Shown here piece by piece: positions 1 to 64,000 of a stretch of DNA of 64,000 nt. This DNA is from Achromobacter sp. B7 (GTDB lineage: Bacteria; Pseudomonadota; Gammaproteobacteria; Burkholderiales; Burkholderiaceae_B). A model generated the notes under the pieces. It searched no databases. It saw only the letters and a list, made by a program, of their open reading frames with translations, and was not told the origin of the DNA. Positions within the stretch are counted from its first letter, which is position 1. Each line of letters begins with the position of its first letter. The stretch spans positions 558,001-622,000 of the forward strand of contig NZ_CP032084.1 in NCBI RefSeq assembly GCF_003600685.1. Reading direction: 5' to 3'. The position numbers and the translations under genes were made by a program.

Positions 1-820
1 GCAAGTACTGCACGTAGTCCAGCAGCGTGACGATGGACATGCGTTCGGGCGTCAGCACGCGGGCCAGCAGGCGTTCGGCGCTAAGCGTGGTGTCCACCGT
101 GCGCTCGGGCACCTTGGCGACCGAGGCGGGCGGGTTCTTGGGTTGGCGCGCGTTGGCCAGTGCTTCGGCCGCGTCGTCGTCCAGGCGGGTTTCCGACACG
201 TCTTTCAGCACCAGGTCGCCATGCGCGAACAGGCCGGTGGGCGCCGTGGACAGCACGGTCAGCGTCTGGTCTTTCTTGAATTCGTAAAGGGTGATGCCGG
301 CCACCTGGCCGTCGCCCTTGAGTTCGGCGATGTTGATGATGCGCATGCCGCCGTTGGCGGTGGGTTCCTTGAACCAGTAGCCGCTTTTCAGGCGGTCGCC
401 GCCGGCCTTGCCGCGAAACATCAGGTTGGCTTCGCCGCTTTTGATCTCGGCCCAGGGCGTGACGTATTCGGACAACAGGGCGGCGCCGATCATCAGCGGG
501 ATGGTCACCACCCACAGCATGCGCAACAGCCGCATGCCGCTGACGCCCGAGACGCGCAGGATGACCAGTTCGTTGCGCTGGGCCAGGCCGGCCAGCGCCA
601 GGATCGCGCCGATCAACAGGCCGATGGGCAGCAGATCGTACAGGCGGGTGGGTATGGCCAGCGCCTGCATGTAGAGCAGGGCCATCATGGAGAACTTGTC
701 GCCCACGTTGTCCAGGTCGTCTACCAGCGCGAAGAATGTGAAAAGGCCGAGCAGGGCCATAAGGACCACTGCACAAGAGCGATAGATTTCGCGGGCCAGG
801 TAGCGACGGGCGGTACGCAT
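1..820 (-). CDS. lptG: LPS export ABC transporter permease LptG (3' end outside window)
   Basis: Inner-membrane permease of the LptBFG complex that extracts lipopolysaccharide from the inner membrane and feeds it to the LptC-LptA bridge. Reading from the ATG at 820, the protein begins MRTARRYLAREI, has early hydrophobic segments, and contains an LAQRNELVILRVSG segment that matches the conserved LAQRSELVVMQASG of LptG. A periplasmic beta-rich region follows, and the frame is still open at base 1 (near a YVQYL motif), so about the last quarter is missing. LptG is preferred over its partner LptF because of these motifs. No lptF is visible; upstream on the same strand is mtgA, 131 bases away. Confidence 0.88.
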   Translation of the reverse strand, partial: MRTARRYLAREIYRSCAVVLMALLGLFTFFALVDDLDNVGDKFSMMALLYMQALAIPTRLYDLLPIGLLIGAILALAGLAQRNELVILRVSGVSGMRLLRMLWVVTIPLMIGAALLSEYVTPWAEIKSGEANLMFRGKAGGDRLKSGYWFKEPTANGGMRIINIAELKGDGQVAGITLYEFKKDQTLTVLSTAPTGLFAHGDLVLKDVSETRLDDDAAEALANARQPKNPPASVAKVPERTVDTTLSAERLLARVLTPERMSIVTLLDYVQYL

Positions 821-951
821 GAAAATGTGGGGAAGCGCTAAACGTGAAAGCTTAACAAATCCCACCGCCCAGGGTGCGAAGTGCGCGTAGCGGGCGGCGG
901 GTTCGGGAGGTCAGGAGACGCAAGAATGCGTCACGGGGACGTCAAGGCGGA

Positions 952-1677
952 TCAGGGGATGTCCACCATCTGCATCCGGCGGGTCAGTACCCCCACGCGG
1001 GAGTTCAGGTAATTGGAATTGCGGCGGGTGTCGTAGAAGCGTGGGTTGGGCAGCATGGCGGCCAGCCGCGCGGACTGGCTGGCGCTGAGGTTGGCGGCCG
1101 ACGTATTGAAATAGTGCTGCGCGGCGGCTTGTGCACCAAAGACGCCCACGCCCCACTCGGCCACGTTCAGATACAGCTCAAGAATGCGTTCCTTGCTCAT
1201 GACGTGTTCGATCATGTAGGCCAGGACCAGTTCCTGCCCTTTGCGGATGTAACTGCGCGAACTGGACAGGAACATATTCTTGGCCAGCTGCTGCGTAATG
1301 GTGGAGCCGCCGCGCATCTTGCTGCGGCCGGCTTCTTCCTGGCGCTGGTTGTATTCCCAGGCCTTGCGGATGGCGTCCCATTCGATGCCGTCGTGTTCGG
1401 TGAACTTGGAATCCTCGGACGCCACCACCGCGCGCTTGAGGTTGCGGCTGATCTTGTCGTAGGGGACCCATTCGTATTTCAGCTGGAAGGCGGGGTTGCC
1501 TTCGCGCAGGCGCGAGCGTTCTTCGCGCATGATCGCGCTGCTGCCGGGATCGCGGTAGTTGTACCAGACCACCTGCGAGAACAGCCAGAATTGGTACAAC
1601 AGCACCGCGCACACCAGCGCCATCAGCACGCCGGTGATGATCCGGAACCAGGATCGGCCCTGCTTGCGCGTCGCCAT
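952..1677 (-). CDS. mtgA: Monofunctional peptidoglycan transglycosylase MtgA
   Basis: Polymerises lipid II into glycan strands at the periplasmic face of the inner membrane. The 241-residue protein has a short cytoplasmic N-terminus, one membrane anchor (about residues 12-33) and a GT51 domain with the catalytic-glutamate motif ASEDSKFTEHDG (86-97, E88), then RGGSTITQQLAKN and KERILELYLNVAEWG. There is no transpeptidase domain, and the length is normal for MtgA. It begins 5 bases after the aroE stop, so it is probably cotranscribed with aroE and the TonB-like gene. Confidence 0.95.
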   Translation of the reverse strand: MATRKQGRSWFRIITGVLMALVCAVLLYQFWLFSQVVWYNYRDPGSSAIMREERSRLREGNPAFQLKYEWVPYDKISRNLKRAVVASEDSKFTEHDGIEWDAIRKAWEYNQRQEEAGRSKMRGGSTITQQLAKNMFLSSSRSYIRKGQELVLAYMIEHVMSKERILELYLNVAEWGVGVFGAQAAAQHYFNTSAANLSASQSARLAAMLPNPRFYDTRRNSNYLNSRVGVLTRRMQMVDIP

Positions 1678-1682
1678 GCCGC

Positions 1683-2546
1683 TTAGTGTCCGGCCGCCAG
1701 GGCCTCGCGCAGCGCGGCCAGCACCGGCGCCGGGTCGGGGCGCACGCCATGCCAGATCAGAAAGCTCTCGGCGGCCTGGCCCACCAGCATGCCCAGGCCG
1801 TCGGCCGTCAAGCTGGCCCCGTCGGCCTCGGCCTGCTTCATGAAGGCAGTGGGCTTGGCGCCGTACATCATGTCGTAGGCGGCGGCGCCCGGCGCGTACA
1901 AGCCGGGCGGCAGGTCCGGCGCGGCATCCTGCAAGCCGCTGGCCGTGGCATTGATGACCAGGTTCCAGCCGCCGGGCCGCGCGGCGTCGGTCAAGCCGCC
2001 CGCCGTGACCTGGGTTTGGGGCGACACGCCGGTGGCGCGCCAGGCATCGGCCAGTTCCAGCGCCTTGGACGCGGTGCGGTTCACGATGTGGATGCGCGCG
2101 CAGCCGGCTTGCGCCAGCGGTTGCAGCACGCCGCGCGCCGCGCCGCCCGCGCCCACCATCAGCACGGCGGCATCGGCCAACCGCAGGCCCAGGCGTTGCA
2201 GGTCCGACACCAGGCCCACGCCATCGGTATTGCAGCCGTGCCAGGCGCCATCGCGCCAGGACAAGGTGTTGACGGCGCCGGCCAGGCGCGCGCGGGCCGA
2301 CAGGTGGCCCGCCGCCAGCGCGTAGGCATCCAGCTTGAAGGGCACCGTGACGTTCAGCCCCAGCCCGCCCTCGGCCACGAATGCGGCCACCGCTTCGCCA
2401 AAGCCGTCGACCGGCGCCAGCAGGCGCTCGTAGCGCAGCGGCTTGCCGGTCTGCTGGGAAAACATGGCGTGGATCTGGGGCGAGCGGCTGTGCGCGACGG
2501 GGTTGCCGATGACGGCGTAGCGGGCAAGAGGGGGCGCCTCGGTCAT
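1683..2546 (-). CDS. aroE: Shikimate dehydrogenase
   Basis: NADPH-dependent reduction of 3-dehydroshikimate to shikimate in aromatic amino-acid biosynthesis. The 287-residue protein shows the shikimate-binding motif GNPVAHSRSP (14-23), the NVTVPFK motif with the catalytic lysine (K71), NTDGVG, and the GAGGAARG dinucleotide-binding loop. The ATG at 2546 is preferred over an upstream ATG at 2585 because family members start just before this motif and because it overlaps the stop of the upstream TonB-like gene as ATGA, a typical translationally coupled arrangement. mtgA follows after 5 bases. Confidence 0.95.
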   Translation of the reverse strand: MTEAPPLARYAVIGNPVAHSRSPQIHAMFSQQTGKPLRYERLLAPVDGFGEAVAAFVAEGGLGLNVTVPFKLDAYALAAGHLSARARLAGAVNTLSWRDGAWHGCNTDGVGLVSDLQRLGLRLADAAVLMVGAGGAARGVLQPLAQAGCARIHIVNRTASKALELADAWRATGVSPQTQVTAGGLTDAARPGGWNLVINATASGLQDAAPDLPPGLYAPGAAAYDMMYGAKPTAFMKQAEADGASLTADGLGMLVGQAAESFLIWHGVRPDPAPVLAALREALAAGH

Positions 2547-3439
2547 GGGGCTTGGGTTTCCAGGGTGTCGTTGACGAAATGCCACGTGCGGGTGATGACC
2601 AGCACGTCGGTATCGCGCGCGATATCGGGGGGGAAGGGCGGGAAAGGCGCGGCCAGCTGGACGATGCGGCGCGCGGCTTGGTTCAGCACGGCATGCGGGG
2701 ACGGCTGGTCGATTTCCACGTTGGCGATGCTGCCGTCGGCGCGCACCGATACGGTAATGCGCAACGACCCGTAGATGCGTCCGCGCGCCTCGTCCGGGTA
2801 GTGCTGGGTGCCGACCGTTTCAATGCGGGCACGCCACGCGTCCAGGTAGGCGGCGTAGCGCGAGGCTTCGGCAGACGGCGCGACGAACTGCTTGCGGGGT
2901 TCGTTGCTGTATTGTTGGACGCGCGCGGCCAGCGCGGCAACCTGGGCATTCTGGATCACGCTGGCCTGGTCCTCGGCGTCCTTGCCCAGGTCGGCGCCGT
3001 CGGGCCAGGGGTTGACGGCCTGGCGTTCGGCGCCGGCCTGTTGCGCCGAGCGCAATTGGGTCATCAGGCGGGTTTGTTCGGCTTCCAGCTGCACCTGGCG
3101 GCGGCGCATGGCTTCCAGCACGATGGTCTCGGCGGCTGCGCCGGTCTGGGGCAGCGGCGTGGTGGTCATGCCTTGTTCGGCATTGCCGCCACCGGTCATC
3201 TGGTTTTGCGCCTGGGCGCGCGGCGCCTCGGGCGGGGTTTCGCTGCGGGCGTTCAGCAGCACCACTTCCAGGCTGGTTACGGGCGGCCGGGTAAGCGCGG
3301 GCACGCCGAAGCGCCACGCCAGGGCGCCGGCGTGCACCAACAGCGATATTGCAATGCCGATGCGCAGGTAGTGCTGGGCGGGAGCGCCCAGCCACCGCAT
3401 ATAACGGCCTAGCGGGGAGGAGGAATCAGGGCGTTGCAC
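2543..3439 (-). CDS. TonB-family energy-transducer-like protein
   Basis: Probable periplasm-spanning TonB C-terminal-domain protein of about 298 residues. It has one N-terminal membrane segment (YLRIGIAISLLVHAGALAW), an Ala/Gln/Glu-rich linker and a C-terminal TonB-like domain (YPDEARGRIYGSLRITVSV, then DVLVITRTWHF). No ExbB or ExbD is nearby, so it may be a TonB paralogue or a structural protein rather than a classical transducer. The start is uncertain: GTG at 3439 gives a conventional cytoplasmic tail, while ATG at 3400 is the first ATG just before the membrane segment. Neither has a clear ribosome-binding site. Its stop overlaps the aroE start. Confidence 0.75.
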   Translation of the reverse strand: MQRPDSSSPLGRYMRWLGAPAQHYLRIGIAISLLVHAGALAWRFGVPALTRPPVTSLEVVLLNARSETPPEAPRAQAQNQMTGGGNAEQGMTTTPLPQTGAAAETIVLEAMRRRQVQLEAEQTRLMTQLRSAQQAGAERQAVNPWPDGADLGKDAEDQASVIQNAQVAALAARVQQYSNEPRKQFVAPSAEASRYAAYLDAWRARIETVGTQHYPDEARGRIYGSLRITVSVRADGSIANVEIDQPSPHAVLNQAARRIVQLAAPFPPFPPDIARDTDVLVITRTWHFVNDTLETQAP

Positions 3440-3552
3440 GGACGCATTGTAAGGCGAGTCCGCGCCGCCCGGACAGGCCGGCCAACCGCTTGTAACAGCT
3501 ATTGGACGGCATGCCGGGATGGCGGGCGAGCGGCCGGCGCCGCCCGGCCCGA

Positions 3553-4641
3553 TCAGGCCTGCTTGCGCGGGAACACCCACACCTTGCTGGCCGGCAGGGC
3601 CAGGCGGCTGGGGCCGGGTTCGCGGCCTTCGGGACCATAGGCGCGCAGCGCCAGGGTGTTGGCCGGGTCCGCGTCGGGCGTGCGGAACAGGTATTCCCAG
3701 CGGTCGCCCAGGTACATGCTGGTCAACAGCGGCATGTCGATGTGGTTGCCGTCGGGGTCGTCCGCCAGGCGCACTTGTTCAACCCGGATCACGGCGGTGC
3801 CGTCCTGGCCGGCCGACACGCCTTCGCCCGCCTTGCCCCACAGCGCCCAGCCACGGCCCTCGATGCGGGCACGGCCATCGCGCACTTCGGTGACCTTGCC
3901 TTCCAGCCGGTTGTTGCTGCCCATGAATTCCGCCGTGAACAGCGTGGACGGCGAGCCGTACATTTCCTGCGGCGTACCCTGCTGTTCGATCTTGCCGTTG
4001 TTCAGCAGCAGGATGCGGTCGGAAATGGCCATGGCTTCGCTCTGGTCATGCGTCACCATCAGGGCCGACAGCCCCAGGCGGATGATCAGTTCACGCAGGA
4101 AGGCGCGGGCTTCTTCGCGCAGCTTGGCGTCCAGGTTGGACAGCGGCTCGTCCAGCAGGATGACGGGCGGGCTGTACACCAGCGCCCGGCCGATGGCCAC
4201 GCGCTGTTGCTGGCCACCCGACAGCGCATGCGGATGGCGCTGGCCCAGCTTGCCCAGGCCCAGCTGGTCCAGCACGGCCTGCACGCGTTCGCGCACTTCG
4301 GCCGACGGCACCTTGCGCAACTTCAGCGGGTAGGCCACGTTTTCAAACACGGTCTTGTGCGGCCACAGCGCGTAAGACTGGAACACCAGGCCCAGGTTGC
4401 GCTCTTCGGCCGGAATCTCCTTGCGCGCGCCGCCGTCATAGACGATGCGATCGCCAATGGTGATGCGGCCGCGCTTGGGGCCTTCCAGCCCGGCCACGGC
4501 GCGCAGCAGCGTGGTCTTGCCGCTACCCGAGGGGCCCAGCAGCGACACCACTTCGCCTTGGCGCAATTGCATCGACACGCCCTTCAGCACGGGGTTGTCG
4601 CCGTAGTCCAGGTGCAGGTCTTCTACAGAAAGCTCAATCAT
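3553..4641 (-). CDS. ABC importer ATPase, ferric-iron/AfuC-FbpC type
   Basis: Cytoplasmic ATPase that powers the importer formed with the next two genes. The 362-residue protein has Walker A GPSGSGKTT (36-44), signature LSGGQQQR (from 140), Walker B ILLDEP (161-166), the H-loop MVTHDQ and a C-terminal TOBE-like regulatory domain (about 240-355), the layout of the FbpC/AfuC/PotA class. It overlaps the permease gene by 8 bases, so the operon order is binding protein, permease, ATPase. The substrate cannot be read from the ATPase: iron is the class default, but polyamines, thiamine or phosphonates are carried by close relatives. Confidence 0.9.
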   Translation of the reverse strand: MIELSVEDLHLDYGDNPVLKGVSMQLRQGEVVSLLGPSGSGKTTLLRAVAGLEGPKRGRITIGDRIVYDGGARKEIPAEERNLGLVFQSYALWPHKTVFENVAYPLKLRKVPSAEVRERVQAVLDQLGLGKLGQRHPHALSGGQQQRVAIGRALVYSPPVILLDEPLSNLDAKLREEARAFLRELIIRLGLSALMVTHDQSEAMAISDRILLLNNGKIEQQGTPQEMYGSPSTLFTAEFMGSNNRLEGKVTEVRDGRARIEGRGWALWGKAGEGVSAGQDGTAVIRVEQVRLADDPDGNHIDMPLLTSMYLGDRWEYLFRTPDADPANTLALRAYGPEGREPGPSRLALPASKVWVFPRKQA

Positions 4642-6412
4642 GAAGTTTGACTCCGAATCGCAGGGCGATGCCCAGGCCGATCACGACCAGAACGATATTG
4701 ATGAAGGAAAGCGCGGCCACGATGTCGATGGCGCCCGAGGCCCACAGCGACACCAGCATGGAACCGATGGTTTCCGTGCCGGGCGACAGCAGGTAGACGC
4801 CGGTGGAGTATTCGCGCTCGAAGATCAGGAACATCAGCAGCCATGAACCGATCAGGCCGTACTTGGCCAGCGGCACCGTCACGTGGCGTGTGACCTGGCC
4901 GCGGCGCGCGCCGGCGCTGCGGGCGGCCTCTTCCAGTTCGGGGCCCACTTGCAGCAGGGTCGACGAAATCAAGCGCAGCCCGTAAGCCATCCAGACCACC
5001 GTGTAGGCCAGCCACACGCTGAAGATGGTGCTGCGCATGGCGCGCAGCCATTCGATGAAGTTCTCGCGCAGCCAGTCGGCGAACGGCAGCGCCGACAGCC
5101 AGCCGTTTTGGTCCACGTCCAGGGCGTTGTCCAGCCACATCGGCACAAACAGGAACACCCACAGGAAGGCCAGGCCGGCCAGCAGGCCGGGCACGGCGCG
5201 CGGCACCAACACGCTGTAGTCCATGAAGCGCGTCACGTTGTCGGGCTTGCGGTGCATGGCCAGGCCCACGAACATGTAGCACATCACCGCCAGCGCGCCG
5301 CCGAACACCCCGATGGCGACCGAGTTCACAATGGCGCGGATCAGGTTGGGCTGTGCGAAGACCGTACGGAAGGCGTCCAGCGACAGCACGTCGAACAGCG
5401 ACACGCCCATGCCCCAGTTGGACACGAACGCGCGCAGCAGCACGCCCAGCAGCGGCACGATGATGGTGACCACCAGCCAGAACGCCACGACCGCGCCCGC
5501 CGCCCAGCGCCACTTGCCCAACGGCAGCGGACGAGCGCGCGAGGCTTTGCCCTTGACGGTGACGAAGCGATTCGCGGTACGCATCAAACGGCGTTGCAGC
5601 ATCACCAGCGGAATCGTCATGCAGATCAGGATCACGGCCACGGCGGCCATCAGGTGATACGACGGAATGCCCAGCTTGTTGGTCAGCTTGTACAGGTACG
5701 TGGCCAGCACCAGGTTGCCTTCGGGGTCACCCAGCACCAGCACCAGGCCGAACACCTCCAGGCCCAGGAAGAACAGCAGCACGGTGGCGTACAGCATGGC
5801 CGGGCGCACCATCGGCAGGCTGACCGACACCATCACGCGCAGCGGCGACGCGCCGGCCACGCGAGCCGCTTCTTCCACGTCGGAGCCCATGCTGCGCAGC
5901 GCCGACGAGATATACAGGTACGCGTGCGGCACGTGCGTCAGGCCGGCGATGATGACGATGCTGGTCAGCGAATAGACGTTCCAGGGCACGAAGCCCAGGA
6001 TGTTCTGCGCCCAGATCGAGAAAAAGCCCACCGGGCCGGCGGCCACGACGTAGCCAAAGCCCAGCACCATGGGTGACACGAACACCGGCACCAGGATCAG
6101 CGGTTCGATCCAGCGGCGGCCGGGCAGGTCGGTGCGGATCATCAGGAAGGCCAGCATGCCGCCTAGCGGAATGGCGATGATGGCCAGCCCGAAGGCCAGG
6201 ATGAAGCCGCTTTTCAGCGCCTTGTAGAAATCCGGGTCCGCGAAGATGAAGCGGAACGCGTCCAGGCTGAAAACCTTGGACGGGGCAAAGAAGGGCGCGG
6301 ATAGAAAGCTTTGGACGATGATGAACGACAACGGCACATAGATGGCGAGGGCCGTAATCAACACCACCACGCCGCGCGGCAGGGACTGCCATTTTCTGCG
6401 CAATGACTGCAT
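4634..6412 (-). CDS. ABC importer permease, two fused FbpB-type domains
   Basis: Inner-membrane channel of the importer. The 592-residue protein contains two tandem binding-protein-dependent permease domains, about twelve membrane segments, each with its own EAA loop for ATPase contact (EEAARVAGASPLRV in the first half, EEAARSAGARRGQV in the second). The single-chain two-domain form is typical of FbpB/AfuB/SfuB. An AGGA ribosome-binding site precedes the ATG. It is separated from the upstream binding-protein gene by 151 GC-rich bases with a strong hairpin, and it overlaps the ATPase gene. Confidence 0.92.
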   Translation of the reverse strand: MQSLRRKWQSLPRGVVVLITALAIYVPLSFIIVQSFLSAPFFAPSKVFSLDAFRFIFADPDFYKALKSGFILAFGLAIIAIPLGGMLAFLMIRTDLPGRRWIEPLILVPVFVSPMVLGFGYVVAAGPVGFFSIWAQNILGFVPWNVYSLTSIVIIAGLTHVPHAYLYISSALRSMGSDVEEAARVAGASPLRVMVSVSLPMVRPAMLYATVLLFFLGLEVFGLVLVLGDPEGNLVLATYLYKLTNKLGIPSYHLMAAVAVILICMTIPLVMLQRRLMRTANRFVTVKGKASRARPLPLGKWRWAAGAVVAFWLVVTIIVPLLGVLLRAFVSNWGMGVSLFDVLSLDAFRTVFAQPNLIRAIVNSVAIGVFGGALAVMCYMFVGLAMHRKPDNVTRFMDYSVLVPRAVPGLLAGLAFLWVFLFVPMWLDNALDVDQNGWLSALPFADWLRENFIEWLRAMRSTIFSVWLAYTVVWMAYGLRLISSTLLQVGPELEEAARSAGARRGQVTRHVTVPLAKYGLIGSWLLMFLIFEREYSTGVYLLSPGTETIGSMLVSLWASGAIDIVAALSFINIVLVVIGLGIALRFGVKLHD

Positions 6413-6526
6413 GGGGAAATCCTGTATTCAAAGTGACGCGACGGTCGCGCCGCCCGGGTAGGGGCAGGCCCGCCCGGGGGGCGGTCAGGCGGGCGGCAGG
6501 CTGCCGTCCGCTACGCGTATGGGGCG

Positions 6527-6551
6527 CCGGGGCGGGCGCGCCGCGCCCCGG
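6527..6551 (-). other. Intra-operon hairpin between binding-protein and permease genes
   Basis: Perfect 8-bp arms CCGGGGCG/CGCCCCGG with a 9-base loop lie 13 bases after the binding-protein stop and 115 bases before the permease start. There is no T-run on the transcribed strand, so it resembles the hairpins that protect upstream mRNA and let the binding protein be made in excess over the membrane subunits. That role is an inference. Confidence 0.45.
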
Positions 6552-6563
6552 ACCCGCGCGGCC

Positions 6564-7661
6564 TTACTTGCCGGCCGCGGCGCGCCAGTCCTTGATGAAC
6601 TGAAGGCGCTTGGTCTGCTCAAGGTAGTCCAGCAGCGTTTCGTTGACCGGAATCGGCTTGAGCGAGGCGCCCAGCTTCTTGGTCATGCCGTCCACATCGT
6701 TGTCGCCGTCGATGTCATCGCGCACCGAGGCCAGGTCGGCCTGGTTGGCCATGATTTCCTGGCCCTTCCTGGACAGCAGGTAGTCCATCCACAGCTTGGC
6801 GGCGTTGCGGTTCTTGGCCTTCTTGCTGATGAACGCCACGCGCGACAGCACCAGCGCGTAGTCGGTCGGGTAGGCCACGCCCAGCGACGGGTCGGACTTG
6901 GCGCGGGTTTCGGCGTACGAACCCAGGATGTTGTAGCCGATCAGGTTTTCACCCGAGGACACGCGTTCCATCATGGTGCCGGTGGACGATTGCACGACCA
7001 GGCCGCCCTTGGCGATGTCTTTCAGCGTGTCGAAATACTTGGGGTCGTTGGCCTTGTCCTGCACGGCCAGCATGAAGCCCACGGCCGACTTTTCGATGTC
7101 GTAGGTGGTGACCTTGTTCTTGAACTTGTCGGGCTGGCTGGCAATCAGCTTGGCCAGCGCGCCGTGCGTGGTGGGCACTTCGGCGGCGGGGATCAGGCGC
7201 TTGTTGTAGATGAACACGGCCGGCTCGTAGGTCGTGCCGTAGGCCGAATCCTTCCAGACGGCCCAGGCCGGCAGCTTGCCGGCTTCGGGCGACTTGTATT
7301 GCAGCGCGTAGTCGGTGGCCAGCTTCAGGGCCGAATCCATCGACGAGCTCCAGACGATGTCGCCGCTACCGCCGCCCGCCGCCTGCTCGCTGATGTAGCG
7401 GTTGTAGAGCTCGGTGCTGTTCATGTCGTTGTATTCGACCTTGACGTCCGGATACAGCGCTTCGAAGCCCTTGATGATGGGGCCGGCGGCCTTGGTGTCG
7501 GTGGTCGAATAGATGACGACCTTGCCTTCCTTCTTGGCGCCGTCCAGGATCTTTTGATAGTCGGCCGGGTAACCCGCCGGCACGGCCTGCGCGAAGGCGC
7601 TGCCGGTGGCGATGGCGAAAGCTGCGGCGCAGGCGGCCGCCAGTTGGGACTTGGCAAGCAT
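6564..7661 (-). CDS. ABC importer periplasmic substrate-binding protein (COG1840/FbpA-like)
   Basis: Periplasmic receptor of the importer. The 365-residue protein has a Sec signal peptide ending near GSAFA|QA and a type-2 periplasmic binding-protein fold of the FbpA/AfuA superfamily (VVIYSTTD start, LPAWAVWKDSAYG, YEPAVFIYNK, YNILGSYA). The paired tyrosines that bind iron in classical FbpA are not obvious, so iron is not assured as ligand, and no Fur-box-like sequence is visible upstream. A GGAG ribosome-binding site precedes the ATG. Its closest visible relative is the C-terminal half of the sensor kinase encoded immediately upstream. Confidence 0.9.
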   Translation of the reverse strand: MLAKSQLAAACAAAFAIATGSAFAQAVPAGYPADYQKILDGAKKEGKVVIYSTTDTKAAGPIIKGFEALYPDVKVEYNDMNSTELYNRYISEQAAGGGSGDIVWSSSMDSALKLATDYALQYKSPEAGKLPAWAVWKDSAYGTTYEPAVFIYNKRLIPAAEVPTTHGALAKLIASQPDKFKNKVTTYDIEKSAVGFMLAVQDKANDPKYFDTLKDIAKGGLVVQSSTGTMMERVSSGENLIGYNILGSYAETRAKSDPSLGVAYPTDYALVLSRVAFISKKAKNRNAAKLWMDYLLSRKGQEIMANQADLASVRDDIDGDNDVDGMTKKLGASLKPIPVNETLLDYLEQTKRLQFIKDWRAAAGK

Positions 7662-7766
7662 GTGTTCGTCTCCGATTGGAATTGGTCTATAGCGGGATCT
7701 GGGTCCAGCCTGCGGCCATCTTAGGAGGCGGCGTCTGTCGTCGTCCTGTCATGGGGGCGATAAGCG

Positions 7767-7783
7767 GCTAGGGGTAATCCCTG
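7767..7783. promoter_or_regulatory. Imperfect inverted repeat upstream of importer operon
   Basis: CTAGGG-GTAAT-CCCTGG lies in the 139-base gap between the sensor-kinase stop and the binding-protein start. It is the only dyad I noticed in this gap and could be a regulator-binding site or a weak terminator of the kinase gene. Nothing here proves that the adjacent response regulator binds it. Confidence 0.25.
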
Positions 7784-7800
7784 GCCTTGCCGCGCCCGGC

Positions 7801-10287
7801 CTACGGCCGCTTGGGCGTGTCCGTCACCAGCCGCACCCAGTTCTGCACGAAGCGCGAATGCCGTCGCTGGTCCAGCCCCACCAGCAATGCCGGGCTTAAC
7901 ACCACCGGCTGCACGATGCCTTGCGAGCGCGCCAGCACGGCCTCGGAGGTCCAGCGGCCCGGCGTGTCTTCCATGATGGAACCCAGCGCCGCGTGGCTGG
8001 ACGCCACCTGCTGGCCGGCCGGAGACAGCAGCCAGTCCACCAGCGCGCGCGCCAGATCGGGGCTGGGCGCGCGCCGCGAGATCAGCACCGACCGCGCCAG
8101 CACCAGCACATAGTCCTGCGGAAACACCACGCCGATCTTGCTGCCGGCGGCCTGGCGCGACAGGGCGTATGAACCCAGGATGTTGTAGGCCAGGTCCAGT
8201 TCGTCGTTCTCGATGGCGTCCAGAATCTGCGCGCTGGTGGGCGACAGCCGCACGCCCACTTGCCCCATCGCGTTGGCCAGCCCCCAGAAGTTGGACGACA
8301 CCAGTTCGTCTTGCTCGGCCAGCAGATAGCCCAGGCTGCTGGCGGCGATGTCGTAGGTGCCGACACGGCCTTGCAGGCTGGCTTGCTCGCGTTCCAGCAG
8401 GCGCAGGATGTCCTGCCGCGAGCGCGGCACGGTGGCCTCGGTAAAACGCTTGGGGTTGTAGACGATGACGGCCGGTTCGAACGTGAAGCCGTAGACCTCG
8501 TTGCGCCAGACCGCCCACGACGGCAGCTTGGACGCGTAGGGCGACGAGTACGCCTGCGCATAGCCGTCGTTGGCCAGCCGGATCTGCAAGTCCGACGCCG
8601 AACTCATCAGCACGTCTACGTTTTTCAGGCGCCCGTCCACGGTCGCTTCGTACAGGTCGCGGCTGCTGATTTCGCGATACACCACCGACACGTCGGGTCG
8701 CAATGATTGAAAGCCCTGGATCAGCGGCGCGACGACGGGCGTGTCCGTGGGCCCGGCGATGACCAGTGTGCGCGACGTGGGCTGCGGCGCGGGGTAGCGC
8801 GTGACGATTTCGTCCAGATCGGCCGCGCGCGCATCCTGCGGGGCGGACACCAGCAGCATCGCCGCCGTGCACGCCGCGCCCAGCCACGCCGCCACGTTGC
8901 GTCCGGCCGGCTGTTGTTGCAGCGGCAGGATGACGCGCGCGGACAGGCCGCCGCCCGGCCGATCATGCAGCCATAGCGACCCCCCGTGCGCCGTCGCCAC
9001 CGAACGCACGATGGCCAGCCCCAGGCCAGATCCCGGCTGCGACTCGCCAGCCCGTCCGCGCGTAAAGCGCTGCTGCACGGCTTCTTTTTCGTCGTCCGAA
9101 ATGCCCGGCCCGCGATCGGACACCGTCAACGCCACGCGGAAACCGGCTACCGGCGTGGCCTGGATGTCCACCGTGCCGTCGGGCGCATAGCGCAAGGCGT
9201 TGTCCACCAGGTTGCGCAGCATCTCGCGCAAGGCCACCCGGTCACCGGCCAGTCGCGCGCGGCGCACTTCCGGCGCGATCTCGATGCGCAGGCGCTCGGC
9301 TTCCACCGGGCCGATGCGTCGGCGCGTTTCGTTGATGGTCTCGGCCACGCCCACGGATTCCGGTGGCCCCTTGCCCAGCCGGTGCGTGATGGTGGCGTCC
9401 ATCAGCAGCTGGTTGATCAGCTGGCTGGCATGCGTGGCGTTCTGGTGAATGCGTACGATGCGTTCGCGCAGCCGCTTGGGGTCGGTCTCGTCCAGCGCCA
9501 CTTCGGCTTGCGCGCGCAGCGAGGCCAGTGGCGTGCGGACCTGATGCGTGGCGTCGGCCACCAGCGTGTTCAGCGTGTCCATGATGATGGACAGGCGCTG
9601 CATGAAGGCGTTCAACGCTACGACCAGGCGGCGCACTTCGCGCGGTACGGGCGTGGTCACGGGCGTCAGGTCTTCGGGGGCGCGGGTGCGCAGGTCGCGT
9701 TCCAGCACGGCCAGCGGCGCAAACGCGCGCTGCACGCCAAACCACAACAGGCCCAGCGCCACCAACGACACCACCACCAGCGGCAGGACGCCACGCCCCA
9801 GTATTTCGTCGGCCAGTTCATCCCGCGACCCCAGGGTCTCGGCCACCCGCACCGTGACCCAGCCGGCATGCTGGCTGGCCGACACCAGCCGCCCCACGGT
9901 CGCCACGCGCACCGGCTCGTCGTGGTAGGTGACGTAGGCGAACACCGGCGTGGCGGCTTGCGCCAGCGGCAGCTTGGGCGCCAGGTCGCCATAGCCGGTG
10001 ATGAGGTGACCATTGGAGGTGCGCGCTTCGTAAAAGACCCGTTCGCCGCCCGACAGCATGGCCAGCGACGACACTGGCGGCTCGACGGTGACGCCTTCGT
10101 CATCGATCTGCACGGACCCCGCAATGGTCAGCGCCGACGCGGCAAGCAGGCGGTCGAACGCCTGCTCGGCGGCGCGCTGGGCATAACCCCGCAGGAAAAA
10201 AACCAGCCCGATCAGCGCGCAGGCCAGCAGCGCCGCGCCCAAGGTGAAGACGCGGCGCCGGATCGAGGCGCTTTCAGGGATGTTCAT
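7801..10287 (-). CDS. Sensor histidine kinase with C-terminal periplasmic binding-protein domain
   Basis: An 828-residue fusion in one uninterrupted frame. Residues 13-33 and 166-187 are membrane segments flanking a periplasmic sensor region. A HAMP-like linker follows, then the phospho-acceptor helix ATHQVRTPLASLR (H248), the N-box LRNLVDNALRYA, G1 DRGPGI and G2 GSGLGLAI, a complete TctE-like kinase core ending near residue 456. The chain then continues into a hydrophobic stretch (464-485) with a signal-peptide-like end DARA|AD and a full solute-binding protein (490-828) sharing LPSWAVWR, FEPAVIVYN and YNILGSYA with the importer's binding protein next door. The kinase start overlaps the response-regulator gene by 14 bases. 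The ligand is unknown. Confidence 0.93.
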   Translation of the reverse strand: MNIPESASIRRRVFTLGAALLACALIGLVFFLRGYAQRAAEQAFDRLLAASALTIAGSVQIDDEGVTVEPPVSSLAMLSGGERVFYEARTSNGHLITGYGDLAPKLPLAQAATPVFAYVTYHDEPVRVATVGRLVSASQHAGWVTVRVAETLGSRDELADEILGRGVLPLVVVSLVALGLLWFGVQRAFAPLAVLERDLRTRAPEDLTPVTTPVPREVRRLVVALNAFMQRLSIIMDTLNTLVADATHQVRTPLASLRAQAEVALDETDPKRLRERIVRIHQNATHASQLINQLLMDATITHRLGKGPPESVGVAETINETRRRIGPVEAERLRIEIAPEVRRARLAGDRVALREMLRNLVDNALRYAPDGTVDIQATPVAGFRVALTVSDRGPGISDDEKEAVQQRFTRGRAGESQPGSGLGLAIVRSVATAHGGSLWLHDRPGGGLSARVILPLQQQPAGRNVAAWLGAACTAAMLLVSAPQDARAADLDEIVTRYPAPQPTSRTLVIAGPTDTPVVAPLIQGFQSLRPDVSVVYREISSRDLYEATVDGRLKNVDVLMSSASDLQIRLANDGYAQAYSSPYASKLPSWAVWRNEVYGFTFEPAVIVYNPKRFTEATVPRSRQDILRLLEREQASLQGRVGTYDIAASSLGYLLAEQDELVSSNFWGLANAMGQVGVRLSPTSAQILDAIENDELDLAYNILGSYALSRQAAGSKIGVVFPQDYVLVLARSVLISRRAPSPDLARALVDWLLSPAGQQVASSHAALGSIMEDTPGRWTSEAVLARSQGIVQPVVLSPALLVGLDQRRHSRFVQNWVRLVTDTPKRP

Positions 10288-10945
10288 GGCTGCGGGCCTG
10301 ATAGCCGACGCCGCGCACGGTGATGATGTCGATCGACGCGCCCGCCAGCTTCTTGCGCAGCCGCGAGATCAACAGTTCCAGCGCGTTCAGCGAACCGTCG
10401 TCCAGGTCGAACAGCTGGTTCATCAGCCGCTCTTTCGCCACGGTCTGGCCAATGCGGCCCACCAGGATCTCAAGCAGGCGGAATTCGCGCCGGCCCAGTT
10501 CCAGCGGTGTACCCGCCAGCGTCACGCTGCGCCCGGCCAGGTCCAGGCTTAGATTGCCGTAGGAGGTGGTGCTGCTGGTTTGCCCGGCCGGCCGGCGCAT
10601 CAGCGCGCGCAGCCGCGCCTCAAGTTCACGCAGGTCGAAGGGCTTGACCAGATAGTCGTCCGCGCCCAGGTCCAGCATGTCGATCTTGTCTTCGATTTCA
10701 GCGCGCGCGGTCATGACCAGCACCGGCGCTTCCAGCCCGGCGGCGCGCAATTCACGGATGACCGAGAAGCCATCCTTGCCGGGCAGGTTGATGTCCAGCA
10801 CCAGGGCGTCCCAGGTTTCGTCCAGGCCCCAGCGCAAGGCCGCGACGCCGTCGCGCACCCATTGCACGCTGTGGCCGGCCGACCGCAGCTTGCTCTCCAC
10901 CGCATCGCCCAGATCAAGGTTGTCCTCGACCAGCAAAATGCGCAT
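10274..10945 (-). CDS. OmpR/TctD-family response regulator
   Basis: Partner of the fused sensor kinase. The 223-residue protein has a receiver domain with the acidic pocket ED (7-8), phospho-acceptor D51 in LVLDINLPG, the conserved T and K (MTAR, VKPFD), and a winged-helix DNA-binding domain (ELGRREFRLLEILV to TVRGVGYQ). ATG at 10945 is chosen because GGAG lies just before it and the receiver begins MRILLVEDN, while an upstream in-frame ATG at 10999 would add a basic tail. By position it probably controls the adjacent importer operon. Confidence 0.93.
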   Translation of the reverse strand: MRILLVEDNLDLGDAVESKLRSAGHSVQWVRDGVAALRWGLDETWDALVLDINLPGKDGFSVIRELRAAGLEAPVLVMTARAEIEDKIDMLDLGADDYLVKPFDLRELEARLRALMRRPAGQTSSTTSYGNLSLDLAGRSVTLAGTPLELGRREFRLLEILVGRIGQTVAKERLMNQLFDLDDGSLNALELLISRLRKKLAGASIDIITVRGVGYQARSHEHP

Positions 10946-10972
10946 GTTGCGTCTCCGTCTTGTTATGGTCCT

Positions 10973-11024
10973 CTGCCGCGGGCAACCCCTCTTGCGCAAT
11001 GGCGGGAGGGGCTGCCCGCGGCAG
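10973..11024. repeat. Long hairpin between RNase II-like gene and response-regulator gene
   Basis: A 12-bp perfect stem (CTGCCGCGGGCA/TGCCCGCGGCAG) is extended by a second 6-bp stem (CCCCTC/GAGGGG). The T-run needed for an intrinsic terminator (11030-11035) is on the plus-strand side, whereas the flanking genes are both on minus. It could block antisense transcription, end the RNase transcript without a T-run, or structure the response-regulator leader. Confidence 0.5.
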
Positions 11025-11073
11025 GGACGTTTTTTATGCTTTTGTTACGTTGCGCTGTCGCGCTGGATGCATC

Positions 11074-12975
11074 CTACGTGCTTGCGGGCTCGGGAGCCAG
11101 CTGGCCGACATACCGGCAGTCCAGTTCCAGCGCCAGTTCATCCATGCCCAGGATGTCGATTTCAACCGGCGTGCCGCGTTCCAGTTCGGGCATGCCGCCC
11201 ACGCGCGTCACCAGCGGCGCGTTGGCAAATCGCACCAGATCATCGCGCAGCACGTGCGCCACCGTGCGGGTGATGCCGTTTTGCTTCAACCAGCGCAGGC
11301 ACCAGTAGCGTTCCATGGCGCTTTGGAATTCGGCCCAGGCCGCGTACTGCGCATCGAACGCGCCGATGATGGCGAACAGGTCGGCGTCGCGCGGCTTGAA
11401 CGGCGCCACCAGACGCGCCGATACGCCGTGTTCCACCGCGGCGATCAGTTGCCACTGGTTGACCAGGTCGACATAGCGGCGCAGCGGCGACGTGCTCCAC
11501 GCATACTGCGGCACGCCGATAGCTTCGTGCGGCAAGGCCTGCGTGCTCATGCGCACGCGGCCCGCCTGTTGCGACCGATAAATGCCCGGCACGCCGTGTT
11601 GGTGCAGCAAGCCGCCCCACAGGTTGTTGGCCAGGATCATGTATTCGGCCACCATGCGGTCCAGCGGCGCGTTGCGCTGACGCGGCACCAGGCGCACCGG
11701 CGTGTCCGGGTCGTCGGGGTTGCCGTCCAGGTAGAAGCTGTATTCCACGCGGGAATTGTTTTCGGGCTTGCCGCGCACGTTTTCGCGTTGCGCCGACAGC
11801 GCCTGCGCCAGCTTCCACAGCGGACGCAACCAATGGCCGTAGGGAATGTCGGCCGACGGGTCGGCCAGGCTGGCCTCGGTGACTTGCGCGTCCAGCATGT
11901 TGTGGCGCAGGTTTTCACGCACCACCACCCGTTCCAGGCGCGTGTCGGATTCGATGATTTCGCCCGTTTCCGGGTCGGCCACCACATACAGCGACAGCAC
12001 CGGCACTTCGCGCCCGGCATCCAGCGAGAACGCCTTGATGACGTTGTCCGGCTGCATCGGGATCTTGTCGCCCGGCATGTACACCGTGGACAGGCGGGCG
12101 CGCGCCAGCTTGTCGAATTCGCTGTCGCGGGTCACGGTCAGGCCGGGGGCGGCCACGTGCACGCCCACGCGCAGGCGGCCGTCGGGCAACGTCGTGACGG
12201 ACAGCGCGTCGTCGATCTCGGTCGTGGTGACGTCGTCCACCGAATAGATCTCGGCATCGGACAACGGCAGTTCTCGGTCGATGGGCGGCAGTTCCAGTTC
12301 CGGGAATTCCAGGCCGCGCGGGAAGTTGACGGCCAGGAAGCGGCGCTTGTGCAACGCCAGCGCGTGCGGCCATGCGCCCAGTTCCAGCAGCAGGCGGTCG
12401 GGGCTTTTGCCCAGCTTGGCGCAGGCGGCGTCCAGCGCCTTCCATTGCTGCGAATTCTTGTCCGGGCGGATCAGCAGCGTTTCGGCAACCTGGGCAATGG
12501 GTTCGGGCAGGCGGCCGGCGGCCATCTCGTCGACCCATTCCTGTTGCTGCTCGGCCTGGCGCTGCTTCTTTTCCAGCGCCGCCAGCGCAGCGGCCAGGAT
12601 GTCCGGCGGGGCAGGGCGGTAACGGCCCTTGCCACGGCGGTGAAAGTACGCGGGCGCACTGTGCAGGCGCATCAGCAGGGCGGCATGTTCCACCGGCGTG
12701 GGGGCGTGGCCGAAGTAGTCGGCGGCCAGCGTGGGCGTGTCGAACTCTTCTTGCGGCGCGCATTCCCACAGGAATTGCAGATCCAGTTCGTCGGCGGCCG
12801 CGGCCGCCTGGCTCATCAGCGCCGCCGGTTCGGGCGACGCGAAATTGAACAGGGTATTGGCGCGCTTGATCTTGCTGCGCTTGCCCGACTCTGACTCCAC
12901 CTGCAAGCTGGCGTCGGTTTCGGACAGGATGTTGCCGGCCTTGAAGCTGCCGTCATCTTCGTAAAACACATACAT
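11074..12975 (-). CDS. RNB-domain protein, RNase II/VacB-like
   Basis: Predicted 3'-5' exoribonuclease of 633 residues. The central RNB domain carries SVDDVTTTEIDDALSV, aligning with the metal site of RNase II (IDSASTEDMDDAL), and SPLRRYVDLVNQ. Two departures are visible: one of the four site aspartates is glutamate, and the usual HIAD motif reads HVAAPG. A clear C-terminal S1 domain is not evident. ATG at 12975 (MYVFYEDDGSFKAG) is chosen for its GGAAG ribosome-binding site; the frame is open further upstream but that part is low-quality. Whether it is an active nuclease is open. Confidence 0.8.
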   Translation of the reverse strand: MYVFYEDDGSFKAGNILSETDASLQVESESGKRSKIKRANTLFNFASPEPAALMSQAAAAADELDLQFLWECAPQEEFDTPTLAADYFGHAPTPVEHAALLMRLHSAPAYFHRRGKGRYRPAPPDILAAALAALEKKQRQAEQQQEWVDEMAAGRLPEPIAQVAETLLIRPDKNSQQWKALDAACAKLGKSPDRLLLELGAWPHALALHKRRFLAVNFPRGLEFPELELPPIDRELPLSDAEIYSVDDVTTTEIDDALSVTTLPDGRLRVGVHVAAPGLTVTRDSEFDKLARARLSTVYMPGDKIPMQPDNVIKAFSLDAGREVPVLSLYVVADPETGEIIESDTRLERVVVRENLRHNMLDAQVTEASLADPSADIPYGHWLRPLWKLAQALSAQRENVRGKPENNSRVEYSFYLDGNPDDPDTPVRLVPRQRNAPLDRMVAEYMILANNLWGGLLHQHGVPGIYRSQQAGRVRMSTQALPHEAIGVPQYAWSTSPLRRYVDLVNQWQLIAAVEHGVSARLVAPFKPRDADLFAIIGAFDAQYAAWAEFQSAMERYWCLRWLKQNGITRTVAHVLRDDLVRFANAPLVTRVGGMPELERGTPVEIDILGMDELALELDCRYVGQLAPEPAST

Positions 12976-13048
12976 GGTGGGGATCTTCCTGGGCGGCGCG
13001 TACGCACCGCCTTGCGCAGCGAAATAGAGTGTTGATGTCTGGTACTGA

Positions 13049-13651
13049 TTATTGAGGGCTAACCTGCTTGCCGCCAAGGGCGAATTCAAGCACCTCGGGC
13101 ATCCAACGTTCGAAGTCGGACAAACCGTGGTCGCTGCCTTCGACGATACGCTGCCGGCAGCCCGCGTAGCGATCGCGCATTTCACGCCAATCCAGGACCT
13201 CGTCGCCCGTGGCCGCCAGCAGGAAGTACCGGTCGGGATGGGTGATGCGGGGGACGTGGATGGCGGCCAGTTCGTCTACATATTCAGGCAAAAAGACGAA
13301 CGGCGCGTCGGAATGATACATGTGGTGCTCGCCGACCTGGGTGGCCAGGTCGCGCGCGGCCTCGACGGCCGGGTTCAGCAGCACCGCCTTGCAATCCAGT
13401 TGTTCTGCCAGCCAGGTGGCGTAGAAACCGCCCAGGGACGAGCCCACCACGGTCAGCGCCCGGGGGCTGTCCGCGCCTTGCACTTGGCGCTGCGCAATGT
13501 CCATCGCCAGCGCAATGGCTTGCCGGGGGCTGGCGGGCAGCTGGGGGCAGGCCCACTGCGCGGCCAGGCCAAGCCCGGCCATGGCATCGGCCATCTGCCG
13601 GGCTTTGGTGGAACTGGGCGAGGAACGAAAACCGTGCAGGTAGAGAATCAT
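13049..13651 (-). CDS. YqiA-like alpha/beta-hydrolase esterase
   Basis: Small cytoplasmic serine esterase of 200 residues. It begins MILYLHGFRSSPSSTKA, has the nucleophile elbow GSSLGGFYATWLAE and ends with the late Asp/His region (GDEVLDW, EGSDHGLSDFERW), matching the UPF0227/YqiA family in size and motifs. ATG at 13651 starts exactly at the first beta-strand of the fold; an in-frame upstream ATG (13726) lies within mpl and is rejected. It follows mpl by 25 bases and precedes the RNase II-like gene. Confidence 0.82.
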   Translation of the reverse strand: MILYLHGFRSSPSSTKARQMADAMAGLGLAAQWACPQLPASPRQAIALAMDIAQRQVQGADSPRALTVVGSSLGGFYATWLAEQLDCKAVLLNPAVEAARDLATQVGEHHMYHSDAPFVFLPEYVDELAAIHVPRITHPDRYFLLAATGDEVLDWREMRDRYAGCRQRIVEGSDHGLSDFERWMPEVLEFALGGKQVSPQ

Positions 13652-13676
13652 TTCGTGCTCGTCCAATAAAGAGGGA

Positions 13677-15047
13677 TCAGCGGCGTGCCCGCAGCGCGTC
13701 CAGCAGCTTGCCATGGACGCCGCCAAACCCGCCGTTGCTCATGACCAGCACCTGGTCGCCGGGGCGGGCGGCGGCGGTCACGGCCGCGACCAGCGCGTCG
13801 ATGTCATCGTAACTGGAAGCTCGGTCGCCCAGCGGCGCCAGGACCTCGGCCGGATTCCAGCCCAGCGCATGCTTGCCGCTGTGGGCGCCAAAGCAGAACA
13901 CCAGGTCGGCGTCGGCCAGCGCGTCGGGCAGGCGGGCGGCCATGGTGCCCAGCTTCATCGTGTTGGAGCGCGGTTCCAGTACCGCCAGGATGCGGGCCGA
14001 CCCGACTTGGCGGCGCAGCCCTTGGACGGTGGTGGCGATGGCGGTGGGGTGGTGCGCAAAATCGTCATAGACCTTGACGCCGTCCACGGTGCCGCGCAGT
14101 TCCATGCGGCGCTTCACGCCCGCAAAACGCGTCAACGCGGCAATGCCTTCCGGGGCCGACACGCCCGCGTGCTCGGCGGCGGCCAGCGCGGCCAGCGCGT
14201 TCATGCGGTTGTGCTCGCCGGTCAGGTTCCAGCGCACGGTGCCGATGTCGACCTCGCTGCGTATCACCGTGAAGGCGCCGTCATCATCCGGCGGGGATGC
14301 CTGCCAGGCGCCATCCGCGCCGAACGCGACCGTTTCAGACCAGCAACCGCGCGCAATCACGCGGTCCAGTGCGTCGCAATGGGCGGGCCGTACGATGCGG
14401 CCGGACGCGGGAATGGTGCGCACCAGATGGTGGAATTGCGTTTCGATGGCCGCCAGATCGGGGAAGATGTCGGCGTGGTCGTATTCCAGGTTGTTCAGGA
14501 TGGCGGTGCGCGGGCGGTAATGGACAAACTTGGACCGCTTGTCGAAGAACGCCGTGTCGTATTCGTCCGCTTCGATCACGAAGGGGCGGCGCGTGGGGTC
14601 ATAGCGGGCGGATACATGCAGGTCCGCCGCCACGCCGCCGATCAGGAAGTTGGGGGCAAGGCCGGCGGCTTCCAGGATCCAGGCCAGCATCGAGCTGGTC
14701 GTGGTTTTGCCATGCGTGCCCGCCACCGCCAGCACGTGCGCGCCCGGCAGGATGTTGTCGCCCAGCCATTGCGGGCCGGACACGTAGCGCGCGCCGGATT
14801 CCAGAATGGCTTCCATCAGGGGGTTGCCGCGGCTGACGACGTTGCCGATCACGTACAGGTCGGGGGCCAGCGCCATCTGGTCCGCGCCAAAGCCTTCGAT
14901 CAGGTCGATGCCTTGCTCGGACAACTGCGTGCTCATCGGCGGGTATACGCCCGCATCGCAACCAGTGACCTTGTGGCCGGCGGCCCGCGCGATCAGCGCC
15001 AAGCCGCCCATGAACGTACCGCAGATGCCAAGAATGTGCAGGTGCAT
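13677..15047 (-). CDS. mpl: Murein-peptide ligase Mpl
   Basis: Recycles cell wall by joining the tripeptide L-Ala-gamma-D-Glu-meso-Dap to UDP-MurNAc in the cytoplasm. The 456-residue Mur-ligase protein begins MHLHILGICGTFMGGLALIA and has the ATP loop GTHGKTTTSSMLAW, the central EADEYDTAFFDKRSKF motif and a C-terminal domain (FAHHPTAI, EPRSNTMKLG). The absence of other mur genes nearby and the GICGTFMGG start favour Mpl over MurC. It is transcribed divergently from the TlpA-like gene across 94 bases. Confidence 0.93.
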   Translation of the reverse strand: MHLHILGICGTFMGGLALIARAAGHKVTGCDAGVYPPMSTQLSEQGIDLIEGFGADQMALAPDLYVIGNVVSRGNPLMEAILESGARYVSGPQWLGDNILPGAHVLAVAGTHGKTTTSSMLAWILEAAGLAPNFLIGGVAADLHVSARYDPTRRPFVIEADEYDTAFFDKRSKFVHYRPRTAILNNLEYDHADIFPDLAAIETQFHHLVRTIPASGRIVRPAHCDALDRVIARGCWSETVAFGADGAWQASPPDDDGAFTVIRSEVDIGTVRWNLTGEHNRMNALAALAAAEHAGVSAPEGIAALTRFAGVKRRMELRGTVDGVKVYDDFAHHPTAIATTVQGLRRQVGSARILAVLEPRSNTMKLGTMAARLPDALADADLVFCFGAHSGKHALGWNPAEVLAPLGDRASSYDDIDALVAAVTAAARPGDQVLVMSNGGFGGVHGKLLDALRARR

Positions 15048-15141
15048 TGAAAACTCTCCTGTCCGGCATTGTATATATAGCGGCCACCGGCCATGCCGCC
15101 CGGGCAGCGCGCAAAATACCGGCAGCGGTTATGATCGCGCC

Positions 15142-15675
15142 ATGAATCGACGCCTACTTCTATCCGCCGGCGTGGCCGTGGCCGCCACGGTCGCCGGGGG
15201 CTATACCCTGTTGGGGCAGAAGTCCCGCACGTCTGCACCGCCCACTGAGGCCGGCGACCCGGTTGCCGCCTTGATGCAATTGCAGATGCCCGACCTGCAT
15301 GGCGCGACGCAGTCGCTGGCCAACTGGAAGGGCCAGCCGATGGTGGTCAATTTCTGGGCAACGTGGTGCGCGCCGTGTGTGCGCGAGATGCCGGAATTGG
15401 ATGCCTTGCAGAAAAAATACCCGAATGTCCGCTTTGTCGGCATCGGCGTTGATTCCGCAGCGAACATGCAAAAATTTGTCGAGAAAGTGCAAGTTTCGTA
15501 CCCCTTGTGGGTGATCGGGGCAGGTGCGATCGATACCTTGCGCAAGCTGGGCAACCCCAGCGGCGGCTTGCCTTTTACCATCGTGTTCAACGCTGATGGC
15601 GCAATTAACCGGAAGATACTGGGCGAAATTCAACCCGACGATCTGAACCAAACCTTATCCGGTTTGAAGGCATAA
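15142..15675 (+). CDS. TlpA/ResA-family thiol-disulfide protein
   Basis: Periplasmic, membrane-anchored thioredoxin-fold protein of 177 residues. An uncleaved-looking N-terminal hydrophobic segment (5-24) is followed by an AhpC/TSA-redoxin domain with active site WCAPC (C76, C79) and the cis-proline region GGLPFTIVF. The family supplies reductant to cytochrome c maturation or other exported thiols. The start at 15142 gives a proper signal anchor; longer in-frame starts run into mpl. It is the first gene of the plus-strand run toward aroQ-accBC. Confidence 0.88.
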
Positions 15676-15695
15676 GTCTGTTGGACAAATAGTAG

Positions 15696-15768
15696 GAATT
15701 GGCGTAAAAAGCTGGTTTATCGGCTGTTTTGCCAACAATTCCACCGTTGGCAATCCACTCATTGGCAA
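15696..15768. promoter_or_regulatory. Cluster of TTGGC motifs upstream of aroQ
   Basis: The gap between the TlpA-like gene and aroQ holds AATTGGCG, a perfect inverted repeat TTGCCAAC-N9-GTTGGCAA (15729-15753) and a further ATTGGCAAGCG just before aroQ. Four copies of the same pentamer in about 75 bases suggest a protein-binding cluster. No regulator is implied by the sequence itself. Confidence 0.35.
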
Positions 15769-15772
15769 GCGC

Positions 15773-16207
15773 ATGGCGCAAAACATACTGGTATTGCATG
15801 GCCCGAATCTAAACCTGCTTGGCACCCGGGAACCTCATATCTACGGCAGTTTGACGCTGCCTCAGATCAATGAGCGCCTGGAGCTGCTTGCAGGGGAATT
15901 GGGCGCCAAGCTGGCTGCTTGGCAAGGCAATCACGAAGGCGCGCTGGTTGACCGCATTCAAGCGGCCCGGCAAGACGGCACAGACTTCATCATCATCAAC
16001 GCGGCGGCTTATACGCACACCAGCGTCGCTATCCGCGATGCGCTGGCTGGGGTCGCGATCCCATTTATTGAAGTACATTTGTCCAATCTGTATAAGCGAG
16101 AGCCCTTCAGGCATCACTCTTATCTGTCCGACTTGGCGGTAGGCCTTATCTCTGGCCTGGGCGCGGACGGCTACGAGGCGGCTCTGCGTTACGCAGTGCG
16201 GCACTGA
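15773..16207 (+). CDS. aroQ: Type II 3-dehydroquinate dehydratase
   Basis: Dehydrates 3-dehydroquinate to 3-dehydroshikimate, third step of the shikimate pathway, as a cytoplasmic dodecamer. The 144-residue protein shows [18 protein letters not shown] with the catalytic tyrosine loop, [17 protein letters not shown], and [18 protein letters not shown]. Length is normal for the type II enzyme. It sits directly upstream of accB and accC, a conserved betaproteobacterial arrangement. No strong ribosome-binding site precedes the ATG. Confidence 0.95.
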
Positions 16208-16295
16208 TCTCGCACCAAACTCACGGCTTTTACATCTTATACGGCGCGGACCCCACGCTGGGACGCCGCCGACACTATCTCGGGAAGCAGCTTCT

Positions 16296-16751
16296 ATGGA
16301 CCTTCGAAAACTCAAAACCCTGATCGACCTGGTGGCTGAATCGGGTATCGCCGAGCTGGAAATCACCGAAGGCGAAGGCAAGGTACGCATCGTCAAGTTC
16401 TCGCAAACCTTGCAGCCGGTGGCTTACCACCAGCCCGAAGCCGGCGCGCAAGCCGCGCCCGTCGCACAAGCCGCCGCGCCCGCCGCGCCGGCCGCCGAAG
16501 CCGCCCCGGTCATCCAGGGCCACGTCGTCAAGGCGCCGATGGTCGGCACGTTCTACCGTTCGCCGAACCCGGGCGCCGCCCCGTTCATCGACGTGGGCGC
16601 CACCGTCAAGGAAGGCGATCCGCTGTGCATCATTGAAGCCATGAAGCTGCTCAATGAAATCGAAGCCGACAAGTCCGGCGTCATCAAAGAAATCCTGGTC
16701 GAAAACGGTGAGCCCGTCGAGTACGGTCAACCCCTGTTCGTCATTGGCTGA
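16296..16751 (+). CDS. accB: Biotin carboxyl carrier protein of acetyl-CoA carboxylase
   Basis: Carries CO2 on biotin between biotin carboxylase and carboxyltransferase for malonyl-CoA synthesis. The 151-residue protein has an N-terminal helical domain, an Ala/Pro-rich linker (50-72) and a biotinyl domain with the modified lysine in [13 protein letters not shown] (K117). GGGAAG lies upstream of the ATG. Nine bases separate it from accC, so the two are cotranscribed. Confidence 0.97.
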
Positions 16752-16760
16752 TAGCTGAAA

Positions 16761-18107
16761 ATGTTCGAAAAAATCCTGATCGCCAATCGGGGCGAAATCG
16801 CCCTGCGCATTCAGCGCGCTTGCCGTGAGCTGGGCATCAAAACCGTGGTCGTGCACTCCGAGGCTGACCGCGAGGCCAAGTACGTGCGCCTGGCCGATGA
16901 ATCCGTGTGCATCGGGCCCGCGCCGTCGCGTGACAGCTACCTGAACATGCCGGCCATCATTTCGGCCGCCGAAGTGACGGATTCCGAGGCAATCCACCCG
17001 GGTTACGGGTTCTTGTCCGAAAATGCCGACTTCGCCGATCGCGTCGAAAAGAGCGGCTTCGTCTTCATCGGCCCGCGTCCCGACACCATTCGCCTGATGG
17101 GCGACAAGGTCAGCGCCAAGCGCGCCATGATCGAAGCGGGTGTGCCGGTGGTGCCCGGTTCTGAAGGCGCGTTGCCCGAAGATCCGCAGGAAATCATCCG
17201 CATTGCGCGCGAAGTGGGCTACCCGGTCATCATCAAGGCAGCAGGCGGCGGCGGTGGCCGTGGCATGCGCGTGGTGTACACCGAGGCCGCGCTGTTGAAC
17301 GCCGTCACCATGACGCGTTCGGAAGCGGGCGCCGCGTTCAACAACCCGGAAGTCTATATGGAGAAGTTCCTTGAGAACCCTCGCCATGTGGAAATCCAGG
17401 TGCTGGCCGATGGTGGCCGCAACGCCGTCTGGCTGGGTGAGCGCGACTGCTCCATGCAGCGCCGCCACCAGAAGGTCATCGAAGAAGCGCCGGCTCCCGG
17501 CATCGCCCGTCGCGCCATCGAGCGCATCGGCGACCGCTGCGCCGACGCTTGCCGCAAGATGGGCTATCGCGGCGCGGGCACGTTCGAGTTCCTGTTTGAA
17601 AACGGCGAGTTCTATTTCATTGAAATGAACACCCGCATCCAGGTCGAACACCCGGTCACCGAACTGATCACCGGCATCGACCTGGTGCAGCAGCAGATCC
17701 TGATCGCCGCTGGCGAGAAGTTCACGCTGCGCCAACGCGACATCGCCTTCAAGGGCCATGCCATCGAATGCCGCATCAACGCCGAAGATCCGTTCCGTTT
17801 CGTGCCCAGCCCCGGCCGCATCACCAACTGGCACACGCCGGGCGGCCCTGGCGTTCGGATTGATTCGCACGCCTACAACAGCTACTTCGTGCCGCCCAAC
17901 TACGATTCGATGATCGCCAAGGTCATCACGTATGGCGATACGCGTGACCAGGCATTGGCGCGCATGCGCATCGCGCTGTCGGAAATGGTGGTGGAAGGCA
18001 TTTCGACCAACATCCCGCTGCATCGTGAATTGCTGCAAGATGCCCGCTTCATCGAAGGCGGCACCAGCATCCACTATCTGGAAAACAAGTTGGCTCAGCG
18101 TCCCTGA
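16761..18107 (+). CDS. accC: Biotin carboxylase subunit of acetyl-CoA carboxylase
   Basis: ATP-dependent carboxylation of the biotin on AccB. The 448-residue ATP-grasp protein begins [23 protein letters not shown], has [12 protein letters not shown], the glycine-rich ATP loop [24 protein letters not shown] and [14 protein letters not shown]. It has the standard single-subunit length. A clear intrinsic terminator follows 8 bases after the stop. Confidence 0.97.
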
Positions 18108-18114
18108 CCGACGA

Positions 18115-18139
18115 CCCGGGGCCTCACGGCCCCTTTTTA
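18115..18139 (+). terminator. Intrinsic terminator of accBC
   Basis: GGGGCC-TCAC-GGCCCC stem-loop followed immediately by TTTTTA, 8 bases after the accC stop. Confidence 0.85.
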
Positions 18140-18152
18140 CGTTTTATGGTCT

Positions 18153-18182
18153 ATCGGGCCGCGGCGCGAGCCGCGGCCCGAT
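18153..18182 (+). other. Stable GNRA-tetraloop hairpin in prmA leader
   Basis: Perfect 13-bp stem ATCGGGCCGCGGC/GCCGCGGCCCGAT closed by a GCGA tetraloop, ending 20 bases before the prmA ATG and 8 bases before its GGAAG ribosome-binding site. No T-run follows, so it is not an intrinsic terminator. It could set translation rate or mRNA stability. Confidence 0.6.
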
Positions 18183-18202
18183 GGCCAGATGGAAGAATAA
18201 TC

Positions 18203-19129
18203 ATGCGTGAACTCGTGCTCCATTGCCTGGAGGCTCAGGCCGAAGCCCTGTCGGACGCGTTGCTCGAAGCGGGCGTGCTGTCGGTGTCCGTGGAAGACGC
18301 CGATTTCGGCACCGATGACGAACGCCCCTTGTTTGGCGAACCGGGCACCGAGCCCGACGTGCAGGCCTGGGACCGCAACCGCGTCGTGGCCTTGCTGCCC
18401 GATGGCGCCGATCCCACGCAGATCATGGAAGAAGCCGCGTCGGCCGGTGAGCTGGACCCGACGCTGTTTGCCGGCTGGACGCTGCGCGACGTGCCGGACG
18501 CCGACTGGGTGCGCCTGACGCAATCGCAGTTTGGCCCCATCCACATTGCCGAACGCCTGTGGATCGTGCCCAGCTGGCACCGCGACAATCCCGATGTGCC
18601 CGGGCTGGACCCGGCCACCGCTGAAGAGGGCGCCATCCATATCGAGCTGGACCCGGGCTTGGCGTTCGGCACGGGCAGCCATCCCACCACGCACCTGTGC
18701 CTGGCCTGGCTGGAAGCCGAATTGCCCGCCGGCGCGACCGTGCTGGACTACGGCTGCGGCTCGGGGATTCTGGCCATTGCCGCGCGCAAGCTAGGCGCAG
18801 GCCCGACCTTGGCCGTGGACATCGACGCGCAGGCCGTGCAAAGCACGGCCTACAACGCCGAGGTCAACCACGTAGCACTGCAAGCCATGCTGCCCGACGC
18901 GCTGGCCGACGGCACCTTCCAGGTGGTCGTGGCCAACATCCTGTCCAATCCGCTGAAAGTGCTGGCGCCGATGTTGGCCGGCCGCGTGGCAGAGGGCGGG
19001 CATCTGGTGCTGTCCGGCGTGCTGGAACGCCAGGCCGAGGAAGTGGCTGCCGCCTACGCGCCCTGGATGGCGATGTCGGTCTGGCGCGCCCGCGACGGCT
19101 GGGTTTGCCTGCACGGCCAGAAGGCCTGA
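18203..19129 (+). CDS. prmA: Ribosomal protein L11 methyltransferase
   Basis: SAM-dependent trimethylation of ribosomal protein L11. The 308-residue protein has an N-terminal substrate-recognition domain ([20 protein letters not shown]) and a class I methyltransferase domain with [34 protein letters not shown] and the NILSNPL catalytic motif. ATG at 18203 is chosen because it follows GGAAG and matches the family start; an in-frame ATG at 18146 would run through the leader hairpin. Confidence 0.95.
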
Positions 19130-19155
19130 GCACCGCTTAGGCAGGATCGCATCAC

Positions 19156-20682
19156 ATGGCTTTGACCACCCGCTGCCCGCAATGCGGCACCACGTTCAAG
19201 GTGGTGCCGGACCAGCTGCGCGTCCGTAACGGCCTGGTGCGCTGCGGCGCCTGCTCGACGGTTTTCGACGGCCGCGCCTGCCTCTTGCCCGGCGCCGACG
19301 CGAAGGCGCTGCCGCCCGTGCCGCCAGCCGCGCGTCCCGCAACGCCGGCCCCGGCCGCAGCCGCCGCCGCGCCGGTCCTCTCGCGGCCCTCGGTAGAGCC
19401 GCGCCAGGTTCCGCCCTGGGAAGACGAACCGGCCTCGCATCCGCATGCCCCGGCCGCCGCGCCGACGCCTGCCGCACCAAGGCCTGCTCCGGCAGTGCCG
19501 CCAGCCCCCGCCACGCCTGCGTACGCCCCGATGACGCCGCCGCCGCCGCCGGGCCGAGCCGAGCCGGTAATTCCGGCCGCCGTGGCGCCTGCCGCTGCGC
19601 CCGCCGTGCTGCGCGGGCGCGACGCGATACGCCGCCACGTCGAGCCCGACGATAAGCTGCCGGAAGACGAGTTTGACGACGAAGGCCCGTTGGACCGGGA
19701 CCTGGAAGATGAAATGCGGGACGACCGGCATGGCCGCGTCCAGACGTATCGCCCCGAACCCATCATCGCCACGCCGCGCGGCAACGAACCGGTGTTCAAC
19801 TGGCAGGACCGGGCCGACGAAGACGACCGAGACGATCATCGAATCGACGATCGGGATCACGACCGCGACCACGATCACGACCGCGACCGCGACCAAGACC
19901 GCGATCACGACCACGACGATCACCGCATAGGCCACCACGATGACCCGCGCGTCGATCACCGCAACGTCTCCCGCGATCGCACCCCCCGCCACCACGACGT
20001 TCGCCAGCCTTACGTCGCCGACCACGCCCTGAGCCGTCACGACGCCTACCGCGCCGACGACGACGGCCCCGGCTTTGACGACGGCATCGAGCCCGTGCTG
20101 GGCGATGCGCGCACGCGATATTCCAGCGCCACCGATGTGGGCCGCGCCCCGCCCGAGTTCCTGGACCAGGACCGTACCGAACGCCGTGGCCTGCTGCGCA
20201 AATTGTGGGGCTATGCGTGCCTGTTGGGCCTGATCGCGCTGGGCCTGCAACTGCTATACGTTTACCGCACCGACATCGCCAACTCCGTGCCGGCCGTGCG
20301 CCCGGTGCTGGAAGCCGCGTGCAAGCCGCTGGGCTGCACGGTCGGCTACGCGCGGCGCTTGGAGCGCATCGCGATTTCCTCGTCGTCATTGCAACCGCCC
20401 ACGGGCGCCGCCGCCATCGACGATGGTCGCAGCCGCCTGGTGCTGAACCTGGTGCTGCGCAACCGCTACGACAAGCCGCAGCATTGGCCGGCGCTGGTGC
20501 TGGACCTGACGGATCTGTCCGACACGGTCGTGGTGCGCCGCGTGTTGCGGCCCGAAGACTACCTGACGCCCGAGCAACTGCGCGGGCCGTTCGCGCCGGC
20601 GGGCGAGCTGAAGATTTCCGTGCCCATTGAAGTGACTGGTGTTCAGGTCAATGGCTACCAACTTGATAAGTTCTTTCCTTAA
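19156..20682 (+). CDS. Zinc-ribbon protein with DUF3426 domain and His/Asp-rich insert
   Basis: A 508-residue protein of unknown function, single-pass inner membrane. It opens with an MJ0042-type zinc ribbon, CPQCGTTFKV then RCGACSTVFDG (two CxxC pairs). A Pro/Ala-rich low-complexity region follows, then an unusual stretch at about 218-275 of alternating Asp with His or Arg, one membrane segment (LWGYACLLGLIALGLQLLYVY) and a C-terminal DUF3426 domain (VLNLVLRNRYDKPQHWPALVLDLTD). Related proteins commonly follow prmA in betaproteobacteria. Function and metal content are not known; the repeat region probably varies between strains. Confidence 0.82.
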   Translation: MALTTRCPQCGTTFKVVPDQLRVRNGLVRCGACSTVFDGRACLLPGADAKALPPVPPAARPATPAPAAAAAAPVLSRPSVEPRQVPPWEDEPASHPHAPAAAPTPAAPRPAPAVPPAPATPAYAPMTPPPPPGRAEPVIPAAVAPAAAPAVLRGRDAIRRHVEPDDKLPEDEFDDEGPLDRDLEDEMRDDRHGRVQTYRPEPIIATPRGNEPVFNWQDRADEDDRDDHRIDDRDHDRDHDHDRDRDQDRDHDHDDHRIGHHDDPRVDHRNVSRDRTPRHHDVRQPYVADHALSRHDAYRADDDGPGFDDGIEPVLGDARTRYSSATDVGRAPPEFLDQDRTERRGLLRKLWGYACLLGLIALGLQLLYVYRTDIANSVPAVRPVLEAACKPLGCTVGYARRLERIAISSSSLQPPTGAAAIDDGRSRLVLNLVLRNRYDKPQHWPALVLDLTDLSDTVVVRRVLRPEDYLTPEQLRGPFAPAGELKISVPIEVTGVQVNGYQLDKFFP

Positions 20683-20694
20683 AGGATGACACGC

Positions 20695-21636
20695 ATGGCA
20701 ACCCCCGTCCTGGTTTGCGGTTCGATGGCGTTCGACACGATCGCCGTGTTCGAAGGCCGCTTCAAAGAGCACATTCTTGCCGACCGCATCCAGTCGTTGA
20801 GCGTGTCGTTCCTGGTGCCCAGCATGCGCAAGGAATATGGCGGTTGCTCGGGCAACATCGCCTACAACATGAATCTGCTGGGCGGCAAGCCGCTGCCCGT
20901 GGCCACCGTGGGCGAAGACGCCGGCGAATACCTGGAACGCCTGTCGGCCCTGGGCATCGACATCGCCCGCGTCAAGGTGATTCCCGATACGTTCACCGCG
21001 CAGTGCTTCATCACCACCGACCTGGACGACAACCAGATCACCGCTTTCCACCCGGGCGCCATGTCGTTCTCGGCCGACAACGACCTGAGCGATGCGCAAG
21101 CGGCCTGGGCCATCGTTGCCCCGGACGCCAAGGAAGGCATGTTCGCGCACGCCGAACGCCTGCACGCGCGTGGCATCCCGTTCATCTTTGACCTGGGCCA
21201 GGCGATGCCGCTGTTCGACGGCGCCGACCTGGAACGCATGCTGAAGATGGCGCGCGCCCTGACCGTGAATGACTACGAAGCCGGCGTTGTCGAACAGCGC
21301 ACGGGCCGCGGCATGGCGGACATTGCCGCCACGTTGGAAGCCGTGGTCGTGACGCGCGGAGCCGAAGGCGCCACGCTCTTGACCGGCGGCAAGACGATCC
21401 AGATCGCGCCGGTGCGCGCCACGCAAGTGGTCGACCCGACCGGTTGCGGCGACGCGCAGCGCGGCGGCCTGCTTTACGGCCTGACCAGCGGCTGGAACTG
21501 GGAAGACAGCTGCCGCCTGGGCAACGTCATGGGCGCCATCAAGATCGCCTCGCGCGGCCCGCAGAATCACGCGCCGTCGCGCGCCGATATCGACGCGGTG
21601 CTGCACGCCACCTACGGCATCCACTTGCCGGCTTGA
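20695..21636 (+). CDS. PfkB-family carbohydrate/nucleoside kinase
   Basis: Cytoplasmic ribokinase-fold kinase of 313 residues, closest in appearance to adenosine/sugar kinases. Motifs: VCGSMAFDTIAVFEG, GGCSGNIAYNMNLLGGKP near the substrate site, NDYEAG, and the catalytic DPTGCGDAQRGG in place of the more common DTxGAGD. The phosphate acceptor cannot be assigned. ATG at 20695 is preferred over the ATG at 20686 because the latter lies inside the AAGGA ribosome-binding site. It starts 12 bases after the DUF3426 gene and is probably cotranscribed. Confidence 0.87.
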   Translation: MATPVLVCGSMAFDTIAVFEGRFKEHILADRIQSLSVSFLVPSMRKEYGGCSGNIAYNMNLLGGKPLPVATVGEDAGEYLERLSALGIDIARVKVIPDTFTAQCFITTDLDDNQITAFHPGAMSFSADNDLSDAQAAWAIVAPDAKEGMFAHAERLHARGIPFIFDLGQAMPLFDGADLERMLKMARALTVNDYEAGVVEQRTGRGMADIAATLEAVVVTRGAEGATLLTGGKTIQIAPVRATQVVDPTGCGDAQRGGLLYGLTSGWNWEDSCRLGNVMGAIKIASRGPQNHAPSRADIDAVLHATYGIHLPA

Positions 21637-21851
21637 TCGTTTTATCCGGACTTCGAGACACGGGAACCGCCGCGCGATTGCGCGGTCGAACGGACGTTGA
21701 AAATCACCGATGCGACGGCGCGAATATCGCGCTGTCACAAGGTGATTGCTGGCTTTGGCCGTGAGTTTCAGTGTGTTGCAACCGCGCCTGCCCGGGGTAG
21801 TGCGCGGGGTATGATCAGTTTTCGTCGGCAGTGCCCGATCGAGGAGTCCAA

Positions 21852-22355
21852 ATGAATCAAAGTAAATCTCTTTCCCTGGTGACCCCGCGTACTGGCCGGT
21901 GGCTGGCCATCGCGGCCGTCGTGACGTCGATGGCTGTGCTTGGCGGCTGCGCGAATCGCAGCGCGTCCAGCGGGGTATATAGCTACGACCAAGCCCAGCG
22001 TGAGCAGATCGTCCGTACGGGCACGGTCACGGGCGTGCGCCCGATCGTGATCCAGAATGACAAGTCCAGCGGTGTCGGCATGTTGGCCGGCGGTGCGCTG
22101 GGTGGTGTGGCCGGCAACGCGGTTGGCGGCGGCACGGGCCGCACCATCGCCACGGTTGGCGGGGCCATTCTTGGCGCGCTGGCGGGCAACGCGGTCGAAA
22201 ACCGCGTTGGAACCAACTCCGGCTATGAAGTCACCGTGCGCCTGGACAACGGCGAAACCCGTGTCGTGGCGCAAGAAGCCGACGTGCCGATCAGCGTGGG
22301 CCAACGCGTCCAGGTGATCAGCGGCGCAGGCCCCACCCGCGTCACCCCGATGTAA
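21852..22355 (+). CDS. SlyB-like glycine-zipper outer-membrane lipoprotein
   Basis: A 167-residue lipoprotein. The signal peptide ends in the lipobox VLGGC (C33), followed by a Rick_17kDa/2TM glycine-zipper region (GGALGGVAGNAVGGG, GGAILGALAGNAVE) and a short C-terminal beta domain (EVTVRLDNGETRVV). The family (SlyB/PcpY) sits in the outer membrane and helps envelope integrity. GAGGAG precedes the ATG at 21852, deciding this start over 21831. It is followed by two intrinsic terminators in tandem. Confidence 0.9.
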   Translation: MNQSKSLSLVTPRTGRWLAIAAVVTSMAVLGGCANRSASSGVYSYDQAQREQIVRTGTVTGVRPIVIQNDKSSGVGMLAGGALGGVAGNAVGGGTGRTIATVGGAILGALAGNAVENRVGTNSGYEVTVRLDNGETRVVAQEADVPISVGQRVQVISGAGPTRVTPM

Positions 22356-22362
22356 TTCCCGA

Positions 22363-22384
22363 AGCCCGCGCAAGCGGGCTTTTT
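22363..22384 (+). terminator. Intrinsic terminator after slyB-like gene (first of two)
   Basis: AGCCCGC-GCAA-GCGGGCT hairpin followed by TTTT, 8 bases after the lipoprotein stop. Confidence 0.8.
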
Positions 22385-22405
22385 CGATGCGCGCCGACGC
22401 GTATG

Positions 22406-22433
22406 AAGGCCCCGATTATCGGGGCCTTTTTTT
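22406..22433 (+). terminator. Intrinsic terminator after slyB-like gene (second of two)
   Basis: Ten-bp stem AAGGCCCCGA/TCGGGGCCTT with a 3-base loop and a run of seven T. Together with the preceding hairpin it insulates the dlt operon from upstream transcription. Confidence 0.88.
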
Positions 22434-22749
22434 GCCTGAAAGTGTCGCTCCGCCGCAACGAGAACCCCGGGATTTACCCGCAGGCGTTACGTTTCCCTGC
22501 CTTTTCTCGCGATTTAGCCCAAAAGTTTCATGGCGATTCGACGGCCAAAGTGCAATGATTGCGCCTGCGATCGATGTCAAGCTTTCGCGGCGATGTAACC
22601 AAGTGCGTCCCTGTGGGCGTCCCTGCGTGCTCCCCGACATCGTTCTGGATCGCTGAATCCCGTCAGTTGAGCTTCAGCTTTTTTCTGTATTCTCGTCACC
22701 TGAATCCCAGGGGCGGGGATGTTTTGCCGACAAGGCAACTGCAATATCT
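22434..22749 (+). promoter_or_regulatory. Leader/promoter region of the dlt-type operon
   Basis: 316 bases with no convincing gene. Because tandem terminators close the upstream unit, the operon promoter must lie here. A possible site is TTGAGC followed 15 bases later by TATTCT at about 22666-22693, but the spacing is short, so this is only a suggestion. No clear PhoP- or BvgA-type repeat was recognised. Confidence 0.35.
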
Positions 22750-22989
22750 ATGCATACCGAGCAAGAACTCCACACCAAGATCGGCGAGATCGTCGAGTCG
22801 ATCGTCATGAAGAAAGTCACCCCCGATACGCAGTTGATCGCCACGGGTCTGGTCGATTCCCTTGCCGCCGTGGACATCACGCTGGCTGTCGAATCCGAGT
22901 ACGGTTGCAGCATCCCGGCTCCTGAAATCGCGGAACACCTGCAGTCGGTCCGTACGCTTGCCGGCTATGTCGCTGCCCATACTGCATAA
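22750..22989 (+). CDS. dltC: D-alanyl carrier protein (DltC-like acyl carrier protein)
   Basis: Carries D-alanine as a thioester on 4'-phosphopantetheine from DltA to the membrane acyltransferase DltB. The 79-residue protein is one ACP domain with attachment serine in GLVDSLAAVDI (S37). It is the first gene here, whereas Gram-positive operons usually begin with dltX or dltA. Its end overlaps dltD by 23 bases. The assignment rests on the neighbouring DltA, DltB and DltD homologues; alone it would only be an acyl carrier protein. Confidence 0.88.
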   Translation: MHTEQELHTKIGEIVESIVMKKVTPDTQLIATGLVDSLAAVDITLAVESEYGCSIPAPEIAEHLQSVRTLAGYVAAHTA

Positions 22990-24154
22990 CACCCGGTTCT
23001 TGTCCCACGTCGCGGCCGCCGCGACGGCAGTAGCACTGGCGATAGGCGTGTACTGGGGCGCGGACGATGTGCTTAGCCGCATCGTGACGCCCGCCGCCTC
23101 GCCCATGGCCGCCGCTGCCGACAAGAGCAACTACCTGCCTAATCTCGGGCCGGACTGGGGCACTCAACACGTCAACCTGAATCGCCTGGGCAACGCCCTG
23201 AGCGACGGGACGCTGGTCGTGCTGGGTTCGTCCGAATTGTCCAGCCACGACCTGCGCTTCGTGCCTTACCGCTTCTTCCCTGAAGAACTGAAGGTGCCGA
23301 CGCTGGCGTACGGCCACGCCATGTTCCAGTCCTACGGCATCGTCAGCGTGCTGGAGTCCGTGGCCGATTCCCTGACGCCCAACACGCGGTTGGTCATCAT
23401 GGTGTCGCCGGCCTGGTTTGCCTCGGGTGGCCAGCTGCCGCGCAGCGCCTTTGCCGAGCACGTGACGGGCCCCGTCTGGGACCGCCTGTGGGATCAGCCC
23501 AGCACGCGCGAGCAGATGCAGAACTGGATCAGCGACAACGCCAACTGGGGGCTGCTCTGGCTGATCGCCAATGGCCAGGTAGCTGAACTGAAAGACAAGC
23601 TGTCGCTGTGGTGGCATGCCCGCAAAGAGCCGGCGCCCGACCGTCCGCGCACCAAGCTGTCGGTGCCCGCGCACCGCTTCGTGTCCTGGCCATCCGCCGC
23701 GCGCCTGAACGAAGGGCAGTGGGGCCGGCTGACGCATGAAGCGCGCGAAGTCGAACGGCAGCTGGGCGGCAACAACCCCTACGACGTGCGCGACGATTAC
23801 TACAAGCAGTACCTGGCGCCGCTGTATTCGCCAGCGCGCAACGAGTTCGCCGACGTCGACCCGATCACCCGCACCGAGCTCGGAGATCTGTCGCGCGTGA
23901 TGGCCTTGCTGCAAAAGCGCAAGGTCAAGGCGTACTTCGTCATTCAGCCGTTCAACCCCAAGCTGATCCTGGACGTCGAAAGGTTCGACCCGGTGGTGGC
24001 CGCCATCACCGGCATGTGCCAGCGCTATCAGATGGGCTGCCTGGACCTTTACAGCATCCCGTTCGAACCGGGCATGGTGCGCGATGACATGCATCTGGCC
24101 GAGCTAGGCTGGGCCTTGGCGGACCAAGGTATTGCGGAGTACTTTTCCCGATGA
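22967..24154 (+). CDS. dltD: DltD-like D-alanyl transfer protein
   Basis: Periplasm-facing, membrane-anchored SGNH-type hydrolase/transferase of 395 residues that acts late in D-alanylation. It has an N-terminal anchor (about 12-31), a nucleophile motif VLGSSELSSHD (S88/S89 region) and the C-terminal Asp-His dyad in VRDDMHLAELGW (D373/D374, H376). ATG at 22967 lies inside the end of dltC and starts directly before the anchor. The last codons overlap the start of the DltX-like gene by 4 bases (ATGA), indicating tight translational coupling. Confidence 0.87.
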   Translation: MSLPILHNTRFLSHVAAAATAVALAIGVYWGADDVLSRIVTPAASPMAAAADKSNYLPNLGPDWGTQHVNLNRLGNALSDGTLVVLGSSELSSHDLRFVPYRFFPEELKVPTLAYGHAMFQSYGIVSVLESVADSLTPNTRLVIMVSPAWFASGGQLPRSAFAEHVTGPVWDRLWDQPSTREQMQNWISDNANWGLLWLIANGQVAELKDKLSLWWHARKEPAPDRPRTKLSVPAHRFVSWPSAARLNEGQWGRLTHEAREVERQLGGNNPYDVRDDYYKQYLAPLYSPARNEFADVDPITRTELGDLSRVMALLQKRKVKAYFVIQPFNPKLILDVERFDPVVAAITGMCQRYQMGCLDLYSIPFEPGMVRDDMHLAELGWALADQGIAEYFSR

Positions 24155-24303
24155 AATTTTTTCGCAAGGACGGCGCCGGGCGCCGCTTCTTCTGGCATTT
24201 GTGCCTGTACATCGGGGTGATCCTCGTATTCGTGCTTCAGGCTCAGCCCACCACGGGCAGCGGCGGACCGATCAAGGTCGAATTCCAATACCAACAGTTC
24301 TGA
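24151..24303 (+). CDS. DltX-like 50-residue membrane peptide
   Basis: A short gene between dltD and dltB. Its ATG overlaps the dltD stop as ATGA and its stop lies 7 bases before dltB. The peptide has a basic N-terminus (MKFFRKDGAGRRFFWH), one membrane segment (about 16-31) and a C-terminus ending VEFQYQQF. Gram-positive DltX is a membrane peptide of similar size whose conserved C-terminal motif has the same F-x-Y-x-x-F spacing and is needed for D-alanylation. The sequence match is short, so identification combines size, topology, C-terminal motif and operon position. Size-filtered gene callers may miss it. Confidence 0.72.
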   Translation: MKFFRKDGAGRRFFWHLCLYIGVILVFVLQAQPTTGSGGPIKVEFQYQQF

Positions 24304-24310
24304 GCGTGCC

Positions 24311-25438
24311 ATGGAATTGTTCGCAAGCTTGAGCTTTTTTGGCGGCGCCCTGTGCGGCGGCCTGGGCCTGTTGGCGTATCGGTCGTTCGGCATGCCGCTG
24401 CGCATCGGTTATCGCCACATCATCGGCGTGATCTGCCTGGGCGTCTGGATGGCGGTCTTCTGGGCGCGGCCGTATCAGCCCATCGCGCTGCTGGCCATCT
24501 CGGGCAGCGCCTTGTGGGCGGTCCGCCGCAACTACATTCCGACGTGGCTGGCCGTCATCATCACCATGACGCCGCTGCTGCTGGTCAAGACGGGCGTGTC
24601 GCATCTGGGCGCCATGCTGGGCCTGTCGTTCGCGACTTTCCGCGCCATCGATGTGCTGCTGTTCGCACAGCGCAACGAACGCGTGTCGCCGCTGGACTAC
24701 TTCATCTACCTGTTCTTCCCGCTGACGCTGCTGGCCGGCCCGATGTACCGCTGGCGCAATTTCCAGGCCGACCTGAAGCGCGGCTATGAAGGTGTGAACC
24801 TGAACACGTGGCTGATCGGTCTGGAACTGATCATGGTGGGCGTGATCCAGAAGTTCGGCCTGGCCGAGCTGATCTGGCGCTATGGCCTGGCCACGCTGGA
24901 CGCGCACGATTATTCGTTCACGGGCGTGGCGTTGAACGCGTCGCTGTACAGCGCGTATCTGTTCTTCGACTTCGCCGGCTATTCGACGATGGCAATCGGC
25001 ATCGGCATGCTGTTCGGCTTCACCTTGCCGATCAACTTCCGCAATCCGCTGGCCACGCTGAACCCGCAGGATTTCTGGCGCCGTTGGCACATCAGCCTGT
25101 CCGAGTGGCTGCGCGACGTGGTGTTCATGCCGATCTACAAAGCGCTGAGCAAGACCAGGTTCTTCGGACGCCATCGCATGGCGGCGCAGAACATCGGCAT
25201 CTTCGCCACGCTGCTGGCCATGGGCGTGTGGAACGGCCTGTCGCTGCACTACATCGTCAGCGGGCTGATGTTCGGCGCGTATTCGGTGGGTCACAACCTG
25301 CTGATCAACGCGTCGCGCACCCGCCCCGCGTTGCAGGCCACGCTGGCGCATCCGGTGATGCGCTTCCTGGGCCGCGTGCTTACCTTGATCCTGGCTGCGC
25401 TGGCGCTGTACGTGTTCAGCGGTCGCAGCCCCATCTGA
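24311..25438 (+). CDS. dltB: DltB-like MBOAT O-acyltransferase
   Basis: Multi-pass inner-membrane acyltransferase of 375 residues that receives D-alanine from the carrier protein and moves it across the membrane. It shows the MBOAT region WRRWHISLSEWLRDVVFMP and the conserved membrane histidine in WNGLSLHYIVSGLMFG, within about ten hydrophobic segments. This is near the usual length for DltB. The acceptor in a Gram-negative cell would not be teichoic acid; an outer-membrane or periplasmic component is expected, as reported for the Bordetella dra locus. Confidence 0.9.
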   Translation: MELFASLSFFGGALCGGLGLLAYRSFGMPLRIGYRHIIGVICLGVWMAVFWARPYQPIALLAISGSALWAVRRNYIPTWLAVIITMTPLLLVKTGVSHLGAMLGLSFATFRAIDVLLFAQRNERVSPLDYFIYLFFPLTLLAGPMYRWRNFQADLKRGYEGVNLNTWLIGLELIMVGVIQKFGLAELIWRYGLATLDAHDYSFTGVALNASLYSAYLFFDFAGYSTMAIGIGMLFGFTLPINFRNPLATLNPQDFWRRWHISLSEWLRDVVFMPIYKALSKTRFFGRHRMAAQNIGIFATLLAMGVWNGLSLHYIVSGLMFGAYSVGHNLLINASRTRPALQATLAHPVMRFLGRVLTLILAALALYVFSGRSPI

Positions 25439-25454
25439 CGCCGGGAGTTTCGGC

Positions 25455-26900
25455 ATGCGTTTCGATCTGAAATCGTTCCAGTTCGTGGATACGGACGTCT
25501 CGCCCGACGCCCTGGCCATTGCCGCCGCCGACCGCTCGCTAAGCTGGTCGCAGTTGCGCGACGAAGCCCAGGCCTGGGCGGACGTGGCGCGCAAGCAGGG
25601 CGTGGCCCCCGATGTGCCGGTGGCCATCTACGGCCACAAAGAAGCGTCGTTCTTCGTCGCCATGGTGGGCGCACTGCTGATCGGTGCGCCGTTCGTGCCT
25701 GTCGACACCATCTACCCGGCCGACCGCCTGCGCCGCATCGTCGAGATCGTGCGCGCCGCGGCTGTCTATGATGCGGCCTCCGATACCTTCACGCGTGGCG
25801 AAGGCGCGATGCTGGCTGAACGCGGCCTGGCCTATGTGATGTTTACCTCCGGCAGCACGGGCGACCCCAAGGGCGTGCAGATCGGCCGCGAAAGCGTCGG
25901 CCTGCTGGGCGACTGGATGCTGGGCAGCTTTGGCCTGGGTGACGCGCCGGTGTTCATGAACCAGGCGCCGTTCAGCTTTGACCTGTCGATGTATGAAGTG
26001 TTTGCCACGCTGGCCTCGGGCGGCGCCTGTGTGTTGAACGCACGCGAGCAGATCGCGGCGGCCGGCACGTGGATGCCGCGCCTGGCAGAGCATGGCGTGA
26101 CGGTGTGGGTGTCGACCCCGTCGTTCGCACACCAGCAGTTGGCCAACCGCGACTTTTCCCCCGCGACCTTGCCGGCGCTGCGCACGTTCCTGTTTTGCGG
26201 CGAGCCCTTGCCCGCCGCGCTGGCCAAGAAGCTGCGCCTACGCTTTCCCGATGCCGTCATCCTGAACACCTACGGCCCCACGGAAGCCACGGTGGCAACC
26301 ACCTGGATCGAAGTCACCGACGCGGTGCTGGCCGCGCACGATCCGCTGCCCGTGGGCCATGCCAAACCCGATAGCGTATTGATCGTGGACGAAGGCGAGA
26401 TCTGCATCGTGGGCGACCACGTGATGCGCGGCTACCTGAATCGGCCCGATCTGAACGAAGCCAAGCTCTACACCTATGAAGATGGCCGCCGCGCGTTTCG
26501 CACCGGCGACCTGGGGCTGATGCAGGAAGGTGGGCTGCTGTTTTGTCGTGGCCGCATGGACGACCAGATCAAGCTGAACGGCTATCGCATCGAGCTGGCC
26601 GAGATCGATGAGGCATTGCATGGCCTGCCGGGCGTGGAGGGCGGGGCGTGCGCGGTCCTGCGCCGGCCCGATGGCACGGCGGTGCGCTTGATTGGTTTCG
26701 TGGCGGGTGTGGCCCAAGAGCCCGATGCGCGCTTTCTGGCGCCCGACGCGCTGGCCGGCTGGAAAGAGCGGCTGTCCCAGCGGCTGCCGCCGTACATGGT
26801 GCCGTCGGAACTGGTGGCCTGCCCGGCGCTGCCCATGTCCAACAACCACAAGATCGACCGCAAGAAGCTGGTCGAGATCTACGCCGGCATTCCGGCCTAG
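25455..26900 (+). CDS. dltA: D-alanine--carrier protein ligase DltA
   Basis: Adenylates D-alanine and loads it on the carrier protein in the cytoplasm. The 481-residue adenylation-domain protein carries core motifs A3 MFTSGSTGDPKGVQIG, A5 NTYGPTEATVATTW, A7 RTGDLG, A8 GRMDDQIKLNGYRIEL and A10 SNNHKIDRKKL with the catalytic lysine. There is no condensation or carrier domain, consistent with stand-alone DltA. The last gene of the operon, it is followed by a bidirectional terminator facing yggT. Confidence 0.9.
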   Translation: MRFDLKSFQFVDTDVSPDALAIAAADRSLSWSQLRDEAQAWADVARKQGVAPDVPVAIYGHKEASFFVAMVGALLIGAPFVPVDTIYPADRLRRIVEIVRAAAVYDAASDTFTRGEGAMLAERGLAYVMFTSGSTGDPKGVQIGRESVGLLGDWMLGSFGLGDAPVFMNQAPFSFDLSMYEVFATLASGGACVLNAREQIAAAGTWMPRLAEHGVTVWVSTPSFAHQQLANRDFSPATLPALRTFLFCGEPLPAALAKKLRLRFPDAVILNTYGPTEATVATTWIEVTDAVLAAHDPLPVGHAKPDSVLIVDEGEICIVGDHVMRGYLNRPDLNEAKLYTYEDGRRAFRTGDLGLMQEGGLLFCRGRMDDQIKLNGYRIELAEIDEALHGLPGVEGGACAVLRRPDGTAVRLIGFVAGVAQEPDARFLAPDALAGWKERLSQRLPPYMVPSELVACPALPMSNNHKIDRKKLVEIYAGIPA

Positions 26901-26916
26901 CGCGCTGACAGGAAAA

Positions 26917-26946
26917 CAGGAACGGGGCGCAATGCCCCGTGTCCTG
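26917..26946. terminator. Bidirectional terminator between dltA and yggT
   Basis: Hairpin ACGGGGC-GCAAT-GCCCCGT with flanking CAGGA/TCCTG pairs, between convergent genes. GTTTA follows on plus and TTCCTGTTTTCC on minus, so either strand could terminate here, though the T-runs are interrupted. Confidence 0.6.
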
Positions 26947-26951
26947 GTTTA

Positions 26952-27524
26952 CTACAGGCCCATCATGCGCTGGCTTAGGTTGGCCAGCACCATCAGCAGG
27001 ATCTGCGCCACGATCAGCAGCACCAACGGCGAAAAGTCGATGCTGGTGCGCGGCAGGATGCGGCGGATGGGGTCCAGCATGGGCGCGGTCAGCGCCTGCA
27101 ACAGCGGCATCATCGGCGCCGTCGGGTTGACCCAGGACAGCACGGCCTGGATCAGCGTCAGCCACACCACCAGGTTCAAGGCCCACTTGATGGCCATGAT
27201 CAACGCCGAACCCATGGCGGCCGGCAGCAGCGCGGCGGGAATCAGTGCGCCCAGCGCCACCAGCCAGATCAGCACGATATAGAACAGCGCGGCCAGCCAG
27301 GCGGCAACCAGGCTGGTCCAGTCGATCTTGTTGCCTGCCGGGATGACCTTGCGCAGCGGCAGCACCAGCCAGTTCGTGGCTTGGTAGATCGTGCGCGCCA
27401 GGGGGTTGAAAGCGTGGAGGCGGATCGCGTGCATCCAGGCGCGGGCAATCAATGCCGCGCCAAACAGCGTGAACACGATTTCGAGTAGGAAGCGGAAGAT
27501 TTCACCGAGCATGGACGCGATCAC
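26952..27524 (-). CDS. YggT-family membrane protein
   Basis: Inner-membrane protein of 190 residues with two YGGT repeats. Each is a hydrophobic pair with a short motif (AFNPLARTIYQATNWLVLPLRK in the first half, WVNPTAPMMPLLQALTAPMLDPIRR in the second). YggT proteins are linked to osmotic tolerance and cell-division membrane organisation, but the molecular role is not settled. It is convergent with dltA and downstream of the histone-like gene, from which a terminator separates it. Confidence 0.88.
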   Translation of the reverse strand: MIASMLGEIFRFLLEIVFTLFGAALIARAWMHAIRLHAFNPLARTIYQATNWLVLPLRKVIPAGNKIDWTSLVAAWLAALFYIVLIWLVALGALIPAALLPAAMGSALIMAIKWALNLVVWLTLIQAVLSWVNPTAPMMPLLQALTAPMLDPIRRILPRTSIDFSPLVLLIVAQILLMVLANLSQRMMGL

Positions 27525-27596
27525 CCAAAAAAAGAGGAGTCAATTGTCGCACGCTGCGCGCACATATTGCCGCCGCATTTGACGGATGGCGCAGGC

Positions 27597-27630
27597 GCAA
27601 AAAAGCCGCCCGGCCAAGGCCAGGCGGCTC
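27597..27630 (-). terminator. Intrinsic terminator of histone-like gene
   Basis: On the minus strand GCCGCCTGGCC-TT-GGCCGGGCGGC (near-perfect stem) is followed by six T, 31 bases after the stop at 27661. Confidence 0.85.
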
Positions 27631-27660
27631 TAGTGAAGCTATTGCTTCGAACCGTCCGAA

Positions 27661-28425
27661 TTAAGGACGGCCACCCGTGGGAAAGGGCCACGACGCGGCG
27701 GGATTCAGCGCGGTCTTTGCGCCCGGGGCAGCAGCCGTGGAGGGCGGCGTTGCGGGCTTCTTGGGAGCGGCCTTCTTGGCAGCAGGCTTCTTGGCAGCGG
27801 CGGGCTTGGCAGCAGCAGCCGGCTTGGCGGCAGCAGGAGCCTTCTTCGCAGCAGCAGGAGCCTTCTTTGCAGCAGGCGCCTTCTTGGCGGCAGGAGCCTT
27901 TTTGGCAGCGGGGGCCTTCTTGGCTACCGCTTTCTTGGCAACGGCCTTCTTGGCGGCGGGAGCCTTCTTGGCAACGGCCTTCTTTGCAACTGCCTTCTTG
28001 GCGACGGCCTTCTTGGCTACCGCTTTCTTGGCGGCAGGCGCCTTCTTGGCAACGGCCTTTTTGGCGACGGCCTTCTTGGCTACCGCTTTCTTGGCTACGG
28101 CCTTTTTGGCAACTGCCTTCTTGGCAACGGCCTTCTTGGCGACGGCTTTCTTGGCTACCGCTTTCTTGGCGGCAGGCGCCTTCTTGGCGACGGCCTTTTT
28201 AGCGACGGCCTTCTTGGCTACCGCTTTCTTGGCGACGACCTTCTTGGCTGCCGGCTTCTTGGCGGCAACCTTCTTCACTGCCGGCTTCTTGGCGGCGGCG
28301 ACTTTCTTGACTGCTACCTTCTTGACAGCGGCTTTCTTGGCCGGTGCGGCCTTCTTAGCGACTGCCTTCTTGGCGGCGGGCTTCTTCGCCGCTGCTTTCT
28401 TTACGGCTTTCTTGGCTGTTGCCAT
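27661..28425 (-). CDS. Lysine/alanine-rich histone H1-like protein
   Basis: A 254-residue, strongly basic, low-complexity protein built from tandem [10 protein letters not shown] pentapeptides (most of residues 5-220) with a short non-repetitive C-terminus ([11 protein letters not shown]). It resembles the Bordetella BpH histone-like proteins and AlgP: DNA-binding, nucleoid-associated. AAGGAG lies 7 bases before the ATG at 28425, which therefore is preferred over the ATG at 28431. The coding DNA is a near-perfect 15-base repeat array and is expected to change length by slippage. Confidence 0.88.
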
Positions 28426-28772
28426 GGTCATGCTCCTTAGGTTCAGGGGTCCCAGAACTTAAACCCGTGCCCCGACTCGCCAACAAGGCGAACCGTGCCC
28501 GGGCTATTCATCGGCGCATGCCGCTGTTCTGTGCGAGCAACAGCTACTACGGTTTGCGCTAATGAATTCGGCACAGCCATTTGATATGGCCCCCGCTCCT
28601 TTGGCGCGAGCCATTTCAAATGGCGCCGGTCGCAGCCTGATCACAGGCCGCCGACCGCTTGTTCTACGTGTTCGAAAACACCCTGACCAGGAAGCGCGTC
28701 ATCAAGCCTGTCGCGAACGCGACGCTCTGCATTCGCAGAGCGTGCCCGCGCCGGGCTTGATGACGTACTGCT
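28426..28772 (-). other. Intergenic region between nrdB and histone-like gene
   Basis: 347 bases without a convincing gene. It contains a nested inverted repeat just after nrdB (28697-28765), and two copies of a GCCATTT-type dyad: GCCAT-TTGAT-ATGGC near 28578 and the perfect GCCATTT-C-AAATGGC near 28610. The histone-gene promoter must lie in the left part but no canonical -35/-10 pair was found. Confidence 0.5.
28697..28765 (-). repeat. Nested inverted repeat 3' of nrdB
   Basis: Outer arms CGTCATCAAGC/GCTTGATGACG (11 bp, perfect) enclose an inner hairpin ACGCTCTGC-ATTC-GCAGAGCGT (28722-28743, 9 bp, perfect). It starts 8 bases after the nrdB stop on the transcribed strand. No T-run follows, so it may be an mRNA 3'-end stabiliser or a factor-dependent terminator. 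Confidence 0.6.
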
Positions 28773-29969
28773 TTACTCCCAGCTCAGCGTGCCACCGGTT
28801 TGGTATTCGATCACGCGAGTTTCAAAAAAGTTGCGTTCCTTTTTAAGATCGATCATTTCCGCCATCCAGGGGAAGGGATTTTCTTCCTGCGGGTACAGCG
28901 GTTCGATACCGATTTGCTGGCAACGACGGTTGGCGATGAAGCGCAGGTAGGATTTGAACATAGGTGCGTTCAAGCCCAACACGCCGCGCGGCATCGTGTC
29001 TTCGGCGTAAGCGTATTCGAGTTCGACCGCTTTGCGGAAGAGTTCTCGAATTTCTTCGCGGAAGGCCGGCGTCCACAGATGCGGATTTTCCAGTTTGACG
29101 GTGTTGATCAGGTCGATGCCGAAGTTGCAGTGCATGGATTCATCGCGAAGGATGTACATGTACTGTTCGGCCGCGCCGGTCATCTTGTTCTGGCGGCCAA
29201 GCGCCAGGATCTGCGTGAAGCCAACGTAGAAGAACAGGCCTTCCATCAAGCAAGCGAAAACGATCAGCGACTTCAGCAGCGTCTGGTCGGCTTCGGGCGT
29301 GCCCGTCTTGAAGTTGGGGTCCGCGATCGCGTCGATGAACGGGATCAGGAACTGGTCTTTGGCGCGGATGGACGGAACTTCGTTATAAGCGTTGAAGATC
29401 TCGGCTTCGTCCAGGTCCAGGCTTTCGACGATGTATTGATAAGCGTGCGTGTGGATCGCTTCCTCGAATGCCTGGCGCAGCAGGAACTGGCGGCATTCGG
29501 GAGCCGTGATGTGGCGGTAGGTGCCCAACACGATGTTGTTCGCGGCCAGCGAGTCGGCCGTGACGAAGAAACCCAGGTTGCGCTTGACGATGCGGCGTTC
29601 GTCTTCGGTGAGCCCGTTGGGGTTCTTCCAAAGCGCGATGTCGCGCGACATGTTGATCTCTTGCGGCATCCAGTGGTTGGCGCACGTGGCCAAATACTTT
29701 TCCCACGCCCACTTGTACTTGAACGGCACAAGTTGATTGACGTCGGTTTCGCCGTTGATGATGCGCTTGTCGGCAACCTTCACGCGCTGCGCGGTAGCGG
29801 CGCCGCTGGCAGCCAGACCCGCCGCGTGTTCAGGCGCGGCAGGCGTGGGCATGGCGGTGTCGCCGAATACACCCGTCGCCGCCCGGACTTCGGGCGCAGC
29901 CTGCTGGCCGCCCGCAGGGGCGGGGGAAGCAGGTTGCGTGGCGGTGGTGTCGTCTTCCCAATTAATCAT
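28773..29969 (-). CDS. nrdB: Ribonucleotide reductase class Ia beta subunit
   Basis: Small subunit that holds the di-iron centre and tyrosyl radical for making deoxyribonucleotides. The 398-residue protein has an N-terminal Pro/Ala-rich extension (to about 60), then the ferritin-like fold with iron ligands and radical tyrosine in [13 protein letters not shown], later ligands in [12 protein letters not shown] and [10 protein letters not shown], and the C-terminal tail GGTLSWE. GGAG precedes the ATG at 29969 (MINWEDD), so upstream in-frame ATGs are rejected. It follows nrdA by 19 bases. Confidence 0.95.
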
Positions 29970-29988
29970 TTCAATTCTCCGGAGGCGG

Positions 29989-32919
29989 TTATTGGCAGGC
30001 TTCGCACTCTTCGAAGCCGGGGTCGCCCGGCCGCATGGTGCAAACCGCCCCGAGAACTTCGGGTTCCGGCAAAACAGGTGCGGCGCCCACGGCCGCGGCC
30101 GTGGATTGACCACCAGCGGTGACGGCGTTCAGTTCGCCGCCGCGGCCCGTGGACTTCTCGGCGCTGGTGGCGCCCAGGGTACGCAGGTAGTACGTGGTCT
30201 TCAGGCCACGCAGCCATGCCAGCTTGTAGGTGTCATCCAGCTTCTTGCCCGATGCGCCCGACATGTAGATGTTCAGCGACTGAGCTTGATCGATCCACTT
30301 CTGACGGCGCGACGCGCATTCAACCAGCCAGCTCGGTTCGACTTCGAACGCGGTGGCGTAGAGTTCGCGGAGTTCGGAAGGTACGCGATCGATGCGGGAC
30401 AGGCTGCCGTCGAAGTACTTGAGGTCGGCGACCATGACTTCGTCCCAGAGACCGAGTTTCTTCAGGTCACGCACGAGGTAATCGTTAACGACCGTGAACT
30501 CGCCGGAGAGATTCGATTTGACGTACAAGTTCTGGAAAGTAGGTTCGATGCACGCAGATACACCAATGATATTGGAAATAGTCGCGGTTGGGGCAATTGC
30601 CACGCAATTGGAGTTGCGCATGCCGTGTTGTTTGATGCGCGCGCGCAACGTATCCCAATCGAGCGTGCTCGATTCATCAACTTCAACATGACCACCGCGT
30701 TCATCACGCAGCATCTTCAACGTGTCTTGCGGCAAGATGCCACGCGACCACAACGAACCTTCATACGATTGATAGCGACCACGTTCTTCGGCGAGCAGGC
30801 TCGACGCGAAGTACGCGTGATAGCAAACGGCTTCCATCGAACGATCAGCGAATTCAACGGCGGCTTGCGATGCGTAAGGCACGCGCATCATTTGCAGGCA
30901 GTCTTGGAAACCCATGATGCCCATGCCCACCGGACGATGGCGCGCGTTGGAATTGCGGGCCTTCTCGACGGCGTAGTAGTTGATGTCGATAACGTTGTCG
31001 AGCATGCGCATCGCGATGCTGACCGTGCGCTTGATCTTGTCGTGATCCAGTTCGAATCCGCCGCCGGCAGCCGGCTTCATGTGCGCGACCAGGTTCACCG
31101 AACCCAGGTTGCACACCGCGATTTCGGATTCGTTGGTGTTCAGCGTGATCTCGGTGCACAGGTTCGAGCTGTGGACGACGCCCACGTGTTGCTGCGGCGA
31201 ACGGATGTTGCACGGATCCTTGAACGTGATCCACGGGTGGCCGGTTTCGAACAGCATCGACAGCATCTTGCGCCACAACGTCAGCGCCGGCATCTTCTTG
31301 TACAGCTTGAGCTCGCCGCTGGCGACGCGCTTTTCGTAGCCGACATACGCTTCTTCAAACGCGCGGCCGACCTTGTCGTGCAGGTCGGGGCAGTCGGACG
31401 GCGAGAACAGCGTCCATTCACCGCCTTCCATGACGCGCTTCATGAACAGATCGGGAATCCAGTTCGCCGTGTTCATGTCGTGCGTGCGGCGGCGTTCGTC
31501 GCCGGTGTTCTTGCGCAGTTCCAGGAATTCTTCGATGTCCAGGTGCCACGATTCCAGGTACGTGCACACCGCGCCCTTGCGCTTGCCGCCCTGGTTCACC
31601 GCGACGGCGGTGTCGTTGACGACCTTCAGGAACGGAACCACGCCCTGGCTTTCGCCGTTGGTGCCCTTGATGTGGCTGCGCAGCGCGCGCACCGGGGTCC
31701 AGTCGTTGCCCAGGCCGCCGGCGTACTTGGCCAGCAGCGCATTTTCCTTGATGGCGTCGTAGATGCCTTCCAGGTCATCGGAGACGGTCGTGAGATAGCA
31801 CGACGACAACTGCGAGTGCAGCGTGCCCGAGTTGAACAGCGTCGGCGTCGAGCTCATGAAGTCGAACGAGGACAGGATCTCGTAGAACTCGATGGCGCGC
31901 GTTTCGCGGTCGGCTTCGCGCAGCGCCAGGCCCATGGCCACGCGCATGAAGAACACCTGCGGCAGTTCGATGCGGGTGCCGCGGATGTGCAGGAAGTAGC
32001 GGTCGTACAGCGTCTGCAGGCCCAGGTAGCCGAATTGCAGATCGCGCTTGGCGTTCAAGGCCTTGCCCAGGCGGGTCAGGTCATAGTTGGCCAGTTCGGG
32101 CGACAGCAGGCCGCCTTCGATGCCGCGTGCGATGAACGTGGGGAAGTATTCGGCGTAACGCGCGATCATGCCGTCTTGCGAGACTTCTTCGCCCAGCACT
32201 TCCTTGCGGATCGTGTGCAGCAAGAGGCGAGCGGTGACTTGGCTGTAGGCCGGGTCTTTTTCGACCAGCGCGCGCGCGGACAGGATGGCGGACTTGAACA
32301 CTTCGTCGACGGGGATGCCGTCGTACAGGTTCTTGACCGTTTCCTTCAGGATGGCTTCGCTATCGATGAATTCGTCCAGGCCTTCGCCGGCGGCGACGAT
32401 GGTCGCGCGCAACTCAGCCAGGTCCAGCGGACGGCGCACACCGGCGTCGGTGACGTTCAGCACGTGTTCTTCAGGAGCGGCGGCGGCCTTTTCCTGGCCT
32501 TCGGCGGCAGCGGCGGCGGCGCGCTCTTGCGTGCGCTTCTCGCGATACAGGACGTAGGCGCGGGCAACGTCATGTTGGCCCGAGCGCATCAGCGCCAGTT
32601 CGACCTGGTCCTGGATGTCTTCAATATGGAAGGTGCCGCCGTTGGGGCGGTTGCGCACCAGGGCGTTCACGGCCTGGCTGGTCAGGTTTTCGACCAGTTC
32701 GCGCACACGCGCGGACGCGGCGCCCTGGCCGCCGTTGACGGCCAGAAAGGCCTTGGTCATGGCGATGGCGATCTTGCTGGGTTCAAACCCAACCACCGAG
32801 CCATTGCGGCGAATGATGTTGTAGCTGGCCCATTGCCCGCCATTGGCGTCGGCAGGGGAATCGGTTTGCGAGGGCGGCACGGCCGAAGGCCGGGTCACAG
32901 AGGCGATCGAAGTCTGCAT
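29989..32919 (-). CDS. nrdA: Ribonucleotide reductase class Ia alpha subunit with two ATP cones
   Basis: Large catalytic subunit reducing ribonucleoside diphosphates. The protein is 976 residues, longer than the roughly 760 of E. coli. The extra N-terminus holds two ATP-cone-like regions: one from [20 protein letters not shown], the second from about [20 protein letters not shown]. The catalytic barrel and a C-terminal redox pair CEACQ follow. Two cones suggest allosteric control like the Pseudomonas-type enzyme. AGGAG lies 6 bases before the ATG at 32919. Tandem NrdR-box-like sites sit 142-188 bases upstream. Confidence 0.95.
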
Positions 32920-33060
32920 GGAAGCTCCTGTGCGAAAACGCGTAGATAGCGACATGACGGCGGTCATGTCGGGTACGAATGTGGATCTTTTGAGGGGGTC
33001 GGAACGGCTTGGACGGCTTAGTCCAAAAGGCGTGGCCGACGAGAATCAGCGCTTAGGCGA

Positions 33061-33076
33061 CCACAACATGTAGTGT
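33061..33076. promoter_or_regulatory. NrdR-box-like operator 1 upstream of nrdAB
   Basis: CCACAACATGTAGTGT matches the consensus ACACWATATATWGTGT at 13 of 16 positions by eye. It is the proximal member of a pair, 142 bases before the nrdA ATG. Confidence 0.7.
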
Positions 33077-33091
33077 AGCACCCCTCGTTGG

Positions 33092-33107
33092 ACACTAATT
33101 CTAGTGA
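33092..33107. promoter_or_regulatory. NrdR-box-like operator 2 upstream of nrdAB
   Basis: ACACTAATTCTAGTGA matches the NrdR-box consensus at 12 of 16 positions and is itself nearly palindromic. The 15-base gap to box 1 (31 bases start to start) is the three-helical-turn spacing typical of NrdR operators. Confidence 0.7.
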
Positions 33108-33170
33108 TCGAGACCTACTGGAACAAGAAGAAGATATGACGAAGCTCACAAAAGATTGTTACTAAATGCA

Positions 33171-33198
33171 CTGGGCGCGCCCAGTAAGGCGCGCCCAG
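33171..33198 (-). terminator. Likely terminator hairpin of iorAB
   Basis: Perfect 11-bp arms CTGGGCGCGCC/GGCGCGCCCAG with a 6-base loop, 25 bases past the iorAB stop. The following minus-strand bases TGCATTTAGTAACAATCTTTT are only partly T-rich, so termination strength is uncertain. The rest of the 303-base gap to nrdA (32920-33222) holds the NrdR-type sites and no gene. Confidence 0.6.
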
Positions 33199-33222
33199 GA
33201 CTGCACCGCTCAGAGCGACTGT

Positions 33223-36200
33223 TTATGCGGTTTTCCGCAGGGGTATGTCGCGCGGGGCCGGTGCCATATAGCTCTGCATCAATCGACCCAATTGCGTCCG
33301 GTACTTCTCGACGTTCGCAGACTTCACGTGGCCGTAGCCGCGGATGGTTTCTGCAAGGCCGGCGATTGTAGCTGCTTGCGCGATCTTGTCGCGGGTCAAC
33401 CCTACAAGAAGCTGGTCTATGGTCTGGCGGTACTCGGTGACAAGCGCCCGCTCCATCTTGCGTTCGGCGGTGTGGCCGAACGGGTCGAACCAGGTGCCGC
33501 GCAGTCCTTTCAACCGTGTCAGCAATTTCAGTGCCGACATGGTGCGCGGCCCCAGCGTCATCTTGCGCGGCACGCCGGTGCGCGGATCCTTGCGGGCGAA
33601 GATCGGCGGGGCCATGTGAAAGCGCAGGCTGTAGTCGCCTTCGAACTGGCCCTTCAGCTGCGCCTGGAACGCCTCGCCGGTGTAGAGCCGCGCCACTTCG
33701 TATTCGTCCTTGTAGGCCATCAGCTTGAACAGGCCGCGCGCCACCGCCATCGCCAGTCGCGGTGACTTGGCCTCGGGCGCCAATTCGCGTTCGCGCGCGG
33801 CAACCGCTTCGACCACGTCCTGGTAGACGCGTGCGTAGCGGGCGTCTTGATACGCGGTCAGGTCCGCAATGCGGCGGGCCACGGCGCGTTCGAAGGTTTC
33901 CGGCACGTGCAGCTGTACCACCTGGGCACGCGGACGCAGCGCGCTTTCCAGCGCGTCGGGCTGATGCGCAGCCAGCCGGCCGCTGTCGAATGCCGCGCGG
34001 TTCGCGGCTACGGCCACGCCGTTCAGTTCGATGGCGCGGTTGATCGACGCCTGCGACAACGGCACGCCGCCGCGCTGCCAGGCATAGCCCAGCATGAACA
34101 TGTTCGACAGGATGCTGTCGCCGAACAATGCCAGCGCGGCTTCGTGCGCGTCGATGGCGGCCGTGTTGGCATCGCCGGCGGCGTGGCGAATCTTGGCCAG
34201 CAACGCCTCGGGGCGCATGGCGGCGTCGGGGTCCCGCGTGAACTCGGACACGGGCGCCACATAGGTGTTGACGGTGACCTGCGTGTGCCCGCGGCGCAGC
34301 GCGCCCAGCGAATCCGGCGCGACCGAGGCGACCGGGTCGCACAGGATGGCGGCATCGGCCTGCTGCCAGTCCAGTCGCACCGGACCCGCCGGCGCGCCGG
34401 CAGGCGCCAGGCGAATATGGCTGACAACGGTGCCGCCCTTTTGCGCCAGGCCGGTCAGGTCCAGCACCGCCGCCGACAGGCCTTCCAGGTGCGCGGCCAT
34501 CGACACGATGGCGCCGATGGTGATGACGCCCGTGCCGCCCATGCCGGCGACCAGCAGCCGGTAGGGCCGGTCCAGCGACGGCGTGGCGGGTTGCGGCAAT
34601 TGCTCGATCAGGCGTTGCAGGCGTTCCTGATCGGTCTTGGGCGCGGCGCTCTTGCGCGGCTTGCCACCCATGACCGACACGAAGCTGGGGCAGAAACCTT
34701 CGGCGCAGGAATAGTCCTTGTTGCAGCTGGACTGGTCGATGGCGCGTTTGCGGCCGTACGGCGTTTCCAGCGGCACCACCGACAGGCAGTTCGATTGCAC
34801 GCCGCAGTCGCCGCAGCCTTCGCACACCGCGCTGTTGATCAGCATGCGGCGCGCCGGGTCGGGGAACTGGTTCTTCTTGCGGCGGCGGCGCTTTTCGGCG
34901 GCGCACGTCTGGTCATGGATCAGCACGGTCACGCCGGCAATCTCGCGCAACTCGCGCTGCAACGCATCCAGCTCGCGGCGGTGGTGCACCTTGATGTTGG
35001 GTCCCAGGTCCACGCCCTGGTATTTTTCAGGCTCGTCACTGGTGACGACGATGCGCGCCACGTTCTCGCCGCGCAGTTGCTGGCAGATCTGCGGCACCGA
35101 GATCGGGCCGTCCACGGGTTGCCCGCCCGTCATCGCAACCGCGTCGTTGAACAGGATCTTGTAGGTGATGTTGGCGCGCGCGGCGACCGCCTGGCGAATC
35201 GCCAGATAGCCCGAGTGGTAGTAGGTGCCTTCGCCCATGTTCTGGAAGATGTGCGGCATCTTGGTGTAGCGCGACAGCCCGATCCAGTCCACGCCTTCGC
35301 CGCCCATCTGCGTCAGCCCGCCCGTGTCGCGGTCCATCCACGCAGCCATGTAGTGACAGCCCACGCCGGACAAGGCCTGGCTGCCCTCGGGCACCTTGGT
35401 CGACGTGCTGTGCGGACAGCCCGAACAAAAATACGGCCGGCGGCGCATGCCGTCGGCGTCGTTCGACAGCGCCGACTGGCAATCGAACGCGGCCAGGTCC
35501 GTGCCCAGCGGCAGGCCGGCGCTGCGCGACAGCCACGCCGCCAGCGGCCGCGCCAGCAGCGACGGGCGCAATTGGCCCGCCGACGGCACCACCGTTTCGC
35601 CGTCCAGGCCTTTCTTGCCGATGACGCTCGGGCGGTCCGGCAGGTTGAACAGCAGATCCTTGATCTGGCTTTCGACCACGGCGCCTTTTTCTTCGATCAC
35701 CAGGATGTGCGACAGCCCGCGTGCAAACTCCAGCAGCCGTTCACCGTCCATCGGCCAGGTCAGGCCCGGCTTGTAGATGCGCACGGGCGCGTTGGCGGTG
35801 ACGGTGTCCACGCCCAGGCGCGCCAGCGCTTCCATGGTGTCCAGATGCGCCTTGCCGACGGTGACGATGCCCACGGTGGCGCGCGGCGCCGGACAGGTCA
35901 GGCGGTCAATGCTGTGGCGGCGCGCGAAGGCGGCCACCGCTTTCATGCGCAGATTCATGCGCGCTTCCACGGCCAGCGACAGGAAGTCGCGCGCGGAATA
36001 CTCCAGCGACTCGGGCGGCATGTCGGGGTTGGACGGCATGTCGTAGTGCTGCACGGCGGCGGGGGTGAACGAGTGCCCGCTTTCGATGGTTTCGGACACC
36101 GCCTTGAATGCGACCCACGTGCCGGAATAGCGCGACAGCGCCCAGCCCCATAGCGCAAAGGTCTCGTACTCGTCGATCGACGTCGGATGCACGATCGGCA

Positions 36201-36729
36201 TCTGCCAGCCGATCAGCGACGCTTCGCTGGCGTGCGGAATCGAGGACGACACGGCGGTGTGGTCATCGCCCACCACCACCAGCACGCCGCCGTTGCGCGA
36301 TGCGCCGGCCGCATTGCCGTGATGCAGCGCATCGCCCGCGCGGTCCACGCCCGGGCCTTTGCCGTACCACATGGCGAATACGCCATCGACGTTGCGGTCG
36401 GCGCGTACGCCGGCCTGCTGCGTCCCCATGACGGCGGTGGCGGCCATGTCTTCGTTGATGCCGGGCAGGAACGAGATCTTGCTGGCGTCCAGCGCCTTCT
36501 TCGCCTTCCACATGGCCATGTCCACGCCGCCCAATGGCGATCCGCGGTAGCCCGACACAAAGCCCGCCGTGTTCAGCGCGCGTTCACGGTCGACCCGTGC
36601 CTGCGTCAGCATGATTCGCACCAGCGCCTGCGTTCCCGTCAGGAAGATGCGGCCGGACTCCCGCGTAAGGTTGTCGGCAAGCTGGTAATCAAGGTCCAGC
36701 TGGGGTTCGGGGGCGGGAGTGCCGTCCAT
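33223..36729 (-). CDS. Indolepyruvate ferredoxin oxidoreductase, fused alpha and beta subunits
   Basis: Oxidative decarboxylation of aryl- or branched 2-oxoacids to acyl-CoA, using thiamine diphosphate and passing electrons to ferredoxin. The 1168-residue single chain holds, in order, an IorA-type core (VSGYRGSPLGGVDMAMW; WYGKGPGVDRAGDALHHGN), a TPP-binding region (CSGCPHSTSTKVPEG, GVGCHYMAAWMDR), a cysteine-rich iron-sulfur segment (CEGCGDCGVQSNC, later CAEGFC) and the IorB/gamma domain (GMGGTGVITIGAIVSMAAHLEG). AGGAG lies 11 bases before the ATG. It is divergent from an Lrp-type regulator, suggesting amino-acid-responsive control. Confidence 0.92.
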   Translation of the reverse strand: MDGTPAPEPQLDLDYQLADNLTRESGRIFLTGTQALVRIMLTQARVDRERALNTAGFVSGYRGSPLGGVDMAMWKAKKALDASKISFLPGINEDMAATAVMGTQQAGVRADRNVDGVFAMWYGKGPGVDRAGDALHHGNAAGASRNGGVLVVVGDDHTAVSSSIPHASEASLIGWQMPIVHPTSIDEYETFALWGWALSRYSGTWVAFKAVSETIESGHSFTPAAVQHYDMPSNPDMPPESLEYSARDFLSLAVEARMNLRMKAVAAFARRHSIDRLTCPAPRATVGIVTVGKAHLDTMEALARLGVDTVTANAPVRIYKPGLTWPMDGERLLEFARGLSHILVIEEKGAVVESQIKDLLFNLPDRPSVIGKKGLDGETVVPSAGQLRPSLLARPLAAWLSRSAGLPLGTDLAAFDCQSALSNDADGMRRRPYFCSGCPHSTSTKVPEGSQALSGVGCHYMAAWMDRDTGGLTQMGGEGVDWIGLSRYTKMPHIFQNMGEGTYYHSGYLAIRQAVAARANITYKILFNDAVAMTGGQPVDGPISVPQICQQLRGENVARIVVTSDEPEKYQGVDLGPNIKVHHRRELDALQRELREIAGVTVLIHDQTCAAEKRRRRKKNQFPDPARRMLINSAVCEGCGDCGVQSNCLSVVPLETPYGRKRAIDQSSCNKDYSCAEGFCPSFVSVMGGKPRKSAAPKTDQERLQRLIEQLPQPATPSLDRPYRLLVAGMGGTGVITIGAIVSMAAHLEGLSAAVLDLTGLAQKGGTVVSHIRLAPAGAPAGPVRLDWQQADAAILCDPVASVAPDSLGALRRGHTQVTVNTYVAPVSEFTRDPDAAMRPEALLAKIRHAAGDANTAAIDAHEAALALFGDSILSNMFMLGYAWQRGGVPLSQASINRAIELNGVAVAANRAAFDSGRLAAHQPDALESALRPRAQVVQLHVPETFERAVARRIADLTAYQDARYARVYQDVVEAVAARERELAPEAKSPRLAMAVARGLFKLMAYKDEYEVARLYTGEAFQAQLKGQFEGDYSLRFHMAPPIFARKDPRTGVPRKMTLGPRTMSALKLLTRLKGLRGTWFDPFGHTAERKMERALVTEYRQTIDQLLVGLTRDKIAQAATIAGLAETIRGYGHVKSANVEKYRTQLGRLMQSYMAPAPRDIPLRKTA

Positions 36730-36782
36730 AATGAATGCTCCTGGTATTTCGCACCATGATAGGTTCGCGAGGCATCCGATTT

Positions 36783-36821
36783 ATTGCGTTTTGGGATCGT
36801 GCTATCCCTATAATTCGCAAT
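36783..36821. promoter_or_regulatory. Nested palindrome and promoter in iorAB/lrp divergent region
   Basis: The -10 element TATAAT (36809-36814) for the lrp-type gene is preceded by GGGAT-N6-ATCCC (36793-36808), and both sit inside outer arms ATTGCG (36783-36788) and CGCAAT (36816-36821) with almost the same centre. The -35 is weak (GCGTTT, 17-base spacer). A nested dyad over a promoter next to an Lrp/AsnC gene suggests autoregulation and control of iorAB. Confidence 0.6.
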
Positions 36822-36859
36822 GAACATTTCGTGTTCGACAAAAACCAGGAGACAAAGCG

Positions 36860-37309
36860 ATGGACAAGACCGATATCGGCATCCTCAAGGCCTTGCAGGA
36901 GGACGGCCGGGCTTCGGCGCAGCAGCTGTCCGACAAGGTAGGGCTATCGGCCGCGCCGGTGTGGCGGCGGGTCAAGGCGATGGAAGCCAGCGGGGTGATC
37001 CAGGGCTATAGCGCGCAGGTGGACCGCAGCAAGGTGGGCCTGGGCTGCATGTTTGCGCAGATCAGCCTGGAGCGGCATTCGTCGAACACGGTTGAACACT
37101 TCGAACGCTCGGTGCGCGACGCGCCCGAAATCCTGGAGTGCTACGCGGTCACCGGCGATTCGGACTTCCTGTTGAAAATCCTGGTGGAAAGCCCCGAGGC
37201 CTACGACCGTTTCCTGCATCGCTTCCTGTTCAACATGCCGGGCATTCGCCAGACGCGCACCATCGTGGCGCTGCGCGAGATCAAGCACGAACAGCGGCTG
37301 CCGTTGTGA
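36860..37309 (+). CDS. Lrp/AsnC-family transcriptional regulator
   Basis: DNA-binding regulator of 149 residues: an N-terminal helix-turn-helix (MDKTDIGILKALQEDGRASAQ, LSAAPVWRRVKAM) and a C-terminal RAM effector domain (SPEAYDRFLHRFLFNMPGI). The family usually senses amino acids and often controls its divergent neighbour, here the indolepyruvate oxidoreductase. An AGGAGA ribosome-binding site precedes the ATG. The nested palindrome at its promoter is the obvious candidate operator. Confidence 0.92.
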   Translation: MDKTDIGILKALQEDGRASAQQLSDKVGLSAAPVWRRVKAMEASGVIQGYSAQVDRSKVGLGCMFAQISLERHSSNTVEHFERSVRDAPEILECYAVTGDSDFLLKILVESPEAYDRFLHRFLFNMPGIRQTRTIVALREIKHEQRLPL

Positions 37310-37324
37310 CCCAGGCCGATCGCA

Positions 37325-37348
37325 GCGCTCTCTATATATAGAGAGCGC
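37325..37348. repeat. Perfect 24-bp palindrome downstream of lrp-type gene
   Basis: The 12-base half GCGCTCTCTATA is followed directly by its exact complement TATAGAGAGCGC, with no spacer, 15 bases after the regulator's stop. An AT-rich centre without a T-run is unlike an intrinsic terminator. The remaining bases to 37576 show no gene. Confidence 0.8.
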
Positions 37349-37576
37349 GGAAAGAGCAGCCGTGGACACGCGCGCGGTGTCGCTTGAAACCAACGCATTC
37401 GTGCGCGTTCCATGGCTAAACCAGCGGCTTTGCGACGCCGACTGTTGCGCAATTGCACACCGCGCGGATCGTCGTTGATTCTTCCCGAGCGGCTCTTTAG
37501 AGTGCGTGATGTTTGCTGCGCGAGGGACGTGCCGGTGTGATCGGCGCGGCGCGTCGACAGACGTGTTGAGGAAGTC

Positions 37577-38083
37577 ATGAGCAGTGTGTATTTGCGTTCG
37601 GCCGGCATCGCCTGCGCCGTTCTTATCCTGGCCGGGTGCGTCGCCAGGAAGCCCGCCGTCATTACCGAGGCGCAGCCCGCGGACCCGCCCAAGGCGGTGG
37701 CCTGTGTGCCGGCCAAAAGCGGCGACCCCATGATTGGGACCTGGCTGTCGAACACGCGCCCGCGCGATGTCAGCGGCGAATTGCAATCGCTGATCGTGTT
37801 GTCCGCCGATGGCTCGATGGCCTATGAGTCTTTGCTCAAGATCGGGCGCAAGTCGCGCCCGGCCCTGCGCGAGACCGGTTGCTGGACGGTGGCCGACAAC
37901 GTCTACACGATGCAGACGACCAAGTCCGCCGGCGAGCCCGTGGATGCCAACGACCCCATTTACCTGAACCGCTATCGCGTCGAAAAAGTCGAGCACGCCA
38001 AATTGACGCTGCGCGAACTCAAGAGTGGCGGCCAGGTGGTCACCGCGCGCCGCATGCCGCAGGGCTATCGCCTGCCGTATTGA
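37577..38083 (+). CDS. Putative lipoprotein of unknown function
   Basis: A 168-residue exported lipoprotein with lipobox LILAGC (C21). The mature part reads as a small beta-sheet domain (MIGTWLSNTRP, GSMAYESLLKIGRK, GCWTVADNVYTMQTT, VEHAKLTLRELKSGGQVV), a lipocalin-like pattern of alternating strands with one conserved-looking cysteine. I do not recognise the family. GAGGAAG lies before the ATG. Its neighbours, an Lrp regulator and an MFS transporter, give no functional hint. Confidence 0.72.
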   Translation: MSSVYLRSAGIACAVLILAGCVARKPAVITEAQPADPPKAVACVPAKSGDPMIGTWLSNTRPRDVSGELQSLIVLSADGSMAYESLLKIGRKSRPALRETGCWTVADNVYTMQTTKSAGEPVDANDPIYLNRYRVEKVEHAKLTLRELKSGGQVVTARRMPQGYRLPY

Positions 38084-38240
38084 GCGTTGCGCGGGGAGGG
38101 CGCGTGCCGGCGCTGCGCCAGAACAAGGCCGCGCCTGACGCACCGTTGCGCGGGGCGGACACTGCGTTCGCCCACCGCGCCAAGATGGCCGGGCTGCGGT
38201 AAGGTGCGGGCTTCGACTTTTGCCTAGCCGCCGGTTCCCC

Positions 38241-39440
38241 ATGCCCGCCATGTCCTCTGAAGCACGCGCCATCGCGCTGCTTGCCCTGGCCGCCTTTGTC
38301 AGCGCCAGCGCCTTTCGCATCTGTGATCCCATGCTGCCGCAGCTGGCGGCGGAATTCGGCACGACTACCGGCCAGGCCGCGCGCGCCGTGACGGCGTTTG
38401 CGGTGGCCTACGGCGTGTTGCAGATGTTCTTCGGTCCCGTGGGCGACCGCTACGGCAAGTACCGCGTGGTCAGCGTGGCCACCGTGGCCTGTGCGCTGGG
38501 CAGCGCGGGCGCCATCATGGCCGAATCCCTGGATGTGCTGGTGCTTTGCCGCGCGCTGTCCGGCGCGGCGGGGGCGGGCATCGTGCCGTTGTCGATGGCC
38601 TGGATTGGCGACAACGTACCCTACGAGCGTCGCCAGGCGACGCTGGCCCGCTTTTTGACCGGCACCATCCTGGGCATGTCCGCGGGCCAGTTGGCCGGCG
38701 GCATTTTCGCGGACACCGTGGGCTGGCGCTGGGCCTTCGCGGCCCTGGTGGTGGGCTACCTGATCGTGGGCGTGCTGCTGCACCTGGAGGTGCGGCGCCA
38801 GCGCGCGGCGGGCTTTGCGCAGGTGGACCCCAACGCCGTTCGTCAGGGCTTTATCGGGCAGGCGCGGCTGGTGCTGGGCACGCCGTGGGCGCGCATTGTG
38901 TTGGCCACGGTGTTCGTTGAGGGCCTGCTGGTCTTTGGCGCGCTGGCATTCGCGCCGTCTTACCTGCACGAACGATTCAACATTTCGCTGACGGCCGCCG
39001 GTGCGCTGGTGGCGGTGTACGCGGTGGGCGGGCTGATCTACACGGTCGTGGCCGGCCGCATACTCAAGCGTCTGGGCGAACGCGGCCTGGCGGTTGCGGG
39101 CGGTCTGGTGCTGGGCGTCGCCTTCCTGTCGTATCTGCTGGGTCCGGTCTGGATGTGGAGCCTGCTTGCCAGCGTGCTGGCGGGCTTTGGCTATTACCTG
39201 CTGCATGCCACGTTGCAAACCAACGCGACGCAGATGGTGCCTTCCGCGCGTGGCACGGCGGTGGCGTGGTTTGCGTCGTGCCTGTTCATGGGGCAGGCGG
39301 CGGGCGTGGCGTTGGCGGGGGCGGTGGTGGACGAGATCGGCGCCGCGGCGCTGTTTGGCGGGTCGGCGGTGCTGCTGCCCCTGCTGGGCGCGTTCTTCGC
39401 CCGGGCGTTGAAGGCGCGCGCGGCGATCACGAACGCGTAG
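38241..39440 (+). CDS. Major facilitator superfamily transporter
   Basis: Inner-membrane transporter of about 399 residues with twelve predicted membrane segments. It shows the MFS loop motif GPVGDRYGKYRVV between segments 2 and 3 and GRILKRLGERG in the second half. Its sequence pattern resembles drug:proton antiporter-1 members, but the substrate is unknown. The ATG at 38241 or 38250 could be the start; neither has a clear ribosome-binding site, and a TTG at 38220 is also in frame. It is convergent with gltX. Confidence 0.85.
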   Translation: MPAMSSEARAIALLALAAFVSASAFRICDPMLPQLAAEFGTTTGQAARAVTAFAVAYGVLQMFFGPVGDRYGKYRVVSVATVACALGSAGAIMAESLDVLVLCRALSGAAGAGIVPLSMAWIGDNVPYERRQATLARFLTGTILGMSAGQLAGGIFADTVGWRWAFAALVVGYLIVGVLLHLEVRRQRAAGFAQVDPNAVRQGFIGQARLVLGTPWARIVLATVFVEGLLVFGALAFAPSYLHERFNISLTAAGALVAVYAVGGLIYTVVAGRILKRLGERGLAVAGGLVLGVAFLSYLLGPVWMWSLLASVLAGFGYYLLHATLQTNATQMVPSARGTAVAWFASCLFMGQAAGVALAGAVVDEIGAAALFGGSAVLLPLLGAFFARALKARAAITNA

Positions 39441-39478
39441 GGCGGGGGGGGCAGGGCCAATGGCAAGGCAATCGCCCG

Positions 39479-39522
39479 CCAATAGCCAGCCAATAGCAAG
39501 CCAACAGCAAGCCGATAGCAAA
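39479..39522. repeat. Four tandem 11-bp repeats
   Basis: Units CCAATAGCCAG, CCAATAGCAAG, CCAACAGCAAG and CCGATAGCAAA follow head to tail between the MFS gene and the gltX terminator. The 11-base period is about one helical turn. Confidence 0.8.
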
Positions 39523-39524
39523 AC

Positions 39525-39558
39525 GAAAAAACGGCGTTCCGAAAACTCGGAACGCCGT
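39525..39558 (-). terminator. Intrinsic terminator of gltX
   Basis: On minus, ACGGCGTTCCGA/TCGGAACGCCGT (12-bp perfect stem, 4-base loop) is followed by TTTTTT. It lies 115 bases after the gltX stop, with nothing recognisable in between. Confidence 0.82.
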
Positions 39559-39673
39559 CTTGGGGCCAACATATCGGATTCGACCCGGATCGCCTTGGCT
39601 AAGCCGATCTGGTTCAACAGGTCTGTGCCGAGTCGGGCCAGCCTTGCCCGGCCCGGCTTGAAGGCCGTCCTGC

Positions 39674-41080
39674 TTAGATCGCAGCCAGGCGGGCCAGCAC
39701 CGTCTGCTTGCCCAGCAGGGCCAGCACGGCGTCGACGGCCGGGGTTTGCGTTTGACCCGTCACCGCCACGCGCAGCGGAATCGCCAGTTGCGGCATCTTC
39801 ATGCCACGGTCGGCCAGCACGGCCTTGATCAGCGCCGACAGGGCCTCGCGGGTCCAGTCGGTGTCTTGCGCGCGCTGGGCAAAGTCCGCCAACGCTTCGC
39901 GCGCGGGGGCAGTCAGGTGCTGCTCGACCAGTTCCGGCGCGGCCGGTGCGAACGGCGCGCAGAACAGCATCGCGCCATCGGCCAATTGTTCCAGCGTTTC
40001 AGCGCGGTCTTTCAGCAGGCCCATCACGCCCGGCAGGTCGATTTTTTCAGGGTGGCCGCCCCGGTTCGCCACGCGCGGCGCCACGCGTTCTGCCAGTTCC
40101 GCGTTGTCCATCTGCTTGATGTAGTGCGCGTTGACCCAGTTCAGCTTCTTCGGGTCCCATTGCGACGCGGACTTCGACAGGTGCTTGGTGTCGAACCAGG
40201 ACACCAGCTGCTCGCGCGAGAACAGCTCGTCGTCGCCGTGGCTCCAGCCCAGGCGGGCCAGGTAGTTGATCATGGCCTCGGGCAGGTAGCCGTCGTTGTC
40301 ATATTCCATGACGTTGACCGCGCCGTGGCGCTTGGACAGCTTTTCGCCGTCCGGGCCCAGGATCATGGGCACGTGGCCGTATTCGGGCAGCGTGGCGCCC
40401 AGCGCGCGCAGGATGTTGATCTGGCGCGGCGTGTTGTTGACGTGATCGTCACCGCGCAACACGTGCGTGATGCCCATGTCCCAGTCATCGACCACGACGC
40501 AGAAGTTGTACGTGGGCGTGCCGTCCGGGCGCGCAATGATCAGGTCGTCAAGTTCGGTGTTGTCGAAGCTGATGGTGCCCTTGACCATGTCGTTCCAGGA
40601 CGTGGCGCCTTCTTGCGGGTTCTTGAAGCGCACCACCGGCTTGCGGCCTTCGGGGATGGCGGGCAGCGTCTTGCCGGGCTCGGGGCGCCACGTGCCGTCA
40701 TAGCGCGGCTTGTCGCCGCGTGCGCGGGCGGCTTCGCGCATGGCTTCCACTTCTTCGGGCGAGCTGTAGCAGTGGTAGGCAGTGCCGGCGGCCAGCATCT
40801 GCGCGACCACTTCGCGATAGCGGTCCATGCGCTGCATTTGATAGAAGGGGCCTTCATCGGGCTGCATGCCCAGCCACTGCATGCTGTCCAGAATGGCCTC
40901 GACCGCTTCCGGCGTGGACCGCTCGACGTCCGTGTCTTCGATGCGCAGCACAAACGTGCCTTGATGGTGGCGCGCGAACGCCCAGGAGAACAGCGCGGTG
41001 CGCGCGCCGCCCAAATGCAGAAAGCCCGTGGGCGAAGGCGCGAAGCGCGTACGAATGGGGGAGGTGGCGTTGGAAGTCAT
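39674..41080 (-). CDS. gltX: Glutamyl-tRNA synthetase
   Basis: Charges tRNA-Glu in the cytoplasm. The 468-residue class I synthetase has the HIGH-type motif [17 protein letters not shown] near the N-terminus, the KMSKS-type motif KLSKRHGAV, and a C-terminal anticodon-binding helical domain. The ATG at 41080 ([13 protein letters not shown]) is chosen because it lies just before the conserved start; an in-frame ATG at 41140 would add 20 untypical residues. It is transcribed divergently from the Pat-like gene. Confidence 0.96.
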
Positions 41081-41199
41081 AGGTGGCAATGATAGCGGCT
41101 GCGGCGCCACAAAAGCGGCGTCAGGCTGGGTCCACATCAAGCGGACGGCGGGCTTGTCTTGTTACGATGAACGGTATTTTAGATTAGGGCGTACCCCCT

Positions 41200-43641
41200 A
41201 TGCTGCGACACGCGCTTGCCCCCATGTTCGAACCCAGTTCGCTGGTGATCGTTGCCGACCGGCCACTGCCGGCGGCGGGCTCTCTGTCGCCCGCGCTCAA
41301 GGCGAAGACCACGGTGGTCGATTGCCAGGCGGGCGCCGCGCCGGAATTGCCCGCCGCCCTGGAAGGCCTGGCGGCGGGAGCGAGGCCTGATCTGGCCCTG
41401 GTTTGCGTGTCGCCCGCCGTGCTGCCGGAAACACTGCGCCGCCTGTCGCCGCTGGCGCCGCGCGCCGTGATCCTGTTGCCGCACGAACTGCCCGATCCGT
41501 ATCCGCGCGGCACCTGGGCGTTGTGTCGCGCGTGGGCGGAAGAGAACCGCTGCGAACTGCTGGGGCCGCGCTCGTTTGGCGCGCAGCGGCCGCACGCCGG
41601 GTTGAACTTCAGCCAGCACCCGGTGCTGGCGCGCGCGGGGCGCGTGGCGCTGGTGGCGCAGTCGCGCTCCATCATGGCCGCCGTCATGGACTGGGCCGAA
41701 GACGTGCACATCGGCTTTTCCACCGCCGTGTCGCTGGGCGACGAAGCGGTGGTGGGGCTGTCGAAAGTGCTGGATTACCTGGCCAGCGACCCGCGCACCG
41801 ACAGCATCGTGCTGTACCTGGAAGACGTGGGGCCGGCGCGCGAATTCATGAGCGCGCTGCGCGCCGCGGCCAGCGTAAAGCCCGTCATCGTGCTCAAGGC
41901 GGGTCGGTCCGATGCCGACAGCGCCGACGCCATTTTCGATGCCGCCCTGCGCCGCGCGGGCGCGGTGCGCGTGCGCTACTTCGTGCAGCTGTTCTCGGCC
42001 GTGAAAGTGCTGGGCTATACGCGCCGCCCCAAGGGTCGGCGCGTGGCGCTGATCTCGAACGGCAGCGGGCCTCCGCAATTGGCCATGGACCTGATCGGCC
42101 CCGACGCCGCCGTGCTGCGCGCCGACCTGGCGCCCACCACCCGCCGCGCGCTGGAAGCCATGCTGGAGCCCGACGCCGCCTGCGACAACCCCGTCATTAC
42201 CTACACGCCGCTGACGCCCGAACGCATCCGCGCCATTCTGGAAACGGTGCTGGACGACACGGGCGTGGATGGCGTGCTGGTGCTGCTGGCGCCTGACGCG
42301 CTGGCCGACATGCCCGCCGTGGCGCGCGAGCTGGCGCAGATTGCGCCCAGCGCGAAGAAGCCCGTCGTCACCTGCTTCATGGGCGACGCCGGCATGCGGC
42401 CGCTGCGCCGCATGCTGGACGATGCGGGCACGTCGGCGTTTCGTACGCCGGAATCGGCCGCCGACGCGTTCGGCGTGCTGGCCTCGCACCACTACAACCA
42501 GCAGTTGCTGCTGCAAACGCAACCGCAAGAACCCCCCACCCACGTGCCCGACCTGGCCGCCGCGCGCGAACTCATCGCGCGCGTGCGGGCGGATTGCCGC
42601 CGTGAATTGAATACGTCCGAAATCCGGACCTTGCTTGGCCTGTTCTACGTGCCGCTGCGCGACATGCCGGTGGAGGTGGCGTCCGCCGAACCCGAATCCC
42701 GCCCCATGGCGATCCGGGTGCGGCGCGATCCGCAGTTTGGCCCTGTCATCCGCTTTGGCGCGGGCGGGCCCGACGCGGTGCTGTCCGTGGCCGATCGCGG
42801 CATGGATCTGCCGCCGCTCAACGGCTTCCTGGCCCGTCAGCTGATCGAACGCAGCCGGCTGTGGCGCCGTGTGCTGGCGCCGCGTGTGGGCCATATGGCG
42901 GCCGAGTCGCTGCAACAGGCGGTGGTGCTGGTGTCTGAAATGGTGTCGGAATTGCCCGACATCGAAACGCTGGATATCGACCCCCTCTACGCCGGCGAAA
43001 CCCATCTGCGCGCGGGCGGACTGCGCATGATGCTGACCGAAACGCCGGGCTGTGAAACGCCGCAGACGTCCGGTTATCCGCATATGGCGATCCATCCGTA
43101 TCCCACGCGGCTGGTGCACGTGCGCCGCTTCAATGACGGCATTCCGTGGGTGCTGCGCCCTATCCGCCCGGAAGACGGCGAGGCCTTGCAGGAGTTCATT
43201 CGCGGCTTGTCCGAACGGTCGCGCTATATGCGCTTTGTGTCGATGATGCGTGAGCTGACACCGCGCATGGTGTCGCGTTATACGCAGGTGGATTACCACC
43301 GCGAACTGGCGCTGGTGGCGGCCACGCAGGTGCCCAACCCGGCCAACCGCGGCCATCCGCGCGAAGTGATCGTGGGCTTTGCCCACTATCTGCGCAACCC
43401 GGACGGGCGCGGTGCGGAATACGCGCTGGTGATCGGCGATGATTGGCAGCGGCGCGGCCTGGGTCGCCAGCTGATGACGGCGCTGATCGACGCCGCGCGC
43501 GAGCAGGGGCTGGAATACATTGATGGCCTGGTGCTGTCGACCAACCGGCCCATGCTGGCGCTGATGACCAGCCTGGGCTTTACCAACGACGCCGACCCGG
43601 AAGACCCGACGATGCGGCGCGTGTGGTTGGGCCTGGCCTAG
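41200..43641 (+). CDS. Pat-like GNAT protein with degenerate acyl-CoA synthetase region
   Basis: An 813-residue protein related to the lysine acetyltransferase Pat/YfiQ, which acetylates metabolic enzymes such as acetyl-CoA synthetase. Order: a CoA-binding/flavodoxin-like NDP-forming acyl-CoA synthetase part (1 to about 450), a shortened ATP-grasp-like part (about 450-620) and a GNAT domain (about 640-813; WVLRPIRPEDGEAL, GDDWQRRGLGRQLMTALID). The loop holding the catalytic histidine in active ligases is missing after LKAGRSDADS, and the first ATP-grasp lobe is largely absent before RRDPQFGPVI. Ligase activity is therefore unlikely; acetyl transfer is the probable role. Confidence 0.87.
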   Translation: MLRHALAPMFEPSSLVIVADRPLPAAGSLSPALKAKTTVVDCQAGAAPELPAALEGLAAGARPDLALVCVSPAVLPETLRRLSPLAPRAVILLPHELPDPYPRGTWALCRAWAEENRCELLGPRSFGAQRPHAGLNFSQHPVLARAGRVALVAQSRSIMAAVMDWAEDVHIGFSTAVSLGDEAVVGLSKVLDYLASDPRTDSIVLYLEDVGPAREFMSALRAAASVKPVIVLKAGRSDADSADAIFDAALRRAGAVRVRYFVQLFSAVKVLGYTRRPKGRRVALISNGSGPPQLAMDLIGPDAAVLRADLAPTTRRALEAMLEPDAACDNPVITYTPLTPERIRAILETVLDDTGVDGVLVLLAPDALADMPAVARELAQIAPSAKKPVVTCFMGDAGMRPLRRMLDDAGTSAFRTPESAADAFGVLASHHYNQQLLLQTQPQEPPTHVPDLAAARELIARVRADCRRELNTSEIRTLLGLFYVPLRDMPVEVASAEPESRPMAIRVRRDPQFGPVIRFGAGGPDAVLSVADRGMDLPPLNGFLARQLIERSRLWRRVLAPRVGHMAAESLQQAVVLVSEMVSELPDIETLDIDPLYAGETHLRAGGLRMMLTETPGCETPQTSGYPHMAIHPYPTRLVHVRRFNDGIPWVLRPIRPEDGEALQEFIRGLSERSRYMRFVSMMRELTPRMVSRYTQVDYHRELALVAATQVPNPANRGHPREVIVGFAHYLRNPDGRGAEYALVIGDDWQRRGLGRQLMTALIDAAREQGLEYIDGLVLSTNRPMLALMTSLGFTNDADPEDPTMRRVWLGLA

Positions 43642-43761
43642 GCGCCGACACGGCAACGCATCGGGTTGGCCCAGCTTGGCCCGGCCTGGCTGGGTCGGGC
43701 CTGGCCGGGCCGCCCATGATGCACCGCCTGTTGCCGGGTGTAGCCCGACGCGCCGTCGCCG

Positions 43762-44454
43762 TCAGGCGGTTTTCCGCACCGCCTCGGCCGGCGTCAGCCG
43801 CGCCGTTACCTCGTCCACCGACAGCACATCCCCAAAGAACAGCATCCAGCCCTGCAAGGCATGTTCGTGTTCGGCCGGCGTGACCGCCGCCAGCGCGTCG
43901 TCGACCATGATGGTGCGAAAGTCGCGCATCATCGCGTCGCGCGCGGTGGATTCGCAGCACACGTTGGTGACGGTGCCGGTGATCAGCAGCGTATCCACGC
44001 CCAGCCCGCGCAGCAGCGGTTCAAGCTCTGACGAGCCCGTCGCCATGGCGCTGTAGAAGCGCTTGACGACGCGCGGGTCGGCATCGTCCACGTGCAGGTC
44101 GGGGTGCAATTGAAACCCCGGCGAATCGCGGCGCAGCGTTTCCAGGCGCCGCTTGCTGCGTTCGGGCGTCAGCATCACCCCGTGGTGATGCGACCAGAAT
44201 GCGTCGGCGTTGTCCGACGCCGTCTGCACCCACACTACCGTCCCGCCCGCCGCGCGCACCGTGTCGCACAGCCGGTTGATCGGCGCGATGATGTCACGCG
44301 CCGGGGCGCATTCGCCTTGATAGCCGGGCAGGGTGAAGTACTGCTGCATGTCGATCACGACCACCGCGCAACGCGCTGCCGGCAGAGTGTCGTAGGGATG
44401 CAGGCGCCCTTGCCGGGCCACGACGCGGTCTTGTACCCATTGCGGAAATTCCAT
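43762..44454 (-). CDS. Isochorismatase-family cysteine hydrolase
   Basis: Cytoplasmic amidohydrolase-like enzyme of 230 residues. The family triad is visible: Asp in VVVIDMQQYF, Lys in VVKRFYSAM, and Cys in TGTVTNVCCESTARDAM. Relatives hydrolyse N-carbamoylsarcosine, nicotinamide, ureidoacrylate (RutB) or biuret; the motif set does not choose between them. It lies 9 bases after the importer's permease gene as last gene of a four-gene operon, so it probably acts on the imported compound or a product of it. Confidence 0.87.
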   Translation of the reverse strand: MEFPQWVQDRVVARQGRLHPYDTLPAARCAVVVIDMQQYFTLPGYQGECAPARDIIAPINRLCDTVRAAGGTVVWVQTASDNADAFWSHHHGVMLTPERSKRRLETLRRDSPGFQLHPDLHVDDADPRVVKRFYSAMATGSSELEPLLRGLGVDTLLITGTVTNVCCESTARDAMMRDFRTIMVDDALAAVTPAEHEHALQGWMLFFGDVLSVDEVTARLTPAEAVRKTA

Positions 44455-44463
44455 GACGCCTCC

Positions 44464-45300
44464 TTAGCCGTAGCGCCGCGCCACGGCGGCTTCGACGCGA
44501 TAGATGATTAGGTACATCACGCTGGAGATCAGCGCCAGCATGGCAATTGCCGTCATGACGATGTTCAGCTTGAACACCTGGCTGCCGTTCATGATGAGAA
44601 AACCCAGGCCGGAATCGGCCGACTGGAATTCGCCCACGATCACGCCCACCAGGGCCAGGCCGATGTTCATCTTCACGGCCGCGATCAACGTGGGCACGCT
44701 GCCCGGCAGCACTACCTTGGTCAGCACCTGCCAGCGGCTGGCGCCAAAGGTGTGGGCAAGCTTGACCTTGTTCTGGTCGATGCCGCGAAAGCCCGCGTAC
44801 ACGACCATGATGGTGACGAACACCGCGATGGCGACCGCCATGCCGTACACGGCGTAGTCAGACCCCAGCCACAGATAGAAGATCGGCACGAAGGCAATCT
44901 TGGGCATGGCGTTGGCCACCACCAGGAAAGGGTCCAGCACCTTGTACAGGAAGTCCGACCACCACAGCGCGGCCGCCACCACGATGCCGATCGCCATGCT
45001 CAGGGTGAAGCCGACCAGCGTGGCCGACAGCGTGGTCATGATGTGCCTGGCCAGATGGCCGTTGTTCCACAGGTCGATAAAGGTAGGCCACAGCGCGCTG
45101 GGGTAGCTGGTCAGCAGCGGGTTCACGATGTGCATGCGCGGCAGGATTTCCCACGCGCACAGGAACACGATCAGCAACAACGCCTGGCTTAGCCGGATAT
45201 TGCGCTTCTTGGCGCGGTCCCGGCGCAGGTAGTCCAGGTATTTGGCGCTGGGCGCGGGTACGGCGCGCAGGGGAACGGTGTTGGCAACGGGGGAATTCAT
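44464..45300 (-). CDS. ABC importer permease, SsuC/TauC type
   Basis: Inner-membrane permease of 278 residues with about six membrane segments. The EAA loop reads KLAHTFGASRWQVLTKVVLPGSVPTLIAAVK, typical of permeases for nitrate, sulfonates, taurine and pyrimidine precursors. It lies 3 bases after the ATPase gene and 9 before the hydrolase gene. Confidence 0.9.
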   Translation of the reverse strand: MNSPVANTVPLRAVPAPSAKYLDYLRRDRAKKRNIRLSQALLLIVFLCAWEILPRMHIVNPLLTSYPSALWPTFIDLWNNGHLARHIMTTLSATLVGFTLSMAIGIVVAAALWWSDFLYKVLDPFLVVANAMPKIAFVPIFYLWLGSDYAVYGMAVAIAVFVTIMVVYAGFRGIDQNKVKLAHTFGASRWQVLTKVVLPGSVPTLIAAVKMNIGLALVGVIVGEFQSADSGLGFLIMNGSQVFKLNIVMTAIAMLALISSVMYLIIYRVEAAVARRYG

Positions 45301-45303
45301 CGA

Positions 45304-46116
45304 TCAGCCCTCCACGTGGACGTCCAGCTCATCCCAGAGCTGTTTGAAATAGGCGTTGAATTCCGGCCGCGAGCGCGCCTGGAAGGGCGTGGGACGCGCA
45401 CCGTCGCCGTAGTGGATGCGGTACTGGCTTTTCAGCCGGCCGGGGCGGCGCGACAGCACGATGACGCGATCCGTCATGGCGATGGCTTCACCGATATCGT
45501 GGGTGACCAGCACCACCGTCTTGCCCTCGCGCCGCAGGATGTCCACGACTTCGTCCGAGATGGCCAGGCGTGTCTGCGAATCCAGCGCCGAGAACGGCTC
45601 GTCCAGCAAAATCACGTCCGGCTCGGTGACCAGCGTGCGCGCCAGCGCGGCGCGTTGTCGCATGCCGCCCGACAGCTGGCGCGGCGTGTGCGTCAGGAAC
45701 CCGCCCAGCCCGCACTTTTCAAGAATGTGCACGGCGCGCGCCTCGCTGCGCGCATCGCGCCGGCCCTGGATCTCGGCGCCCAGCATCACGTTGTCCAGGA
45801 TGGTGCGCCATTCAAACAGATAGTCCTGCTGCAACATGTAGCCGATGCGCGGGTTCGGCTTGGTCACGCTTTGGCCATCGACCATGACGGCGCCCGATGT
45901 GGGCGGAATCAGGCCCGCAATCAACGACAGCAAGGTGCTTTTGCCGCATCCGCTTTGGCCGATCAGGCTGACGAATTCGCCCGGCGCCAGCGAGAACGAC
46001 ACGTTCGACAGCGCCTCGGTTTCGCCATCGGTCGTGAAGTACGACAGGCAGACGTCGCGCAGCTCGATTTTTGCCGTGGCGGTGGCCGGCTTCAGGTTAT
46101 GGATGGCGGCTCCCAT
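45304..46116 (-). CDS. ABC importer ATPase, SsuB/TauB type
   Basis: ATPase of 270 residues for the NMT1-type importer. Walker A GQSGCGKSTL, signature RQLSGGMRQRAALARTL, Walker B VILLDEPFSALD and H-loop VLVTHDIGEAI. Its ATG overlaps the stop of the binding-protein gene by one base (TAATG), indicating coupled translation. No regulatory C-terminal domain is present. Confidence 0.92.
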   Translation of the reverse strand: MGAAIHNLKPATATAKIELRDVCLSYFTTDGETEALSNVSFSLAPGEFVSLIGQSGCGKSTLLSLIAGLIPPTSGAVMVDGQSVTKPNPRIGYMLQQDYLFEWRTILDNVMLGAEIQGRRDARSEARAVHILEKCGLGGFLTHTPRQLSGGMRQRAALARTLVTEPDVILLDEPFSALDSQTRLAISDEVVDILRREGKTVVLVTHDIGEAIAMTDRVIVLSRRPGRLKSQYRIHYGDGARPTPFQARSRPEFNAYFKQLWDELDVHVEG

Positions 46117-47120
46117 TACTGCACCTTGTTGGCAAAGTCGGCCACCACCACGTCCTCGTATTTCACGCGGGCGGAGTCCTTCATGACGGCGCTGGCGATC
46201 AGCATGTCCTGCAACTTGTTCATGGCCTCGGCGGTGACCAGTGGCGACGTCTTCCAGATCTGGTATTGCTTGTAGCGCTCGATGGCTTCCGTGACGGCGC
46301 CCTGGTCCATGCCCGGGAAGAACGTCATGATCTGCGGCGCCAGCGTTGCGGCCGGCGTGTCCTTCACGTACTTCTCGGCGCGCGCCACCACATTGGTCCA
46401 GGCCTGGATGACCTTGGGGTTGTCGCGGATGTATTTGTCGGTGGCGGTGAAGACGGTGTAGTCCACCTGGCCGACTTCATGGCCCACCGACGCAACGATG
46501 TACCCCTTGCCGTTGCGCACCAGCTCGCCGGCCTCGGGCTCCAGGAAGATGCCGTATTCACCCTGGCCCGCCATCCAGGCGCCCGCACGCGCCGGGATGC
46601 CGATGTTGTTCAGCAGCTTGACGTCTTTTTGCGGATCCAGGCCATGCTTGCGCAACGCGGTTTCCAGGAACACGATGGGGTTCGAGCCGGGTCGAAACCC
46701 GATGACTTCCTTGCCCTTAAGCATCGACCAGTCAAACTTGTCGACCGGCTTGCGCGCCAGCAGGAAGAAGCCATCGGTGGCGGTCAGCCCGGCAAAGATC
46801 TTCGGTTTGACCGGCGATTCGCTGTTCTGCACATAGATGGAAGCCTCGGGCCCGATCAGCACAATGTCCGCGCTGCCCGACAGCAAGGCGGTCATGCCCT
46901 TGTCGGTTCCCTGCGAGGTTTTCATGGACACGTCCAGTCCGGCGTCCTTGAAGTATCCCTGTGACAGGGCCACGTACTTGGGCACGTAAAGCACGGATCG
47001 CACCACTTCTTCGTAGCGCACCTTCACGGGGGGATTCAGGGCTTGGGCCTGGGCGGCCAAGGGAGCAAACAGCGCAAGCAGCGCCGCGCCCGCCAGGCGG
47101 GGAAGTGGCATGGATTTCAC
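46116..47120 (-). CDS. ABC importer periplasmic substrate-binding protein, NMT1/SsuA type
   Basis: Periplasmic receptor of 334 residues with a Sec signal peptide ending AAQAQA. Motifs VRYEEVVRSVLYVPKYVALSQG, GYFKDAGLDV, ADIVLIGPEA and GFRPGSNP fit the NMT1/THI5-like family, whose members bind sulfonates, thiamine precursors or pyrimidine-like rings. With an isochorismatase-type hydrolase in the same operon, a nitrogenous small molecule is plausible but not shown. First gene of the operon. Confidence 0.9.
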   Translation of the reverse strand: MKSMPLPRLAGAALLALFAPLAAQAQALNPPVKVRYEEVVRSVLYVPKYVALSQGYFKDAGLDVSMKTSQGTDKGMTALLSGSADIVLIGPEASIYVQNSESPVKPKIFAGLTATDGFFLLARKPVDKFDWSMLKGKEVIGFRPGSNPIVFLETALRKHGLDPQKDVKLLNNIGIPARAGAWMAGQGEYGIFLEPEAGELVRNGKGYIVASVGHEVGQVDYTVFTATDKYIRDNPKVIQAWTNVVARAEKYVKDTPAATLAPQIMTFFPGMDQGAVTEAIERYKQYQIWKTSPLVTAEAMNKLQDMLIASAVMKDSARVKYEDVVVADFANKVQ

Positions 47121-47518
47121 GGGACTTTCTCCTGCGTCTTATATGGCACGCCGAAACCCGGCGCAGCATGGCCAATGGGGTTGAATCGACAGCAACAACA
47201 GGGAAGCCCGAACACCAGCAGCCCGGGCCGATAAGGCATGGATCGAATACTATATTCAAGCAGCGGGCGTAGACAAGCTTTTTGGGATTGGCGTTTTTCT
47301 CTATGGACGAGGGCCGGCGAAGCCCGGAAAATTCAGGGCTTGAATACCACTTGGTATACCAAAGGGGTTTTTGCCGGATTGTCGGCAGGGGGCTGGAGCC
47401 GGCTTGCCTGGGGCAATGCCCAGGGCACGGCGGCGTGCCGCAAGCGGGTCCCGGCAGCCGGCAAGATCAGGCGTGGCGGGCCGGCAAGCCCGGCGCGCGC
47501 CTGAACATCACTGCTGCT
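47121..47518. other. Regulatory gap upstream of the NMT1-type importer
   Basis: 398 bases with no convincing gene. It holds the palindrome TTGGTATACCAA (47351-47362) and GAATA-CTA-TATTC (47245-47257). The right-hand third is rich in overlapping GCCGGC-type repeats. The promoter of the importer operon should be here, but I see no clean -35/-10 pair. Confidence 0.5.
47351..47362. promoter_or_regulatory. Perfect 12-bp palindrome TTGGTATACCAA
   Basis: A perfect dyad of the TNGTATACNA class often bound by GntR-family repressors, 231 bases upstream of the importer binding-protein gene. No GntR gene is in the window, so the binding protein would be encoded elsewhere. Confidence 0.5.
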
Positions 47519-48196
47519 TCAGGCAAGCACGCTATTCAAGAACGCCGAGATATCGCGGACTTCTTCGGCGCACACCGAATGCGGCATCGGGTACGTGTGC
47601 CAGCGCACGTCATAGCCCAGGCGCTTCAATTCCGTCACCGACGCCTCGGCGCGCGCCAGCGACACAACCGGGTCGTGCAGGCCATGCGCCATGAAGATCG
47701 GCGTGGCTTGGTTGGCGCCGTGGCGTTCGGCTTCGGCGGTGTTCAGCAGCGGCAGATAGCCCGACAGCGCCATCATGCCCGCCAGCTTTTCGGTCAGCCG
47801 CAAGCCGGTGTGCAAGGTCATCGCGCTGCCTTGCGAGAAGCCCGCCAGCACGATGTTCGACGTCGGGATGCCGCGCGCGTTTTCACGCGCGATCAGCTTG
47901 TGGATGGCGGCTTCGGAAGCGCGGATGCCCTTGGCGTCTTCCACACGGACCAGGTCCATGACCAAAATGTCATACCAGGACCTCATCGACATGCCGTTGT
48001 TGATCGTCACGCGCTGCACCGGCGCGTTCGGAAACACAAAGCGCACGCCCAGCCCTGCGGGCAGGTCCAGTTCCGGCACGATGGGGGCGAAGTCGTTGCC
48101 ATCCGCGCCCAAGCCGTGCAGCCAGATGACGGCGTGTGTGGGGTTAGGGGCGGTTTCGATCTCGATGCAGTCGAGCAGGTCGTTGGAAGCGTTCAT
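47519..48196 (-). CDS. Carboxylesterase/phospholipase-family serine hydrolase
   Basis: A 225-residue alpha/beta hydrolase of the carboxylesterase II/acyl-protein-thioesterase type: HAVIWLHGLGADGNDF oxyanion region, nucleophile motif GFSQGSAMTLHTG, and late Asp/His in HGLHDPVVSL and MPHSVCAEE. It is cytoplasmic, with no signal peptide. ATG at 48196 is chosen because the region upstream in frame runs through the darP gene. It follows darP by 29 bases, likely as one transcript. Confidence 0.88.
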   Translation of the reverse strand: MNASNDLLDCIEIETAPNPTHAVIWLHGLGADGNDFAPIVPELDLPAGLGVRFVFPNAPVQRVTINNGMSMRSWYDILVMDLVRVEDAKGIRASEAAIHKLIARENARGIPTSNIVLAGFSQGSAMTLHTGLRLTEKLAGMMALSGYLPLLNTAEAERHGANQATPIFMAHGLHDPVVSLARAEASVTELKRLGYDVRWHTYPMPHSVCAEEVRDISAFLNSVLA

Positions 48197-48225
48197 GGAC
48201 GGCCGAAAAAAATCAAAAGGGGGAA

Positions 48226-48777
48226 TCAGAGCGTCAAGGTCTTCAAGGCCTGGAACAGCGCGCGATAGTGCTTCTTTTGCGGCTCCTGGCCTTGCAGCAG
48301 CGAGGCATTGCCCAGCTTTTCCTTGCGCGCGGCGCGGATCAGCGTGCGCAATTGCTGCGCATCCGCTTGTGGATTGTTCGCCAGCAGCTTGGTCAGCGTG
48401 TCGTCGTCGTCCAGCAGGCGGTCGCGCAGGGCTTCCAGCCGGTGCATGGCGGCGGTTTCTTCGCGCGAGCCGTTTTCCCACACATCCAGCTGGGCGCGGA
48501 TCTCGTCGGCGGGCGCGTCGCGCATCAGCTTGCCCACAAAGTGGATCTGCCGGCGGCGGCCTTCGCGGCCCGTCGTGCGCTGCGCCGTGCGGATTGCCTC
48601 ATAGAGGCGCTCGGCCAGCGGCAATTGCTTGAGGCGGTCGGGGGACAGTTCGATCAGCTGTTTGCCCAGGTCCAGCAAGGCGTGCATTTCACGCTTGACC
48701 TGGGACTTGCTGGGACGGTCGTAGCCGTTCTCGTCGTAACCGTCGTCGACGGATTCTTCTTCAGTATGGGAATTCAT
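48226..48777 (-). CDS. darP: Ribosome biogenesis protein DarP (YjgA/DUF615)
   Basis: Dual-action factor for late 50S subunit maturation. The 183-residue protein has an acidic N-terminus (residues 1-25) and helical DUF615 core with [35 protein letters not shown] and the C-terminal [29 protein letters not shown]. Length and gene order, divergent from pmbA, agree with family norms. Confidence 0.9.
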
Positions 48778-48835
48778 GGAAAACTGCGCAATGACAGACT
48801 TGGCTATGATAACCGTCTCTGCAAATTGGACAGCA

Positions 48836-50200
48836 ATGGTTAAAACCTCCTCATCCTTGCCGCTGGCGGCGAATCACGCGCGTTTTTCCGAACTCGTTGA
48901 GCAAACCCTCGCCTACGCGCGCCAGATTGGCGCTTCGGACGCGGCGGCGGAAGTCTCGGAAAGCCTGGGGCTGTCGGTCTCGGTACGCAAGAACGACATC
49001 GAAACCGTTGAGCAGACACGCGATCGCTCGCTGGACCTGACGGTTTACGCCGGCCAAAGCCGCGGGTCGGCCTCGACGTCCGACTTCTCTGAAGCCGCCC
49101 TGCGCCAGACGGTCGAAGCCGCCTGGCACATCGCCCGCCACACCGCCGCCGATCCGGCCGCCGGCCTGCCCGACGCCGACCAACTGGCCACGGAATTCCC
49201 CGATCTGGACCTGCACCACGCCTGGACGGTGTCCACCGAGGAAGCCGCCGAACTCGCCTTGCGCGCCGAACGCGCGGCGCGTGACGTCGATCCGCGCATC
49301 ACGAATACCGATGGCGCCACCGTGGGCACCTACGAAGGCCAGTTCGTCATGGGCAACAGCCGTGGCTTTATGGGCGGCTACCCGTATTCGCGCCACAGCC
49401 TGTCCGTGGCGCCTATCGCCGGCCGGGGCAACGGCATGCAGCGCGACTACTGGTACACGTCCGAACGCGACCCGGCCAACCTGGCATCCCCCGAAGCCAT
49501 CGGCCGCTACGCCGCCGAACGCACGTTGTCGCGCCTGTCGGCCCGCCGCATTCGCACCGGCAAGTTCCCGGTCCTGTTCGAAGCGCCCCTGGCGCTGGGC
49601 CTGGTCGGCGCGCTGACGCAAGCCGTCAACGGCGGGGCGCTGTATCGCAAGGCCAGCTTTCTGCTGGACGCGCTGGGCAAGCCCATTTTCCCCAAGCACA
49701 TCAACCTGACCGAAGACCCGCACATTCCCGGCGCCATGGGCAGTTCGCCGTTTGACGACGAAGGCGTGCGCACCCGCCGCCGCAACGTTGTGTCGGCCGG
49801 CGTGCTGGAAGGCTACTTCCTGTCCAGCTACACCGCGCGCAAGTTGGGCATGGCCACCACCGGCAACGCCGGCGGCTCGCACAACCTGGTGTTCAGCTCC
49901 ACGCTGACCAAGCGCGGCGACGACTTCGAAGCCATGCTCAAGAAGATGGGCACGGGCTTCCTGGTCACCGAGCTGATCGGTCAGGGCGTCAACTACGTCA
50001 CCGGCGATTACTCGCGCGGTGCGTTTGGCTACTGGGTGGAAAACGGCAAGATCCAGCACGCGGTGCAGGAAATCACCATCGCCGGCAATCTGGCCGACAT
50101 GTTCCAGCAGATCGTTGCCGTGGGCGCGGACACCATTTCGCGCGGCACGAAGACCACCGGCTCGATCCTGATCGAGCAAATGGCCATCGCCGGCACCTGA
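48836..50200 (+). CDS. pmbA: PmbA/TldE metalloprotease component
   Basis: Non-catalytic partner of TldD in the TldD-TldE protease, which trims leader peptides and degrades CcdA. The 454-residue protein shows [39 protein letters not shown] and a C-terminal [16 protein letters not shown], as in TldE. ATG at 48836 gives the normal length; in-frame upstream ATGs overlap the divergent darP promoter region. tldD itself is not in the window. Confidence 0.93.
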
Positions 50201-50203
50201 GCC

Positions 50204-50229
50204 ATGAGCGCGCTCGCGGGCGCGCTCAT
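50204..50229 (+). terminator. Hairpin after pmbA, possible terminator
   Basis: Perfect 10-bp arms ATGAGCGCGC/GCGCGCTCAT with a 6-base loop start 4 bases after the pmbA stop. No T-run follows, so intrinsic termination is doubtful. Confidence 0.4.
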
Positions 50230-50359
50230 CCATCCTGCCGAATGCATTGGGATGGGGGCCGCGCGGCTGGGGAATTCCTCTAGCGCCCGGCACGGCCTCA
50301 CCGTGTAATATCCGGCGGGTATTGCTCGACGTACCCCGAAGCTGCTGAGGAGCATTGCG

Positions 50360-51454
50360 ATGCAACGACGTTCATTCTTGAAGCATGCCGGACTGGGCGC
50401 CGTTGCAACCGGCGCCGCCGTCAGCGCGCCTGCGTTCGCGCAAGACATGCCGTCCTTGAGCTGGCGCCTTGCCTCTGCATTTCCCAGCGCGCTGGACTTG
50501 CGCATCGGCGCGGGCGAACAGTTTTGCAAGTTCGTCACGGAATCCACCGGCGGCAAGTTCAATATCCGTCATTTCCCGGAAGGCGAAATCGTACCGGCCG
50601 CCGACCTGCTTGAAGCCGTCTCCACCAACAAGGTGGAATGCGGACACGGCTCGTCGCGCGCCTATCACGCCAAGAACCCCGCCTTTTGCTTCGATGCCGC
50701 CGTGCCCTTCGGGCTGACGGCGCGCCAGATGAACGCCTGGATGAGCGAGGGCGACGGCCTGCGCCTGACCCGCGAACTGTTCAAACCCGAAAAGATCATC
50801 AACTTCCCGCTGGGCAATACCGGCGCCCAGATGGGCGGCTGGTACACGCGGGAAATCAAGCGCCAGGCTGACCTGAAAGACCTGAAAATGCGCGTCTCCG
50901 GCCTTGGCGCCGACGTGCTGGCCCGGCTGGGCGTAGCGCCGCAGCCGGTCACCCAGGTGCCGCTTGCCGAGGCCTTCGACAAAGAAGGGCTGCAAGCCAT
51001 CGCGGGGGCGGGCGCCTATGACGACGCCAAGCTGGGCTTCAATAAAGTAGCTAAGTATTACTACGGACCCGGCTGGTGGGTGCCCGGCGAGCAGCTGTCG
51101 CTATATATCAATGACGACGCCTGGAACAAGCTGCCCAAGCATTACCAGTCCATCGTGCAGGCCGCCGCGTTGGCTGCTCACGTGTCGCTGACTGCCCGCT
51201 ACGACGCGCGCAACCCGGCAGCGCTGGCGCAACTGGCGGCAAGCGGCGTGCAAGTGCGCGCTTTTCCGCGATCCATCATGGACGTGGCATTCGAGGCCAC
51301 GCAACAGGTCTACAAGGACTTGTCGGCCAAAGACCCGAAATTCAAGGCAATACACGACAGTTACATGGGCTTTCGCGACAGCGAAATGCCGTGGTTCCGC
51401 CTGACCGAAAACGCTTACGGCCAGTACGTGGCCGTGGCGTTGTCGGGACGGTAG
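50360..51454 (+). CDS. Orphan TRAP-transporter substrate-binding protein
   Basis: Periplasmic DctP-family receptor of 364 residues. It carries a Tat-type signal (MQRRSFLKHAGLG) cleaved near AFA|QD, then GAGEQFCKFVTESTGGKF, FAMES-type strand-switch regions and LPLGNTGAQMGGWYTREIK, resembling TakP-like 2-oxoacid receptors. The DctQ and DctM membrane subunits are not adjacent, so it must work with a transporter encoded elsewhere or serve as a sensor. The region upstream (50230-50359) shows no other gene. Confidence 0.85.
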   Translation: MQRRSFLKHAGLGAVATGAAVSAPAFAQDMPSLSWRLASAFPSALDLRIGAGEQFCKFVTESTGGKFNIRHFPEGEIVPAADLLEAVSTNKVECGHGSSRAYHAKNPAFCFDAAVPFGLTARQMNAWMSEGDGLRLTRELFKPEKIINFPLGNTGAQMGGWYTREIKRQADLKDLKMRVSGLGADVLARLGVAPQPVTQVPLAEAFDKEGLQAIAGAGAYDDAKLGFNKVAKYYYGPGWWVPGEQLSLYINDDAWNKLPKHYQSIVQAAALAAHVSLTARYDARNPAALAQLAASGVQVRAFPRSIMDVAFEATQQVYKDLSAKDPKFKAIHDSYMGFRDSEMPWFRLTENAYGQYVAVALSGR

Positions 51455-51713
51455 AAGGAGGGCGCCGGACGCCGAATGGCATTCGGTGCAAAGTAGGGTT
51501 TTTGCTAGTAATAGCGCATTTTTTACAAAAAAATGGGCGGTTTTCGGGCTTTTCTCGAACCACATTCGAGTTTCGGCCTGATACAAAGGAGTAATATCCC
51601 GGGTCTTGACGCGCAATCATGGCGCCTTTAGGCGGCATATGACGTCAATCCGGCGGGATTACACCAGCCCGGATTACCAATATTCCGAGACAGACTTTAA
51701 GGTGGTATCAACC
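51455..51713 (+). promoter_or_regulatory. Long leader of livJ
   Basis: 259 bases without a gene. It holds the inverted repeat CCGAATG-G-CATTCGG (51472-51486), an AT-rich segment with poly-A/T tracts near 51515-51540, a small dyad CTCGAA-N5-TTCGAG near 51553, and AAGGTGG before the livJ ATG at 51714. The first repeat may end the preceding transcript; the AT-rich part is the best promoter candidate. Confidence 0.45.
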
Positions 51714-52868
51714 ATGCAATCCAAGACCAAGAAGCTGCTGGCTGCGCTGATCGCCGCTGGTATCGTCCCGGCTGCGCACGCGGCTGACATCAAGCTGGGC
51801 GTGGCAGAAGCCCTGTCCGGCGGCGCCGCCCAGTACGGCGTGTCGATCCGTAACGGTTTCCAGCTTGCCGCTGATGAAATCAACGCTGCGGGTGGCATCA
51901 ACGGCAACAAGCTGGTGCTGGTTGTCGAAGACGAACAAGGCAAGAAAGAAGAAGCCATCAACGTCTTCAAGAAACTGATTTTCAAAGACAACGTCCTGAT
52001 GGTCTTTGGCCCGACGCTGTCCAACTCGGCCCAAGCCGCTGACCCGATCGCGCAAGCGGCCAAGACGGTCGCCTTCGGCACGTCCAACACCGCCGATGGC
52101 ATCACCTCCATCGGCAACTACGTGTTCCGCAACTCGGTCACCGAAGCCGACGTGCTGCCGGCCACGATTTCCACCGTCAAGGCAAAGACCGGCCTGAAGA
52201 ACGTGGCCGTGCTTTACGGTAACGACGACGTCTTCACCAAGAGCGGCTACGACAACTTCAAGAAGGCCCTGGAAGACCAGAAGATCCCGGTCACCACGAC
52301 CGAAACGTTCGCCAAGGGCGACGTGGACTTCAAGGCCCAGCTGACCAAGATCAAGGGCACCAACCCCGACGCCATCGTGCTGTCCGCACTGCTGGCCGAA
52401 GGCGCCCCGATCATGGTGCAAGCGCGCCAACTGGGCCTGAACGTGCCGGTCATCGGCGGCAACGGCATGAACTCGGTCAAGATTTTCGACCTGGCCCCTG
52501 GCGGCGCATCGAACAATCTGTGGATCGGCAGCCCGTGGTCCATCGAGAACAAGGCCCCCGAGAACGTCAAGTTCATCGACGCCTACAAGGCCAAGTTCAA
52601 CGGTTCGCCGGACCAGTTCGCGGCTCAGTCGTATGACGCCATGTACATCGTGGCCCAGGCACTGAAGAACACCAAGATCACCGGCGAATTGCCCAAGGAC
52701 CGTGCCGCGCTGCGCGACGCGCTGCCGTCCGTGACCTGGACCGGCGCCACCGGCGCGTTCAAGTTCCGCCAAGCCAACGACCGCGCCGGCAAGCCCGCCG
52801 GCTACGACGCCGACCAGGCGCCGATCGTCAGCGTGACCAAGGACGGCAAGTACGTCATCGAAAAGTAA
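51714..52868 (+). CDS. livJ: Branched-chain amino-acid-type ABC importer binding protein
   Basis: Periplasmic receptor of 384 residues with signal peptide ending PAAHA|AD and the Leu/Ile/Val-binding fold (IKLGVAEALSGGAAQYG, AADEINAAGGINGNKL, FGPTLSNSAQAADPIAQ, VAVLYGNDDVFTKSG). The ligand of this family ranges from branched-chain amino acids to urea, amides and aromatic acids, so leucine-type substrate is a default only. The start follows AAGGTGG. A terminator hairpin separates it from the four transporter genes. Confidence 0.9.
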   Translation: MQSKTKKLLAALIAAGIVPAAHAADIKLGVAEALSGGAAQYGVSIRNGFQLAADEINAAGGINGNKLVLVVEDEQGKKEEAINVFKKLIFKDNVLMVFGPTLSNSAQAADPIAQAAKTVAFGTSNTADGITSIGNYVFRNSVTEADVLPATISTVKAKTGLKNVAVLYGNDDVFTKSGYDNFKKALEDQKIPVTTTETFAKGDVDFKAQLTKIKGTNPDAIVLSALLAEGAPIMVQARQLGLNVPVIGGNGMNSVKIFDLAPGGASNNLWIGSPWSIENKAPENVKFIDAYKAKFNGSPDQFAAQSYDAMYIVAQALKNTKITGELPKDRAALRDALPSVTWTGATGAFKFRQANDRAGKPAGYDADQAPIVSVTKDGKYVIEK

Positions 52869-52895
52869 GCGCTACGCATCCCCGCGCGGGGGGAT

Positions 52896-52938
52896 GCGCC
52901 TTGCGGGCAGCCCACAGGCTGGCCGCAAGGCGCTTTTT
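52896..52938 (+). terminator. Terminator/attenuator between livJ and livH
   Basis: GCGCCTTGCGG/CCGCAAGGCGC stem with an internal loop, followed by TTTTT, 28 bases after livJ. It probably lets livJ be expressed more strongly than livHMGF, with partial read-through. Confidence 0.75.
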
Positions 52939-53040
52939 ATCGCAGGGCCGTCCCAATAAAAGCCATGCCGTCTTCGCGGGCGGCGTCAGGCCATGCAGTG
53001 GGCGCTGCATGGGGCCCTCATAGATCTGGAAAGTCCCATC

Positions 53041-53922
53041 ATGTTCGAACAACAATTCGTCAATGCCTTGTCGCTGGGCTGTGTGTATGCACTGTTCGCG
53101 CTGGGCTTCACGCTGATCTTCGGCGTGCTCGGGGTGATCAACCTGGCGCATGGCGCCGTCTTCATGGTTGGCGCCTACGCGGCACTGTTCGTGGTTCAGC
53201 AATTCGGCCTGCCCTTGTGGGCGGCGCTGATGGTCGCGTTCTTTGTGGCCGGCTTCACCGGGGTCATCATCGATTACCTGGTCCTCAAGCCGCTGCGCAA
53301 GCGCAACGCACCCCACTTGATCCCCATGATCGCCACGATTGGCGTGGGCATCATCCTGAATAACGGCGCCCAGAGCATCTTTGGCGCCAGCAACCTGCGC
53401 TTTCCGCACGGTACCGTGCCCGAGGAAGTGATCGAGGTCGCCGGCCTGCACCTGACCGTGATCGAGCTGGGCATCATCTTCCTGTCGTTCGCGTTGATGG
53501 CCGTGCTGATGTACGTCATGCGCCGCACGCAGTTCGGCCGCGCGCTGCGCGCCATCGCCGAATCGCCCAAGGCCGCCTGGCTGCTTGGCATCAACGTTGA
53601 AAAGCTGTTCGTCACGACCTCGTTCGCTGCCGCCGCCCTGGGTGGCGTGGCCGGCGTGCTGATCGGCCTGTATTCGAACGCGCTGTTCCCGCTGATGGGC
53701 CAGCCGATGCTGCACAAGGGCATCGCGGTCATCATCCTGGGCGGCATGGGCGACATACGCGGCGCCATGCTGGGCGGTCTGTTCCTGGGATTCGCCGAGG
53801 TGCTGTCGGTGGCCTACATCGGCTCCACCATGCGCGACGCGGTGGCATTCGGCCTGCTGTTCCTGATCCTGCTGGTGCGCCCGCAAGGTCTGTTCGGCAA
53901 AGTGGTTCAACGCAAGGCTTAA
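53041..53922 (+). CDS. livH: Branched-chain amino-acid-type ABC permease LivH
   Basis: Inner-membrane permease of 293 residues with about eight membrane segments. LivH motifs: SLGCVYALFALGFTLIFGVLGVINLAHG, the RAIAESPKAAWLLGIN loop that contacts the ATPase and ILGGMGDIRGAMLGGLFLG. ATG at 53041 starts the standard family N-terminus. livM follows after 3 bases. Confidence 0.92.
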   Translation: MFEQQFVNALSLGCVYALFALGFTLIFGVLGVINLAHGAVFMVGAYAALFVVQQFGLPLWAALMVAFFVAGFTGVIIDYLVLKPLRKRNAPHLIPMIATIGVGIILNNGAQSIFGASNLRFPHGTVPEEVIEVAGLHLTVIELGIIFLSFALMAVLMYVMRRTQFGRALRAIAESPKAAWLLGINVEKLFVTTSFAAAALGGVAGVLIGLYSNALFPLMGQPMLHKGIAVIILGGMGDIRGAMLGGLFLGFAEVLSVAYIGSTMRDAVAFGLLFLILLVRPQGLFGKVVQRKA

Positions 53923-53925
53923 AGA

Positions 53926-54807
53926 ATGAGCGGATTCGAAAACTTCTGGGCCATTTACGGCAACCTGGTGCTTACGCTGGGCACCAACGCATTGCTGGCC
54001 CTCTCCATCTGGCTGACCCTGGCCTGCGGCATGCTGGCCATGGCCAACGCCGCCTTCATGGGCATCGGGGCGTACACCGCCGCGCTGCTCACCATGAACT
54101 ACGACGCGCCGTTCTCGGTTGCGCTGGCCGGGGGCATGGCCGCGCCCGCGCTGGTGGCGGCGTTGATCGGTTTGCCAACCTTGCGCCTGTCCGGGGTCTA
54201 CCTGGCCATGGCCACGCTGGGCTTTGGCGAAGTGGTGCGCGTCACCATCCTGAACACCGAATCCATTACCGGCGGCGCGCTGGGGCTGAACGGCATCCCG
54301 CAGCTGACGCAGTGGTGGCATGTGGTGCTGGCGGTCGTCATCGTGCTGTTCGTGCTGTGGCGCGTGCGCGCCTCCAAGATCGGACGCTCGTTCGACGCCA
54401 TTCGTGGCGACGAAACGGCGGCCGGCTTGATGGGCATCGACGTGCGCGCCAACAAGATGCTGGCCTTCGTGGCCGGCGCGATGATCGCGGGTCTGGCTGG
54501 CGCGCTGAACGCGCACCTGACCTTCTTCATCGGTCCCAATGAATACGGTTTCGACCGTGGCGTTGAAATCCTGACCATGGCCATCCTGGGCGGCATCGGC
54601 GGTTTGGCCGGTCCCGTGCTGGGCAGCTTCATCATTACCGTGTTGCCCGAGCTGCTGCGCGGTTTTGCGGATCTGCGCCTGGTCGCCAACGGAGTGATTC
54701 TGGTGGTGATTGTGTTGTTCCTGCCGCAGGGCATCTGGGATCCGGCGCGCTTCAAGCGCTGGATGCGTCAAGGCCGGGGCGGCCAGGGAGGCAAGCGCCA
54801 TGCTTGA
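53926..54807 (+). CDS. livM: Branched-chain amino-acid-type ABC permease LivM
   Basis: Second permease, 293 residues, eight to ten hydrophobic segments. Motifs: MLAMANAAFMGIGAYTAALL, MATLGFGEVVRVTILN, the ATPase-contact loop FDAIRGDETAAGLMGID and GGIGGLAGPVLGSFII. It overlaps livG by 8 bases. Confidence 0.92.
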   Translation: MSGFENFWAIYGNLVLTLGTNALLALSIWLTLACGMLAMANAAFMGIGAYTAALLTMNYDAPFSVALAGGMAAPALVAALIGLPTLRLSGVYLAMATLGFGEVVRVTILNTESITGGALGLNGIPQLTQWWHVVLAVVIVLFVLWRVRASKIGRSFDAIRGDETAAGLMGIDVRANKMLAFVAGAMIAGLAGALNAHLTFFIGPNEYGFDRGVEILTMAILGGIGGLAGPVLGSFIITVLPELLRGFADLRLVANGVILVVIVLFLPQGIWDPARFKRWMRQGRGGQGGKRHA

Positions 54808-55588
54808 GCTTTCTTCCGTCTCCAAGAGCTTCGGCGGCCTGCATGTGCTGCATGACGTCAACCTGTCGGTGCCCGAGGGTTCCATCTTCGGCTTGATCGG
54901 CCCGAACGGCGCCGGCAAGACCACGGTGTTCAACCTGATCACCGGGCTGTTGCCGCCCAGCGGCGGCACCATCACGTTCAACGACCAAAGCGTCCTGTCC
55001 AAGAAGCCGCACAGCATCACGCGCATGGGCATCGCCCGCACGTTCCAGAATATTCGTCTCTTCAAAGAGATGACGCTGCTGGAAAACGTGGTGGTGGGCG
55101 CCTATCGGCACATGAACTACGGCTTTCCCAGCCTGCTGCTGGGCCTGCCGGGTTACCGCGAGCACGAAAAACGTGCCCGCGAGCGCGCGCACGAATTGCT
55201 GACGTGGATGCGCCTGGATCACAAGGCAAACGATCTGGCCGACAACCTGTCCTACGGCGAACAGCGCCGCCTGGAGCTGGCGCGCGCGCTGGCCACCGAG
55301 CCCAAGCTGCTGCTGCTGGACGAGCCGGTCGCGGGCATGAATACCGGCGAACGCGCCGAGCTCATGCGCGAGATCCTGGCCATTCGGGATCGCGGCTACA
55401 CCATCCTGATGATCGAACACGATATGCGCTTCGTCATGGGCCTGTGCGAACGCATCGCGGTGCTGAACTTTGGCAAGATCATCGCTTGCGGCGGCCCCGA
55501 CGAAATCCGCAACAACGAGCAGGTCATCGAGGCCTATCTGGGCCGCGAAGACGACGAAGACACCGAACAAGTGGAGGCCGCCAAATGA
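54800..55588 (+). CDS. livG: Branched-chain amino-acid-type ABC ATPase LivG
   Basis: First ATPase of the importer, 262 residues: Walker A GPNGAGKTT, the LivG-type signature region LSYGEQRRLELARALA, Walker B LLLLDEPVAGMN and H-loop IEHDMRFVM. The start within livM is supported by the family N-terminus MLELSSVSKSFGG. Confidence 0.93.
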   Translation: MLELSSVSKSFGGLHVLHDVNLSVPEGSIFGLIGPNGAGKTTVFNLITGLLPPSGGTITFNDQSVLSKKPHSITRMGIARTFQNIRLFKEMTLLENVVVGAYRHMNYGFPSLLLGLPGYREHEKRARERAHELLTWMRLDHKANDLADNLSYGEQRRLELARALATEPKLLLLDEPVAGMNTGERAELMREILAIRDRGYTILMIEHDMRFVMGLCERIAVLNFGKIIACGGPDEIRNNEQVIEAYLGREDDEDTEQVEAAK

Positions 55589-55643
55589 GTCGCCGGGCTG
55601 CTCCCAAGATGAATACCGTAGCGCGTTGCGCGGAGGCTGCACA

Positions 55644-56354
55644 ATGAGCGCAATGCTTGAAGTCCGCGGACTCGAAGTCAACTACGGCCACATCGAAGCC
55701 GTGCGCGGCATCGACCTGGACCTGAACGCCAACGAGATCACCGCCCTGGTCGGCGCCAACGGCGCCGGCAAGTCCACCACGCTGCTGGCGCTGTCGGGCC
55801 TGTTGCCCAAGGCGCGCGGCCGCGTCCTGTTCGAAGGCGAAGACATCACCAACCTGGCGCCGCACCAACTGGTGGCGCGCGGGATCGTGCAGGTGCCGGA
55901 AGGCCGCGCCATCCTGACCACCATGACGGTGCTGGAAAACCTGGAGCTGGGCGCGTATCGCCGTGGCCTGAAGAACGTGGCTTCCGACCTGGAATACGTG
56001 TTCAACCTGTTTCCGCGCCTGAAGGAACGGATCACGGGCATCGCCGGCAACCTGTCGGGTGGCGAACAACAGATGCTGGCGATTGGCCGGGCCCTGATGG
56101 CCAAGCCGCGCCTGCTGCTGCTGGACGAGCCGTCCATGGGCCTGGCGCCGATCGTCGTGCAGGAAATTTTCCGTTCGCTGCGCGCCATCAACGCCGATGG
56201 GCTGACCCTGTTCCTGGTGGAGCAGAACGTGCGTCAGGCGCTGAAGATCGCGCAAAGCGGGTATGTGCTGGAAAACGGCGCCATGGCGCTGACCGGCACG
56301 GGCCGCGAACTGCTGGGCCACCCGCGCGTGCTGGAAGCCTACCTGGGCGCCTGA
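55644..56354 (+). CDS. livF: Branched-chain amino-acid-type ABC ATPase LivF
   Basis: Second ATPase, 236 residues: Walker A GANGAGKSTT, signature LSGGEQQMLAIGRALM, Walker B LLLLDEPSMGLAP and H-loop VEQNVRQAL. GGAGG lies 7 bases before the ATG at 55644. It closes the livJHMGF operon, 55 bases after livG. Confidence 0.93.
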   Translation: MSAMLEVRGLEVNYGHIEAVRGIDLDLNANEITALVGANGAGKSTTLLALSGLLPKARGRVLFEGEDITNLAPHQLVARGIVQVPEGRAILTTMTVLENLELGAYRRGLKNVASDLEYVFNLFPRLKERITGIAGNLSGGEQQMLAIGRALMAKPRLLLLDEPSMGLAPIVVQEIFRSLRAINADGLTLFLVEQNVRQALKIAQSGYVLENGAMALTGTGRELLGHPRVLEAYLGA

Positions 56355-56682
56355 GCGCGCCGGGCTCTGGCCGGCCCGGGCGCGGGCGATTTGTCCCTGG
56401 ATTTTTCTGTGCGCTGGCTGCAACGTTGCTTGCGGCCAGCCGCCACCTGACTTCTTTTCGCTTGCCCAATCTTTGAGCAGCCGTGTTAGAATTTCAGGCT
56501 TTCCCTCATTTTGACTATTGCACGGGCGGGTAATAACGCTTAGGCGGGACGTCGATAAAGGCAAAACCCCGAACCGAATCCTTGGGTTGCGGTTCATCAG
56601 GTTTTTGGTTTTTGCCCAGTTGGGGAAAGAACACTGGCTAGACGTTCTAGTCAGCAAGAACTTTTTATTCTTAGGAACCATC
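56355..56682 (+). promoter_or_regulatory. Leader of the rplM-rpsI operon
   Basis: 328 bases with no gene. A GTGTTAGAATT stretch (56483-56493) is a plausible -10 region. A perfect 9-pair hairpin (one G-T) CTGGCTAGA-CGT-TCTAGTCAG at 56634-56654 lies 28 bases before rplM. A leader of about 190 bases would fit translational autoregulation of ribosomal proteins, but no known leader fold was recognised. Confidence 0.45.
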
Positions 56683-57111
56683 ATGAAGACCTTTGTGGCC
56701 AAGCCGCATGAAGTCCAACGTGACTGGTTTGTGATCGACGCCAAGGGCAAAGTCCTCGGTCGTGTGGCCAGCGAAGTCGCACGTCGTCTGCGTGGCAAGC
56801 ACAAACCTGAATTCACGCCGCACGTTGATACTGGCGATTACATCGTCATCATCAACGCTTCCGATATCGTCGTTACCGGTACCAAGGCGAAGGACAAGAA
56901 GTACTTCCGCCACACCACGTACCCGGGCGGTATCCGCGAAACGAACTTCGAGAAAATGCAAGAGCGTTTTCCCGGTCGCGCCATTCAGAAGGCCGTCAAG
57001 GGCATGCTGCCCAAGGGTCCTCTGGGCTACGCCATGATCAAGAAGCTGAAGGTCTATGCTGGTGCCGAGCACCCGCACACCGCCCAGCAGCCCAAGACGC
57101 TGGATATCTAA
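56683..57111 (+). CDS. rplM: 50S ribosomal protein L13
   Basis: Large-subunit ribosomal protein of 142 residues, beginning [20 protein letters not shown] and containing [29 protein letters not shown] and [21 protein letters not shown]. Normal length. It is followed 9 bases later by rpsI, the universal rplM-rpsI pair. Confidence 0.98.
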
Positions 57112-57120
57112 GGAAACGCC

Positions 57121-57513
57121 ATGATCGGTAACTGGAATTACGGAACCGGCCGTCGCAAAACTTCGGTGGCTCGCGTTTTCATCAAGAAGGGCACGGGTAA
57201 GATCGTTGTCAACGGCAAGCCCGTTGACGATTTCTTCGCCCGCGAAACTGGTCGCATGATCGTGCGCCAACCGCTGGAACTGACCGGCCACCTGGAATCG
57301 TTTGACATCAAAGTCAACGTCCACGGCGGCGGCGAAACCGGCCAGGCTGGCGCAGTCCGTCACGGCATCACGCGTGCCCTGATCGACTACGACGCGACCC
57401 TGAAGCCCGCACTGTCGCAAGCTGGCTTTGTGACCCGCGATGCCCGTGAAGTCGAACGTAAGAAGGTCGGCTTCCGCAAGGCACGTCGTCGCAAGCAGTT
57501 CAGCAAGCGTTAA
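57121..57513 (+). CDS. rpsI: 30S ribosomal protein S9
   Basis: Small-subunit ribosomal protein of 130 residues with [19 protein letters not shown], the RQPLELTG region and the C-terminal basic tail ending [17 protein letters not shown], whose last residues reach the P-site tRNA. AAGGAAA precedes the ATG. A strong terminator follows. Confidence 0.98.
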
Positions 57514-57522
57514 TGTTGCTGC

Positions 57523-57548
57523 AAAAAACCCGCTTCGGCGGGTTTTTT
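57523..57548 (+). terminator. Intrinsic terminator of rplM-rpsI
   Basis: AACCCGC-TTCG-GCGGGTT hairpin with a stabilising TTCG loop, flanked by six A and six T, 10 bases after rpsI. Confidence 0.92.
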
Positions 57549-57734
57549 GTTTATGGGCATTGATGGCGGATGGGTGTCCGATTTGTCCCGCCCGCCTTCT
57601 GCAACGCGGAACTCCGCGCCGCCTTTTTCGGTCGGATGAGTCCAGATCGTTCCACGCGATGCTCGCGTCGGCGCAACCCTGTATTCTCCGGGCGATACAA
57701 TCTGTTTTCGTCCTACGAAGAGTTCATACCTATC

Positions 57735-58799
57735 ATGGCCCAAGCATCGAATACCCGTATCAAGGTTGGTATTGTCGGCGGCACCGGATATACCGGCGTC
57801 GAGCTGCTGCGCTTGCTGTCGCAGCATCCCAATGTGGAATTGACCGCCATCACGTCCCGCAAGGAAGACGGCTTGCCGGTCGCTGATATGTATCCGAACC
57901 TGCGCGGTCGCGTGAATCTGGCCTTCTCCGCGCCGGAAAAGGCGTCGCTGACCGAATGCGACGTGGTGTTCTTCGCGACCCCGCACGGGGTGGCGATGGC
58001 GCAAGCGCAAGAGCTGCTGGCCGCCGGAACCCGCATCATCGATCTGGCGGCGGACTTCCGCCTGCAGGACATCCCGACGTTCGAACGTTGGTACAAAATC
58101 CCCCACACGTGCCCCGAAATTCTGGCTGAAGCCCAGTACGGCCTGGTTGAGCTGAACCGCGAAGCCATCGCCAAGGCGCGCGTGATCGGCAACCCCGGCT
58201 GCTACCCGACCACCGTGCTGCTGGGCCTGGCCCCGTTGCTGGAAGGCGGCAAGGCCCTGGTCGACACGCAATCCCTGATCGCCGACTGCAAGTCGGGCGT
58301 GTCGGGCGCCGGGCGCAAGGCCGAGGTTGGCTCGCTGTTCTCCGAAGCGTCCGACAACTTCAAGGCGTACGGCGTGTCGGGTCACCGTCACCACCCGGAA
58401 ATTTCGTCGCAGCTGGAAAAGATCTCCGGTGGCAAGGTCGGTCTGACCTTCGTGCCGCATCTGGTGCCGATGATCCGTGGCATGTTCTCGACGTTGTACG
58501 CGCGCATCCTGCCCGAAGCGCGCGACACGGACTTCCAGGCCCTGTTCGAAGAGCGTTACGCCAACGAGCCTTTTGTTGACGTCATGCCCGCCGGCAGCCT
58601 GCCCGAGACCCGGTCGGTACGCGCATCCAACAACCTGCGCATCGCCCTTAGCCGCCCCGACAACGGTGACCTGCTGATCGTCATGGTCGTGCAGGACAAC
58701 CTGGTCAAGGGCGCTGCCGGCCAGGCCGTGCAGAACATGAACCTGATGTTCGGGTTTACCGAATCCACGGGCCTGGATCAGGTGGCAATCCTGCCTTGA
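57735..58799 (+). CDS. argC: N-acetyl-gamma-glutamyl-phosphate reductase
   Basis: Third step of arginine biosynthesis, NADPH-dependent. The 354-residue protein shows the nucleotide loop [19 protein letters not shown], the catalytic cysteine in [25 protein letters not shown] and HRHHPEI. ATG at 57735 gives the normal N-terminus; longer in-frame starts extend through the promoter region. The long-chain ArgC form fits betaproteobacteria. Confidence 0.95.
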
Positions 58800-58845
58800 G
58801 GCTTTGCACGGGCCGGCGGCGCAAGTGGCCGGCCCTGCGCGCTTT

Positions 58846-59595
58846 ATGTCCGTCGACGCCCCGTCCTCCCACTCGCCATCCCGCCCAGCAGGCGGGATGC
58901 TGCGCATCGTTGCCGGGCTGCTGTTCGGCGTGCTGCTGGGAGGCGCCGTCGGTTACGGCTATGCGCTGCGGCAGGCTCGTCCGCCGGACGCCTTGGTGAT
59001 CAGTACACAACAGGCCGAGGCGCAGGCAGAGGCCATGCGCCAGCAAAACGCCCAGCTGCGCTACACGCAAAGCCAGCTGGATACGGCGGACGGCGAGCTC
59101 GTCATTGAGCGGTCGGCGCGTCAAGAGCTTGAAACGCAGTTGCGCGTCGCCCAGGCCGAGGTCGGGCGGGTGCGCGACCAGCTGGCGTTCTACGAACAAT
59201 TATTGCCTGCGGGCCCGGAAGGGTCGGTGGATATCCGGGGCGTGCAGATCGACCGTGAAGGCGGCGGCCTGCGCTACAAAGTGTTGTTGATGCGCAGCGG
59301 CCGCAATGGCGGCACGCCGTTTGCGGGCGCGTTGCGGTTTCAAGCCACGGGCGTGCTCAAGGGCGAAACCGTTACCGTCGACCTGGCGCCGATGCAGGTC
59401 AAGGCCGAGACCGGCCCGGTAACGACTACAGGCGAAACCACCACGGCCGCCTCGCTGGCGTTGCAGTTCGATCAGTACCAACGCAGCCAGGGCATCCTGG
59501 CCGTACCCGAGGGATTTGTCCCCGAAAGCGTGACCGTCAGCGTCCTGGAAGGCGAAACCGTCCGCGCGTCGCGAAGTGTCAAACTGGAACTTTGA
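58846..59595 (+). CDS. Single-pass membrane protein with coiled coil, unknown function
   Basis: A 249-residue protein with one N-terminal membrane segment (MLRIVAGLLFGVLLGGAVGYGYAL), an Ala/Gln/Glu-rich coiled coil (about 55-115) and a C-terminal beta domain (VQIDREGGGLRYKVLLM to VSVLEGETVRASRSVKLEL). Similar proteins (a DUF6776-like family) precede erpA in related genomes; function is unknown. ATG at 58846 is preferred over a TTG at 58804. The -35 box of the erpA promoter overlaps its stop codon. Confidence 0.75.
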   Translation: MSVDAPSSHSPSRPAGGMLRIVAGLLFGVLLGGAVGYGYALRQARPPDALVISTQQAEAQAEAMRQQNAQLRYTQSQLDTADGELVIERSARQELETQLRVAQAEVGRVRDQLAFYEQLLPAGPEGSVDIRGVQIDREGGGLRYKVLLMRSGRNGGTPFAGALRFQATGVLKGETVTVDLAPMQVKAETGPVTTTGETTTAASLALQFDQYQRSQGILAVPEGFVPESVTVSVLEGETVRASRSVKLEL

Positions 59596-59628
59596 GTCTA
59601 GTCAAGCCCTGCGCTATAGTGACACTAT
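59592..59628 (+). promoter_or_regulatory. Sigma-70-like promoter of erpA with overlapping palindrome
   Basis: TTGAGT (59592-59597), a 17-base spacer and TATAGT (59615-59620), followed 62 bases later by the erpA start. A perfect palindrome ATAGTG-A-CACTAT (59616-59628) covers most of the -10 box, as a repressor operator would. Confidence 0.7.
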
Positions 59629-59681
59629 GCGAGCGCCGTTGCCGCTCACCGAAATATGGCCGACCCGGCCAGGAGTGAACC

Positions 59682-60053
59682 ATGAATGCAGTAACCGAAA
59701 CCGTCGATCTTCAGGCCGCCCCGCCTGTGCCCTTGGTCTTTACCGACTCGGCTGCCGCCAAAGTGAAGGATTTGCTGGCCGAAGAAGGCAACCCTGACCT
59801 GAAGCTGCGCGTCTTTGTCCAAGGTGGCGGCTGTTCGGGTTTCCAGTACGGCTTCACGTTTGACGAAGTCGTCAACGAAGACGACACCGTGCTGGACAAG
59901 GCCGGCGTCCAACTGCTGGTTGACCCGATGAGCTTCCAATACCTGGTCGGTGCCGAAATCGACTACAAGGAAGACTTGGAAGGCGCGCAATTCGTCATCC
60001 GCAATCCCAACGCCAGCACCACGTGCGGCTGCGGTTCCTCGTTCTCGGTGTAA
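59682..60053 (+). CDS. erpA: Iron-sulfur cluster insertion protein ErpA
   Basis: A-type carrier delivering iron-sulfur clusters to apoproteins. The 123-residue protein carries the three conserved cysteines: one in [13 protein letters not shown] and two in the C-terminal [11 protein letters not shown]. Length and motifs match ErpA/HesB. It has its own promoter and a terminator, so it is a monocistronic unit. Confidence 0.95.
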
Positions 60054-60072
60054 TAACCCTGGCAGGAAAGTA

Positions 60073-60102
60073 AAAGCCCTTCGGCACGCCGAAGGGCTTT
60101 TT
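60073..60102. terminator. Bidirectional terminator between erpA and anmK
   Basis: Twelve-bp perfect stem AAAGCCCTTCGG/CCGAAGGGCTTT with a 4-base loop, TTTTT on plus and TTTTACTTT on minus, between convergent genes. Confidence 0.9.
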
Positions 60103-60122
60103 GCATTGCAGTGATTGGGCGA

Positions 60123-61256
60123 TCAGGCCGGATACAGCGCGCCCAGAATTCGCGGCCCGCGTGCACCCGTCACGGCGGGATGCCCGGCCGGCCGCCGCTG
60201 CACGAACGCCTGCGCCAGCCACGCAAAGGCCAATGCCTCGACCTGTTGTGCCGGCACGCCCAGCGCGTCGGTTGGCTGTACGGGCCGTTGCAGGCAGTAC
60301 GCCAGCTCTTGCATCAGGCCCGCGTTGCGCGCGCCTCCTCCGCATACGAAGACGTCCTGCGTGCCCGCCGCCGCGGCATCGATGGCGTTTGCCACGGTGC
60401 GGGCGGTCAAGCGTTGCAGCGTGGCCTGCACGTCCTGGGGCGCGGGCTTTGGGCCGTCAAAGGCCGCCAGACGATCATCAAGCCATTGCAGGTTGAACAG
60501 GTCGCGCCCGGTGGACTTGGGCGCGGGCAGCGCAAACCACGGTTCGCTGGCGATCATCTGTTCCAGCAGCGGCGCCACCACCTGGCCGGTGGCGGCCCAG
60601 CGGCCGTCTGCGTCGTACGGCTGGCCCAGGTGACGCTGGCACCAGGCGTCCAGAAACACGTTCGCGGGGCCGGTATCGAAGCCACGCACGGGCTGGCCAG
60701 GAACAAGCAGGGTGACGTTGGCGATACCGCCCAGGTTGAGGACGGCACGGCCATGCGGCGTGCCGAAGATCGCCGCGTGAAAGGGCGGCACCAACGGCGC
60801 GCCCTGGCCCCCGGCGGCCACATCGCGGCTGCGAAAATCCGCTACGACGTCGATCCCGGTCAGTTCTGCAAGCAGCGCGGGCGCATTCAATTGCACCGTA
60901 TATCCGCTATCGGGTCGGTGCCTGACGGTCTGGCCGTGCGCGCCGATGGCGATCACGTCGGTGGCATCCGCTGCGGCGTCCTGAAGCAGGGCGGAAACCG
61001 CTTGCGCATACAAGCGGGCAAGCGCATTGGCGGCCAAGGCGGCGCGAGCCAGCTCATCGTTGCCGGAAACGTTCAGCGCCAAGAGCTCGCGCCGCAGGTT
61101 TTCCGGCATGGGCAGGTTGGCGCTGGCCAGCACCTGCGGGGCCTGGGAGTCGCCCAGGCGCACCAGCACGCCGTCCACGCCGTCGACGCTTGTGCCGGAC
61201 ATCAAGCCGATATAAAGCCCCTGGTGTGCGGGCGATGCGGTTGAAGGGGAGTTCAC
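60123..61256 (-). CDS. anmK: Anhydro-N-acetylmuramic acid kinase
   Basis: Converts 1,6-anhydroMurNAc from recycled cell wall to MurNAc-6-phosphate. The 377-residue protein has GLMSGTSVDGVDGVL at the ATP site, DFRSRDVAAGGQGAPLVPPFH, VLNLGGIANVTLL and FDTGPANVFLDAW. It lies directly downstream of the M23 endopeptidase gene, and with mpl elsewhere in the window gives two recycling genes. Confidence 0.95.
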   Translation of the reverse strand: MNSPSTASPAHQGLYIGLMSGTSVDGVDGVLVRLGDSQAPQVLASANLPMPENLRRELLALNVSGNDELARAALAANALARLYAQAVSALLQDAAADATDVIAIGAHGQTVRHRPDSGYTVQLNAPALLAELTGIDVVADFRSRDVAAGGQGAPLVPPFHAAIFGTPHGRAVLNLGGIANVTLLVPGQPVRGFDTGPANVFLDAWCQRHLGQPYDADGRWAATGQVVAPLLEQMIASEPWFALPAPKSTGRDLFNLQWLDDRLAAFDGPKPAPQDVQATLQRLTARTVANAIDAAAAGTQDVFVCGGGARNAGLMQELAYCLQRPVQPTDALGVPAQQVEALAFAWLAQAFVQRRPAGHPAVTGARGPRILGALYPA

Positions 61257-61267
61257 GGGCGCCTCGA

Positions 61268-61311
61268 TAAAAAGAAAAAGGCGGCCGGCAGAGTGTGCGC
61301 GGGCCGCCTTT
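61268..61311 (-). terminator. Intrinsic terminator of the M23 peptidase gene
   Basis: On minus, AAAGGCGGCC...GGCCGCCTTT (10-bp perfect arms) is followed by TTTCTTTTTATCG, 25 bases after the stop and just before the anmK start. Confidence 0.8.
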
Positions 61312-61335
61312 CTGGACGTTTGCGGATCTGGCCGC

Positions 61336-62745
61336 CTAGCGGCTGGCCACGTTGGTCAACGCGTCGGGCAGTGTCTGCTGGAATTGCGTCAGCAGTTGGA
61401 TCTGTTGCTTGTAGGGCGCCACGGCATTGTTGAATGCACGGACTTCCGCCGGTTCCAGGGCACGAGCAACGGGCAGGTCCACCGCCAGTGGGTCGATCGG
61501 CTGGTTGTCCACGCGGAACTCGTAGTGCAGGTGCGGGCCGGTGGCCCAGCCGGTGGAACCGACATAGCCCAGCAGTTGCCCCTGCGAGATCTTGGCGCCC
61601 TTGGTAATGCCTTCGGCGATGCGGCTCTGGTGCGCGTACAGCGTCGAATACTTGCCGTGGTGCTTCACGATGACGACGTTGCCGTAACCGTTCTGCCAGC
61701 CCGAGAACTCGACCGTGCCATCCGCCGTGGAGTGGATCGGCGTGCCCGAAGGCGCCGCGTAGTCCACGCCCTTGTGACCCGTCCACGTTTTGTGGATGGG
61801 ATGCATGCGCATGCCGAAGGTCGAGCTGATACGGCTGAACTTCAACGCGGTGCGCAGGAACGCGCCACGCAGGCTGGTGCCGTCGAAGTCGTAGTACGAA
61901 CCGGATTTTTCGTCAGGGCTGAACCAGACGGCGTTGTAGGTCTTGCCGTCGTTGATGAATTCCAGGGCCAGCACGCGGCCCGCGCCGGCATAGCGGCCGT
62001 CGTGCGAGCGGACTTCGTAGACCACACGGAACTGGTCGCCTTGGCGCAGGTCTCGCAGGAAGTCGATCTTGGCGCTGAGGATGTCGGCCATCTGCATGGT
62101 GACCGAGTCCGGAATGCCGGCGGAGTCGGTCGCGCCAAAGAGCGACGACTTGATCGTGCCCACGGCAACGCGCGTCTGGCGCTCGGTGCTTTCGGTGACT
62201 TCCTCGGCCTTGTAGGTGTCGCCGGCAGGGGCGACGTGCAGCATGCGCGTGACGACCTGGCCGTCGGTCTCGTTGCCCGGCGTGTGGATGTAACGCAGCC
62301 AGATCAGGTTGCCCTGTTCGTCCGTGGCGGCTTGCACCGAGCGGCCCGGGTACAGCTTGTAGATGCTGCGGGCGCTGGGGTCATGCGTCAGGAACGTTTG
62401 CAGGCTGGGCGCGTCCAGCTCCAGGCGCTGCAACACCGCGGCCAGCGTGTCGCCGGAGCGAATGCGGGTTTCGCTGATGTACGGCGCGGCGCTGGGCGTG
62501 CTGACTTCGACCTGTTCGGCTGTCAGCGGCAGAACGCTCTGGATGATGCGGGACGGGGGGAGTTCGGAGCGGTCGGGTTGCTGCACCATGCCCAGGGCGG
62601 CGGCGCCGGCAAACAGACCAATAGCGGTGACGAGAACAGTGCGACGGAAAAGTCCCGAGCGATGCGGCTTGGGCTCAACGGGCGCAAACAGGGCAGCAAC
62701 TTTGCGCTTGATGCTACTCGCCAGTTCGTGGAGGCCACGATTCAT
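61336..62745 (-). CDS. M23 peptidoglycan endopeptidase, MepM-like
   Basis: Periplasmic, membrane-anchored murein hydrolase of 469 residues. One N-terminal membrane segment (about 31-50) is followed by a LysM/OapA-like region (IRSGDTLAAVLQRLELDAP) and a C-terminal LytM domain with zinc-site motifs GHKGVDYAAPSGTPI and HLHYEF. The full zinc ligand set (H, D, H) is present, so activity is expected. It cuts cross-links to allow cell-wall growth. Transcribed divergently from tyrS. Confidence 0.92.
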   Translation of the reverse strand: MNRGLHELASSIKRKVAALFAPVEPKPHRSGLFRRTVLVTAIGLFAGAAALGMVQQPDRSELPPSRIIQSVLPLTAEQVEVSTPSAAPYISETRIRSGDTLAAVLQRLELDAPSLQTFLTHDPSARSIYKLYPGRSVQAATDEQGNLIWLRYIHTPGNETDGQVVTRMLHVAPAGDTYKAEEVTESTERQTRVAVGTIKSSLFGATDSAGIPDSVTMQMADILSAKIDFLRDLRQGDQFRVVYEVRSHDGRYAGAGRVLALEFINDGKTYNAVWFSPDEKSGSYYDFDGTSLRGAFLRTALKFSRISSTFGMRMHPIHKTWTGHKGVDYAAPSGTPIHSTADGTVEFSGWQNGYGNVVIVKHHGKYSTLYAHQSRIAEGITKGAKISQGQLLGYVGSTGWATGPHLHYEFRVDNQPIDPLAVDLPVARALEPAEVRAFNNAVAPYKQQIQLLTQFQQTLPDALTNVASR

Positions 62746-62876
62746 CGTGAAGATACCCTCTCAGGTGGCATGAGCTCGCAGGGTGCGTGACACGAACGGC
62801 CCCCGCGCGCCACGATATCCGGGGCAAGGGCTGGCGCGGGGCGCATCTTGTGAACAACGGGTGGTAGACCGAACCA

Positions 62877-62935
62877 CAACTGCGTATATATGGCAGTTGC
62901 GTATGATTGGGCGGTATCCTAGCTGATTCGGCTAG
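62877..62935. promoter_or_regulatory. Two dyads in mepM-like/tyrS divergent promoter region
   Basis: CAACTGC-N9-GCAGTTG (62877-62899) with an AT-rich GTATATATG spacer, and CTAGC-N7-GCTAG (62919-62935) touching a possible -10 box TAGAAT (62933-62938) for tyrS. The rest of the 257-base gap shows no gene. Confidence 0.45.
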
Positions 62936-63002
62936 AATTTTCGATAGTTTTCGTCACTTTTTACACCTTTTTGTCGGCTGAAGCCGCTTTGGTCCCCCTG
63001 CC

Positions 63003-64000
63003 ATGTCTCCCTCTGAAGCCCCTATCACTCCTGAAGTCGAAGCTGATCTGCGTATAGCCAAGCGCGGTTGCGACGAACTGCTGGTTGAATCCGAATTCGC
63101 GCGCAAGCTGGCAAAGAGCCGCGCCACCGGTGTGCCGCTGCGCATCAAATTGGGGCTGGACCCCACCGCGCCCGACATCCATCTGGGCCACACGGTGGTG
63201 CTGAACAAGATGCGCCAGTTGCAGGACCTTGGCCACAACGTCATCTTCCTGATCGGCGATTTCACCTCGACCATCGGCGATCCCAGCGGCCGCAACAGCA
63301 CCCGCCCGCCGCTCACGCGCGAGCAGATCGAGTCCAACGCCAAGACGTATTACGCGCAGGCCAGCCTGGTGCTGGACCCGGCGCGTACCGAGATCCGCTA
63401 CAACTCCGAATGGTGCGATCCGCTGGGTGCTCGGGGCATGATCCAGCTGGCGTCCCGTTATACGGTTGCCCGCATGATGGAACGCGAGGATTTCACCAAG
63501 CGCTTCAAGGGTGGCATCCCGATTTCGGTGCACGAATTCCTGTATCCGTTGATGCAGGGCTATGACTCCGTGGCGCTGAAGTCCGATCTGGAGCTGGGGG
63601 GCACCGATCAGAAATTCAACTTGCTGGTCGGGCGCGAGCTGCAAAAGGAATATGGCCAGGAGCCCCAGTGCATTTTGACGATGCCGCTGCTGGTCGGTAC
63701 CGACGGCGTCGAGAAAATGTCCAAGTCCAAGGGCAACTACATCGGTATTTCAGAGTCGCCCGATTCGATGTTCGGCAAGCTGATGTCCATTTCGGACACG
63801 CTGATGTGGCGCTACTTCGAACTGCTGTCGTTCCGCTCGCTGGAAGACATCGCTGCCCTCAAGCAAGAGACGGATGGCGGCCGCAACCCGCGTGATGCCA
63901 AAGTCATGCTGGCTCAGGAAATCATCACGCGCTTTCATTCGGCCAAGGCGGCGGACGACGCGCTGGCCTCGTTCGAGGCGCGCTTCCGTGACGGCGCCAT
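63003..64000 (+). CDS. tyrS: Tyrosyl-tRNA synthetase (3' end outside window)
   Basis: Charges tRNA-Tyr. About 332 residues are in the window, with the HIGH-type motif [23 protein letters not shown] in the tyrosine pocket and the KMSKS motif [12 protein letters not shown]. The S4-type RNA-binding domain expected at the C-terminus lies beyond base 64000. The PDIHLGHT form is that of the TyrRZ-like bacterial subclass. Confidence 0.95.

Follow-up and report, generated by a model that had tools for sequence, protein, structure and literature searches.

A single gene in the window, that is, the 64,000-nucleotide stretch of the Achromobacter sp. B7 genome analysed here, encodes a TctE-like sensor histidine kinase whose chain runs on without interruption into a solute-binding protein (SBP) of full length. 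The product is likely to be a polyprotein, split by signal peptidase I into a TctE-like kinase and an SBP that is free in the periplasm and signals the presence of ligand to the kinase; we infer the cleavage, the ligand, the contact between SBP and kinase, and the regulated target.

The Fused Gene and Its Neighbors

The fused gene, its domains and the neighboring genes are as follows (residues refer to the fusion protein; all features lie on the minus strand).

7801–10287, minus: fused kinase–SBP gene, a single frame with a stop codon (828 amino acids, ATG start)
9802–10221, minus: 2CSK_N periplasmic sensor domain, residues 23–162 (Pfam, E 3e-34; overlaps the end of TM1)
9736–9789, minus: TM2, approximately residues 167–184 (from the sequence; within helix 153–188 of the predicted structure)
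9385–9573, minus: HisKA, residues 239–301, phospho-acceptor H248 (Pfam)
8917–9246, minus: HATPase_c, residues 348–457 (Pfam)
8824–8916, minus: internal signal-peptide-like junction, residues 458–488 (from the sequence; model pLDDT <50 for 460–490)
8824–8832, minus: predicted signal peptidase I site, A486-R487-A488 / A489 (from column conservation in orthologues)
7804–8823, minus: SBP half, residues 489–828, MctA-like (fold and sequence comparison)
10274–10945, minus: OmpR/TctD-type response regulator (Response_reg and Trans_reg_C), upstream of the fusion gene and overlapping it by 14 nt
6564–7661, minus: second, separate SBP gene, presumed transport SBP (33% identity to the fused SBP)
4634–6412, minus: ABC permease, 592 amino acids (BPD_transp_1, two stretches)
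3553–4641, minus: ABC ATPase, 362 amino acids (ABC_tran)

The Pfam domains of the fusion protein all score above their gathering thresholds, and the SBP match spans residues 509–764, C-terminal to HATPase_c. The order 2CSK_N, HisKA, HATPase_c, together with the catalytic residues, is that of a TctE-like sensor kinase; H248 and the residues of the N, G1, and G2 motifs are invariant among 45 aligned fused orthologues. A sequence-only reading of this DNA had described a kinase fused in one frame, through a hydrophobic segment, to a C-terminal binding protein. Both the segment and the fusion are real, and the latter is conserved across genera and in two bacterial classes. In a full-length AlphaFold2 model, both halves are confidently predicted; the low pLDDT of residues 460–490 (<50) and the pTM of 0.62 make the model uninformative on whether the halves are tethered or dock to each other. 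A fold search with this model returned, among the matches listed, SBP folds only.

The best NCBIfam model for the regulator is TctD; the score of 205.7 bits falls short of the model's cut-off, 337, and the regulator is therefore called TctD-like rather than TctD. Its open reading frame as listed (10274–10999) has a TTG start; the start at 10945 was chosen from the usual receiver N-terminus. The second SBP, the ABC permease, and the ABC ATPase all lie downstream of the fusion on the same strand. The top PDB match of the second SBP is 7f6e (4e-78), MctA by its PDB title, and the SBP of this transporter reaches neither the 2-aminoethylphosphonate nor the ferric equivalog cut-off of NCBIfam. Judged by sequence, the transporter encoded at 3553–7661 is more likely to be a metal-citrate-type importer than an iron or phosphonate importer.

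The Junction Has the Anatomy of a Cleavable Signal Peptide

A total of 107 fused frames were assembled, all unbroken, of which 92 are non-identical. The linker from P455, where the ATPase domain ends, to the first strand of the SBP (L508) varies in sequence and in length, from about 45 to about 115 residues, and despite this drift the fused orthologues retain a hydrophobic stretch with a signal-peptidase-like site behind it. The elements of the junction occur in the order positive n-region, h-region, Pro or Gly, and small-x-Ala. Among the 45 aligned orthologues, A488 is the sole invariant column between L448 and G512: position −1 is Ala in all 45, and position −3 is Ala in 27, Val in 10, Thr, Leu, or Gly in two each, and Ser or Pro in one each (A, V, T, S, G, or L in 44 of 45). 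Position −2 is occupied by 13 residue types; Pro or Gly is found within −7 to −4 in 42 orthologues, and Ala or Gln at +1 in 33. With its positive n-region, h-region, small residues at −3 and −1, and free −2, the junction fits the −3/−1 rule for signal peptidase I (Ala-X-Ala, −2 free) as set out in PMC9360617.

Since aligners can line up alanines, the motif count was repeated alignment-free on the 92 proteins. The loose motif [AVSTGLIC].A occurs downstream of the junction h-region in 91 of them, the exception being L076, and A.A occurs past it in 65. The corresponding counts are 35 and 4 of 92 for TM1, which has the same orientation as the junction, 57 and 49 of 92 for TM2, which has the opposite one, and 42 and 39 of 44 for the presumed signal peptides of separate SBP genes. 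TM2 is no substrate for signal peptidase because it runs the other way; its richness in both motifs means that the motif alone is not specific. The composite pattern [PG]-x(1-4)-[AVST]-x-A is present in 78 of 92 junctions against a mean of 46.7 in 1000 shuffles (sd 4.4, maximum 62), and the excess of A.A is modest (66 of 92 against 53.3, sd 4.0, maximum 66, a value attained by at least one of 1000 shuffles), the standard deviations in both cases being too small because the 92 sequences are related. In 83 of 91 junctions, a net positive charge precedes the h-region on its cytoplasmic flank. Release as a lipoprotein was also considered and rejected as a family feature, a simple lipobox being found in just 3 of 92 junctions. 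Long inserts lie past the predicted cut site in L027, L035, L036, and L037 (with low-complexity repeats in L037) and ahead of the hydrophobic stretch in L032 and L033.

The permanent third membrane crossing that a C-terminal SBP had been thought to require is probably wrong, since the junction retains the anatomy of a Sec signal peptide; the profile of the segment is that of a cleavable one with a conserved signal peptidase I site. Release of the SBP is accordingly the more likely outcome, and the main rival is an uncleaved third transmembrane helix, by which the SBP would stay attached to the kinase and sense in cis. The mean peak hydrophobicity of the junction (2.36) exceeds that of the presumed signal peptides of separate SBPs (1.89), so that a stable anchor is possible in some members; L076 has no clear cleavage site, and uncleaved signal sequences can anchor exported proteins, as stated in PMC9360617. 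However, the junction is less hydrophobic than TM1 (3.05) and TM2 (2.78), and a tether would give no reason to keep Ala at −1 in 45 of 45 orthologues, a small residue at −3, and Pro or Gly at −7 to −4 in a linker that otherwise drifts. A tethered receptor is thus considered unlikely. It is doubtful, too, that cleavage is partial or regulated, with tethered (cis) and cleaved (trans) forms coexisting and the efficiency of signal peptidase setting the gain or memory of the sensor; if true, this would constitute a bacterial receptor class in which proteolysis at an internal signal peptide switches the architecture.

The SBP might also, or mainly, be translated from an internal start codon, in which case the junction would be an ordinary N-terminal signal peptide and the fusion an incidental read-through. 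In-frame ATG, GTG, or TTG codons do lie 18–45 codons ahead of the site in 40 of the 45 rows, 12 rows have a start with a Shine-Dalgarno-like tetramer upstream, the window gene has a GTG at −23, and in two split relatives (L009 and L130, see below) the start of the SBP gene overlaps the stop of the kinase gene. However, an ATG with such a tetramer is found in only 2 of the 45, five (L010, L025, L029, L083, and L086) have no start codon at all, the GTG is the only candidate in the window gene and has no tetramer, and no start position is conserved in the 28 junctions inspected. Credible internal starts are so scarce that the SBP seems to be made mainly within the long chain, and an internal start as its source appears highly unlikely.

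The SBP Half, Its Probable Ligand and the Adjacent Transporters

Structure comparison assigns the SBP half an MctA-like fold. The FbpA/AfuA superfamily label given by the sequence-only reading is correct at the level of the fold; among solved structures for which a ligand is stated, the nearest is MctA, which binds metal-citrate. With the MctA ligand positions taken from the titles of PDB entries, the corresponding residues are kept in nearly all aligned orthologues (D515 45/45, S563 43/45, S650 45/45, S/T685 42/45, Y707 43/45); thus, five of the six positions mutated in those entries have the same or a similar residue (T199 corresponding to S/T), and S26 is not conserved.

The transporters beside the fusion differ between the two classes. 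An ABC permease is found at 37 of 38 intact betaproteobacterial loci, the exception (L058) being cut short, and a second SBP of at least 60% identity at all 38. At the 40 alphaproteobacterial loci, a number that includes L092, counted there by its sequence, neither the beta-type ABC permease nor the second SBP of this family is found at any locus, and TctA and TctC of the tripartite tricarboxylate transporter are encoded at 30 and 29, respectively. TctA is absent from ten of these loci, of which five have full flanks (L080, L104, L107, L111, and L116); the flanks are shorter at the other five (L079, L099, L106, L112, and L115). Pfam searches with ten neighboring proteins of L080, L104, and L107 found no transporter family, and three of the proteins had no match at all. 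In two Devosia loci without an adjacent TctA, genes for a UxaC-like isomerase and an APH_6_hur-family kinase lie upstream of the regulator–fusion pair (L104, 2259–4920; L107, 2215–4766), and a UxaC-like gene is also present in L080. Among the related systems in which kinase and SBP are separate genes, CitMHS lies alongside L009, L130, L131, and L136–L139, TctA and TctC beside L132 and L135, and L134 is accompanied by TctC only; L133, the stretch of which begins at a contig end, has none of the transporters searched for. The association of one sensor module with three transporter types, two named for citrate or tricarboxylate and one with an MctA-like SBP, suggests a shared ligand. Taken with the likeness to MctA and the five of six positions, these mostly citrate- or tricarboxylate-type neighbors indicate that the ligand of the SBP half is probably citrate-like, namely citrate, metal-citrate, or a related tricarboxylate.

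The resemblance of the SBP half to MctA, a transport SBP, also raises the notion that the released SBP serves mainly in transport and has no part in signaling. CitMHS carriers are not known to need an SBP. A mainly transport role without signaling is very improbable, given that a second SBP already lies beside the fusion at 38 of 38 beta loci, that TctA is encoded at 30 of the 40 alpha loci and TctC, the SBP of that transporter type, at 29, and that split systems pair an SBP and a kinase beside CitMHS.

Distribution and Origin of the Fusion

The fusion is widely kept. Kinase and SBP domains occur together in all 120 homologues listed, of 1371 found, and the closest named homologues among the matches listed are Achromobacter proteins. 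The source genome is a single contig of 6.24 Mb. In a family sample of 151 genomes, the fusion is unbroken at 28 of the 30 best loci, that of the source genome included; L026 lies at a contig edge, and L038 (genome G138) is spread over three frames, with breaks near query residues 435 and 715, by decay or assembly error. A scan of genome contigs gave 78 fused and two contig-end-cut loci among the best 80 of 583 confirmed stretches, and the regulator is present at 76 of the 78, the two misses (L090 and L115) being cut loci. The fusion is found in Achromobacter, Bordetella hinzii and relatives, Alcaligenes, Castellaniella, and Allopusillimonas, and at 50–55% identity it occurs in the Alphaproteobacteria Devosia, Pelagibacterium, Labrys, Aureimonas, Pararhizobium, Paracoccus, and Inquilinus. 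In a phylum sample (369 genomes, 7 matched) and a class sample (398 genomes, 47 matched), at a match threshold of E ≤ 1e-90, the full fusion was found only in the genome of the window, the alphaproteobacterial fusions coming instead from the genome-contig scan. When the SBP half of L034, the most divergent fusion, served as query, 165 proteins were retrieved, and 119 of the 120 listed have kinase and SBP domains; the sole exception, P0227 (459 amino acids), has SBP domains only, and no third architecture occurs among these 120. An alphaproteobacterial-type fusion with a TctA/TctC neighborhood was found in L092, the record of which is titled Mycobacterium sp. KBS0706; its junction is very similar to the one in Inquilinus limosus (L109), and misnaming or contamination of the genome is probable.

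A sequencing error at the junction had been named as one way in which the fusion could prove false; the frame is unbroken in 78 of the 80 best loci, with the other two at contig edges. Despite the one orthologue broken into three frames (L038), assembly error or gene decay is a negligible explanation against 107 unbroken frames from many genomes, which form one clade and conserve catalytic and ligand-site residues.

The same kinase and SBP types also occur as two adjacent genes in related systems, including a paralogue in the source genome (L009), for which the coordinates below are those of its own stretch.

7147–8676, minus: kinase of the split paralogue in the source genome
6057–7154, minus: SBP of the split paralogue, overlapping the kinase gene by 8 nt

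In L009, the regulator lies upstream and the CitMHS transporter gene is divergent; in L130, the kinase stop and the SBP start share 4 nt, and CitMHS and a Porin_O_P gene are divergent. The existence of close relatives with kinase and SBP as two genes had likewise been put forward as evidence against the fusion. Split relatives exist, the same-genome paralogue among them, and they are the more distant ones; close relatives are not split, and the fusion therefore stands. In both fused loci and split relatives, a dedicated SBP is encoded together with a kinase and a regulator. Most split pairs in the class and phylum samples lie on one strand and a few on opposite strands; L122/L132, L145, L150, and L168 have their kinase and SBP genes on opposite strands and still nearby, so that the pairing survives rearrangement. 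In a tree of the kinase half (78 rows), the 45 fused rows all group in a single clade (SH-aLRT 100*) that sits among split rows, and in a tree of the SBP half (81 rows) one change between fused and split suffices; both trees were built by a quick method, some of their branches are long, and their outgroup is doubtful. On the simplest reading of these sequences, one fusion event would lie behind all fused rows.

Proposed Mechanism and Relation to Known Systems

The most likely model is that the gene product is the polyprotein of a three-component system comprised of a response regulator, a kinase, and a sensory SBP. The TctE-like kinase would insert via two transmembrane helices, and the chain would then re-enter the Sec pathway at the internal signal peptide (approximately residues 458–488), so that the SBP half is exported. 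Cleavage by signal peptidase I after A488 would leave a membrane kinase whose short tail is the former signal peptide, and an SBP free in the periplasm, in a ratio of 1:1. The SBP would bind a citrate-like ligand, and the loaded SBP may dock on the periplasmic 2CSK_N domain of the kinase, altering phosphorylation of the adjacent regulator and hence control of the neighboring transporter.

TctE is an ordinary kinase that is not known to have an SBP half. The fusion system is similar to TctD-TctE in its 2CSK_N-HisKA-HATPase_c kinase, its TctD-like OmpR regulator, and the tctA-type genes beside 30 of 40 alpha fusions; unlike TctE, the fusion kinase runs on into an MctA-like SBP. TctD-TctE of P. 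aeruginosa responds to citric acid (PMC6403454). The HptASR system of Staphylococcus aureus is comparable in having a dedicated SBP, and differs in being three separate genes with a hexose-phosphate ligand. HptS belongs to a different kinase family from the fusion kinase. The secreted HptA is a ligand-binding protein that touches the periplasmic domain of HptS, and the regions in contact change when the ligand is bound (PMC8774646). By analogy with these precedents, the SBP half would report a citrate-like ligand to the 2CSK_N domain. The Foldseek match at rank 43 is 6lkg, which is titled only as a two-component signal protein and which we take to be HptA.

MctA itself (PDB 7f6e–7f6u) is a stand-alone protein titled as an ABC transporter protein, whereas in the fusion the SBP makes up the latter half of a kinase chain. 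Kinases of the BvgS/EvgS type, like the fusion, combine a periplasmic binding-protein fold and a histidine kinase in one chain. Their binding-protein domains are N-terminal to the kinase core and stay attached; by contrast, the fused SBP is C-terminal and lies beyond an export signal. The FbcH cytochrome b/c1 polyprotein of Bradyrhizobium is cut at an internal signal sequence, in which it resembles the proposed polyprotein, although FbcH belongs to a respiratory complex and not to a sensor. Many SBP-activated kinases are encoded beside the SBP gene (PMC11113362), and a survey of Azospirillum kinases counts SBP_bac_1 as an uncommon input domain (PMC4618731), so the kinase–SBP architecture may have been counted before. 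The parts and the logic of the system are known, and among the open-access papers (PMC) listed no description was found of a kinase with a C-terminal SBP, of a sensor polyprotein, or of polyprotein delivery.

Implications

Sensor kinases that listen to an SBP are known, and the balance of the two partners is rarely addressed. In this family, selection seems to have made a two-gene sensor into one polyprotein, with an export signal and a cutting site kept across two classes. If this is true, the fusion would provide a natural 1:1 sensor pair and an unusual bacterial signaling polyprotein, which surveys of domain architecture would misread as a three-pass receptor. For the pairing of kinase and SBP, which is widespread, the family moreover supplies a citrate-type candidate ligand that can be tested directly.
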